In this document: one piece after another, positions 1 to 32,804 of the stretch
Numbering within the stretch: position 1 is the stretch's first letter
Layout of the letters: each line of letters starts with the position of its first letter
Translations under genes and position numbers: made by a program
Source: Hydrogenophaga sp.
GTDB taxonomy: Bacteria > Pseudomonadota > Gammaproteobacteria > Burkholderiales > Burkholderiaceae_C
Assembly (NCBI GenBank): GCA_018993155.1
Contig: JAGKSX010000128.1
Coordinates: 1 to 32,804 of the forward strand
Direction of reading: 5' to 3'
DNA: 32,804 bases
The notes under the pieces: model-generated
What the model was told of the DNA's origin: nothing
Database searches by the model: none
Seen by the model: the letters and a program-made list of their open reading frames with translations, nothing else

Positions 1-22
1 AAGCGGCGCAGGGGGGTGTTTC
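1..22. repeat. Partial copy of the GC-rich multi-hairpin repeat
   Basis: The first bases of the window, just beyond the soxB stop, read like the last hairpin and G-run of the repeat found before the soxZ stop and at the soxD start (AAGCGGCGCAGGGGGGTGTT against AAGCGCGGCGGGGGTGTT). Only the edge is inside the window, so the call rests on this short match. Confidence 0.4.
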
Positions 23-1747
23 TCACCCCGCCATGCCTGGGTTGCCTTCCATGCCGATGATTCGGGGGCTGTTGATCTTCACGCCCTTGATGACCTTCTT
101 GTCACGCAGGTAGCCCGAGACCACGTCCCAGATCGGCTCGCCCTTGGCGCCTTCCTGCACCGACGCCCAGCCCGCGACCTTGTACGTCTTGCCGGCTTCA
201 ATGGGCTTGCCCTTGAGCATCATGTTGTTGATGCGCTGGCCCATCGCCGCCTTGGGCGAGACCGTGTACTGCATGCCGCCCACGCGCACCATGTCGCCGC
301 CCTGCTGGTAGTAGGGGTCGGGGTTGAAGATGTTGTCGGCCACGTCTTCGAGGATGGTCTTGATCTGCTCGCCGGTGAACTCGTTGAGCGTGGTGGCCGG
401 GTAGGTCATGGCCATCTGGTCCATCATGCGCTCGTAGGTGATGGTGTCGCCCGGCAGCAGCGAGGTGCCCCAGCGCACGCCGGGCGAGAAGGCCATGTCG
501 GCGCCCTTGTTCTGCATCAGCGCGTCGCAGATGAGCTGATCCCACGAGCCGTTGAAGTTGCCGCGGCGGTACAGCAACTCTTCGGTGACGGCGAGCTTCT
601 CGTCGAGCTTGTCCTTGTAGGGCGCGCGCACCTTGTCGATGAAGGCCTGCATCTCGGCGTCGGCCGGCAGCAGGTTGGAGAACACGGGCATCAGCTTGTA
701 GCGGAAGTCCTGCACCTTGCCGCCGCGCACATCGAAATCGAGCACACCCAGGAACTTGCTGTTGGAGCCGGCGTTGGTCACGAGCGTCTGGCCGCCACCG
801 TTCTTCACGATGGTGGGGGCAGGCATGCCGTCGTGCGTATGGCCGCCCAGGATGGCGTCCACGCCGCGCACGCGCGAGGCCATCTTGATGTCCACGTCCA
901 TGCCATTGTGCGAGAGCACCACGACGACCTGCGCACCTTTGCCGCGCACTTCGTCGACCATCTTCTGCATGTGCTCGTCCTGGATGCCGAAGGTCCAGTC
1001 GGGCACCATGTAGCGCGGGTTGGCGATGGGGGTGTACGGGAAGGCTTGGCCGATCACGGCGACCTGCACACCGTTCATCTCGCGCATCGCGTAGGGCTTG
1101 AAGACCATGTCCTCGAAGTCGGTGGTCTTGATGTTCTGCGCGAGGAATTCCATGTTCCCCTTGAGATCCTTCTCCACGATCTCCTGCACCCGCTTGGCAC
1201 CGAAGGTGTGTTCCCAGTGCGAGGTCATCATGTTCACACCGAGCAGCTTGCAGGCGTCGACCATGTCCTGACCGTTGGTCCACAGCGAGGTGGCCGAGCC
1301 TTGCCAGGTGTCGCCGCCATCGAGCAGCAGCGCGTGCGGGCGGCTGGCCCGCAGCTGCTTGACCAGCGTGGCCAGGTGTGCAAAGCCACCCACCTTGCCG
1401 TAGGTCTTCGCGGCCTGGCTGAAGTTGAGGTACGAGAACGCGTGCGCATTCGCGGTGCCCGGTTTGATGTTGAAGTGCTTGAGCAGCTTCTCGCCCACGA
1501 TGTGCGGCGCGCGGCCCACGGCCTCGGCCACGCCGAGGTTGACGCTGGGCTCGCGGAAGTAGATCGGCTGCAGCTGGGCGTGGCAGTCGGTGAAGTGCAG
1601 GAAGCTCACGTTGCCGAAGGTCGGCACGTCGTACAGCTTTTCACCCGCGCCGGGCGCGGCGGCCAGCACATCGCGGTGGTTCAGGGCCATGCCGGTGGCG
1701 CTGGCCACGGCGAGCACCTGCATGAATTCACGGCGACTGAAACTCAT
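23..1747 (-). CDS. soxB: SoxB, sulfate thiol esterase of the Sox system
   Basis: Periplasmic hydrolase that releases sulfate from the S-sulfonated cysteine of SoxY; it belongs to the di-manganese 5'-nucleotidase/metallophosphoesterase family. The 574-residue protein starts with a twin-arginine signal (SRREFMQ, residues 4-10). Metal-site motifs follow: D54 and H56 in FTDCH, D146 in GGDTW, H177 in SHWE, H280 in LSHNG and GGHTHD at 301-306. The C-terminal 5'-nucleotidase domain is complete (YQQGGD, FSPGVRWG). A longer reading frame runs to 2113, but the ATG at 1747 follows an AAGGACAGAG ribosome site and puts the Tat motif at the N-terminus, so I choose it. It is the last gene of the minus-strand sox cluster, 89 bp after soxX. 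Identification is very secure. Confidence 0.97.
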   Translation of the reverse strand: MSFSRREFMQVLAVASATGMALNHRDVLAAAPGAGEKLYDVPTFGNVSFLHFTDCHAQLQPIYFREPSVNLGVAEAVGRAPHIVGEKLLKHFNIKPGTANAHAFSYLNFSQAAKTYGKVGGFAHLATLVKQLRASRPHALLLDGGDTWQGSATSLWTNGQDMVDACKLLGVNMMTSHWEHTFGAKRVQEIVEKDLKGNMEFLAQNIKTTDFEDMVFKPYAMREMNGVQVAVIGQAFPYTPIANPRYMVPDWTFGIQDEHMQKMVDEVRGKGAQVVVVLSHNGMDVDIKMASRVRGVDAILGGHTHDGMPAPTIVKNGGGQTLVTNAGSNSKFLGVLDFDVRGGKVQDFRYKLMPVFSNLLPADAEMQAFIDKVRAPYKDKLDEKLAVTEELLYRRGNFNGSWDQLICDALMQNKGADMAFSPGVRWGTSLLPGDTITYERMMDQMAMTYPATTLNEFTGEQIKTILEDVADNIFNPDPYYQQGGDMVRVGGMQYTVSPKAAMGQRINNMMLKGKPIEAGKTYKVAGWASVQEGAKGEPIWDVVSGYLRDKKVIKGVKINSPRIIGMEGNPGMAG

Positions 1748-1801
1748 CTCTGTCCTTGATTGATAACTGATGACTGATATTTGAGCGAAATTTTTTTGAA
1801 G

Positions 1802-1830
1802 GGCCCCGGCTGCGCTGCGCAGCCGGGGCC
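1802..1830. other. Strong hairpin between soxX and soxB
   Basis: GGCCCCGGCTGC pairs perfectly with GCAGCCGGGGCC around a 5-base loop (12 bp, extendable by two more pairs). On the sox transcript strand the stem is followed by an A-run rather than a T-run, so it is not a standard terminator for soxX. It may be an intercistronic mRNA-stability or processing element. Confidence 0.6.
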
Positions 1831-1836
1831 GATCGC

Positions 1837-2487
1837 TCACTTGTTGACGGGCGAGGCCGGGTCCAGCAGCAGGGCCATCACGTCCTTGAGCTGCTTCTCG
1901 TTGAGGATGGCCATGTGCCCAACGCGCGGCATCTGCGAGCAGGCGTTGTAGGCGCGCGAGTTCCAGAGCTTGCCCCAGGTGTACTCCACGATGGCCTTGC
2001 CGCCGGCGCTGTTCGGGTCGGTGACGCCGCGCAGCTTGCCGTAGTTGTACAGGCTCGGGCCCAGGGTGCCAAAGGAGATCTCTTCCTTGCTGATCTGGTG
2101 GCAGTTGTAGCAATTGCCGCCGTTGGCGTCACCGGCCTTGTCGGTCCAGGTCATGCCCCGGCCGCTCTGCGCGATCTTCTCGCCCTCTTTCCAGTCACCC
2201 AGGAACTTGCCGTCGCTGGGCCACTTTACGGTCTTCATATTGGCCGCTTCGATGGCCTTGGCCACGGCCGGGTCGATGGTCTTGCCGGCGACGTCGGCGG
2301 CTGCGCACTCGCGGTTGGCGTCGTCCTGCACCAGGCGGTCCACCTTGGCGATGCCGCGGTCCTGGAAGGAGTTCTTGATGATGTCGGCCGCGGCCTTGTC
2401 GTACTCGGCGGCCGAAGGCGACACGGTGCACGCGGAGAGCGCGAGGGCCGCCACGGGCAGCAGGGCGAATGCAATGGCTTTGTTCAT
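1837..2487 (-). CDS. soxX: SoxX, monohaem cytochrome c subunit of SoxXA
   Basis: SoxX partners SoxA in the periplasmic c-type cytochrome that oxidatively couples thiosulfate to the SoxY cysteine. The 216-residue protein carries one haem motif, CYNCH (C126, C129, H130), and a C-terminal SQMPRVGHM segment whose Met (M186 or M192) fits the axial ligand. The N-terminus has a hydrophobic segment ending in LSAC at 17-20, which looks like a lipobox, so the protein may be lipid-anchored rather than fully soluble (inference). Residues 30-110 form an extension before the haem domain that makes it longer than the shortest SoxX proteins. It lies 16 bp after soxA and 89 bp before soxB on the minus strand. 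Confidence 0.95.
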   Translation of the reverse strand: MNKAIAFALLPVAALALSACTVSPSAAEYDKAAADIIKNSFQDRGIAKVDRLVQDDANRECAAADVAGKTIDPAVAKAIEAANMKTVKWPSDGKFLGDWKEGEKIAQSGRGMTWTDKAGDANGGNCYNCHQISKEEISFGTLGPSLYNYGKLRGVTDPNSAGGKAIVEYTWGKLWNSRAYNACSQMPRVGHMAILNEKQLKDVMALLLDPASPVNK

Positions 2488-2503
2488 GGTCGGTGTCTCC
2501 GGT

Positions 2504-3310
2504 TCAGCGCTTGATGGCGGGCACGATGGACTCGGCGGTCTTGGCGTTCACGCCCATGTAGACACCGAGTGCAATGGTCGCGTCGCTGCCGAACTTGGGC
2601 TCGGGGAAGCGCTGCTGGCGGAAACAGTCGTTCAGGCGCAGCTGCATGCCCCACATCTGCGAGTTGGACACGCGGTAGGCCGGCCAGGCCGCGAAGCCGA
2701 TGCCGTCGCCCGGGTTCTTGGTGAGGTTGGGCAGGTCCTGCAGGCGGATGCGCTTGTCGCTCTCGCCGTGGCAGGAGGCGCACGAGAAGTCGTGCGTGCC
2801 GCCGCGCGTGAAGAACATGCGCTTGCCGGCTTCGTACATCAGTTTTTCCTGCGCGTGCGATTGCGGCAGGTTGAAGCGCATGCCCTTGGAAGCGGTCGCC
2901 ACGTAGGTGGCCAGGGCCGTCAGGTTGGCCATCTCGCCGCGGCCGAACGGCGTCTTGGCGATCTCGGCGCCGTTGAAGCCCTGCAGCGTTTCCATGCAGG
3001 TGATCAGGCGAGTCTCCAGGTCCTGCACGCGGCCGGTGTCCTTGAAGAAGCGCGGCATCTCCACGAAAGCGCCCTTGATGACCCCCGGGCCCTTGCCCAG
3101 ATCACACTGTTCCAGCGAGGCGTTCTTCGGACCCCGCTTCTGTTTCCAGAGTTCTTCCCCCTTCATCTCGAACAGTTCGGCGGGGTTGCCGTCCTGCAGC
3201 ATTTCCCGGTATTTCGCGATGCCTTCGGCGGTCGCGTCCTGGGCGTGCACGGCGCCAGCAGCCATCAGGCCACCGAACACCAGCGCGGCTGAAGCAAGCT
3301 GGAATTTCAT
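2504..3310 (-). CDS. soxA: SoxA, thiosulfate-binding cytochrome c subunit
   Basis: Catalytic subunit of SoxXA, which forms the thiosulfate-SoxY conjugate. The 268-residue preprotein has a Sec signal ending VHAQ. Its only CxxCH motif is CASCH (C177, C180, H181). Where dihaem SoxA proteins carry a first haem, this one has only single cysteines (C69 in QCDLG and C105 in TCMET), which suggests a disulfide in a haem-free N-terminal domain, as in the monohaem SoxA type. C229 in NDCFRQQR fits the conserved cysteine that is both haem ligand and persulfide-bearing active site. I take the ATG at 3310, preceded by GAGGAG, rather than the upstream in-frame start at 3334. It lies between soxZ and soxX; a repeat fills the soxZ-soxA gap. 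Confidence 0.96.
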   Translation of the reverse strand: MKFQLASAALVFGGLMAAGAVHAQDATAEGIAKYREMLQDGNPAELFEMKGEELWKQKRGPKNASLEQCDLGKGPGVIKGAFVEMPRFFKDTGRVQDLETRLITCMETLQGFNGAEIAKTPFGRGEMANLTALATYVATASKGMRFNLPQSHAQEKLMYEAGKRMFFTRGGTHDFSCASCHGESDKRIRLQDLPNLTKNPGDGIGFAAWPAYRVSNSQMWGMQLRLNDCFRQQRFPEPKFGSDATIALGVYMGVNAKTAESIVPAIKR

Positions 3311-3354
3311 GGGGAGTCTCCTCGTTGTTATCAAAAAAGGCGGTGGGGCGACAC

Positions 3355-3436
3355 TTCCAGAGTCACCGCGGAACCGGCTTCGCCGGGCCGCTGGTGACGC
3401 CCCCTGGAGGGGGTCGCGCGAAGCGCGGCGGGGGTG
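3355..3436. repeat. GC-rich three-hairpin intergenic repeat (soxZ-soxA gap)
   Basis: After TTCCAGAG come three successive stem-loops: TCACCGCGG..CCGGC/GCCGG..CCGCTGGTGA, then CCCCCT/AGGGGG, then CGCGC/GCGCG, ending in a G-run that abuts the soxZ stop codon. A nearly identical copy, in the same orientation, covers the start of soxD (5796-5880). Related copies in the opposite orientation lie at 12315 and 25271. It resembles REP/BIME-type repeats. Confidence 0.8.
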
Positions 3437-3748
3437 TTATGCGATCGTCGCTTCGTCGGTGCGCGTGTCGCCCTTGGTGTCGACCCACTTCACGGAGACC
3501 TTGTCGCCCTTGGCTGCGCCCTTGAACTTGAAGGACAGGAAGGGGTTCTGCGCCACCGAGCCGGTGAACAGCGAGCTCAGCACGACCTTGCCGTTGTGCG
3601 TGGCCTCCACTTCCTTGATGAAGTGGGCGGGGATGAGGGCACCCGCCGCGTCGCGCCGCGTGCCGGGTTCCATGACGTGGGACATGAGGATGCGAACGGT
3701 GGTTTCGTCACCGGCGAGAGCGGCGCGGATGCGCATCGGATCGGCCAT
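3437..3748 (-). CDS. soxZ: SoxZ, sulfur-carrier complex subunit
   Basis: SoxZ forms the SoxYZ heterodimer that carries sulfur intermediates on the SoxY C-terminal Cys; SoxZ itself provides the scaffold and partner recognition. The 103-residue protein shows the family's immunoglobulin-like beta sandwich, with the conserved segments VRILMSHVMEPGTRRD (about 18-33), IPAHFIKEVEATHNGK and QNPFLSFKFKGAAKGD. It has no signal peptide, as expected for a protein co-exported with Tat-dependent SoxY. The start at 3748 has an AGGAG site at good spacing. soxY is 60 bp upstream; the stop codon touches a multi-hairpin repeat. Confidence 0.97.
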   Translation of the reverse strand: MADPMRIRAALAGDETTVRILMSHVMEPGTRRDAAGALIPAHFIKEVEATHNGKVVLSSLFTGSVAQNPFLSFKFKGAAKGDKVSVKWVDTKGDTRTDEATIA

Positions 3749-3808
3749 GATGGACTCCTGGATATCTGTGAATGGGTTGCGAGGGGAGACGTGGGATTCG
3801 GGGGGCGA

Positions 3809-4264
3809 TCAGCCGCCGCAACCACCCAGCGTGACCTTGGTTTCCTTGGTGGCCGAGTAGAGCTTGCCATCTGCCTTGACCACGGCGATCACGTTGCTGC
3901 TCTGGCCCATCTTCAGGCGGGTCTGCACGTCGGCGGCGGTGCCGGCGGGGATGATGAAACCGGCCGACAGCGGCATCGGGTTCTTCTCGACGATCAGGTA
4001 GATTTCGGTGGTGTTGGGCAGCTTGCTGGTGGCGCCCACGGGCACCACGGCGCCGTTCTCGGCGATGTCGGGTGCAACCACGGTGACCTGGTCGCTGTTG
4101 GCGGGCGTGCCGCCCACGGCCTTGAGTGCCTCGGCCAGGGTCTTCACTTCGAAGCCGGCGCGGTCCACGGCAGCTTGCGCCTGGCTTTGGGTGATGAGAC
4201 CCAGCGACACGAGCGTGGCGAAGGCTCCGGTGGTCTTGAGGGCGACTCGGCGTGAGTTGTTCAT
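3809..4264 (-). CDS. soxY: SoxY, covalent sulfur carrier
   Basis: SoxY carries all intermediates of thiosulfate oxidation on a cysteine at the end of a flexible C-terminal arm. The arm is seen here as GGCGG at the extreme C-terminus, with the active Cys at residue 149 of 151. The N-terminus bears a twin-arginine signal (NNSRRVALK) and a hydrophobic stretch ending in SQAQA, as expected for Tat export together with SoxZ. The start at 4264 is chosen over an in-frame start at 4336, because it gives the Tat motif at the N-terminus and has a nearby GGAG. It lies directly before soxZ in the minus-strand cluster. Confidence 0.97.
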   Translation of the reverse strand: MNNSRRVALKTTGAFATLVSLGLITQSQAQAAVDRAGFEVKTLAEALKAVGGTPANSDQVTVVAPDIAENGAVVPVGATSKLPNTTEIYLIVEKNPMPLSAGFIIPAGTAADVQTRLKMGQSSNVIAVVKADGKLYSATKETKVTLGGCGG

Positions 4265-4301
4265 GGGGAGCTCCTGGTGAGAATGAAAAAACGCGGTGAG
4301 T

Positions 4302-4637
4302 TTACTGGGGGGCCCCAGCAAGGATCCAGCCGGCAAGCAGTTTGAGCTCGTCGTCCTTCAGATTCGGTTGTGGGGGCATGGGCACCGGGCCGTAGGCCCC
4401 TGAACCACCCGACTTGATGCGCGCCGCCACGGCGTCCAGCGCACCCGCCTGTCCCTTGTGCTTGGCGGCCACGTCCTTGAAGGCCGGGCCCACCAGCTTC
4501 TTGTCCACCGCGTGGCAGGCCATGCAGGCGCTCTTGGTCGCCAGCGCCTTGGCGGCAGCGGCGTCCTGGGCGTGGGCACCCGCGCTCCAAAGCGCGCCGG
4601 ATGCTGCCAGGCACAGCAGGATCGATTTCATGGACAT
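4302..4637 (-). CDS. Small class I cytochrome c between soxD and soxY, related to the SoxD C-terminal domain
   Basis: Periplasmic monohaem cytochrome of 111 residues with a Sec signal ending GAHA, haem motif CMACH (C38, C41, H42) and a Met ligand in the loop GAYGPVPMPPQ, as in cytochrome c551/c8 proteins. The whole mature protein aligns with the C-terminal haem domain of SoxD next door, including AKHKG, GGSG.YG.VPMPPQP and the final helix W-I. A duplication of that domain is therefore likely. In this setting it may accept electrons from SoxXA or SoxCD and pass them to an oxidase (inference). The ATG at 4637 is 10 bases after AAGGAG and is preferred over the next ATG at 4631. Confidence 0.9.
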   Translation of the reverse strand: MSMKSILLCLAASGALWSAGAHAQDAAAAKALATKSACMACHAVDKKLVGPAFKDVAAKHKGQAGALDAVAARIKSGGSGAYGPVPMPPQPNLKDDELKLLAGWILAGAPQ

Positions 4638-4746
4638 AGCGTACGGTCTCCTTGTCGTGGGGGGAATGGGGTTTACGAGTAAATGCAAATATTTAGAAGC
4701 ATACCTTTCGTCGCCGAAAGGCCGCTTCCCGGGCGCCCAATGGCCT
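4638..4746 (-). promoter_or_regulatory. soxD-cytochrome gap with hairpin and AT-rich block
   Basis: A perfect 7-bp stem with a tetraloop (CCTTTCG-TCGC-CGAAAGG, 4704-4721) sits shortly after the soxD stop. It is followed on the minus strand by an AT-rich stretch (TATGCTTCTAAATATTTGC) that stands out in this GC-rich DNA and contains the inverted repeat ATGC..GCAT. There is no T-run directly after the stem. This could be an internal promoter or attenuator that lets the cytochrome-soxYZAXB genes be expressed apart from soxCD; this is inference. Confidence 0.4.
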
Positions 4747-5883
4747 TCACTTCGCGCCGTTGACGATCCACTGCGCGATCGAGCGCGCGTCGGCTTCGCT
4801 GAGCTGGGGCTGCGGGGGCATGGGCACGGCGCCGTACACGCCCGAGCTGCCGCCCTGGATCTTGCCCATCAGGTAGGACTCCAGATCGGCCTTGCCCTTG
4901 TGCTTCGCGAGGATCTCGGTGAAGCCCGGGCCTACGATCTTGTTGCTCATGCCGTGGCAGGCGGTGCAGCTGTTGGCGCCGAGCAGGGCCTTGGGGTCTT
5001 TCACCGCCGGGGCGGCCGCGACCACCACGGCGGCAGGCGCCGGCCCACTGCCCACCGGCCCCTTGGGCGGCGGCTTGGTGGTGTCGGCGCCGCGCACCGG
5101 GCCGATCACGCGGTTCTGCTCCTGGATGTTGCCGTGCGCATCGCGCGCGAAGTCCGGCAGCGAGGAGCGGATGGTCGCCTCGACCGGGCAATCCTTCATG
5201 CAAGCCACGTTTTTCACGTCGCCCTTGCCTTCGAGCTTCCACAGCGGCTCGTGGAACACCATGCCGTTGCGGTTGGGCATGCGCTTCTGCACCTCGGCGA
5301 TGTTCTGGTCGCTCAGCGTGAAATCGGCCGGCACCACCTCGGCCAGGCTCAGCAGGTAGGCCGTGACGGCGTAGACCTCGTCGGTCTTGAGCGTCTTGGG
5401 CGCGTTCCAGGGCATGGCGCGGTTGATGTAGTCCCACAGCGTGGAGAGCGTGGCCACCTTCATCATGGTGGTCTTCTGGGGGAAGATGCTGCCGGGCTCG
5501 AGGTTCTTCACCCGGCCGCGCTCGATGTCGGCCTTGGTCGTGCCACCCACGATGGGGGTGAACACCTCGTTCGATTCGCCGAAGCTGCCGTGGCAGGACG
5601 CGCATTGCGCTTCCCACACTTGCTCGCCCAGGGCCACCGAGCCCGCGCCCTTGGGCAGGCCCTTGAAGTCCGGGCGCACGTCGATGTCCCAGGCCTTCAC
5701 CTCGGCCTTGGTTGCGTCCCGGCCCAGGTCGTGCCAGGGCTTCGTCTGAGCCAGCGCGCTGCCGGAGAAACCGATGACGAGCGAAGCGAGGAAAGTTCCA
5801 GAAACACCGCGGAACCGGCTCTGCCGGGCCGCAGGTGTTGCCCCCTTGAGGGGGTCGCGCGAAGCGCGGCGGGGGGGGTTCAT
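4747..5883 (-). CDS. soxD: SoxD, dihaem cytochrome c subunit of sulfane dehydrogenase SoxCD
   Basis: SoxD is the electron-accepting partner of the molybdenum protein SoxC, which oxidises SoxY-bound sulfane sulfur. The 378-residue product has two haem domains: CASCH (C94, C97, H98; probable Met ligand M157 in RAMPW) and CTACH (C306, C309, H310; probable ligand M355 in VPMPPQ). A Pro/Ala-rich linker lies around 265-295 and a CMKDC pair at 228-232. The signal core (about 31-46) ends in ALAQ. The start codon is 1 base after the soxC stop, but codons 2-29 are encoded by a copy of the GC-rich repeat, so the original start and positively charged n-region seem to have been replaced. No other in-frame start lies before the hydrophobic core. 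Confidence 0.94.
   Translation of the reverse strand: MNPPRRASRDPLKGATPAARQSRFRGVSGTFLASLVIGFSGSALAQTKPWHDLGRDATKAEVKAWDIDVRPDFKGLPKGAGSVALGEQVWEAQCASCHGSFGESNEVFTPIVGGTTKADIERGRVKNLEPGSIFPQKTTMMKVATLSTLWDYINRAMPWNAPKTLKTDEVYAVTAYLLSLAEVVPADFTLSDQNIAEVQKRMPNRNGMVFHEPLWKLEGKGDVKNVACMKDCPVEATIRSSLPDFARDAHGNIQEQNRVIGPVRGADTTKPPPKGPVGSGPAPAAVVVAAAPAVKDPKALLGANSCTACHGMSNKIVGPGFTEILAKHKGKADLESYLMGKIQGGSSGVYGAVPMPPQPQLSEADARSIAQWIVNGAK
5796..5880. repeat. GC-rich three-hairpin repeat inside the soxD N-terminal coding region
   Basis: Near-copy of the repeat at 3355-3436: TTCCAGA, then CACCGCGG..CCGGC/GCCGG..CCGCAGGTG, CCCCCTT/GAGGGGG, CGCGC/GCGCG and a G-run. Differences between the two copies fall mainly in loops and stem edges. 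It is read through by soxD as residues 2-29. Confidence 0.85.
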
Positions 5884-5884
5884 A

Positions 5885-7228
5885 TCAATACACCTGGACG
5901 TTGGAGACTTCGCCGTTTTCAGCGACCCGCCATGACTGGATGGCGTTCTGGTGGTAGATCGAGCGCGTTCCGCGCACGGCGCGCAGTTGGTTGATCTTGG
6001 GTTGTACGTAGCCGGTGCTGTCGATGGCGCGGCTCTGCAGCACGGCGGGCTTGCCGTCCCACACCCAGTCGATGTTGAAACGCGTCAGCGCCTTGGGCAG
6101 CAGCGGGCCTTCCAGCCGCGCGGTGCGCCAGTTGCGCCCGCCGTCGGTGCTCACGTCCACGCGCTTGACGGTGCCGCGGCCCGACCAGGCCAGGCCGGTG
6201 ATGTTGTAGTAACCCTTGTCCAGCAGCGTCTGGCTGCCCGAGGGCGTGGTGATCACGCTCTTGCACTCCTGGATGCCGGTGTACTGGCGGTGCGTGCCGT
6301 CGGGCATGTGGTCGATGTAGTGCACGGCCTCGTCCTTGGTGGCCCATTTCTGGTCCCCCACCTCCAGGCGGCGCAGGTACTTCACCCAGCTCACGCCCTG
6401 GATGCCCGGCACCACCAGGCGCAGCGGGTAGCCGTTCTCGGGGCGCAGCATCTCGCCGTTCATGGCCCAGGCCACGAGGCAGTCGTCCATCGCACGGTCG
6501 ATGTCGATGGTGCGCGTCATTGACGAGCCGTCGGCGCCCTCAGCCAGCACGTACTTGCCGTTCTTCTTGTCGTAGCCGCACATCTCCAGCAGCGTGGAGA
6601 GCAGCACACCGGTGAATTCGGAACAGCTCACCATGCCGTGCGTGTACTGCACCGAAGGCAGCGCCACGTTGCCCCACTCCGGCGCGGAGTTGGCGCCGCA
6701 TTCGATGAAGTGGATGCGCGAGACGCTGGGCAGGCGCATCAGGTCGTCCATGGTGAAGACGCGTTCGCGCTTGACCAGGCCGTTGACCATCAGGCGGTGC
6801 TGGGAGGGATCGATGTCCCACCAGCCCTGGTGGTGGCGCTCGAAGTGCAGGCCGCTCGGGGTGATGATGCCGAACAGGCCCTGCAGCGGGGTGAAGCTCA
6901 CCGAAGCCTGGGGCACGCGCGTGAGGCCCGGGCTCTGGCGTCGCTGCAGGTTGCCTTCCCACTTGCTGGGCAGGCCGTAGCCCAGCGTGGCCACGGGCTG
7001 GCCCAGGCCGGTGCTGTGCGCGGGCAGCTTGAGGATGGCGTCTTCGCCTTCGGCGGCCAGGGCGCGCGTGGAGGCGGCGGCGCTGGTCACGGCGCCCGCG
7101 CCCATGGCGAGGGCCTTGCCCATGAAGCTGCGGCGCGCCTTGCGCGCCTGCTCCAGCTTCTCGGTGCTCAGGTGGTTTTCCGGGGCGGGCAGCACGCGCC
7201 CGATGACGTCACTCAGGTCTGTTGACAC
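5885..7228 (-). CDS. soxC: SoxC, molybdenum sulfane dehydrogenase subunit
   Basis: SoxC belongs to the sulfite-oxidase family and, with SoxD, removes six electrons from SoxY-bound sulfane sulfur. The 447-residue protein has a long N-terminal Tat signal (ARRSFMGKA, about 31-39), the molybdopterin domain with the Mo-ligating Cys177 in the motif IECGANSAPEW, and the C-terminal Mo-co dimerisation domain (VDVSTDGGRNW). The start is GTG at 7228, placed by an AAGGA about 8 bases upstream. It is the first gene of the minus-strand cluster and its stop is 1 base before the soxD start, implying tight coupling. A candidate promoter and operator-like repeat lie upstream. Confidence 0.97.
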   Translation of the reverse strand: MSTDLSDVIGRVLPAPENHLSTEKLEQARKARRSFMGKALAMGAGAVTSAAASTRALAAEGEDAILKLPAHSTGLGQPVATLGYGLPSKWEGNLQRRQSPGLTRVPQASVSFTPLQGLFGIITPSGLHFERHHQGWWDIDPSQHRLMVNGLVKRERVFTMDDLMRLPSVSRIHFIECGANSAPEWGNVALPSVQYTHGMVSCSEFTGVLLSTLLEMCGYDKKNGKYVLAEGADGSSMTRTIDIDRAMDDCLVAWAMNGEMLRPENGYPLRLVVPGIQGVSWVKYLRRLEVGDQKWATKDEAVHYIDHMPDGTHRQYTGIQECKSVITTPSGSQTLLDKGYYNITGLAWSGRGTVKRVDVSTDGGRNWRTARLEGPLLPKALTRFNIDWVWDGKPAVLQSRAIDSTGYVQPKINQLRAVRGTRSIYHQNAIQSWRVAENGEVSNVQVY

Positions 7229-7275
7229 GGTGGGATTCCTTGTGGGTGGGCGATGGCCTGTCGCCTGGGATGAGG

Positions 7276-7334
7276 GAATATATGAGTGATTGCTGATATT
7301 CGGATTAGTATAAACCCGTACCGCTGAGGGTTAA
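7276..7334 (-). promoter_or_regulatory. soxC: Candidate soxC promoter with operator-like inverted repeat
   Basis: On the minus strand TTAACC (7334-7329) and TATACT (7312-7307) are separated by 16 bases, a reasonable housekeeping -35/-10 pair. Immediately downstream, about where transcription would begin, GAATAT (7276-7281) and ATATTC (7296-7301) form an inverted repeat with 14 bases between the arms. ArsR-family regulators of sulfur genes bind AT-rich inverted repeats of this general kind, but the regulator is not in the window, so its identity is inference. Confidence 0.45.
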
Positions 7335-7470
7335 CACCGTGAGCACCGCCCTGCCCCGCTGCTAGCATGAACCATCGAAATATGCGTACTTACGGATAGT
7401 TAGGCACCGCAAGGCCCGTCTGCTACATTTTTGGATGCACTTACGTTTCGACACCCCACAGGAGACCACG

Positions 7471-7773
7471 ATGGTGAAAACGATGAAATGGCTGGCGGCG
7501 GGCGTGCTCTGCGCCGCGGCCATGGGGGCTCAGGCCCAGGTCAATCAGATCAAGGTGTGGGCCGCGGCCTGCGCCAACTGCCATGGCACCGATGGCCGCG
7601 CGCAGCCCGGCGCCATCTCGCTGGCCGGCCAGGGCAAGGACGATCTGCTGCAGAAGCTGCTGGACTTCAAGGCCGGCAAGCGGCCCGCGACCATCATGCA
7701 CCAGCTCGCCAAGGGCTACACCGACGAGCAGCTGGGCGACATCGCCGGTTATTTCGCCGCCCAGAAGAAATAA
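7471..7773 (+). CDS. Small periplasmic cytochrome c, probable partner of the FccB-like flavoprotein
   Basis: Monohaem cytochrome of 100 residues with a signal peptide ending in QAQ, a haem motif CANCH (C34, C37, H38) followed by the GTDGRAQPG loop, and a Met ligand in TIMHQLAKG. This pattern fits the cytochrome c4-like half of flavocytochrome c sulfide dehydrogenase (FccA). Classical FccA or SoxE subunits can be dihaem; this one has a single haem. I choose the ATG at 7471 (AGGAG seven bases upstream) over an in-frame ATG at 7435. It is 11 bp before the flavoprotein gene and divergent from soxC, so both transcripts share the 242-bp region between. It is likely the electron acceptor of the flavoprotein (inference). 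Confidence 0.88.
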   Translation: MVKTMKWLAAGVLCAAAMGAQAQVNQIKVWAAACANCHGTDGRAQPGAISLAGQGKDDLLQKLLDFKAGKRPATIMHQLAKGYTDEQLGDIAGYFAAQKK

Positions 7774-7784
7774 GGAGCCCCACC

Positions 7785-9062
7785 ATGAAACGCCGTCAAT
7801 TCGTTCAAACGCTGGGGGCCGGTTCGGCCGTCGCCAGCCTGGGTCTCATGGGTGGCTGCGCCACCACCGGCAGCGGCGCCAAGGTCGTCGTGGTCGGTGG
7901 CGGCTACGGTGGCGCCACCGCCGCCAAGTACGTGCGCCTGTTCTCCGACTACGGCATCGACGTGACCCTGGTCGAGCCCAACGCGGCCTTCGTCTCCTGC
8001 CCCATCTCCAACCTCGTGCTCGGCGGCCACAAGACCATGGCCGACATCACCACGCCCTACGACAACCTGAGCAAGCGCCACGGCGTGAAGGTGGTGCGCG
8101 ACAGGGTGGCCAGCATCGACCCGGCCAAGCGCACCGTCAAGCTGGCCAGCGGCGGCGAGCTGCCCTACGACCGCCTGATCCTCTCGCCCGGCATCGACTT
8201 CATGATGGACACCTTGCCCGGCATGGCCAAGCCCGGCGCGACCGACAAGGTGCTGCACGCCTGGAAGGCCGGCCCGCAGACGCTGGCGTTGCGCCAGCAG
8301 CTCGAGGCGATGCCCGATGGCGGCGTGTACGCGTTGTCCATCCCGCTCGCACCCTACCGCTGCCCCCCCGGCCCCTACGAGCGCGCCTGCATGGTGGCGA
8401 GCTACTTCAAGAAGGCCAAGCCGAAAAGCAAGGTGGTCATCTTCGACGCCAACGACGACATCACCTCGAAGAAGGGCCTGTTCATGAAGGCCTGGGACGA
8501 GCACTACAAGGGCCTGATCGAGTACCGCCCCAAGCACAAGCTGGTGGACGTGGACGCCGCCACCAACACGCTGAAGTTCGAGTTCAACGACGACTTCAAG
8601 GCCGGCGTGGCCAACGTGCTGCCCACGCAGCGCGCGGGCGACATCGCCGTGAAGACCGGCCTGGCCACCGCCAACGCGCGCTGGTGCGAGGTGGACTTCC
8701 TGACCTTCGAGTCCAAGGCCGCGAAGAACATCCACGTGCTCGGCGACGCGATCCAGATCGCTCCCGGCATGCCCAAGTCGGGCCACATGGCCAACCAGCA
8801 CGGCAAGACCTGTGCGGCCGCCGTGGTCTCGCTGCTGCAGGGCAAGGAAGCGCCCTCGCTGCCGATCTACGCCAACACCTGCTACAGCTTCGTCACCGCC
8901 ACCGACGTGGTGCACGTGGCCAGCGTGCACAAGTACGACGCGGCGCAGAAGACCATGCTGACGGTGCCCGGCTCGGGCGGCCTGTCCAGCGCGGCGAGCG
9001 AGCTCGAAGGCCAGTACGCCATGGCCTGGGCGCGCAACATCTGGGCCGACTCGCTGGCCTGA
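7785..9062 (+). CDS. fccB: Flavocytochrome c sulfide dehydrogenase flavoprotein (FccB/SoxF type)
   Basis: FAD protein that oxidises sulfide or sulfane sulfur in the periplasm and passes electrons to a cytochrome c. The 425-residue product begins with a twin-arginine signal (KRRQFVQTLGAG) that also contains MGGC at 22-25. The Rossmann motif VVVGGGYGG follows (about 35-43). C72 in VSCPISN fits the cysteine that binds FAD covalently. C193 in YRCPPGP and C366 in NTCYSFV match the redox cysteine pair of the family. The C-terminal FCSD flavin-binding domain is complete. An AAGGAG site precedes the start, 11 bp after the cytochrome gene, and a terminator follows the stop. Confidence 0.93.
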   Translation: MKRRQFVQTLGAGSAVASLGLMGGCATTGSGAKVVVVGGGYGGATAAKYVRLFSDYGIDVTLVEPNAAFVSCPISNLVLGGHKTMADITTPYDNLSKRHGVKVVRDRVASIDPAKRTVKLASGGELPYDRLILSPGIDFMMDTLPGMAKPGATDKVLHAWKAGPQTLALRQQLEAMPDGGVYALSIPLAPYRCPPGPYERACMVASYFKKAKPKSKVVIFDANDDITSKKGLFMKAWDEHYKGLIEYRPKHKLVDVDAATNTLKFEFNDDFKAGVANVLPTQRAGDIAVKTGLATANARWCEVDFLTFESKAAKNIHVLGDAIQIAPGMPKSGHMANQHGKTCAAAVVSLLQGKEAPSLPIYANTCYSFVTATDVVHVASVHKYDAAQKTMLTVPGSGGLSSAASELEGQYAMAWARNIWADSLA

Positions 9063-9077
9063 GCCCCGGCTTCGTGA

Positions 9078-9102
9078 AAGCCCCGCTCGCGGGGCTTTTT
9101 CT
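9078..9102 (+). terminator. Rho-independent terminator after fccB
   Basis: AAGCCCCGC and GCGGGGCTT form a 9-bp stem (in practice 7-8 bp with a small loop), followed directly by TTTTTC, 16 bp after the fccB stop. This is the clearest intrinsic terminator in the window. Confidence 0.9.
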
Positions 9103-9127
9103 TGTCCGTTGTCCACCGAGGAGTTCC

Positions 9128-9925
9128 ATGAAACGCCGTTCCTTCGCTTCGCTCGCCTTGTTCCCCCTGTTCGCGCGGCCCGCCCTGGCGGCCGAGCGCA
9201 TCGGGGTGCTGATGCTGCATGGCAAGAACCCGGGCGGTCCCGCCAGTCCGCAGTACGCGCCCGTGAAGGCCGCAATGGAAAAACAGGGCTGGCTCGTCTC
9301 ACTGCCCGACATGCCCTGGTCGCGCAACCGCTACCTGCAAGGCCACTGGGACGGCGCCATGGCCGAGATCGCCCAGCACGTGAAAGCCCTGCAGGACCAG
9401 GGCGCCACGCGCATCGTGCTCATGGGCCACAGCATGGGCGTGCCGGCCGCCATGAGCCATGCCGCGCGCGGCGGCACTGCGCATGCGCTGGTGCTGCTGG
9501 CGCCGGGCCACGTGCCACAGGGCTATTTCACGTCGCCCAGCCTCACGCCGGTGCGCGACAGCATCCACACCGCGCGAGAGCTGGTGGCCGCTGGCAAAGG
9601 CGAGGAAAGCCAGCGCTTCCTGGACATCAACCAGGGCCGACAGCAGCCAGTCGTCACCACCGCGAAGAATTTCCTCTCGTACTTCGACCCCGAGTCGGAC
9701 GCCGACATGGGCGTGACCGCACCGAAGCTGCCGCCGAGCCTGCCCGTGCTCACCGCCGTTGGGGAAAAGGACCCCTTGTTCACCCGGGTGCGCGCCTACT
9801 ATGTCGACAAACTGCCGACGAACCCGAAGACCCAACTGCTGGAAGTTCCGGGCGGGCACCTGGACACGCCCCAGGTGGCGCTCGACCAGGTCATGCAGTG
9901 GATTCCCCAGGCCGTCGGGGCCTGA
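9128..9925 (+). CDS. Exported alpha/beta hydrolase of unknown substrate
   Basis: A 265-residue protein with a signal peptide (KRRSFASLALF to PALAA, cleavage near residue 22) and an alpha/beta-hydrolase fold. The nucleophile elbow is GHSMG with S102; D215 in GEKDPLF and H244 in GGHLD complete a plausible catalytic triad. MLHGKNPGG at 29-37 would form the oxyanion region. The segment around the elbow (VLMGHSMGVPAA) looks like the DUF3530/TAP-like small hydrolases rather than lipases. It has its own ribosome site (GAGGAG), follows the fccB terminator and precedes the TPP riboswitch, so it is probably a single-gene unit. Substrate unknown. Confidence 0.8.
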   Translation: MKRRSFASLALFPLFARPALAAERIGVLMLHGKNPGGPASPQYAPVKAAMEKQGWLVSLPDMPWSRNRYLQGHWDGAMAEIAQHVKALQDQGATRIVLMGHSMGVPAAMSHAARGGTAHALVLLAPGHVPQGYFTSPSLTPVRDSIHTARELVAAGKGEESQRFLDINQGRQQPVVTTAKNFLSYFDPESDADMGVTAPKLPPSLPVLTAVGEKDPLFTRVRAYYVDKLPTNPKTQLLEVPGGHLDTPQVALDQVMQWIPQAVGA

Positions 9926-9960
9926 GCCGTATACTTCGTCCCGCGCCGTTGCTGGCGCAT

Positions 9961-10056
9961 CCGCTAGGGGTGTTGCCCCGGGTTTTCTGCCCGGGTGCGA
10001 CTGAGAGAGTCCCTTTGAACCTGATTGAGGTAATCCTCGCGCAGGGAAGCAGGCCG
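9961..10056 (+). ncRNA. TPP riboswitch (THI element) controlling cytX
   Basis: The conserved parts of the thiamine-pyrophosphate aptamer are all seen in order: AGGGGTG, a variable hairpin (GCCCCGGGTTTTCTGCCCGGG), CTGAGAGAGT, CCCTTTGAACCTGAT, GGTAATCCTCGCGCAGGGAAGC. It lies about 70 bases upstream of the cytX start, leaving room for an expression platform. Bound TPP would be expected to lower expression of the HMP transporter and, by read-through, possibly of thiOSGE. Confidence 0.95.
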
Positions 10057-10124
10057 AAGATCCCAGCCTCGCTGCAGGGCACCCGGCCCAGCCCACCTGC
10101 TTCAACACTGCTTGGAGCGTTTCC

Positions 10125-11432
10125 ATGTCGATGACCCCGTCCCCGGCCAACCAGGCCCTGACCCCCGTGCCGCAAGGCAACCGGGTCTTCCACTTCCACG
10201 AACACGCCGCCCTCTGGTTCAGCCTGGGCACGGGCCTGCTGGTCATGCAGATCGGCGCCTACCTCGTGCCCGCCGTGGGCACGCGCGACGCGGTCATCGC
10301 CATCGTGCTGGGCTCGATCATCGGCGCCGGCCTGCTGGCCTGGACGGCGCGCCTGGGCTGCCAGACCGGCCTGTCCAGCGCTGGCCTGATGCACGCCACT
10401 TACGGCAGCGCCTTCGCGCGCCTGCCGGTGCTGCTCAACATCGCGCAACTGGTCGGCTGGACCACCTTCGAACTGGTCATCATGCAGGAAGGCACGGTCG
10501 CCATCCTGAAGCAGGCGCTGGGCGCCGAACCCGGCGGCCTGCTTGACGGCACCGGTGGCAAACTGCTGGCCACCCTGCTGTGGGGCGGCGTGCTCACCGC
10601 GCTCATGGCCGGCTCCATGCTCACGCTGGTGCGCCGCTTCGTGAGCCGCTTCGGCCTGCCGCTGGTGATCGCCTCGCTGGCCTGGCTTACCTGGCAGTTC
10701 GGCACGCGCCTGCAGGCGCAGGGTTTCGAAGGCTTCTGGAACCGGCCCGGCGCTGGTGGCATGGGCCTGTTCTCGGCCATGGACCTGGTGATCGCAATGC
10801 CGGTCTCCTGGCTGCCCCTGGTGGCCGACTACGCGCGCCATGGCAAGCGCACGGCCACCACGCTGGGCGGCACCTGGCTGGGCTATGCGCTGGCCAACAT
10901 CTGGTGCTACGCGCTGGGCGTGCTGGTGGTCAGCACGGTGGAGCCGGGCACCAACCTCGTGGGCGCGCTGCTGCTCGCGCAGGGCGGCCTGATCGCGCTT
11001 GGCCTGATCCTGCTCGACGAAATGGACAACGCCTACGGCGACGCGCACTCGGGCGCGGTCTCGGTGCACAGCCTGCGCCCGCGCTGGAGCATCCGCGCCG
11101 CCGGCCTGGGTTTCGCCGTGGTCTGCACCGGCCTGGCGCTGCTGCTGCCCATGCACACGCTGGAGCCCTTCCTGCTGCTGCTCAGCTCGGTGTTCGTGCC
11201 GCTCTACGGTGTGATCCTGGGCCGCCTGGGCACCGGGGTGGCCACGGGCCCGGCCCGCACGGTGGACTGGAGCGCCGCCGCGCTGTGGGTGCTGGGCATC
11301 GCCTGCTACCACCTGCTCGCGAAGTTCGCGCCGCAACTCGGTTCGGCCCTGCCCACGCTGGCGCTGACCTTCGTGCTCGCCGCGCTCTCGCGGCCGCGCA
11401 ATGCCGGCGGGCTCAGCCCGGCACGGGCCTGA
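10125..11432 (+). CDS. cytX: CytX, NCS1-family hydroxymethylpyrimidine transporter
   Basis: Inner-membrane permease of the cytosine/uracil/thiamine (NCS1) family, thought to import the thiamine precursor hydroxymethylpyrimidine. The 435-residue protein has about twelve hydrophobic segments, for example ALWFSLGTGLLVMQIGAYL (29-47), IAIVLGSIIGAGLLAW and the MDLVIAMPVSWLPLVADY segment typical of NCS1 substrate-site helices. The placement directly after a TPP riboswitch and before thiamine genes supports a HMP rather than cytosine substrate. The start at 10125 follows GGAG in TTGGAGCG. It ends 26 bp from the convergent thiD stop with no obvious terminator between them. Confidence 0.9.
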   Translation: MSMTPSPANQALTPVPQGNRVFHFHEHAALWFSLGTGLLVMQIGAYLVPAVGTRDAVIAIVLGSIIGAGLLAWTARLGCQTGLSSAGLMHATYGSAFARLPVLLNIAQLVGWTTFELVIMQEGTVAILKQALGAEPGGLLDGTGGKLLATLLWGGVLTALMAGSMLTLVRRFVSRFGLPLVIASLAWLTWQFGTRLQAQGFEGFWNRPGAGGMGLFSAMDLVIAMPVSWLPLVADYARHGKRTATTLGGTWLGYALANIWCYALGVLVVSTVEPGTNLVGALLLAQGGLIALGLILLDEMDNAYGDAHSGAVSVHSLRPRWSIRAAGLGFAVVCTGLALLLPMHTLEPFLLLLSSVFVPLYGVILGRLGTGVATGPARTVDWSAAALWVLGIACYHLLAKFAPQLGSALPTLALTFVLAALSRPRNAGGLSPARA

Positions 11433-11458
11433 ACCGCATGCCGTCGCGCCGCTTCGCC

Positions 11459-12298
11459 TCAGCCCCGGGGCCGCTTGTGCAGCGCGAGCGGTGCGTGGCC
11501 GTGGTTGAGCGGCCCGTGACCGGCGCCGGTGTACACATTGGCGCCCATGGCGATGGCCTGCAGGATGTAGCTGCGCGCCTTGGCCACCGCCTGGTCCAGC
11601 GGGTTGCCCAGCGCGAGGTAGGCCGCGATGGCCGACGACAGCGTGCAGCCCGTGCCGTGCGTGTTGCGGCTTGCGATGCGCGGCGAGGCCAGGCGTTGCG
11701 CGGGCCCGTCGCCGCTCACCAGCAGGTCGGCGACCTCGTCGCCCGGCAGGTGGCCGCCCTTGAGCAGCACCGCCTTGGCCCCCAGCGCGAGCAGGTCGCG
11801 CGCGGCGGCGTCGAGTTCATCCGCATGGGCAATCGGCCGGCCCAGCAACAGCGCGGCCTCGTCCAGGTTGGGCGTGACCACCGTGGCCAGCGGGAACAGC
11901 TCGTCCACCAGCACCTGCACCGTGTCGGGCGCGATCAGGCGGTCGCCGCTGGTGGCCACCATCACCGGGTCGAGCACCACCTGCTTCACCTCATAGTGCC
12001 GCAGCGCCCAGGCCACGGTGCGCACGATCTCGGGCGCGTGCAGCATGCCGATCTTCACCGCATCCACCCCGATGTCGTCGAGCACCGCGCTCAGCTGCGC
12101 CTTGAGCATTTCGGGCGGCACGCCGTGGATGCCGCTCACGCCCAGCGTGTTCTGCGCGGTCAGCGCGGTGATGGCCGTCATGCCGTAGCAGCCCAGGGCC
12201 GCGAAGGTCTTGAGGTCGGCCTGGATGCCGGCGCCCCCGCCGCTGTCGGAGCCGGCGATGGAGAGGACGCGGGTGTAACGTTGCGCTTCGTTGCTCAT
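11459..12298 (-). CDS. thiD: ThiD, hydroxymethylpyrimidine/phosphomethylpyrimidine kinase
   Basis: Cytosolic kinase that phosphorylates HMP and HMP-P to HMP-PP for thiamine phosphate synthesis. The 279-residue protein is a ribokinase-fold enzyme with IAGSDSGGGAGIQADLKT at the N-terminus (substrate site), DPVMVATSGDRL and the anion-hole motif NTHGTGCTLSSA with C218 near the catalytic position. The start at 12298 (MSNEAQRY) gives the usual length; an upstream in-frame start at 12367 would run through the repeat. It is encoded opposite to its neighbours cytX and thiO, so read-through from the riboswitch promoter would make antisense RNA across it. Confidence 0.96.
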   Translation of the reverse strand: MSNEAQRYTRVLSIAGSDSGGGAGIQADLKTFAALGCYGMTAITALTAQNTLGVSGIHGVPPEMLKAQLSAVLDDIGVDAVKIGMLHAPEIVRTVAWALRHYEVKQVVLDPVMVATSGDRLIAPDTVQVLVDELFPLATVVTPNLDEAALLLGRPIAHADELDAAARDLLALGAKAVLLKGGHLPGDEVADLLVSGDGPAQRLASPRIASRNTHGTGCTLSSAIAAYLALGNPLDQAVAKARSYILQAIAMGANVYTGAGHGPLNHGHAPLALHKRPRG

Positions 12299-12314
12299 GG
12301 CAGGGATTCTAGAG

Positions 12315-12403
12315 ACACCCCCCGCGCGGCTGCGCCGCTCCCCCTCCGCAGCGCGAAGGGGGCGCACCCTGGGCCCGGCAAAGCCGGATCCTCGGGTGCT
12401 CTG
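12315..12403. repeat. GC-rich multi-hairpin repeat between thiD and thiO
   Basis: Reads CACCCCCCGCGCGGC..GCCGC, then CCCCCT/AGGGGG and GCACCCTGGGCCCGGC/GCCGGAtCC..GGGTGC. This is the same set of stems as the sox-region copies in reverse order, so the copy is in the opposite orientation. It fills most of the 139-bp thiD-thiO gap. Confidence 0.7.
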
Positions 12404-12437
12404 GATTCATACCTCGCTCCTCCAGTCCCTCTTTGAC

Positions 12438-13517
12438 ATGAACGCATCCTCCAAACCCGACGCGGTGGTGCTCGGCGCCGGCCTGATGGGCCGGCTGCTG
12501 GCCTGCGCATTGGCGCAGCGCGGACACCGCGTCGAAGTGATCGACGCGGGCGGCCCCGAGGCCGCGCACGCCGCCGCGCGCGTGGCCGCCGCCATGCTCG
12601 CGCCGCTGGCCGAATCGGCCGTCACCGAACTCAACGTGGTCCGCATGGGCCAGCACGCACTCGCGCGCTGGCCGCAGCTGCTGGCCACGCTCGAACGCCC
12701 CGTGTTCTTCCAGCAGAGCGGCACGCTGGTGCTCTGGCACCGGCAGGACGCGGCCGAGGCCGAGCGCTTCGCCGGCCAGCTCGCGCGCACCAGCGCCGCC
12801 CTGCCCTCGCTGCCGCAGGCGCAGCGCCTGGACGGCGCCGCGCTCACCGCGCTGGAGCCAGCCCTGGCCCACCGCTTCGCGCAAGGCCTGTACCTGCCCG
12901 ACGAAGGCCAGCTCGACAACCGCGAGCTGCTCGCCGCGCTCGCGCACCAGATGCAGGTGCTGGGCGTCGCGGTGCGCTGGCACACGGCGCGCACGCCCGA
13001 CGAGGTGGACCCGGGGCCCGATGCCTGGCTCTTCGACTGCCGGGGTCTGGGCGCGCAGCCGCAGTGGCCCGCCTTGCGCGGGGTGCGCGGCGAGGTCGCG
13101 CGCATCCATGCGCCGGGCGTGAGCCTGTCGCGCCCCACGCGCCTGGTGCACCCGCGCTACCCCCTGTACATCGCGCCCAAGCAGGACGGCCTGTTCGTGA
13201 TCGGCGCGACCGAGATCGAGTCCGACGACCTCTCGCCCGCCAGCGTGCGCTCCACGCTGGAGCTGCTGAGCGCGGCCTACACCGTCCACCCGGGCTTCGG
13301 CGAAGCGCGCATCGTCGAGCTGGGCGTGCAGTTGCGCCCCACCCTGCCCGACAACCTGCCCGCGCTGCGCCTCACCGGACCGCGCAGAATGGCGATCAAT
13401 GGCCTGTACCGCCATGGCTTCATGATCGCGCCGGCCGTGCTGGACGCCGCGCTCGAAGTGGTGGACCAGGGCCACTCGCCGCTGGCCGACGCCCTTGGGC
13501 TGGCGGTCATCCGCTGA
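12438..13517 (+). CDS. thiO: ThiO, FAD-dependent glycine oxidase
   Basis: Oxidises glycine to the imine (dehydroglycine) used by ThiG for thiazole synthesis. The 359-residue DAO-family protein starts with a dinucleotide-binding motif (VVLGAGLMGRLLA, about 9-21) ending in the acidic residue of VEVID. Further DAO-type segments are AAARVAAAMLAPLAE, LVHPRYPLYIAPKQDGLFVIGATE and a C-terminal ALRLTGPRRMAINGLYRHGFMIAPA that closes the flavin site. I use the ATG at 12438; the longer in-frame opening from 12291 would translate the intergenic repeat. It heads thiO-thiS-thiG-thiE. No second THI box is visible in front of it. Confidence 0.92.
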   Translation: MNASSKPDAVVLGAGLMGRLLACALAQRGHRVEVIDAGGPEAAHAAARVAAAMLAPLAESAVTELNVVRMGQHALARWPQLLATLERPVFFQQSGTLVLWHRQDAAEAERFAGQLARTSAALPSLPQAQRLDGAALTALEPALAHRFAQGLYLPDEGQLDNRELLAALAHQMQVLGVAVRWHTARTPDEVDPGPDAWLFDCRGLGAQPQWPALRGVRGEVARIHAPGVSLSRPTRLVHPRYPLYIAPKQDGLFVIGATEIESDDLSPASVRSTLELLSAAYTVHPGFGEARIVELGVQLRPTLPDNLPALRLTGPRRMAINGLYRHGFMIAPAVLDAALEVVDQGHSPLADALGLAVIR

Positions 13518-13533
13518 ACGAACGGAACCTCGC

Positions 13534-13731
13534 ATGAACGTGATCATCAACCAGGAAACCCGCGAACTGCCCGAAGGCGCCACGCTGGCCGACGCGCTGC
13601 TCGTCTGGGAGCCGCCCGCCGTGTTCGCCGCCGCCGTCAACCTGCAGTTCGTGCCCCGCACGGGTTACGCCCAGCACCGACTCAACGACGGCGACCGCAT
13701 CGAAATCATCGCCCCCATCACCGGGGGCTGA
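13534..13731 (+). CDS. thiS: ThiS, sulfur-carrier protein for thiazole synthesis
   Basis: Ubiquitin-like carrier whose C-terminal Gly-Gly is adenylated and converted to a thiocarboxylate that donates sulfur to ThiG. The 65-residue protein shows the beta-grasp pattern MNVIINQETRELPEG and ends in IIAPITGG, the required diglycine. The start at 13534 is 16 bp after thiO and fits the family length; an in-frame extension from 13495 would overlap thiO and is not needed. Confidence 0.96.
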   Translation: MNVIINQETRELPEGATLADALLVWEPPAVFAAAVNLQFVPRTGYAQHRLNDGDRIEIIAPITGG

Positions 13732-13743
13732 GGACACACCGCC

Positions 13744-14562
13744 ATGGACATGAACACCCCACCGCTCGCCCAGGAAGACCCGCTGGTGCTCTACGGCGAG
13801 ACCTTCGCCGGGCGCCTGCTGCTGGGCACCTCCCGCTACCCCCCGCCCGCCACACTCGAAGCTGCGGTGAAGCGCTCACAGCCCGCCATGCTCACCGCCT
13901 CGCTGCGGCGCCAGGGCGCCGCGCAGCCCGAGGCCGGCGCGGCGTTCTGGAAGCTGCTGCAGGAACTGGCCGTGCCGGTGCTGCCCAACACCGCCGGCTG
14001 CCACACCACGCAAGAGGTGATCACCACCGCGCAGATGGCGCGCGAGGTGTTCAACACGCCCTGGATCAAGCTCGAACTCATCGGCGACGACTACAGCCTG
14101 CAGCCCGACACGCTCAACCTGGTGGACTGCGCGCGCCAGCTGATCAACGACGGCTTCAAGGTGCTGCCCTACTGCACCGAAGACCTGGTGCTGTGCCAGC
14201 GCCTGGTGGACGTGGGCTGCCAGGCCGTGATGCCCTGGGCCGCGCCCATCGGCACGGGCCAGGGCCCGGTCAACCCCTACGCCATGCGCCTGCTGCGCGA
14301 GCGCCTGAGCGTGCCGCTGATCGTGGACGCCGGCCTGGGCCTGCCCTCGCACGCCTGCACCGTGATGGAGTGGGGCTTCGACGCCGTGCTGCTCAACACC
14401 GCCGTGGCGCTCGCGCAGTCGCCGGTGGACATGGCCGGCGCCTTCGCCGACGCCGTGCGCGCCGGCCGCGCCGCCTACCGCTCGGGCGCCATGCAGCCCC
14501 AGGCCAGTGCGCAGCCGAGCACGCCCGTGATGGGCACCCCGTTCTGGCACCACGGTTCATGA
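13744..14562 (+). CDS. thiG: ThiG, thiazole synthase
   Basis: Condenses 1-deoxyxylulose 5-phosphate, dehydroglycine and ThiS thiocarboxylate into the thiazole phosphate. The 272-residue TIM-barrel protein has [14 protein letters not shown], the Schiff-base lysine K109 in [37 protein letters not shown] and the phosphate site [11 protein letters not shown]. It is 12 bp after thiS. The C-terminal tail ([18 protein letters not shown]) is a short low-complexity extension. Confidence 0.97.
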
Positions 14563-14623
14563 GCGCAGCGCAGGGCCGCTCCCCGACAAGCTCGCACCGC
14601 AGTGCGCTGCACGGAGATTTCAC

Positions 14624-15553
14624 ATGAGCACCACGATCACCTCCACCGAAGCGATGGTCCAGGCCATCGTGGACGCCCACCGCGCCACGCTGGCCCTGCC
14701 CCTGGCCCCGCATGCCGTGCCGCCCGCGCCCGCCTCCGACGACCCGGTGTTCGTCGCCGCGCTGCAGGCCGCGCACGAACTCGGCTTCATCGACATCGAC
14801 GCCGTCTGCGTGGCGCGCGCCTGGTCCACCCGCACGCGGCGCACCGGCCTTTTCGACGCCTCCCATTGGCCCGACGAGCCGGCCGACTTCGACATGGCGC
14901 CCTTCCCGCGCGAGCACGCCTTCGCGGCCTGCCCACCCGAGCTCGGTCTCTACGCCGTGATGCCCGATGCGGACTGGACGGTGCGCATGGCGCGCGCAGG
15001 CGTGCCCACGGTGCAGTTGCGCTTCAAGTCCGGCGACGCGCAAGCCATCCGCGCCGAGATCCGCGCCGCCGTGGCCGGCGTGCAGGGCACGGGCGCGCTG
15101 CTGTTCATCAACGACCACTGGCAGGAGGCCATCGAGGCTGGCGCTTATGGCGTTCACCTGGGCCAGGAAGACCTGCAGGCCATGGCCCCCGAAGACCTGG
15201 CGGCCATCCGGCGCGCCGGCCTGCGCCTGGGCCTGAGCACGCACGGCTACGCCGAGATGCTGATCGCCGACCGCCACAACCCGAGCTACATCGCCATGGG
15301 CGCGGTGTTTCCCACCACGCTCAAGCAGATGGCCACCGCACCCCAGGGCACGGGCCGCCTGCGCGCCTACGCGCCCCTGCTGCGCGGGGTCACGCACATG
15401 GCGATCGGCGGCATCGACCTCGGCAACCTGCCCGAGGTGCTGAAGAGTGGCGTGCGTTCGGTGGGGGTGGTGCGCGCCCTCATGGCCGCGCCCGATCTGG
15501 ACGCGGCGGTGGCCGAATGGACGGCCGCGCTGGCGCGCGACACAGACGCCTGA
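14624..15553 (+). CDS. thiE: ThiE, thiamine phosphate synthase, with an N-terminal extension
   Basis: Joins HMP-PP to thiazole phosphate to give thiamine phosphate. The ThiE barrel begins near residue 107 (LGLYAVMP) and includes TVQLRFK, FINDHWQEAIEAGAYGVHLGQEDL, LGLSTHGYAEM, YIAMGAVFPTTLK and MAIGGIDLGNLPEVL, all typical. The first 105 or so residues are extra compared with compact ThiE proteins. The stretch AALQAAHELGFIDIDAVCVA within them reads like the tail of an HMP-P kinase domain, so the protein may descend from a ThiD-ThiE fusion that lost its kinase part (inference). It is 61 bp after thiG and ends 1 base before the convergent MOSC gene. Confidence 0.92.
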   Translation: MSTTITSTEAMVQAIVDAHRATLALPLAPHAVPPAPASDDPVFVAALQAAHELGFIDIDAVCVARAWSTRTRRTGLFDASHWPDEPADFDMAPFPREHAFAACPPELGLYAVMPDADWTVRMARAGVPTVQLRFKSGDAQAIRAEIRAAVAGVQGTGALLFINDHWQEAIEAGAYGVHLGQEDLQAMAPEDLAAIRRAGLRLGLSTHGYAEMLIADRHNPSYIAMGAVFPTTLKQMATAPQGTGRLRAYAPLLRGVTHMAIGGIDLGNLPEVLKSGVRSVGVVRALMAAPDLDAAVAEWTAALARDTDA

Positions 15554-15554
15554 A

Positions 15555-16100
15555 CTAGACCGGTCGCAGCGGCACGTGCGGGACGGTGGCCCGCAGCACC
15601 CGGATGCGGTCCTGCGCGGAGACCTCGCCGCCGTGCAGCACCACCGCCATCACCCCGGCCTTGCGCACCAGCTCCCCATCGGCCGTGTGGCCGAGCACTG
15701 CGGCCAGCAGGCCGGGCTGGAAACGATCGATCTGCACGCAGGGGTTGCGCAAACCGGTAATGCGCACCCGCGCCTGGGCCCCCAGCTGCAGTTCGGTGCC
15801 GGTGGACAGCTCCAGCAGATCGATGCCTTCGGTGGTGATGTTCTCGCCCAGATCGCCGGGGTGCACCGTGTGCCCCTGGTGGGCCAGGGCGATAAACAAC
15901 TCGGCCTGCAGCAGGTGCACCTGGCGCAGGTTGGGCTGGCTGGGATCGCGCGCCACGCGCGAGAGGTGCTGCACCGTCGCCCCGCAGTGCGCATCGCCCT
16001 GCACGCCCAAGCCCTCGAGCAGGGTGATCGCATGCACCCGCTCCTTGGAGAAGTGGTGCAGGCGGCTCCGGTGGACGGCGATCACTCGGGCGTCGTTCAT
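15555..16100 (-). CDS. MOSC-domain protein
   Basis: A 181-residue protein made of a single MOSC domain, the fold found in the C-terminus of molybdenum-cofactor sulfurase and in YiiM-like reductases. Visible signatures are GVQGDAHCG (32-40), QVHLLQAELF, GDLGENITTEGIDL (82-95) and a conserved cysteine in RNPCVQI (C121), which fits the residue proposed to bind the cofactor or sulfur. No partner domain or flavin/iron-sulfur module is present. The start at 16100 (MNDARVIAV) gives the compact domain; a 43-residue in-frame extension upstream has no domain character. A molybdenum link to SoxC is possible but not shown by the context. Confidence 0.85.
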   Translation of the reverse strand: MNDARVIAVHRSRLHHFSKERVHAITLLEGLGVQGDAHCGATVQHLSRVARDPSQPNLRQVHLLQAELFIALAHQGHTVHPGDLGENITTEGIDLLELSTGTELQLGAQARVRITGLRNPCVQIDRFQPGLLAAVLGHTADGELVRKAGVMAVVLHGGEVSAQDRIRVLRATVPHVPLRPV

Positions 16101-16237
16101 GGTGCGTTCCGTTTTAGCACACAGGCCGTTTTCCAGTGAGCCCAGGGCCACCTCCACGTCGGTGTCCTGGCGCACAGACCCGCCCCCGGGGCGAGAGGCA
16201 CATTGGACCGCATGAACCTGTCCCACAAGGAGCGACC

Positions 16238-16825
16238 ATGAACCTCTTTCCTATCCCATTCCCCGTTTCTCACCGCCATGCCCTGCTGGCAGCGGTGGCT
16301 GTGCTGGGCCTCGCCGGCTGCGGCTCCCGCCCGCCCGTGAGTTCCCAGGCCTACCCTTCACCGGTGTACCAGTCGCCCGCCCCGGGCCAGGCGGTGGTGC
16401 GCGACTACCGGCGCCGCGAGTCGGAAACCCTGTACGAGGTGCCGGTGAGCGCCTCGCGCGCCATCTACGGCGGTGGGCAGCGCTGCTGGATCGAGCGCGA
16501 GGAAGTCGAGCGCCGGCGCAGCGTGCCGGGCGCGATCGTCGGCGGTGTCATCGGCGGCATTCTGGGCCACCAGATCGGCGGCGGTTCCGGGCGCGACATC
16601 GCCACCGTGGGTGGCGCGGTGGCGGGTGCGGCCGTGGGCTCCAACGTGGGCCGCAACAACCCGCAGACGCAGGAGGTGCAGCGCTGCTCCAACGTGAGCA
16701 GCGACAGCGCGCCCGAGTACTGGGACGTGAGCTACACCTTCCGTGGCGTGCAGCACCACGTGCAGATGAGCTCCCCTCCAGGGCGCACCATCCTGGTCAA
16801 CGAGAACGGCGAACCGCGCCTCTGA
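16238..16825 (+). CDS. Glycine-zipper outer-membrane lipoprotein (17 kDa antigen-like)
   Basis: A 195-residue lipoprotein: hydrophobic signal with lipobox LAGC (C28), a Pro/Ser-rich linker, two cysteines (C82-region QRCW and QRCS later) and a glycine-zipper hairpin (AIVGGVIGGILGHQIGGG and AVAGAAVGSNVG). The C-terminal part EYWDVSYTFRGVQHHVQMSS.PG resembles the conserved end of Rickettsia 17 kDa surface-antigen family proteins. An AAGGAG ribosome site precedes the ATG. It is divergent from the MOSC gene over 137 bp. The family's exact function is not known; envelope integrity is a reasonable guess. Confidence 0.85.
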   Translation: MNLFPIPFPVSHRHALLAAVAVLGLAGCGSRPPVSSQAYPSPVYQSPAPGQAVVRDYRRRESETLYEVPVSASRAIYGGGQRCWIEREEVERRRSVPGAIVGGVIGGILGHQIGGGSGRDIATVGGAVAGAAVGSNVGRNNPQTQEVQRCSNVSSDSAPEYWDVSYTFRGVQHHVQMSSPPGRTILVNENGEPRL

Positions 16826-16840
16826 GGGCGGGTCGCCGCG

Positions 16841-17326
16841 TCAGGCGCTGTCCGCCACGTGGCGGGCGGCGCGCCGGACTTCCGTCAGACGGGTCCGCAG
16901 GGCCAACGCGGGCCGTTCGCCTTCGAGCCATTCGTTGGGGGTCACGAACCAGAGCCCGAGTTCCGGGCCCTGCAGCACACCCCCCAATTCCGCGCACACC
17001 ATCGGCACCTCCGGGTGCACCATGGCGCGTTCCAGGTCGAACTGGAACAGGGGCAGCACGATGCCCCAGGGGCTGTCCATGGCCACCGCCATGCCCGAGA
17101 CGATCCAGCGCGCCACCAGCGAGACCGGCTGGGAGATCTGCAGTTGGGCGTCGCGCAGCGCCTGCTGCCGGATCAGGTCGGCCAGCTCGTCACCGCTGAC
17201 CAGTCCCCCCGTGTCGGCGAACGCCGCGGCAATGGACATCCACCGGTGCGGCTCGCTCGCGGCGGGTGGCGGCGCCATCTGACAGCGCTTCATCGGAGCG
17301 GCGGTGGGCAGGTAGAGGTCGGCCAT
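16841..17326 (-). CDS. Paralogue 1: protein resembling the Xre/MbcA/ParS antitoxin toxin-binding domain
   Basis: A 161-residue protein with no signal or membrane segment. Its core reads GGLVSGDELADLIR (40-53), QPVSLVARWIVS, LPLFQFD (91-97) and WFVTPNEWLEGERPALAL (126-143). The FQFD segment followed by a WxxTPNxxLxGxxPxxxL helix is the pattern of the DUF2384-type toxin-binding domain found in antitoxins of RES-domain toxins. I see no helix-turn-helix of the usual Xre kind and no RES toxin nearby. The start at 17326 has AGGGG upstream. Its closest relative is the next gene upstream, which suggests tandem duplication. Function is not known. Confidence 0.75.
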   Translation of the reverse strand: MADLYLPTAAPMKRCQMAPPPAASEPHRWMSIAAAFADTGGLVSGDELADLIRQQALRDAQLQISQPVSLVARWIVSGMAVAMDSPWGIVLPLFQFDLERAMVHPEVPMVCAELGGVLQGPELGLWFVTPNEWLEGERPALALRTRLTEVRRAARHVADSA

Positions 17327-17475
17327 GGAATTCCCCTGGTAGATGGTCCCGTGCGGGGTGGTGCGCGAGGACATCCGAGAATGCCGCAGGCCATGCGCTG
17401 GGGTCTGGAACAAGGCACGCAGCGACATGCCGGGGGCACATACCGGCCGCACGCGGGCACCAAATGCGGTCAGGC

Positions 17476-17997
17476 TCAGCCGCCGAGCGCCACGTAGCGG
17501 TCGGCGCGGGCGGCGTACCGCACGGCCTGCAGGGTGGTCTGCATGGCCAGGGCCGGCCGCTCGCCGTGCAGCCATTCGTTGGGGGTCACGAACCACAGCG
17601 CCAGCTCCGCGCCTTCCAGCACATCGCGCAGTTCCGCCAGCACGACGGCCACCCCGGGTTGCAGCGAGGCGCGCGGCAGATCGAACTGGAACATGGGCAG
17701 CAGGTGGCCCCACGGGCTGTCGATCGACACCACCGAGCGCGACACGATCCAGCGGGCCACGAGCGACACCGGCTCGCTCACCCGCAGGCTCGTGTCCAGC
17801 AGGCACTGCTCCCGGATGCGCGTGGCCAGTTCGTCGCCGCTGATCAGGCCGCCGGTGTCGGCGAAGGCCGAGGCGGTGGCCATCCAATGGCACGGTGGCA
17901 TGCCATCAGCCTGTTGCGGCGGTGCAGGCAGTTCGACCACAGTGTCGTTGAACCAGGTTGAGACGGGCGTTTCGGTGAACGGGCGGACATCGGCCAT
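17476..17997 (-). CDS. Paralogue 2: protein resembling the Xre/MbcA/ParS antitoxin toxin-binding domain
   Basis: A 173-residue paralogue of the next gene downstream on the same strand. Shared blocks are AFADTGGLISGDELA (44-58), EPVSLVARWIVS, DSPWG.LLPMFQFD (93-106) and LWFVTPNEWLHGERPALAM (134-152). The N-terminal 35 residues differ (MADVRPFTETP, then a proline-rich stretch) and look disordered. The start at 17997 has GGAG upstream; a longer opening to 18210 would run into the slyX region on the other strand. The 149 bp between the two paralogues shows no gene, terminator or clear operator. Function is not known; it could be an orphan antitoxin-like regulator or a toxin-independent member of the family. 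Confidence 0.75.
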   Translation of the reverse strand: MADVRPFTETPVSTWFNDTVVELPAPPQQADGMPPCHWMATASAFADTGGLISGDELATRIREQCLLDTSLRVSEPVSLVARWIVSRSVVSIDSPWGHLLPMFQFDLPRASLQPGVAVVLAELRDVLEGAELALWFVTPNEWLHGERPALAMQTTLQAVRYAARADRYVALGG

Positions 17998-18139
17998 GGG
18001 GCTCCTCCAGGTGGGGTGCGCACAAGGCGCTTGGATGCCTTCGAGGGTGGCTCGCCCGCTTTCCAACGTCTGTGCGATGACACACAGTGGCTTTTGCGCC
18101 ACGGCCCTGTCCTTCCCGTTCTTGTCGTCCAATAGGGGC

Positions 18140-18379
18140 ATGACCACGACCTCCCCCGTCCCCGTCCTGGGCGCCGACACCGAGCAGCGCCTGACCGAAC
18201 TCGAAATCAAGGCCAGCTACGCCGACGACCTGCTCGACACGCTCAACCAGCTGGTGGCGCGCCAGCAGGAACAGATCGACCTGCTGCTGCGCGAGGTCGG
18301 CCGCCTGCGCCAGCAGGGCGGGCCAGACGCCGCACCCGCCGTGCGCAACCTGCGCGACGAGCTGCCGCCGCACTACTGA
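18140..18379 (+). CDS. slyX: SlyX-family protein
   Basis: A 79-residue cytosolic coiled-coil protein: TEQRLTELEIKASYADDLLDTLNQLVARQQEQIDLLLREV (14-53) is a continuous heptad-like helix, and the protein ends in DELPPHY, the hallmark C-terminus of SlyX. The role of SlyX is unknown. It is divergent from the second antitoxin-like paralogue over 142 bp and convergent with the flavin-reductase gene, 18 bp away. Confidence 0.93.
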   Translation: MTTTSPVPVLGADTEQRLTELEIKASYADDLLDTLNQLVARQQEQIDLLLREVGRLRQQGGPDAAPAVRNLRDELPPHY

Positions 18380-18400
18380 GGCGAAGGCCTGCGGGCCTCA
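18377..18400. terminator. Inverted repeat spanning two convergent stop codons
   Basis: TGAGGC (including the slyX stop) and GCCTCA (including the complement of the opposite gene's stop) form a 6-bp stem with a GC-rich interior. It may act as a weak bidirectional terminator, but there is no T-run on either side. Confidence 0.3.
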
Positions 18401-19006
18401 GCCGCTGCCCACCTGCAGCGACGCGCCCGTTGCGTAGAACTGCCCCCCGGCCACGTAGTGCAGGGTGCGCAGATGATCGGGCGCGCCATCGAAGTGCCAG
18501 CGCCCTGCGCGGAACACCCGCTCGTCCGCCCAGGCACCCACCACCTCGCCGATGAACAGGTCGTAGGTGGTCTGGTTGTGCGGTTCGGGCATCAGCCGGC
18601 ACACCAGCCAGGCCACGCAGCCTTCCACCAGCGGCACGGCCTCGTGCCCGGGGGCGTGGAAGGTCTTCACCCCGTGGCGCGCGAGCTTGTCCGGCACGGT
18701 GAGTGCGCTGTCGGTGCCCACGCCAAGCGTGAGCGCGGCCAGGCCGACCGACGGCACGCACAGCGCAAAAGTGCCGCTGCCCTCCACCAGCGCGCGCGTG
18801 CGCGTGGCCTTGTCGATCACCACCGTCACCTTGGGCGGTGAAAAATCCAGCGCGCAGGCCCAGGCGGCCGACATCACGTTGACCTCACCCGCGTGGGCCG
18901 AGGACACGAGCACGGTGGGGCCGTGGTTGATGAGGCGGTAGGCCTTGTCGAGGGGAACGGGCTGGAAGAAGCGGGGTTCGGGTGCCGGGGTGGTCATGCC
19001 CGGCAT
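18398..19006 (-). CDS. Flavin-reductase-like FMN-binding protein
   Basis: A 202-residue protein of the flavin reductase-like (split-barrel FMN-binding) family. Typical segments are GPTVLVSSAHAGEVNVMSAAWACALDFSPPKVTVVI (29-64), TFALCVPSVGLAA and a C-terminal LFIGEVVGAWAD.....F...W; these build the FMN pocket. It is likely a cytosolic flavin reductase or isomerase-like oxidoreductase of unknown substrate. The start could be 19006 or the ATG three codons on at 18997 (MTTPAPEP); neither has a strong ribosome site. It is 15 bp after the crotonase gene and probably co-transcribed with it. Confidence 0.85.
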   Translation of the reverse strand: MPGMTTPAPEPRFFQPVPLDKAYRLINHGPTVLVSSAHAGEVNVMSAAWACALDFSPPKVTVVIDKATRTRALVEGSGTFALCVPSVGLAALTLGVGTDSALTVPDKLARHGVKTFHAPGHEAVPLVEGCVAWLVCRLMPEPHNQTTYDLFIGEVVGAWADERVFRAGRWHFDGAPDHLRTLHYVAGGQFYATGASLQVGSG

Positions 19007-19021
19007 TGTGCAGAGCCGGCC

Positions 19022-19747
19022 TCAGGTCCGCTGGTCGCCGGGGCCGGTGACCGCGTCCGCCAAGGGGTTCAACCGCTGGTGGACGGCGGTCTCGCGCGCC
19101 AGCGACGCGCCGAAGTCGCCCAGCTGCTCGCGGTGCACCAGTTGCTTGACTTCCGCCAGCAGCGCCGGGCTGCTGCGCGCGAGCTGTTGCGCCAGCTCGC
19201 GCGCCTGGGCCTGCAATGCGCTGTCCTCCACCACCTGCCACACCAGGCCCCAGCGCTCGGCATCCACGGCGGCCAGCTCCTGCCCCAGCATCAGCAGGCC
19301 CTTGGCCTTCTGCAGCCCGACCAGGCGCGGCAGCAGCGCGGCCACGCCGCCGGTGCCGAACAGGCCCACCTGCACCTCGGGCAGCGCGAAGCGCGCACCG
19401 CGCGCGGCCACGGCAAGGTCTCCGTTGAGCATGAGCTCGACCCCCGCGCCCACCACCCAGCCCTGCACCGCAATCACCACCGGCTGGGGGCAGCGCACGA
19501 GCAGCGAGGCCAGGGCCTGCAGGGTCTCGACGAAGGCGGGGGTGGGCGGGTCGTCGCGGTCCTTGCCGGCGCAGAAAGCGCGGCCTTCGCCGCTGAGCAG
19601 GATGACCCGCACTGCCGGGTCGGCCACGCCGGCCTGCACCGCCGCCAGCAGGTCGCGCGCGAGCGCGAGCGTGAGGGCATTGAGGCGTTCGGGCCGGTTC
19701 AGGCGCAGCTCAAGCACGCCCGCATCGAGGGTCTGGATCAGGTGCAT
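19022..19747 (-). CDS. Enoyl-CoA hydratase/isomerase family protein
   Basis: A 241-residue crotonase-fold protein. LRLNRPERLNALT (14-26) and CAGKDRDD (59-66) form the CoA-binding/oxyanion region, and VVGAGVELMLNGDLAVAA (98-115) the second oxyanion loop. E104 in GVEL and E124 in PEVQVG occupy the positions of the two catalytic glutamates of hydratases, so hydratase or isomerase activity is plausible. The substrate cannot be told. It is 58 bp downstream of the NmrA-like gene; a GGGCCCG/CGGGCCC hairpin (19785-19803) lies in that gap without a T-run, so co-transcription with the ECF41 target operon is possible. Confidence 0.88.
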   Translation of the reverse strand: MHLIQTLDAGVLELRLNRPERLNALTLALARDLLAAVQAGVADPAVRVILLSGEGRAFCAGKDRDDPPTPAFVETLQALASLLVRCPQPVVIAVQGWVVGAGVELMLNGDLAVAARGARFALPEVQVGLFGTGGVAALLPRLVGLQKAKGLLMLGQELAAVDAERWGLVWQVVEDSALQAQARELAQQLARSSPALLAEVKQLVHREQLGDFGASLARETAVHQRLNPLADAVTGPGDQRT

Positions 19748-19805
19748 GGGCGAGAGCGTACACGCGGCGCCATCGCAGGGCGCTGGGCCCGACCACCGGG
19801 CCCCG

Positions 19806-20546
19806 CTAGGAGGCCAGCCACTGCGCCAGAGAGACCTTCCCGATGCGCGCGTTGGGGCCGGGAATGAGGGCGTTGCCCTCCAGCGGCGAACCGAAATACG
19901 TGGCCCTGGGGTCCGACACCACCTCGCGCCGATCCTGGCGCGCCTGGAACACCTGGCGGACGAGCTGGTCCAGCGGCACGGCTTCGGGCCCCGCCACTTC
20001 GCAGGTGCCGTTGAGCGGTGCCTGCACCGCCACGTCCGCCAGCGCCACGGCCACGTCGCTCGCCGCGATGGGCCGCAACGGCGCCGAGGGCAGGCGCACG
20101 GTCTGGCCTTCGGTGGCCGCCTGGGCGATCGGCATCAGGAACTCGTGGAACTGGGTGGCGCGCACAAGGGTGTAGGGCACCGGCCCGGCCTGGATCAGCG
20201 CTTCCTGCGCCACCTTGGCACGGAAATAGCCGCTCGCCGGCACGCGCTCCGAACCCACCACCGACAGGGCGACGAAGTGCCCCACGCCGGCGCGCGCGCT
20301 GACGTCCAGCAGGTTGCGGGTGGAGGCGCGGAAGAAGTGCATCACTGCCTCGTCCTCGAACGATGGCGAGTTGCTGACGTCCACCACCACCTGCGCACCG
20401 GCCAGGGCCTCGCTCAGGCCCTCGCCCGTGACGGCGTTGACGCCCGACGACGGCGAGGCCGCCGTCACCGCATGGCCGGCCTGGCGCAGCAGGGCGGTGA
20501 GTTGCTTTCCGATGAGGCCGCTGCCTCCGATGACCACGATGTTCAT
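19806..20546 (-). CDS. NmrA-like NAD(P)-binding protein, probable ECF41 target (the epimerase of a COE set)
   Basis: A 246-residue short-chain NAD(P)-binding protein (NmrA/atypical SDR) starting MNIVVIGGSGLIGKQL, with the GGSGLIG nucleotide motif at 7-13. It continues with VVVDVSNSPSFED, VGHFVALSVVGSER, YFRAKVAQEALIQ and VPYTLVRATQFHEF. The YxxxK of this segment (YFRAK) fits the SDR family. The start overlaps the stop of the upstream decarboxylase-like gene as ATGA and has GGAG upstream, so the two are translationally coupled. Together they match the carboxymuconolactone decarboxylase/oxidoreductase/epimerase (COE) genes that neighbour ECF41 sigma factors. Substrate unknown. Confidence 0.9.
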   Translation of the reverse strand: MNIVVIGGSGLIGKQLTALLRQAGHAVTAASPSSGVNAVTGEGLSEALAGAQVVVDVSNSPSFEDEAVMHFFRASTRNLLDVSARAGVGHFVALSVVGSERVPASGYFRAKVAQEALIQAGPVPYTLVRATQFHEFLMPIAQAATEGQTVRLPSAPLRPIAASDVAVALADVAVQAPLNGTCEVAGPEAVPLDQLVRQVFQARQDRREVVSDPRATYFGSPLEGNALIPGPNARIGKVSLAQWLAS

Positions 20547-21001
20547 GCGATCTCCTTCTCGGGGACGGGTGCGTGCATGCCCACGGCCATGCGGTTCCAG
20601 GCATTGATCTGGGCGATGGTCCAGCACAGCTCGACGATTTCCTGGTCGCTGAGCTGGTGCTGCAACTGCGCGAAATCCGCGTCGCGGTCAGCGTGGTGCT
20701 CCGCCAGGCGGGTCAGGGATTCGGCCCAGTTCAGCGCCGCACGCTCGCGCTCGCTGTACAGGCTGGTCTCGCGCCAGGTCACGAGGCTGTTGATGCGCTG
20801 CCAGCGCTCGCCGTGCTTGCGCAGGTCGCGCACGTGCATGTCCACGCAGAAGGCGCAGCCGTTGAGCTGCGAAACGCGCGTCTTCACGAGTTCGATCAGG
20901 ATCGTGCCGAGCGAGGAGCCGGCGGTGGTGGCACCGACGGCAGCCATGGCCTGGTAGGCCTTGGGTGCGATCTCGGTCCAGGGGAGTCGGGGGGATTTCA
21001 T
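20543..21001 (-). CDS. Carboxymuconolactone decarboxylase/AhpD-like protein, ECF41 target
   Basis: A 152-residue all-helical AhpD-fold protein with the redox motif CAFCVDMH (C49, C52, H56), which in AhpD supports peroxidase-type chemistry. The rest follows the pattern of the family (LIELVKTRVSQLNGC, ERERAALNWAESLTRL, LCWTIAQINAWNRMAV). The start at 21001 gives the standard N-terminus MKSPRLPWTEIAP; the in-frame extension further upstream would enter the MITE. An exact ECF41-type promoter lies 39-65 bases upstream of the start. It is the first gene of a coupled pair with the NmrA-like gene. Confidence 0.92.
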   Translation of the reverse strand: MKSPRLPWTEIAPKAYQAMAAVGATTAGSSLGTILIELVKTRVSQLNGCAFCVDMHVRDLRKHGERWQRINSLVTWRETSLYSERERAALNWAESLTRLAEHHADRDADFAQLQHQLSDQEIVELCWTIAQINAWNRMAVGMHAPVPEKEIA

Positions 21002-21039
21002 GCTTCGTCTTTCAGAGGGTTGGGGAACACACCTCTGAA

Positions 21040-21066
21040 GACGGTCAAGGCCTCGGGTTTGTGACA
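21040..21066 (-). promoter_or_regulatory. ECF41-type promoter of the decarboxylase/epimerase operon
   Basis: On the minus strand TGTCACA (21066-21060) and CGTC (21043-21040) are separated by exactly 16 bases, matching the promoter known for group ECF41 sigma factors. The same pattern, with AA.CCG after the -35, precedes the sigma gene at 22254-22228. The MITE starts only 4 bases upstream of the -35 element (after the TA). Confidence 0.88.
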
Positions 21067-21070
21067 GGTA

Positions 21071-21336
21071 GGGCCTGTTCACCCTATTTTTCCAAGATGC
21101 GTTGCGGATCAAAAAGGCCCTGCGCAAGGCGCGAAACGCAGACGGGCCGGTGGCCCGGCGAGGCTTCGCAACGCAGCGCAGGGCCTTTTTGGCCGCAACC
21201 CGAAGGGAATGGGTTGAAAACAGCGCCACTCTTCGTTGCACTCCTAGGCCAGACCCCCAGTCTGGCCGTCGTCGCGCGCCTCGATTGGCGCTGTTTTCAA
21301 CCCATTCGCATTTGGAAAAATAGGGTCAACAGGCCC
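21071..21336. mobile_element. 266-bp palindromic MITE-like element with TA target duplication
   Basis: Terminal inverted repeats of 25 bp (21071-21095 and 21312-21336) match at 24 positions, beginning GGGCCTGTT and ending AACAGGCCC, and are flanked on both sides by TA (21069-21070 and 21337-21338). Inside are a perfect 15-bp inverted repeat (21111-21125/21176-21190), a perfect 21-bp one (21208-21228/21286-21306) and an 8-bp one (21247-21254/21260-21267). No transposase is encoded. TA duplication fits elements mobilised by IS630/Tc1-type transposases (inference). Confidence 0.85.
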
Positions 21337-22218
21337 TAGGTCGCGGCCCAGCGCGACGGCGATGCGCGCGAGCTTGTCGGGGTTGCGTTGCACATGCAGG
21401 CGCAGGATGCGCTCGCCGTCGGTCACGAACGACTGCGCCGACTCCAGCCCGCCCCGGATGAAACGCAGCAGGCCCCACTGCCCGTTGAGCACCACGACCT
21501 CGAAGCGCACGCCTTCGCCGAAGCGCCGGTGCGTGGCGTAGTAGAGCTGCGCGATGCGCCGCCCGCCCACCAGCGGCACGCCGAAGCTGGGCACCTTGCC
21601 GCCGCCGTCGCCGATCAGTTGCGCGTCCTCGGCCAGCAGCGACTGCAGCCGGTGAAACTGCCCGGTGGCGGCCGCATCGGCAAAGCCGCGCAGCAGGCGC
21701 AGCTGGGCCTCGCGCGGCACGATGTGGCGCGGCCGGTCGTCCTGCAGCTGCGCCTTGGCGCGGTGCACGATCTGGCGGCAGGCGCTCTCGGTCTTGCCCA
21801 GGGCCTCGGCCACCTCGCCGTAGTCGGCGTCGAACACCTCGCGCAGCAGAAAGGCCGCGCGCGCCTCGGGTGCGAGCCGCTCCAGCATGGCGAGAAAAGC
21901 CACCGACACGTCGTCGGCGCGCTCCAGCAGCTGTTCGGGCGTCACCGGCGCATCGGCCAGCAGCGGCTCGGGCAGCCAGGTGCCGATGTAGTGCTCGCGC
22001 TGCACCTTGGCGCTGCGCAGGCGGTCGATCGCCAGGCGCGTGGTCACGGTCACCAGCCAGGCCTCGCTGCTGTCCAGATCGGCGTGCGCGGCCTCGTGCC
22101 AGCGCAGCCAGGCGTCCTGCACCACCTCCTCGGCTTCGGCTGGCGAGCCCAGCATGCGGTAGGCGATGCCCTGCAGCCGGGGGCGCAGGCGGTGGAAGGT
22201 GGTGGTGGGATCGTTCAT
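21244..22218 (-). CDS. ECF41-type RNA polymerase sigma factor with SnoaL-like C-terminal domain and a MITE-derived tail
   Basis: Sigma-70 family factor of 324 residues. Regions 2 and 4 are at about 1-75 (RPRLQGIAYRMLGSPAEAEE, VVQDAWLRWHEA) and 105-160 (MLERLAPEARAAFLLREVFD, YGEVAEALGKTESACRQIVH). The SnoaL-like extension follows from about 170. All three ECF41 signature motifs are present: WLPEPL (81-86), DGGGK (204-208) and NPDKL (279-283). In this group the extension controls sigma activity in place of a separate anti-sigma factor. Residues 295-324 are encoded by the MITE, which removed the original stop. An exact TGTCACA-N16-CGTC promoter ends 9 bases before the ATG, so autoregulation and a leaderless or nearly leaderless mRNA are likely. 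Confidence 0.93.
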   Translation of the reverse strand: MNDPTTTFHRLRPRLQGIAYRMLGSPAEAEEVVQDAWLRWHEAAHADLDSSEAWLVTVTTRLAIDRLRSAKVQREHYIGTWLPEPLLADAPVTPEQLLERADDVSVAFLAMLERLAPEARAAFLLREVFDADYGEVAEALGKTESACRQIVHRAKAQLQDDRPRHIVPREAQLRLLRGFADAAATGQFHRLQSLLAEDAQLIGDGGGKVPSFGVPLVGGRRIAQLYYATHRRFGEGVRFEVVVLNGQWGLLRFIRGGLESAQSFVTDGERILRLHVQRNPDKLARIAVALGRDLGPVDPIFPNANGLKTAPIEARDDGQTGGLA

Positions 22219-22227
22219 GACCTGCCA

Positions 22228-22254
22228 GACGGGCGAGCGCCCGGTTTTGTGACA
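22228..22254 (-). promoter_or_regulatory. ECF41-type autoregulatory promoter of the sigma gene
   Basis: TGTCACA (22254-22248), 16 bases, then CGTC (22231-22228), identical in elements and spacing to the promoter at 21066-21040. The -10 element ends 9 bases before the sigma ATG at 22218, so transcription should start within a few bases of the start codon. Confidence 0.88.
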
Positions 22255-22263
22255 GGCGCGATG

Positions 22264-23421
22264 CTAAGCGCCCTCGCCCGCCATGCGCTGCACCGAGGCG
22301 TGGAAGGCCTCGCAGGCGAACTCGTTCTCGCCAAAACACAGGGCCTGGTTCGCCCCGCTGTCCAGCCCACGCTGCATGCTGGCCGCGAGCGCGAAGTCCT
22401 CGTCGATCGCGGTCCAGAACATGTCGAAGTTGCGCTGCCAGTAGCTGTCGCTGCGGGTGGCCAGGTGCTGGCGCGGCGCGATGAGCCAGCCATCCACCTG
22501 CGTGGTGGCGGCGTCGGTGGGCGAGAGCGCGAAGGCGTTGATGTGGTCGCCCTCCCAGAGCAGCAGGGTGGAGGGAAACAGGAAGTAGATGGTGTTGATC
22601 GTCTTCGCAAAGCCTTCCAGCGTGGCGGGCGGTTCGCTCAAATCCTCGAAGCTGCGCTTGGGCAGCACGATGCGCTGGTGGTCGCCCAGCTGGTCGTGCA
22701 CCACCACGTTGTCGTGGAACAGGTAGGCGATGGTCTCGCGGTGGGCGTAGGCGAAGTGGTAACTCTCCAGGTTGGCGTCGAGCACCAGCTTCCAGTTCGA
22801 GGCCTGGGTGAAATGGCGGTGGCGCTGCACGCGCGCAGCGGCGTCGAAGCCCAGGCCGTCGATCTCCTCGCCCAAGGGGCCGAAGTACGCGGCCCAGTCG
22901 AACGCGGGCAAGGCCGTCGCCACCACCCAGACCAGGCCGAAGCGCTGCGCGCAGGGCAGCTCGACCAGGCCGGAGCTGGCCTTGGGCGCGTGGGGAAAGT
23001 CGCGGTCGTGCGGGCGGCCGACGCAGGCGCCGTCGCTGCCGTAGGTCCAGCTGTGGTACGGGCACACGAAGCGCTCGCGCCCCTGGCCACAGGCACCTTC
23101 GGGCACCAGCGCCGCGCCCCGGTGGCGGCACACGTTGATGAAGGCGCGCAGCTGCCCGTCGGCACGGCGGGTGAGCAGCACCGGCACCCCATGCACCGAA
23201 CGCGCCAGCCAGTCGCCGCTCGCCTGCAGCGCGGCCGCGTCGGCCACCGCCTGCGGCAGCCGGCGCAGCGCGGCGAGTTCGCGCTGGTGGCGCGCGGGGT
23301 CGAGGTAGCGCGCCACGGGCGACCAGTTGCCGGGCAGGCGCTGGCGGTGTTCACCGCTCAGCGCGGCCTTCACGCGGTCGAACAGTTGGGCGGCGGGGGA
23401 GGTGGGCAGCGGCGCGTTCAT
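22264..23421 (-). CDS. Rieske non-haem iron oxygenase alpha-subunit homologue
   Basis: A 385-residue aromatic-ring-hydroxylating-dioxygenase-like protein. The N-terminal Rieske domain has CRH (C98, H100) and CPYH (C120, H123), binding a 2Fe-2S cluster. The catalytic domain has NLESYHFAYAH, with H222 and H227 as iron ligands. The residue that normally bridges the Rieske and iron sites (Asp, three before the first His) is Glu219 here, as in the carnitine/YeaW-type branch. I choose the start at 23421 (MNAPLPTSP); a TTG-started extension to 23469 is less likely. No reductase or ferredoxin gene is next to it. It lies 45 bp before the sigma gene; the substrate is unknown. Confidence 0.88.
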   Translation of the reverse strand: MNAPLPTSPAAQLFDRVKAALSGEHRQRLPGNWSPVARYLDPARHQRELAALRRLPQAVADAAALQASGDWLARSVHGVPVLLTRRADGQLRAFINVCRHRGAALVPEGACGQGRERFVCPYHSWTYGSDGACVGRPHDRDFPHAPKASSGLVELPCAQRFGLVWVVATALPAFDWAAYFGPLGEEIDGLGFDAAARVQRHRHFTQASNWKLVLDANLESYHFAYAHRETIAYLFHDNVVVHDQLGDHQRIVLPKRSFEDLSEPPATLEGFAKTINTIYFLFPSTLLLWEGDHINAFALSPTDAATTQVDGWLIAPRQHLATRSDSYWQRNFDMFWTAIDEDFALAASMQRGLDSGANQALCFGENEFACEAFHASVQRMAGEGA

Positions 23422-23511
23422 GCCCACCATCATCGCCAGCCGGACCGGCTTGTGCCATGGGGTTTTCAACCAGCGCCGCTACACTGGACCGATCCCATCC
23501 CTTGGCCATCC

Positions 23512-24483
23512 ATGCCCGAAGCCCCCCCTTTCGATCCGGCCTCGACGCTGCACTTCGTCATCAACAGCCGCTCCGGCAGCCAGGACGGCGACGGCACGCG
23601 AGCGACCATCGAGGCCGCGCTGCGCGCCTCGGGCCGGCCCGGCCAGCTGCACGTGTGCGAACCGGCCGACCTGCCGCGCCGCACGGCCGAACTGGCGCGA
23701 CAGGCGCGCGAAACGAACGCCGCCATCGTGGCCGTGGGTGGCGACGGCACCATCAACACCGTGGCCCAGGCCGCCCACGCCGCCGGCTGCGCCCTGGGCG
23801 TGATCCCGCGCGGCACCTTCAACTATTTCGCGCGCACGCACGGCATCGCCACCGACGTGGCCGATGCCATGGCGCAACTGCTGGGCGCGCGGCCCGAGCC
23901 GGTGCAGGTGGCCGCCGTCAACGAGCACATCTTCCTGGTCAACGCGAGCCTGGGCCTGTACCCCGACCTGCTGGAGGACCGCGAGGTCTGGAAGAACCGA
24001 TTCGGGCGCAGCCAGTGGGTGGCGATCTGGGCGGCCTTCGCCACCCTGTTTCGCGCGCAGCGGCGCCTGAAACTGCGCATCGGCCTGGACGGCGCGCAGC
24101 GCGAGGTGAAGACACTCACCTTGTTCGTGGGCAACAACCGCCTGCAGCTGGAGCAGGTGGGCGTGGTGCAAGGCCAGCGCCCCGACGGCGCGCGAGACAA
24201 CGGCCGCGTCACGGCGGTGATGCTCAAACCCATCGGCACCCTGGCCCTGCTGCGCCTGATGTGGCAAGGCGCCATGGGCACGCTTGGCGAGGCCGACGAC
24301 ATCGAGCACTTCGAATTCCAGCAGATGGTGGTGCGCGCGCCGTCGGTGGCGGGCGCGCGTCGCCTGAAGGTCGCGGTCGATGGGGAAGTCCTGCGCATGA
24401 AGGCGCCGCTGGATGTGCGCGTGCTGCCGGTGCCCCTGTTCCTCCTCAAACCGGCACCCGCCGACCGCGAGGCCCCCGCTTGA
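23512..24483 (+). CDS. Diacylglycerol kinase-like lipid kinase
   Basis: A 323-residue protein of the DAGK catalytic/YegS family, which phosphorylates lipid hydroxyls or related substrates. Visible signatures are LHFVINSRSGS (13-23), the nucleotide-binding GGDGTIN (76-82), LGVIPRGTFNYFAR (95-108) and a C-terminal beta domain with VGNNRLQLEQ and LKVAVDGEVLRM. There is no membrane segment. Its stop codon overlaps the TTG start of the metallophosphoesterase gene, so the two are translationally coupled. The pairing suggests related substrates, but the metabolic role is not clear. Confidence 0.9.
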   Translation: MPEAPPFDPASTLHFVINSRSGSQDGDGTRATIEAALRASGRPGQLHVCEPADLPRRTAELARQARETNAAIVAVGGDGTINTVAQAAHAAGCALGVIPRGTFNYFARTHGIATDVADAMAQLLGARPEPVQVAAVNEHIFLVNASLGLYPDLLEDREVWKNRFGRSQWVAIWAAFATLFRAQRRLKLRIGLDGAQREVKTLTLFVGNNRLQLEQVGVVQGQRPDGARDNGRVTAVMLKPIGTLALLRLMWQGAMGTLGEADDIEHFEFQQMVVRAPSVAGARRLKVAVDGEVLRMKAPLDVRVLPVPLFLLKPAPADREAPA

Positions 24484-25268
24484 GCGCGATCCTGCAGGTC
24501 TCGGACCCCCACTTCGGCACCGAGCGGGCGCCGGTGGTGCGGGCCCTGGTGCAGCTGGCCCAGCGGCTGCGGCCGGACCTCGTGGTGCTCTCGGGCGACA
24601 TCACCCAGCGCGCCCGCGCGCCCCAGTTCGAGGCCGCGCGCCGCTTCATGGACCAGCTGGGCGCGCCCCGGCTGGTGATCCCGGGCAACCACGACATCCC
24701 GCTGTTCAACGGCTGGGCCCGGCTGGTGCGGCCCTACGCGGGCCACCGCGCGGCCTTCGGCGACGAACTCGAACCGCAGTTCAGCTCCACCGGGCTCATG
24801 GTGCTGGCCGTGAACACCACGCGCGCCCACCGGCACAAGAACGGTGAGGTGTCGGCGGCGCAGGTCGCGCGCGTGGCGGCGCGGCTGGCCGAGGCCACGC
24901 CGGCCCAGTTGCGCGTGGTGGTGGTGCACCAGCCGATTGACGTGCAGCGCCCGCAGGACGAACCCGACCGCCTGATCGGCCACGCTGCCGCGCAGCACGC
25001 CTGGGCCGCTGCTGGGGCCGACCTGGTGATGGGCGGCCACATCCACCTGCCCTATGTGATGCCCCTGCCTGGCCTGGCGCGGCCGATGTGGGCGGTGCAG
25101 GCCGGCACCGCCGTCTCGCACCGCGTGCGCCCTGGCGCACCCAACTCGGTGAACCTGGTGCGCTGGCATGCGGCCGAGCGCGCCTGCGCGATTGAGCAAT
25201 GGGACTACGCGGCCACCGAAGAGGCGTTCGTGCAGGTGCGGGTGACGCGCCTGCAGCCCGGGAGGTAA
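24480..25268 (+). CDS. Calcineurin-like metallophosphoesterase
   Basis: A 262-residue class III cyclic-nucleotide/metallophosphoesterase-like protein. All five metal motifs are in order: DPH (D9, H11), SGD (D40), GNHD (69-72), VVVH (H150) and GGHIH (185-189). The start must be TTG at 24480, since no ATG precedes the first metal motif; TTGA overlaps the stop of the lipid-kinase gene. Substrate unknown. A multi-hairpin repeat follows the stop. Confidence 0.9.
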   Translation: MSAILQVSDPHFGTERAPVVRALVQLAQRLRPDLVVLSGDITQRARAPQFEAARRFMDQLGAPRLVIPGNHDIPLFNGWARLVRPYAGHRAAFGDELEPQFSSTGLMVLAVNTTRAHRHKNGEVSAAQVARVAARLAEATPAQLRVVVVHQPIDVQRPQDEPDRLIGHAAAQHAWAAAGADLVMGGHIHLPYVMPLPGLARPMWAVQAGTAVSHRVRPGAPNSVNLVRWHAAERACAIEQWDYAATEEAFVQVRVTRLQPGR

Positions 25269-25270
25269 AG

Positions 25271-25366
25271 CACCCCCTGCGCCGCTTCGCGGCGTCCCCC
25301 TCTCTGGCGCCTTCGGCTGGGAGGGGGACGGCATCTTGGGCCGGCGGAGCCGGACCCTCGATGCCC
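25271..25366. repeat. GC-rich multi-hairpin repeat after the metallophosphoesterase gene
   Basis: CACCCCCTGCGCCGC/GCGGCG, CCCCCTCTCT..GGGAGGGGG and GGCATC..GGCCGGC/GCCGGacCC..GATGCC stems, in the same order and orientation as the copy at 12315. It occupies most of the 122-bp gap between convergent genes. Confidence 0.7.
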
Positions 25367-25390
25367 CTGGAGGGTGTCATCTCGTGCGAA

Positions 25391-26290
25391 TCAGCCGAAC
25401 ATCAGGGTGCGGTGCGCGCTGGCCCCGGCCATGGCGCCCGCGCCCACCGAGATCGCCACGTTGCCGGCCGCGCGCGCGGCATCGCCGCAGGCGAACACGC
25501 CGGGCACGCTGGTGCCCTGCATCGCGTCGGTGCGGATGAAGGCACCCGTGGGGCCTTCGTCCATGGCGCAGCCCAGCTGCGCCGCCACCGGGCTGGCCAT
25601 GTGCGTGCGCGCCATGGTGAACAGGCCGTCCAGGGCGAAGCGGCGGCCATCGCGCAGCTCCACCGTGGCGGTGTCCACCAGGCGCGCCACCGCGCCGGTT
25701 TCCACCGCGACACCGCGCGCGGCCAGCGCGGCGCGCTGCGCATCGTCGGGCACGAAGGCTTCGTTGAGGAACAACGTGGTCGAGCCCCAGTCCGGCAACA
25801 TCAGCGCGTGGTGCATGGACATCTCGCTGACCGCCAGCACGCCGATGCGCCCGTTGTCGAGCTCGTAGCCGTGGCAGTACGGACAGTGGAAGACGCCTCG
25901 ACCCCAACGCTCGGCCAGGCCTTCGATGGCGGGCAGCTCGTCCACCACACCGGTGGCGATCACCAGGGTGCGGGCCTGCTCGGTGTGGCCGCCGTCGAGC
26001 GCCACGCCAAAACCCTCGCCCTGCGCCTCGGCGCGCGCCACGGTGCCGTCCAGCCAGCGCACATTGGGGTAGGCGAGCAACTGGGCCTTGCCCTCGGCGG
26101 CGATGTCGCCGGGCGCGCGGCCGTCCTGGCCCAGGAAGCCGTGCGAAGCGCTGGCGAAGCGGTTGCGGCGCAGGCCGGCGTCGATCACGAGCACCCGGCG
26201 GCGCGCCCGCGCGAGCTGCAGGGCGGCGGACAGACCGGCGTAGCTGCCGCCGATCACGATGGCGTCATTCGGGGAGGTGGTGGTGAGCAT
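25391..26290 (-). CDS. Thioredoxin-reductase-like NAD(P)/FAD oxidoreductase
   Basis: A 299-residue flavoprotein of the low-molecular-weight thioredoxin-reductase group: FAD-binding GGSYAGLSAAL (14-24), a redox CPYCHG (C136, C139), and the C-terminal GDAARAAGNVAISVGAG. The second dinucleotide-binding stretch is weakly conserved (VLAVSEMSMHHAL instead of a clear GxGxxA), which is typical of the Trx-reductase-like, GidA-independent relatives rather than true TrxB. The start at 26290 has AGGAG upstream and lies inside the last codons of the Rrf2-type gene (26-bp overlap), so it is coupled to it and may be controlled by it. Confidence 0.88.
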   Translation of the reverse strand: MLTTTSPNDAIVIGGSYAGLSAALQLARARRRVLVIDAGLRRNRFASASHGFLGQDGRAPGDIAAEGKAQLLAYPNVRWLDGTVARAEAQGEGFGVALDGGHTEQARTLVIATGVVDELPAIEGLAERWGRGVFHCPYCHGYELDNGRIGVLAVSEMSMHHALMLPDWGSTTLFLNEAFVPDDAQRAALAARGVAVETGAVARLVDTATVELRDGRRFALDGLFTMARTHMASPVAAQLGCAMDEGPTGAFIRTDAMQGTSVPGVFACGDAARAAGNVAISVGAGAMAGASAHRTLMFG

Positions 26291-26738
26291 GGTGGCTCCT
26301 GGCATGGGGGTGGGCGTCGAAACGGCGGTTGAAATCGGCCGCGAGGTCGGCCAGCGTCACGCGGCCCAGTCGCTGCACCAGCAGCGCCTGGGCCTCCTGC
26401 AGCGCACCCGACAGCGCCTGGTTGACCGCCTGCTCCACCAGGCACGCGGGGTTGTCCGAGCGGTGGCCGATGGCGAACACGGTGGGTGCGCCGACCGCGT
26501 CGTACACGTCGCGCAGGGTCACGGTCTTGAGGTTGCAGGCCAGCACCCAGCCGCCGCCGTGGCCCCGTTCGGAGCTCACGAAGCCGGCCTCGCGCAGGCC
26601 GGCGAGGGTGCGGCGCACCACCACCGGGCTGCTGCCCTGCAGGCAGGCGGCCAGGGCCTCGGAGGTCATGGGCCGCTCGCTCTGCGCCATGTGCAGCAGC
26701 AGGTGAAGGATGGACGAGAGCTTGCTGTCGAGTTTCAT
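26265..26738 (-). CDS. Rrf2-family transcriptional regulator
   Basis: A 157-residue winged-helix regulator: KLSSILHLLLHMA, MTSEALAACLQGSSPVVVRRTLAGLREAGFVSS (24-56) and the wing GHGGGWVLA are typical of Rrf2. C32, C68 and C99 (NPACLVEQAV) are candidate redox or ligand residues, but the three-cysteine 2Fe-2S pattern of IscR is absent; this is like YwnA/CymR-type members. A His-rich tail (HPHARSHHAHHHLPE) could bind metal. The start at 26738 lies within a perfect 7-bp inverted repeat, the probable operator. It overlaps the downstream oxidoreductase gene. Confidence 0.88.
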   Translation of the reverse strand: MKLDSKLSSILHLLLHMAQSERPMTSEALAACLQGSSPVVVRRTLAGLREAGFVSSERGHGGGWVLACNLKTVTLRDVYDAVGAPTVFAIGHRSDNPACLVEQAVNQALSGALQEAQALLVQRLGRVTLADLAADFNRRFDAHPHARSHHAHHHLPE

Positions 26739-26757
26739 GTAACTTGAATAGTTACAT
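26737..26757 (-). promoter_or_regulatory. Palindrome at the Rrf2-gene start, probable operator
   Basis: ATGTAAC and GTTACAT form perfect 7-bp arms around 7 bases (TTGAATA). The proximal arm contains the start codon of the regulator, and no Shine-Dalgarno is seen upstream, so the mRNA may be very short-leadered. Autoregulation is inferred. Confidence 0.55.
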
Positions 26758-26795
26758 GAAAACAACTTCAGCGCCGCCGCGCGCTGATCAGCCCG

Positions 26796-27317
26796 TCAGC
26801 GCGTGTGGTTTTCGGCTTCCGGCGGCCGCACGTCGAAGGCCTCGTGGTAGCTCACCTCGCCGTGCGGCACCCGCCCGTTGAAGGCCAGGGCCTGGAAATA
26901 CTCGGGTGGCACGCCCGGCAGCAGCAGCGTGGGCACGGCGCGAAAACCGAAGCGGCCGTAGAAGGCCGGTTCGCCGAGCAGCACGCAGCCACCCGCGCCC
27001 TGCTCGCGCAGGCGCTGCAGGGCCGCGCGCATGAGCCCGCTGCCCACGCCCAGCCCCTGGTAACCGGGCAGCACCGAGATCGGGCCCAGGCCGAACCAGT
27101 GCCGTGTGCCGTCCGACACCGTCACCGGCGACACCGCCACATGGCCCACCACGGCGCCCTGCCGCTCATCGACCAGCGACACGGCGAGCTGCCCCGCGGC
27201 GCGCAGGGCGTCGACGATGAGGTGCTCGGTGTGGCTGGTGTGCGGCGCGCGCTGGAAGGCCGCCGCCGTCAGGGCGTGGATGGCTTCGACGTCGCCGGGC
27301 GACTCGGGCCGGATCAC
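26796..27317 (-). CDS. GNAT-family N-acetyltransferase (YhbS-like)
   Basis: A 173-residue acetyltransferase. The acetyl-CoA motif is ISVLPGYQGLGVGSGLMRAALQRL (about 80-103), preceded by VGHVAVSPVTV and followed by VLLGEPAFYGRFGFRA, as in YhbS-type GNAT proteins. The start is GTG at 27317, overlapping the TGA of the upstream Mpo1-like gene as GTGA. The acceptor is unknown. Confidence 0.88.
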   Translation of the reverse strand: MIRPESPGDVEAIHALTAAAFQRAPHTSHTEHLIVDALRAAGQLAVSLVDERQGAVVGHVAVSPVTVSDGTRHWFGLGPISVLPGYQGLGVGSGLMRAALQRLREQGAGGCVLLGEPAFYGRFGFRAVPTLLLPGVPPEYFQALAFNGRVPHGEVSYHEAFDVRPPEAENHTR

Positions 27318-27835
27318 TTGGCGAGCTCGCGGCCGCCGTGCACCGGGCCCGCGCGCGACTCGACCACCGCCTCCACCTCGCGGCGCAGGCCCATCAGGAA
27401 GGCGAGCTCGGCCACCACGAACAGCGGGCCGATGATCAGCCCCATGACGTCGTCCACGAAGGCCGGCTTGCGGCCTTCGAAGATGTGGCCGACGAACTGG
27501 ATCACCCAGCCCACCACGAACAGGCCCACGCCGAAGGTGGCCCAGGCGCCGGGGGACAGGCCGGCCGTGGCATGCGCCACCGCCAGGCAGGCCGCGAGCA
27601 GCAGGCCCATCACCACGCCGAAGCGCAGGTCCAGCCGCAGGTAGTAGAGCGTGGCGGCGATCACCGCCAGCGTGGCCAGGGACAGGGGCAGGCCCGCCAC
27701 GTCGAAGGCCGGGCGCGCCAGCAGCACCACGACCGAGAGCACGATCATGGGAATGCCGATGAAGTGCGTGACGATGTTGCGGCGGTCGCGGTGGTAGGCC
27801 GCGTACTGGCTCAGGTGGTCGTTCAGGGTTTTCAT
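27314..27835 (-). CDS. Mpo1-like (DUF962) membrane protein
   Basis: A 173-residue membrane protein of the DUF962/Mpo1 family; the yeast member is an iron-dependent dioxygenase of 2-hydroxy fatty acids. The histidine-rich conserved parts are YHRDRRNIVTHFIGIPM (about 24-40) and VGHIFEGRKPAF, between four or so hydrophobic segments. The start at 27835 has GGAG upstream. It overlaps the GNAT gene (GTGA), implying coupling. The activity in bacteria is not established from this sequence. Confidence 0.88.
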   Translation of the reverse strand: MKTLNDHLSQYAAYHRDRRNIVTHFIGIPMIVLSVVVLLARPAFDVAGLPLSLATLAVIAATLYYLRLDLRFGVVMGLLLAACLAVAHATAGLSPGAWATFGVGLFVVGWVIQFVGHIFEGRKPAFVDDVMGLIIGPLFVVAELAFLMGLRREVEAVVESRAGPVHGGRELAK

Positions 27836-27914
27836 CGTGGTCTCCGAGAAACAGCACAGGCGCACATCATCGCCAGAGTGGCCCTGCCGCGCCAGTGGGA
27901 TTTCACCGATCGGG

Positions 27915-28715
27915 TCACAGCAGCGACTGCGGATCGTCCTCCGGCCGCACCGCCGGCCCGCTGCGCGCCAGCGCCATCCACACGTGGAAGGGCAGGCGTT
28001 CGACCGCGCGGCGCGGCGCCTCGCGCGCCACCACCAGGCGCTCGCCTTCGAGCTGCATCACGCCGCACTCGGGTGGCACTTCCTCGGGCGTGGCGATGGG
28101 GCGGCCCTTGGCGTCCTGCCCCAGCACGTACCAGCAGGCGCTGGCCAGGCCCAGGTAGGCGGCGCGTTTGGCGGGTTTGCGCAGGTCGCCCAGCAGATCG
28201 GCCCGGCTCACCTTGATCTCGTGCACCACGGGCTCCAGGTAGGCCTCCACGGTGGTGTGGCGCACCGAGAACACGTCCGGAGAGGCCATGCACCAGCCAT
28301 GCTCGGGAGCCGTCGCGGCGCTGGCCTCGCTCTCGAAAGCGCAGGCCTGCAGCGGGCCGCCGGTGTCCGCAGCGGGCTCGCCGCCGAGCAGCGCGCGCGG
28401 CAGCGGCACGCGCAGCATCAGGCCGCGCCAGCTGAGCCGCCCAGCCTGCGCCATCGCCGTGGCCACGCGCTCCACCAGGGCCTCGTGCGGCGTGCGCGCG
28501 GCCTTGTTCTGGCTGAACACCTCGGCCAGCCGCTGGATGCCGGCCTCGGTCACGCGCAGGCTCTCGAAACCCTCGGGCGAAGGCCGGCGCTCCAGCAGGC
28601 CGGCGGCGAGCAGTTCCACCTCCAGCATGTCGTGGCAGGGCCAGCCGGCGGAGCGGTAGATCTCGCGCAGGCGCTGGTGGTGGCGCCGCGTCAGGGCGGG
28701 GGCGATCGCAGGCAT
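27915..28715 (-). CDS. Protein of unknown function with an MmcB-like PD-(D/E)XK signature
   Basis: A 266-residue protein with no signal or membrane segment. The N-terminal 70 residues are helical and contain RRHHQRLREIY and an HTH-like LEVELLAAGLLERR. The C-terminal half has SPDVF (D147) and EIKVSRADLLGDLRKPAKRAAYLG (E166, K168), resembling the MmcB-type PD-(D/E)XK fold (EIK then SRADfl.D...R). Nuclease activity is inference. It is divergent from the nuclease-helicase gene across only 33 bp, with a palindrome between them. Confidence 0.6.
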   Translation of the reverse strand: MPAIAPALTRRHHQRLREIYRSAGWPCHDMLEVELLAAGLLERRPSPEGFESLRVTEAGIQRLAEVFSQNKAARTPHEALVERVATAMAQAGRLSWRGLMLRVPLPRALLGGEPAADTGGPLQACAFESEASAATAPEHGWCMASPDVFSVRHTTVEAYLEPVVHEIKVSRADLLGDLRKPAKRAAYLGLASACWYVLGQDAKGRPIATPEEVPPECGVMQLEGERLVVAREAPRRAVERLPFHVWMALARSGPAVRPEDDPQSLL

Positions 28716-28717
28716 CC

Positions 28718-28735
28718 ACTGACTATATATCCAGT
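28718..28735. promoter_or_regulatory. Palindromic AT-rich site between the divergent nuclease-like genes
   Basis: ACTGACTATATATCCAGT is a near-perfect palindrome (outer ACTG/CAGT and the TATATA core) in a 33-bp gap between divergent start codons. It is the only AT-rich stretch in the local DNA, so it likely serves as overlapping -10 elements and possibly an operator. Confidence 0.45.
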
Positions 28736-28748
28736 ACCATGGCGGGTC

Positions 28749-31025
28749 ATGTCGGCCAACCCACCGTCCATCGACACGACCACCGCCTCGGTGGCGGTGC
28801 GCGTGCTGTGCGCCTTCGCGGCCAAGGCGGGCGACCTGGACCTGCGCTTCACGCCCTCACCCAGCGCGCAGGACGGCATCGCCGGCCACGCCACCGTGAC
28901 CGCGCGGCGCGCGGCGGGCTACCAGCGCGAGGTGCCGCTGAGCGCGCGCTTCGGGGAGTTGCGGGTGCAGGGCCGGGCCGATGGCTTCGACCCGGCGGTG
29001 CCGCGGCTGGAGGAGATCAAGACGCACCGGGGCGATGCCGCGCGCATCCCCGACAACCACCGCGAACTGCACTGGGCGCAGGCGCGGGTCTACGGCTGGA
29101 TGCTGTGCGAACAACACGCGCTGGAGCGCATCGAACTCGCGCTGGTCTACTTCAACATCGACACCGGGCAGGAGACGGTGCTGCCCGTCTGGCACAGCGC
29201 GGTGGAGCTCAAGGCCTTCTTCGAAACGCTGTGCGCGCGCTACGCGGGCTGGGCGCGAGCCGAGCTGGCGCACCGCGCCGCGCGCGATGAGGCGCTGCGC
29301 GCGCTGGGCTTTCCGTTCGAGGGCTTCCGGCCCGGGCAACGCGAACTGGCCGCCGCCGTCTACCGCTGCCACGGCGCCGGGCGCCACCTGCTCGCGCAGG
29401 CGCCCACGGGCATCGGCAAGACCATGGCCACGCTGTTCGCGGCCCTGCGCGCCGCGCCCGCCCAGGGCACGCACAAGCTCTTCTACCTGACCGCCAAGAC
29501 GCCCGGGCGCCAGCTCGCGCTGCACGCCCTGCAGCGCATGAAGGCGCAGCCGCTGCGCGTGCTCGAACTGGTCGCGCGCGACAAGGCCTGCGAGCACCCG
29601 GACAAGGCCTGCCACGGCGAGTCCTGCCCACTCGCACGCGGCTTCTACGACCGCCTGCCGGCCGCGCGCGAGGCCGCCGCGCAGGCGGGCTGGCTCGACA
29701 AGGCCGCACTGCGCGAGATCGCCCTGCGCCACGAGGTCTGCCCGTACTACCTGGGCCAGGACCTGCTGCGCTGGAGCGACGTGGTGGTGGGCGACTTCAA
29801 CCACTTCTTCGACCTCAGCGCGCACGCCTGGTCGCTCACGGTGGGCGACGGGCTGCGCGTGGGCCTGCTGGTGGACGAGGCACACAACCTGATCGAACGC
29901 GCGCGGCTCATGTACAGCGCCGAGCTGCGCCCCGCCGCCTTCCAGGCCGTGCGCAAGGGCGCACCGGCCGCGCTGAAGAAGACCATGGACCGGTTGCAGC
30001 GCCCCTGGAGCGCGCTGGCGCGCCTGCAGACGCAGGACCACACGGTGCTGCCCGAACTGCCGGGTGCGTTCATCGAGGCGCTGCAACACCACAGCGCGGC
30101 GCTGTCGGACCACCTCGCGCTCGAGCCCGAGGGCAGCGGCGCGGCCGGCCTGCAGGACTGGCTGTTCGAGGTGCAGCGCTTCCTGCGCGTGGCCGAGGTG
30201 TTCGCCGACCATTCGCTGGTGGACCTCACGCCCCCGCCGCGCGCGGCCGGCCGCGCGCGCCAGCCGGTGCTGAACATCCGCAACCTCGACCCCGGGCCGC
30301 TGCTGCAGCCGCGCTGGCAGGCCGCGCACAGCGCCACGCTGTTCTCGGCCACGCTCAGCCCCATGGCCTACGTTGGCGACCTGCTCGGCCTGCCGCAAGA
30401 CACCGCGCGCCTGACCGTGCCCTCACCCTTCGATGCCTCGCAGCTGCAGGTGCGCGTGACGCCGAACCTCTCCACCCGCTACGCCGACCGCGCCGCCTCG
30501 CTCGACCAATTGGTCGAGGTCATGGCCGACCAGTACGCCCAGCGGCCCGGCAACTACCTCGCCTTCTTCAGCAGCTTCGACTACCTGCAGCAGGCGCTGC
30601 AACGCCTGCAGGCCACGCACCCGGCGCTGCCGGCGTGGGCGCAGTCACGCGGCATGGGCGAACCCGAGCGCGAGGCCTTCGTCGCGCGCTTCACCGAAGA
30701 CAGCCAGGGCATCGGCTTCGCGGTGCTGGGTGGTGCGTTCGGAGAAGGCATCGACCTGCCTGGGCAGCGCCTCATCGGCGCCTTCATCGCCACCCTGGGC
30801 CTGCCGCAGCTCAACCCGGTGACCGAACAATTGCGCGCGCGGCTGCAGGCGCGTTTCGGCCAGGGCTACGACTACGCCTACCTGTTCCCCGGCCTGCAGA
30901 AGGTGGTGCAGGCGGCCGGCCGCGTCATCCGCGGGCCGGACGACCAAGGCGTGGTGGTGCTGATGGACGAGCGCTTCGGCCGGCCGGAGGTGCGGCGCTG
31001 GCTGCCCGCGTGGTGGGGCTTGTGA
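28749..31025 (+). CDS. PD-(D/E)XK nuclease-DinG/XPD-type helicase fusion
   Basis: A 758-residue protein. The N-terminal domain (1-170) has a Cas4/RecB-like nuclease signature: GRADG (D78), EEIK (E89, K91) and QARVYGWML (Q111, Y115). The helicase part follows: Walker A APTGIGKT (218-225), four cysteines at 281, 288, 293 and 331 that fit an XPD-type 4Fe-4S cluster, DEAH (376-379) and motif VI QAAGRVIR (721-728). The architecture matches Rad3/XPD-related nuclease-helicases of bacteria; the role in DNA repair or R-loop/phage defence is unknown. The ATG at 28749 is chosen; an ATG at 28739 is out of frame. Confidence 0.88.
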   Translation: MSANPPSIDTTTASVAVRVLCAFAAKAGDLDLRFTPSPSAQDGIAGHATVTARRAAGYQREVPLSARFGELRVQGRADGFDPAVPRLEEIKTHRGDAARIPDNHRELHWAQARVYGWMLCEQHALERIELALVYFNIDTGQETVLPVWHSAVELKAFFETLCARYAGWARAELAHRAARDEALRALGFPFEGFRPGQRELAAAVYRCHGAGRHLLAQAPTGIGKTMATLFAALRAAPAQGTHKLFYLTAKTPGRQLALHALQRMKAQPLRVLELVARDKACEHPDKACHGESCPLARGFYDRLPAAREAAAQAGWLDKAALREIALRHEVCPYYLGQDLLRWSDVVVGDFNHFFDLSAHAWSLTVGDGLRVGLLVDEAHNLIERARLMYSAELRPAAFQAVRKGAPAALKKTMDRLQRPWSALARLQTQDHTVLPELPGAFIEALQHHSAALSDHLALEPEGSGAAGLQDWLFEVQRFLRVAEVFADHSLVDLTPPPRAAGRARQPVLNIRNLDPGPLLQPRWQAAHSATLFSATLSPMAYVGDLLGLPQDTARLTVPSPFDASQLQVRVTPNLSTRYADRAASLDQLVEVMADQYAQRPGNYLAFFSSFDYLQQALQRLQATHPALPAWAQSRGMGEPEREAFVARFTEDSQGIGFAVLGGAFGEGIDLPGQRLIGAFIATLGLPQLNPVTEQLRARLQARFGQGYDYAYLFPGLQKVVQAAGRVIRGPDDQGVVVLMDERFGRPEVRRWLPAWWGL

Positions 31026-31034
31026 GCGCGCGGC

Positions 31035-32351
31035 TCAGCCGTCGACCTCGGCCGCCACTTGCGCCTCGGGCTCGGGCAGGCGCGTGATGAGCACCTGGTC
31101 GATGCGACGCCCGTCGAGCACCAGCACCTCGAAGCGCCAGCCGGCGCAGTCCACGTGCTCGCGCCGGCCCAGCAGGTCGCCCGCCACCGTCTGCATCAGA
31201 CCGGCCACGGTGTTGTAGCGCCCCTTGTCCTCGTCGGGCAGCTCGTCGATGGCCAGGCGCGACTTCAGCTCGGCCACGGGCATCGCGCCGTCCACCAGCC
31301 AGGCGCCGTCCTCGCGCCGCGTGGCCCAGGCGTCCACGGCGGTGCGCGGCGAAAGCTCGCCGGTGATGGCTTCCAGCATGTCCAGCGGCGTGAGCAGGCC
31401 CTGTACCACGCCGTATTCGTCGACCACGAACACCATGCGCGTCGCGCGCTCACGGAACTGCTCCAGCAGCTCCATGCCGCTGAGCGTCTCGGGCACGAAC
31501 ACGGCCGGCAGCACGTGGCGCATCAAGGGCTCGTTGTTGCCCTCGGCTTGGAGTGCGAGCATGCGGGGCAGGTGGATCACACCGACCACGTCCTCCAGCC
31601 CACCACGGCACACCGGGTACCAGGAATGGCCGGTGGTCCAGGCCTTCTGCACCGCCACGTCGATGCGGTCCTCGGCGTCGAGCCATTCGATCTCCGAGTG
31701 CGGCACCATGATGGAGGTGAGCTGGCGGTCGTCGAGCAGGAACACGTTGCGCACCATCTGGTGCTCGTGCTCCTCGATGATGCCGGCGTCCACGCCTTCC
31801 TCCAGGCTGGCGTTGATTTCCTCTTCGGTCACGTGCTGCACGGCGTTGGTGTCGATGCGCAGCAGCTTGAGCACCCACTGCGTGGTGTGCGTGAGCAGCC
31901 ACACGAAAGGCTTGGCGGCCTGGGCCACGAAGGCCATGGGGCGCGAGACCCAGCGCGAGACGGCCTCCGGGTAGAGCTGGCCGATGCGCTTGGGCACCAG
32001 CTCGCCGAACACGATGGTAATGAAGGTGATGACCACCACCACGATCGCGGTGGCCATCACGCTCGCCGTGGCTTCCGTCAGGCCCCATGCCACGAGCTGG
32101 CGGCCCAGGTCGTCGCTGAACGCGGCTTCCCCCACGATGCCGTTGAGCATGCCGATGGAGGTGATGCCGACTTGCACCGAAGAGAGAAACTGCGTGGGAT
32201 TGTCCAGCAGCTGGAGCGCGGTGACCGAGCCCTTGTCGCCGGCCTCGGCCATGGCCGTGAGCCGCGCCTTGCGGCTGGATGCCAGGGCCAGCTCGGACAT
32301 GGCGAACGCCCCGTTGAGCAGCGTCAGAAAAACAATGAGGAGGGTGTCCAT
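31035..32351 (-). CDS. CNNM/CorC-type (DUF21-CBS-HlyC) membrane protein
   Basis: A 438-residue inner-membrane protein: DUF21/CNNM domain with four or so hydrophobic segments ([23 protein letters not shown] at the start, [25 protein letters not shown]), a tandem CBS pair ([15 protein letters not shown].. to ..[16 protein letters not shown]) and a C-terminal CorC_HlyC domain ([17 protein letters not shown]). The family is linked to Mg/Co transport. The start at 32351 is required for the first membrane segment. It is divergent from apaH over 9 bp and convergent with the helicase gene (9 bp). Confidence 0.92.
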
Positions 32352-32360
32352 AATCGGCCA

Positions 32361-32804
32361 ATGGCACTTTACATGATCGGGGATGTGCAGGGCTGCGACG
32401 CGGCGCTCGGCCGCCTGCTCGACGACATCGGTTTCTCACCCAGCCGCGACACGCTGTACCTGCTCGGCGACCTCGTGAACCGCGGGCCGGCCTCGCTGGC
32501 CGTGCTGCGCCGGCTGATCTCGCTCGACGGCGCGGCGCACTGCCTGCTCGGCAACCACGACCTGCACCTGCTGGCCACGGCGCACGGCGTGCGCAAGCCG
32601 CACCGCAGCGACACGGTGGGCGACATCCTCGCCGCGCCTGACCGCGAGGCCCTGCTCGACTGGCTGCGCGCGCGGCCCATGGCGCTGTTCGAACACGGCT
32701 GGCTGATGGTCCACGCGGGCGTGCTGCCGCAATGGGATGTGGCCGGCACGCTGGCGCTGGCCGGCGAGCTGCAGGCCGTGCTGCGCAGCGCCGACTGGAC
32801 CGGC
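32361..32804 (+). CDS. apaH: ApaH, symmetrical diadenosine tetraphosphatase (partial, cut by window end)
   Basis: First 148 residues of a PPP-family phosphatase that hydrolyses Ap4A to ADP. The N-terminus [16 protein letters not shown] has the GDxQG motif (7-11, Q where many have H), followed by GDLVNRG (36-42), GNHDLHLLA (64-72) and WLMVHAG. The reading frame is open to the last base, so the 3' part lies outside the window. The start is 10 bases from the divergent membrane-protein start. Confidence 0.95.

Follow-up and report, generated by a model that had tools for sequence, protein, structure and literature searches.

Results

An ECF41 sigma factor gene and its probable target genes

The window, by which we mean the whole 32,804-nt stretch of Hydrogenophaga DNA analyzed here, contains an ECF41 (SigJ/SigX4-like) sigma factor gene of 324 codons plus a TAG stop on the minus strand (21244..22218), assigned from profile and structure-sequence matches. 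The encoded protein matched TIGR02957 (4.6e-103, over residues 7-286) and PRK09636 SigJ (1e-86), and its nearest solved relative by sequence was SigJ (PDB 5xe7, 4.6e-43). It follows the ECF41 plan, with sigma regions 2 and 4 (Pfam Sigma70_r2 and r4_2, at residues 8-71 and 107-158) followed by a C-terminal extension of ~100 residues. We observed WLPEP in the linker and both DGGGK and NPDKL in the extension, and we take DGGGK to be a conserved ECF41 motif. In the translation, NPDKL occupies residues 279-283 (21370..21384, minus strand). W81, P83, E84, P85, D204, G205-G207, N279, P280, K282 and L283 were invariant across 38 sequences, and L82 was likewise invariant in 28 sequences. WLPEP is described as the ECF41 linker motif (PMC3426412, in part). 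A SnoaL-like domain is given as a feature of the ECF41 extension (review PMC8999054, in part); the extension of the window protein had no Pfam match to it at 1e-3, and the sequence match to 5xe7 covered residues 6-258.

Two genes follow 3′ of the sigma gene on the same strand. One encodes a carboxymuconolactone decarboxylase/AhpD-like protein (20543..21001, minus strand; PF02627, 2.2e-20) and is the probable target. The other encodes an NAD(P)H-binding/NmrA-like protein (19806..20546, minus strand; PF13460, 1.6e-9; PF05368, 2.8e-7); it was profile-searched as 19809-20627, and the ATG at 20546 is an assumed start, chosen by inspection. The two genes probably form one operon. The usual neighbors of ECF41 genes are carboxymuconolactone decarboxylase, oxidoreductase or epimerase genes (Wecke 2012, PMC3426412, in part), and the PF02627 and NmrA/epimerase matches agree with this. 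The decarboxylase frame stays open (20543-21241, minus strand) back into the mobile element described below, where it has a GTG at 21241. The ATG at 21001 is the likely start, and because the frame is open into the element, a gene caller could pick a false, element-derived N-terminal extension of the decarboxylase.

The published target promoter motif of ECF41 factors is TGTCACA-n16-CGTC (Wecke 2012, PMC3426412, in part). With a spacer of 14-18 nt, this pattern occurred twice in the 32.8-kb window compared to 0.13 occurrences expected, and 0 of 100 shuffles contained two. The first occurrence, which fits both the pattern and the published motif, is an intact TGTCACA-N16-CGTC promoter of the decarboxylase gene (21040..21066, minus strand). 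The second, an ECF41-type promoter identified by the pattern (22228..22254, minus strand), lies directly upstream of the sigma gene and would make autoregulation of the sigma factor probable.

A MITE lies across the end of the sigma gene

Between the ancestral part of the sigma coding sequence and the decarboxylase promoter is an element of 270 bp, including both TA copies (21069..21338, no strand), recognized by its inverted repeats, its multi-copy family and a one-TA empty site. We classify it as a miniature inverted-repeat transposable element (MITE) because of its length, ends and copy number and because it is without a transposase gene. The left and right terminal inverted repeats, each with a TA copy (21069..21095 and 21312..21338, no strand), are 27 nt long and 96% complementary, and the sigma frame reads into the right one. 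The MITE holds two internal hairpins, one of which has arms at 21207-21231 and 21283-21307. Its single-strand fold was −183.5 kcal/mol compared to a shuffle mean of −104.3 (z −15.4; 0 of 200 shuffles equal). Terminator-like sites numbered three at 20900-21500, against 0.6 expected, and two of them lie within the MITE on the sigma strand.

The sequence-only reading of this DNA had placed the right end of the MITE within the sigma frame, with codon 294 over the TA and residues 295-324 and a TAG read from the element, and translation confirmed this. Codon 294 (CTA, 21337-21339) holds the right-hand TA. Residues 295-324 are element-encoded (21247..21336, minus strand), with the same tail in P0002 and P0121 (see below), and the TAG stop (21244..21246, minus strand) lies between the two hairpin arms given above. 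Empty sites with a single TA had also been anticipated. When the flanks were joined with one TA, the alignment scores against the MITE-free loci L041, L043, L045 and L065 were 187, 191, 161 and 173, compared to 180, 184, 154 and 169 with no TA and 181, 185, 155 and 170 with two. The TA duplication therefore holds, since the one-TA join scored best against all four of these relatives. The alignments to L041 and L045 had no gap at the insertion site.

The joined flanks read GRDLPVTNPRP*, which is the ancestral sigma end, and the relatives end alike: GRELAVTNPGV (L041), GRNLAVTNPVP (L045), GRELAVTHTRP (L043) and GREGSVTKPPT (L065). Together, the joined flanks and the ends of the relatives indicate that Leu294 was kept and that the seven native residues after it were exchanged for thirty element-encoded ones. 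The stranded ancestral end, codons PVTNPRP plus TGA, is still recognizable from the joined flanks and the alignment to relatives (21045..21068, minus strand), and the promoter was also kept. The proposal that the MITE replaced the stop codon is thus correct in effect but not to the letter, as the original TGA (21045-21047) survives outside the element along with its seven preceding codons. MITE-free proteins had been expected to end within about 15 residues of NPDKL; this was close, the distance being 17-18 residues in the nearest MITE-free relatives.

Distribution of the MITE family

The source genome contains three full or nearly full copies of the MITE and two partial copies at contig ends. 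A match of any length was found in at least 36 of 67 genomes of the genus, source genome included, which is a lower bound from 11 candidates scored per genome. In a draw of 300 genomes from the order, with two candidates scored per genome and hence also as lower bounds, at least 23 had any match (source genome included), and beyond the genus at least two carried copies that match over 269 or 270 of the 270 bases, with 78-82% identity. The closest named records were Hydrogenophaga, and the MITE had no match in the phage and plasmid collections. Caenimonas soli has paired, matching MITE ends ~2.6 kb from its sigma gene (L047 6489-6754), an occurrence of the family beyond Hydrogenophaga. Internally deleted copies, read by eye, exist elsewhere in the genus (L211, L215 and L222). 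A search of the source genome for an autonomous parent did not find the DDE_3 profile. End pairs of unusual spacing in two genomes, together with 13 fetched stretches (ends and remnants inspected in eight), yielded remnants, shorter forms or one-ended copies and no parent.

The MITE family occupies natural stop codons

We analyzed 61 near-full copies (≥264 of 270 bases), comprising 60 fetched copies (L150-L209) and that of the window, of at least 67 listed. TA was present at both ends in 39 of the 61. A TA at a single end was enough for a copy to count as TA, and five copies, which had a short flank or lacked TA at both ends, were omitted from the site statistics, which left 56 usable. The empty site was YTAR in 53 of these 56, and CTAG in 26 of the 53. 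GTAG, the site in the window, is among the three departures from YTAR: the sigma insertion is an off-consensus exception within its family.

Natural TAA or TAG stop codons were occupied at 22 of the 56 usable sites. We scored as genes those open frames of at least 60 codons with a codon score >0.25, using a codon table from 12 window genes. By this test a coding-like frame entered a copy at 25 of 122 ends, and in 22 of the 25 it did so exactly at its own stop. At all 22, the joined site is TAA or TAG and the occupied site is TAG, made of the TA and the first G of the element. A Pfam match at 1e-3 supported 20 of the 22 frames (not L157 or L208; L193 matched only below the curated cut-off). The other three frames belong to the sigma gene (31 codons vs 8), a GntR/FCD regulator (4 vs 3) and an OpgC-like gene (23 vs 19).

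Stop codons accounted for 21 of 53 YTAR MITE sites compared to 24 of 259 control YTAR sites (odds ratio 6.4, P = 3e-7), the control being 400 kb from nine MITE-bearing genomes with places near MITE ends masked. Against this control, the excess persisted when non-coding sites only were used (P = 6e-7) and when the gene threshold was loosened (23/53 vs 33/259, P = 1e-6). In a second control of 400 kb, drawn from four genomes in which the MITE had no match, 8 of 208 YTAR sites were at stops (P = 9e-11). A 115-kb control (11/42, P = 0.20) had suggested that YTAR alone explains the stop-codon sites; 9 of its 17 source stretches held MITE ends, and with these removed 4 of 20 sites were at stops (P = 0.17), which is too few. 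Given the MITE copies in this control and the excess over both 400-kb controls, we dropped the explanation by YTAR alone. The excess may reflect targeting or the survival of harmless insertions. Separately, copies at L174 and L184 (the same place in two genomes) and at L181 were classed, like that of the window, as inside coding-like frames and are possible further element-altered proteins.

Sigma homologues with full and shortened tails

Of 8000 proteins scored in the homologue search, 5929 reached E 1e-60 or better and 120 of these were listed; they include the window protein itself (P0001) and P0116, which has a variant of the NPDKL motif. P0002 (98% identity) comes from another contig (14782 vs 32804 bases) and has the same 324-residue form; five of its six differences lie within the first 294 residues and the sixth within the tail. 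P0003 (95% identity, 22 member sequences) has the C-terminus LGPVDPQRILEK. A MITE with one internal deletion encodes exactly LGPVDPQRILEK followed by a stop, and judging from the protein sequence the P0003 end would derive from an internally deleted MITE at the same place. The other 117 listed homologues had no such tail by inspection. When residues 285-324 were used as the query, three proteins were returned: P0001, P0002 and P0121. P0121 is an unrelated Hydrogenophaga helicase-associated-domain protein with 29 of 35 residues identical at its own C-terminus (223-257), and finding this tail on unrelated proteins identifies it as derived from the element. A MITE-free protein with the same 30 residues would speak against this origin; none was present among the 120 listed homologues and the best 80 of 212 genome loci.

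We considered the GRDTGPV-type tails of L042, L044 and L046 as MITE remnants and rejected this, as the inverted repeat (≤5 of 23 mismatches) is absent there. By the same measure the repeat occurred in 1 of 80 loci only, L047, far from its sigma gene. At the sigma 3′ ends of L042, L044 and L046 there is a GGGCCTGT-like stretch, and TGTCACA is preceded by extra bases; an old, decayed insertion there is unproven.

In close relatives the sigma gene end overlaps a target-type promoter

The −35 box of the decarboxylase promoter falls within the native end of the sigma gene, GTC ACA AAC CCG. The MITE entered two bases upstream of TGTCACA, such that the promoter was spared and the overlap was ended. 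The sequence-only reading had described the sigma gene and the MITE and missed this overlap with the target promoter. Among the best 80 of 212 genome loci, 12 have a promoter that overlaps the sigma end (L041, L043, L045, L047-L049, L052-L054, L063, L065 and L070) and 39 have one ≤250 nt downstream; the promoter pattern was unmatched in 27, and the protein motif was absent in two. A VT dipeptide was present in the tail at 12/12 overlap loci, 0/39 downstream-promoter loci and 2/27 pattern-unmatched loci. TGTCAC spells VT in the sigma frame. Because VT tracks the promoter class, promoter DNA is the best reading of this feature common to native tails. In relatives, the distance from sigma stop to promoter ranges from overlap to >100 nt in one, and since it varies, distance alone may not matter.

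The tail beyond NPDKL is predicted to be disordered

In two AlphaFold models, pLDDT was <50 at residues 296-324 and at 300-324, respectively. Both models were modest overall (mean pLDDT 64 and 72; pTM 0.49 and 0.45). On these models the tail is predicted to be disordered, although at this model quality it may still contact the sigma domains. Natural tails after NPDKL span 9-35 residues at the 78 of 80 loci that have the motif (best 80 of 212), and 15-29 residues in 116 of 117 MITE-free listed homologues, the remaining one being P0116. The window tail is 41 residues long after NPDKL, compared to 35 for the longest MITE-free tail among these loci and homologues. The suggestion that a position after NPDKL makes the tail important was not upheld, given the predicted disorder, the range of natural tails and the tie between VT and the promoter.

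Discussion

Our preferred reading, which we regard as probable, is that the MITE insertion ended the overlap between sigma gene and promoter and left the promoter intact, that the tail is a tolerated by-product, and that the main effect is transcriptional. Before the insertion, the end of the sigma gene and the target promoter shared DNA, as they do in close relatives. A TA-duplicating MITE then entered the Leu294 codon, two bases ahead of the −35 box in the probable target promoter, and exchanged seven native residues for thirty element-encoded ones without harm to the promoter. As a result, a hairpin-forming MITE of 270 bp now separates the old sigma coding sequence from the promoter. The disordered tail would be tolerated, and the likelier functional consequence would be transcriptional: the loss of the overlap and reduced read-through out of the sigma gene would leave the decarboxylase gene dependent on its own promoter.

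The locus shares its domain plan, WLPEP, neighbor gene and TGTCACA-n16-CGTC promoter with the ECF41 factors described in PMC3426412 (in part), and differs from them in having a MITE between sigma end and promoter and a 30-residue tail. Like the window MITE, QMITE1 and QMITE2 of Coxiella burnetii provide functional genes with stop codons and C-terminal residues, and enhC gains 33 residues from a QMITE in one strain; they belong to another family and host, and in the part of that paper cited here they involve neither a sigma factor nor an overlap with a target promoter (PMC5896051). The palindromic elements of Rickettsia are also small and form in-frame fusions with many unrelated genes, but they sit within reading frames, whereas the window MITE lies at a 3′ end and brings its own stop (PMC10969869, in part). 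IS711 of Brucella likewise has a YTAR target, a TA duplication and ties to palindromic repeats; it is 842 bp long with its own reading frames, whereas no transposase was found for the MITE, and we liken the two by target rule alone (PMC2266754, in part). Among the open-access matches listed (titles and abstract starts), we found no report of such a tail in ECF41, of this MITE in Hydrogenophaga or of a MITE that rebuilds stop codons. The view that no such case had been described thus stands for ECF41 among those matches; taken more broadly it fails, as MITE-encoded C-termini are on record (PMC5896051 and PMC10969869, both in part). Element-made protein ends are already known elsewhere, and the sigma case is a well-documented new example.

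A whole change that was neutral, with tail and spacing both irrelevant and the insertion drifting to fixation, is a possible account, although we lean away from it. The intact promoter, the variable natural tails and the varied spacing between sigma stop and promoter among relatives are consistent with drift, but the MITE is a very strong RNA hairpin, from which an effect on mRNA would be expected. We think it unlikely that the MITE seeks stop codons, entering the TA of TAA/TAG and rebuilding TAG with its own first base, which would keep genes whole and give them a 3′ hairpin. On that view the sigma insertion would be a near miss that parted the sigma gene from the target promoter in its last codons, shielded the target from read-through and added a tail open to removal, which one lineage has already shortened by internal deletion.

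An effect of the tail on sigma activity is possible but unsupported, and it is quite doubtful that the tail alters activity, for example by disturbing the hold of the C-terminal domain on the sigma domains. Two ECF41 factors cut back to 204 and 206 residues gained ~20-fold and ~120-fold in activity (PMC3426412, in part), the tail begins a few residues past the last predicted helix (280-289 in the models), and the P0002 tail has one change in 30 residues compared to five in the first 294. However, those truncations took away much of the extension, which weakens the argument of the sequence-only reading from the NPDKL arm, as the published changes in activity came from removal and not from addition past the end (PMC3426412, in part). 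Moreover, natural tails cover a range of 9-35 residues, both models predict disorder, and P0003 is without most of the tail although it is otherwise 95% identical. An assembly or sequencing error, foreseen as a possible refutation, is extremely improbable even for a draft of 176 contigs with two family copies at contig ends, because P0002 has the tail on another contig in the same 324-residue form with six differences, P0003 ends as a deleted element would and P0121 shares the tail, and also since the junction obeys the TA rule and the window copy is internal to its contig.

Returning to the reading in which the insertion parted the sigma gene from its target promoter, our data show that the last codons of some ECF41 genes are also the −35 box of the target promoter, and this predicts which C-terminal residues may be present for DNA reasons. 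The locus offers a natural, stepwise case of a mobile element entering a protein, with empty-site relatives, a full insertion and, as the protein sequence would suggest, a shortened remnant. The MITE family sits in natural stop codons beyond the YTAR expectation and rebuilds the stop with its first base, and here targeting versus survival is testable.
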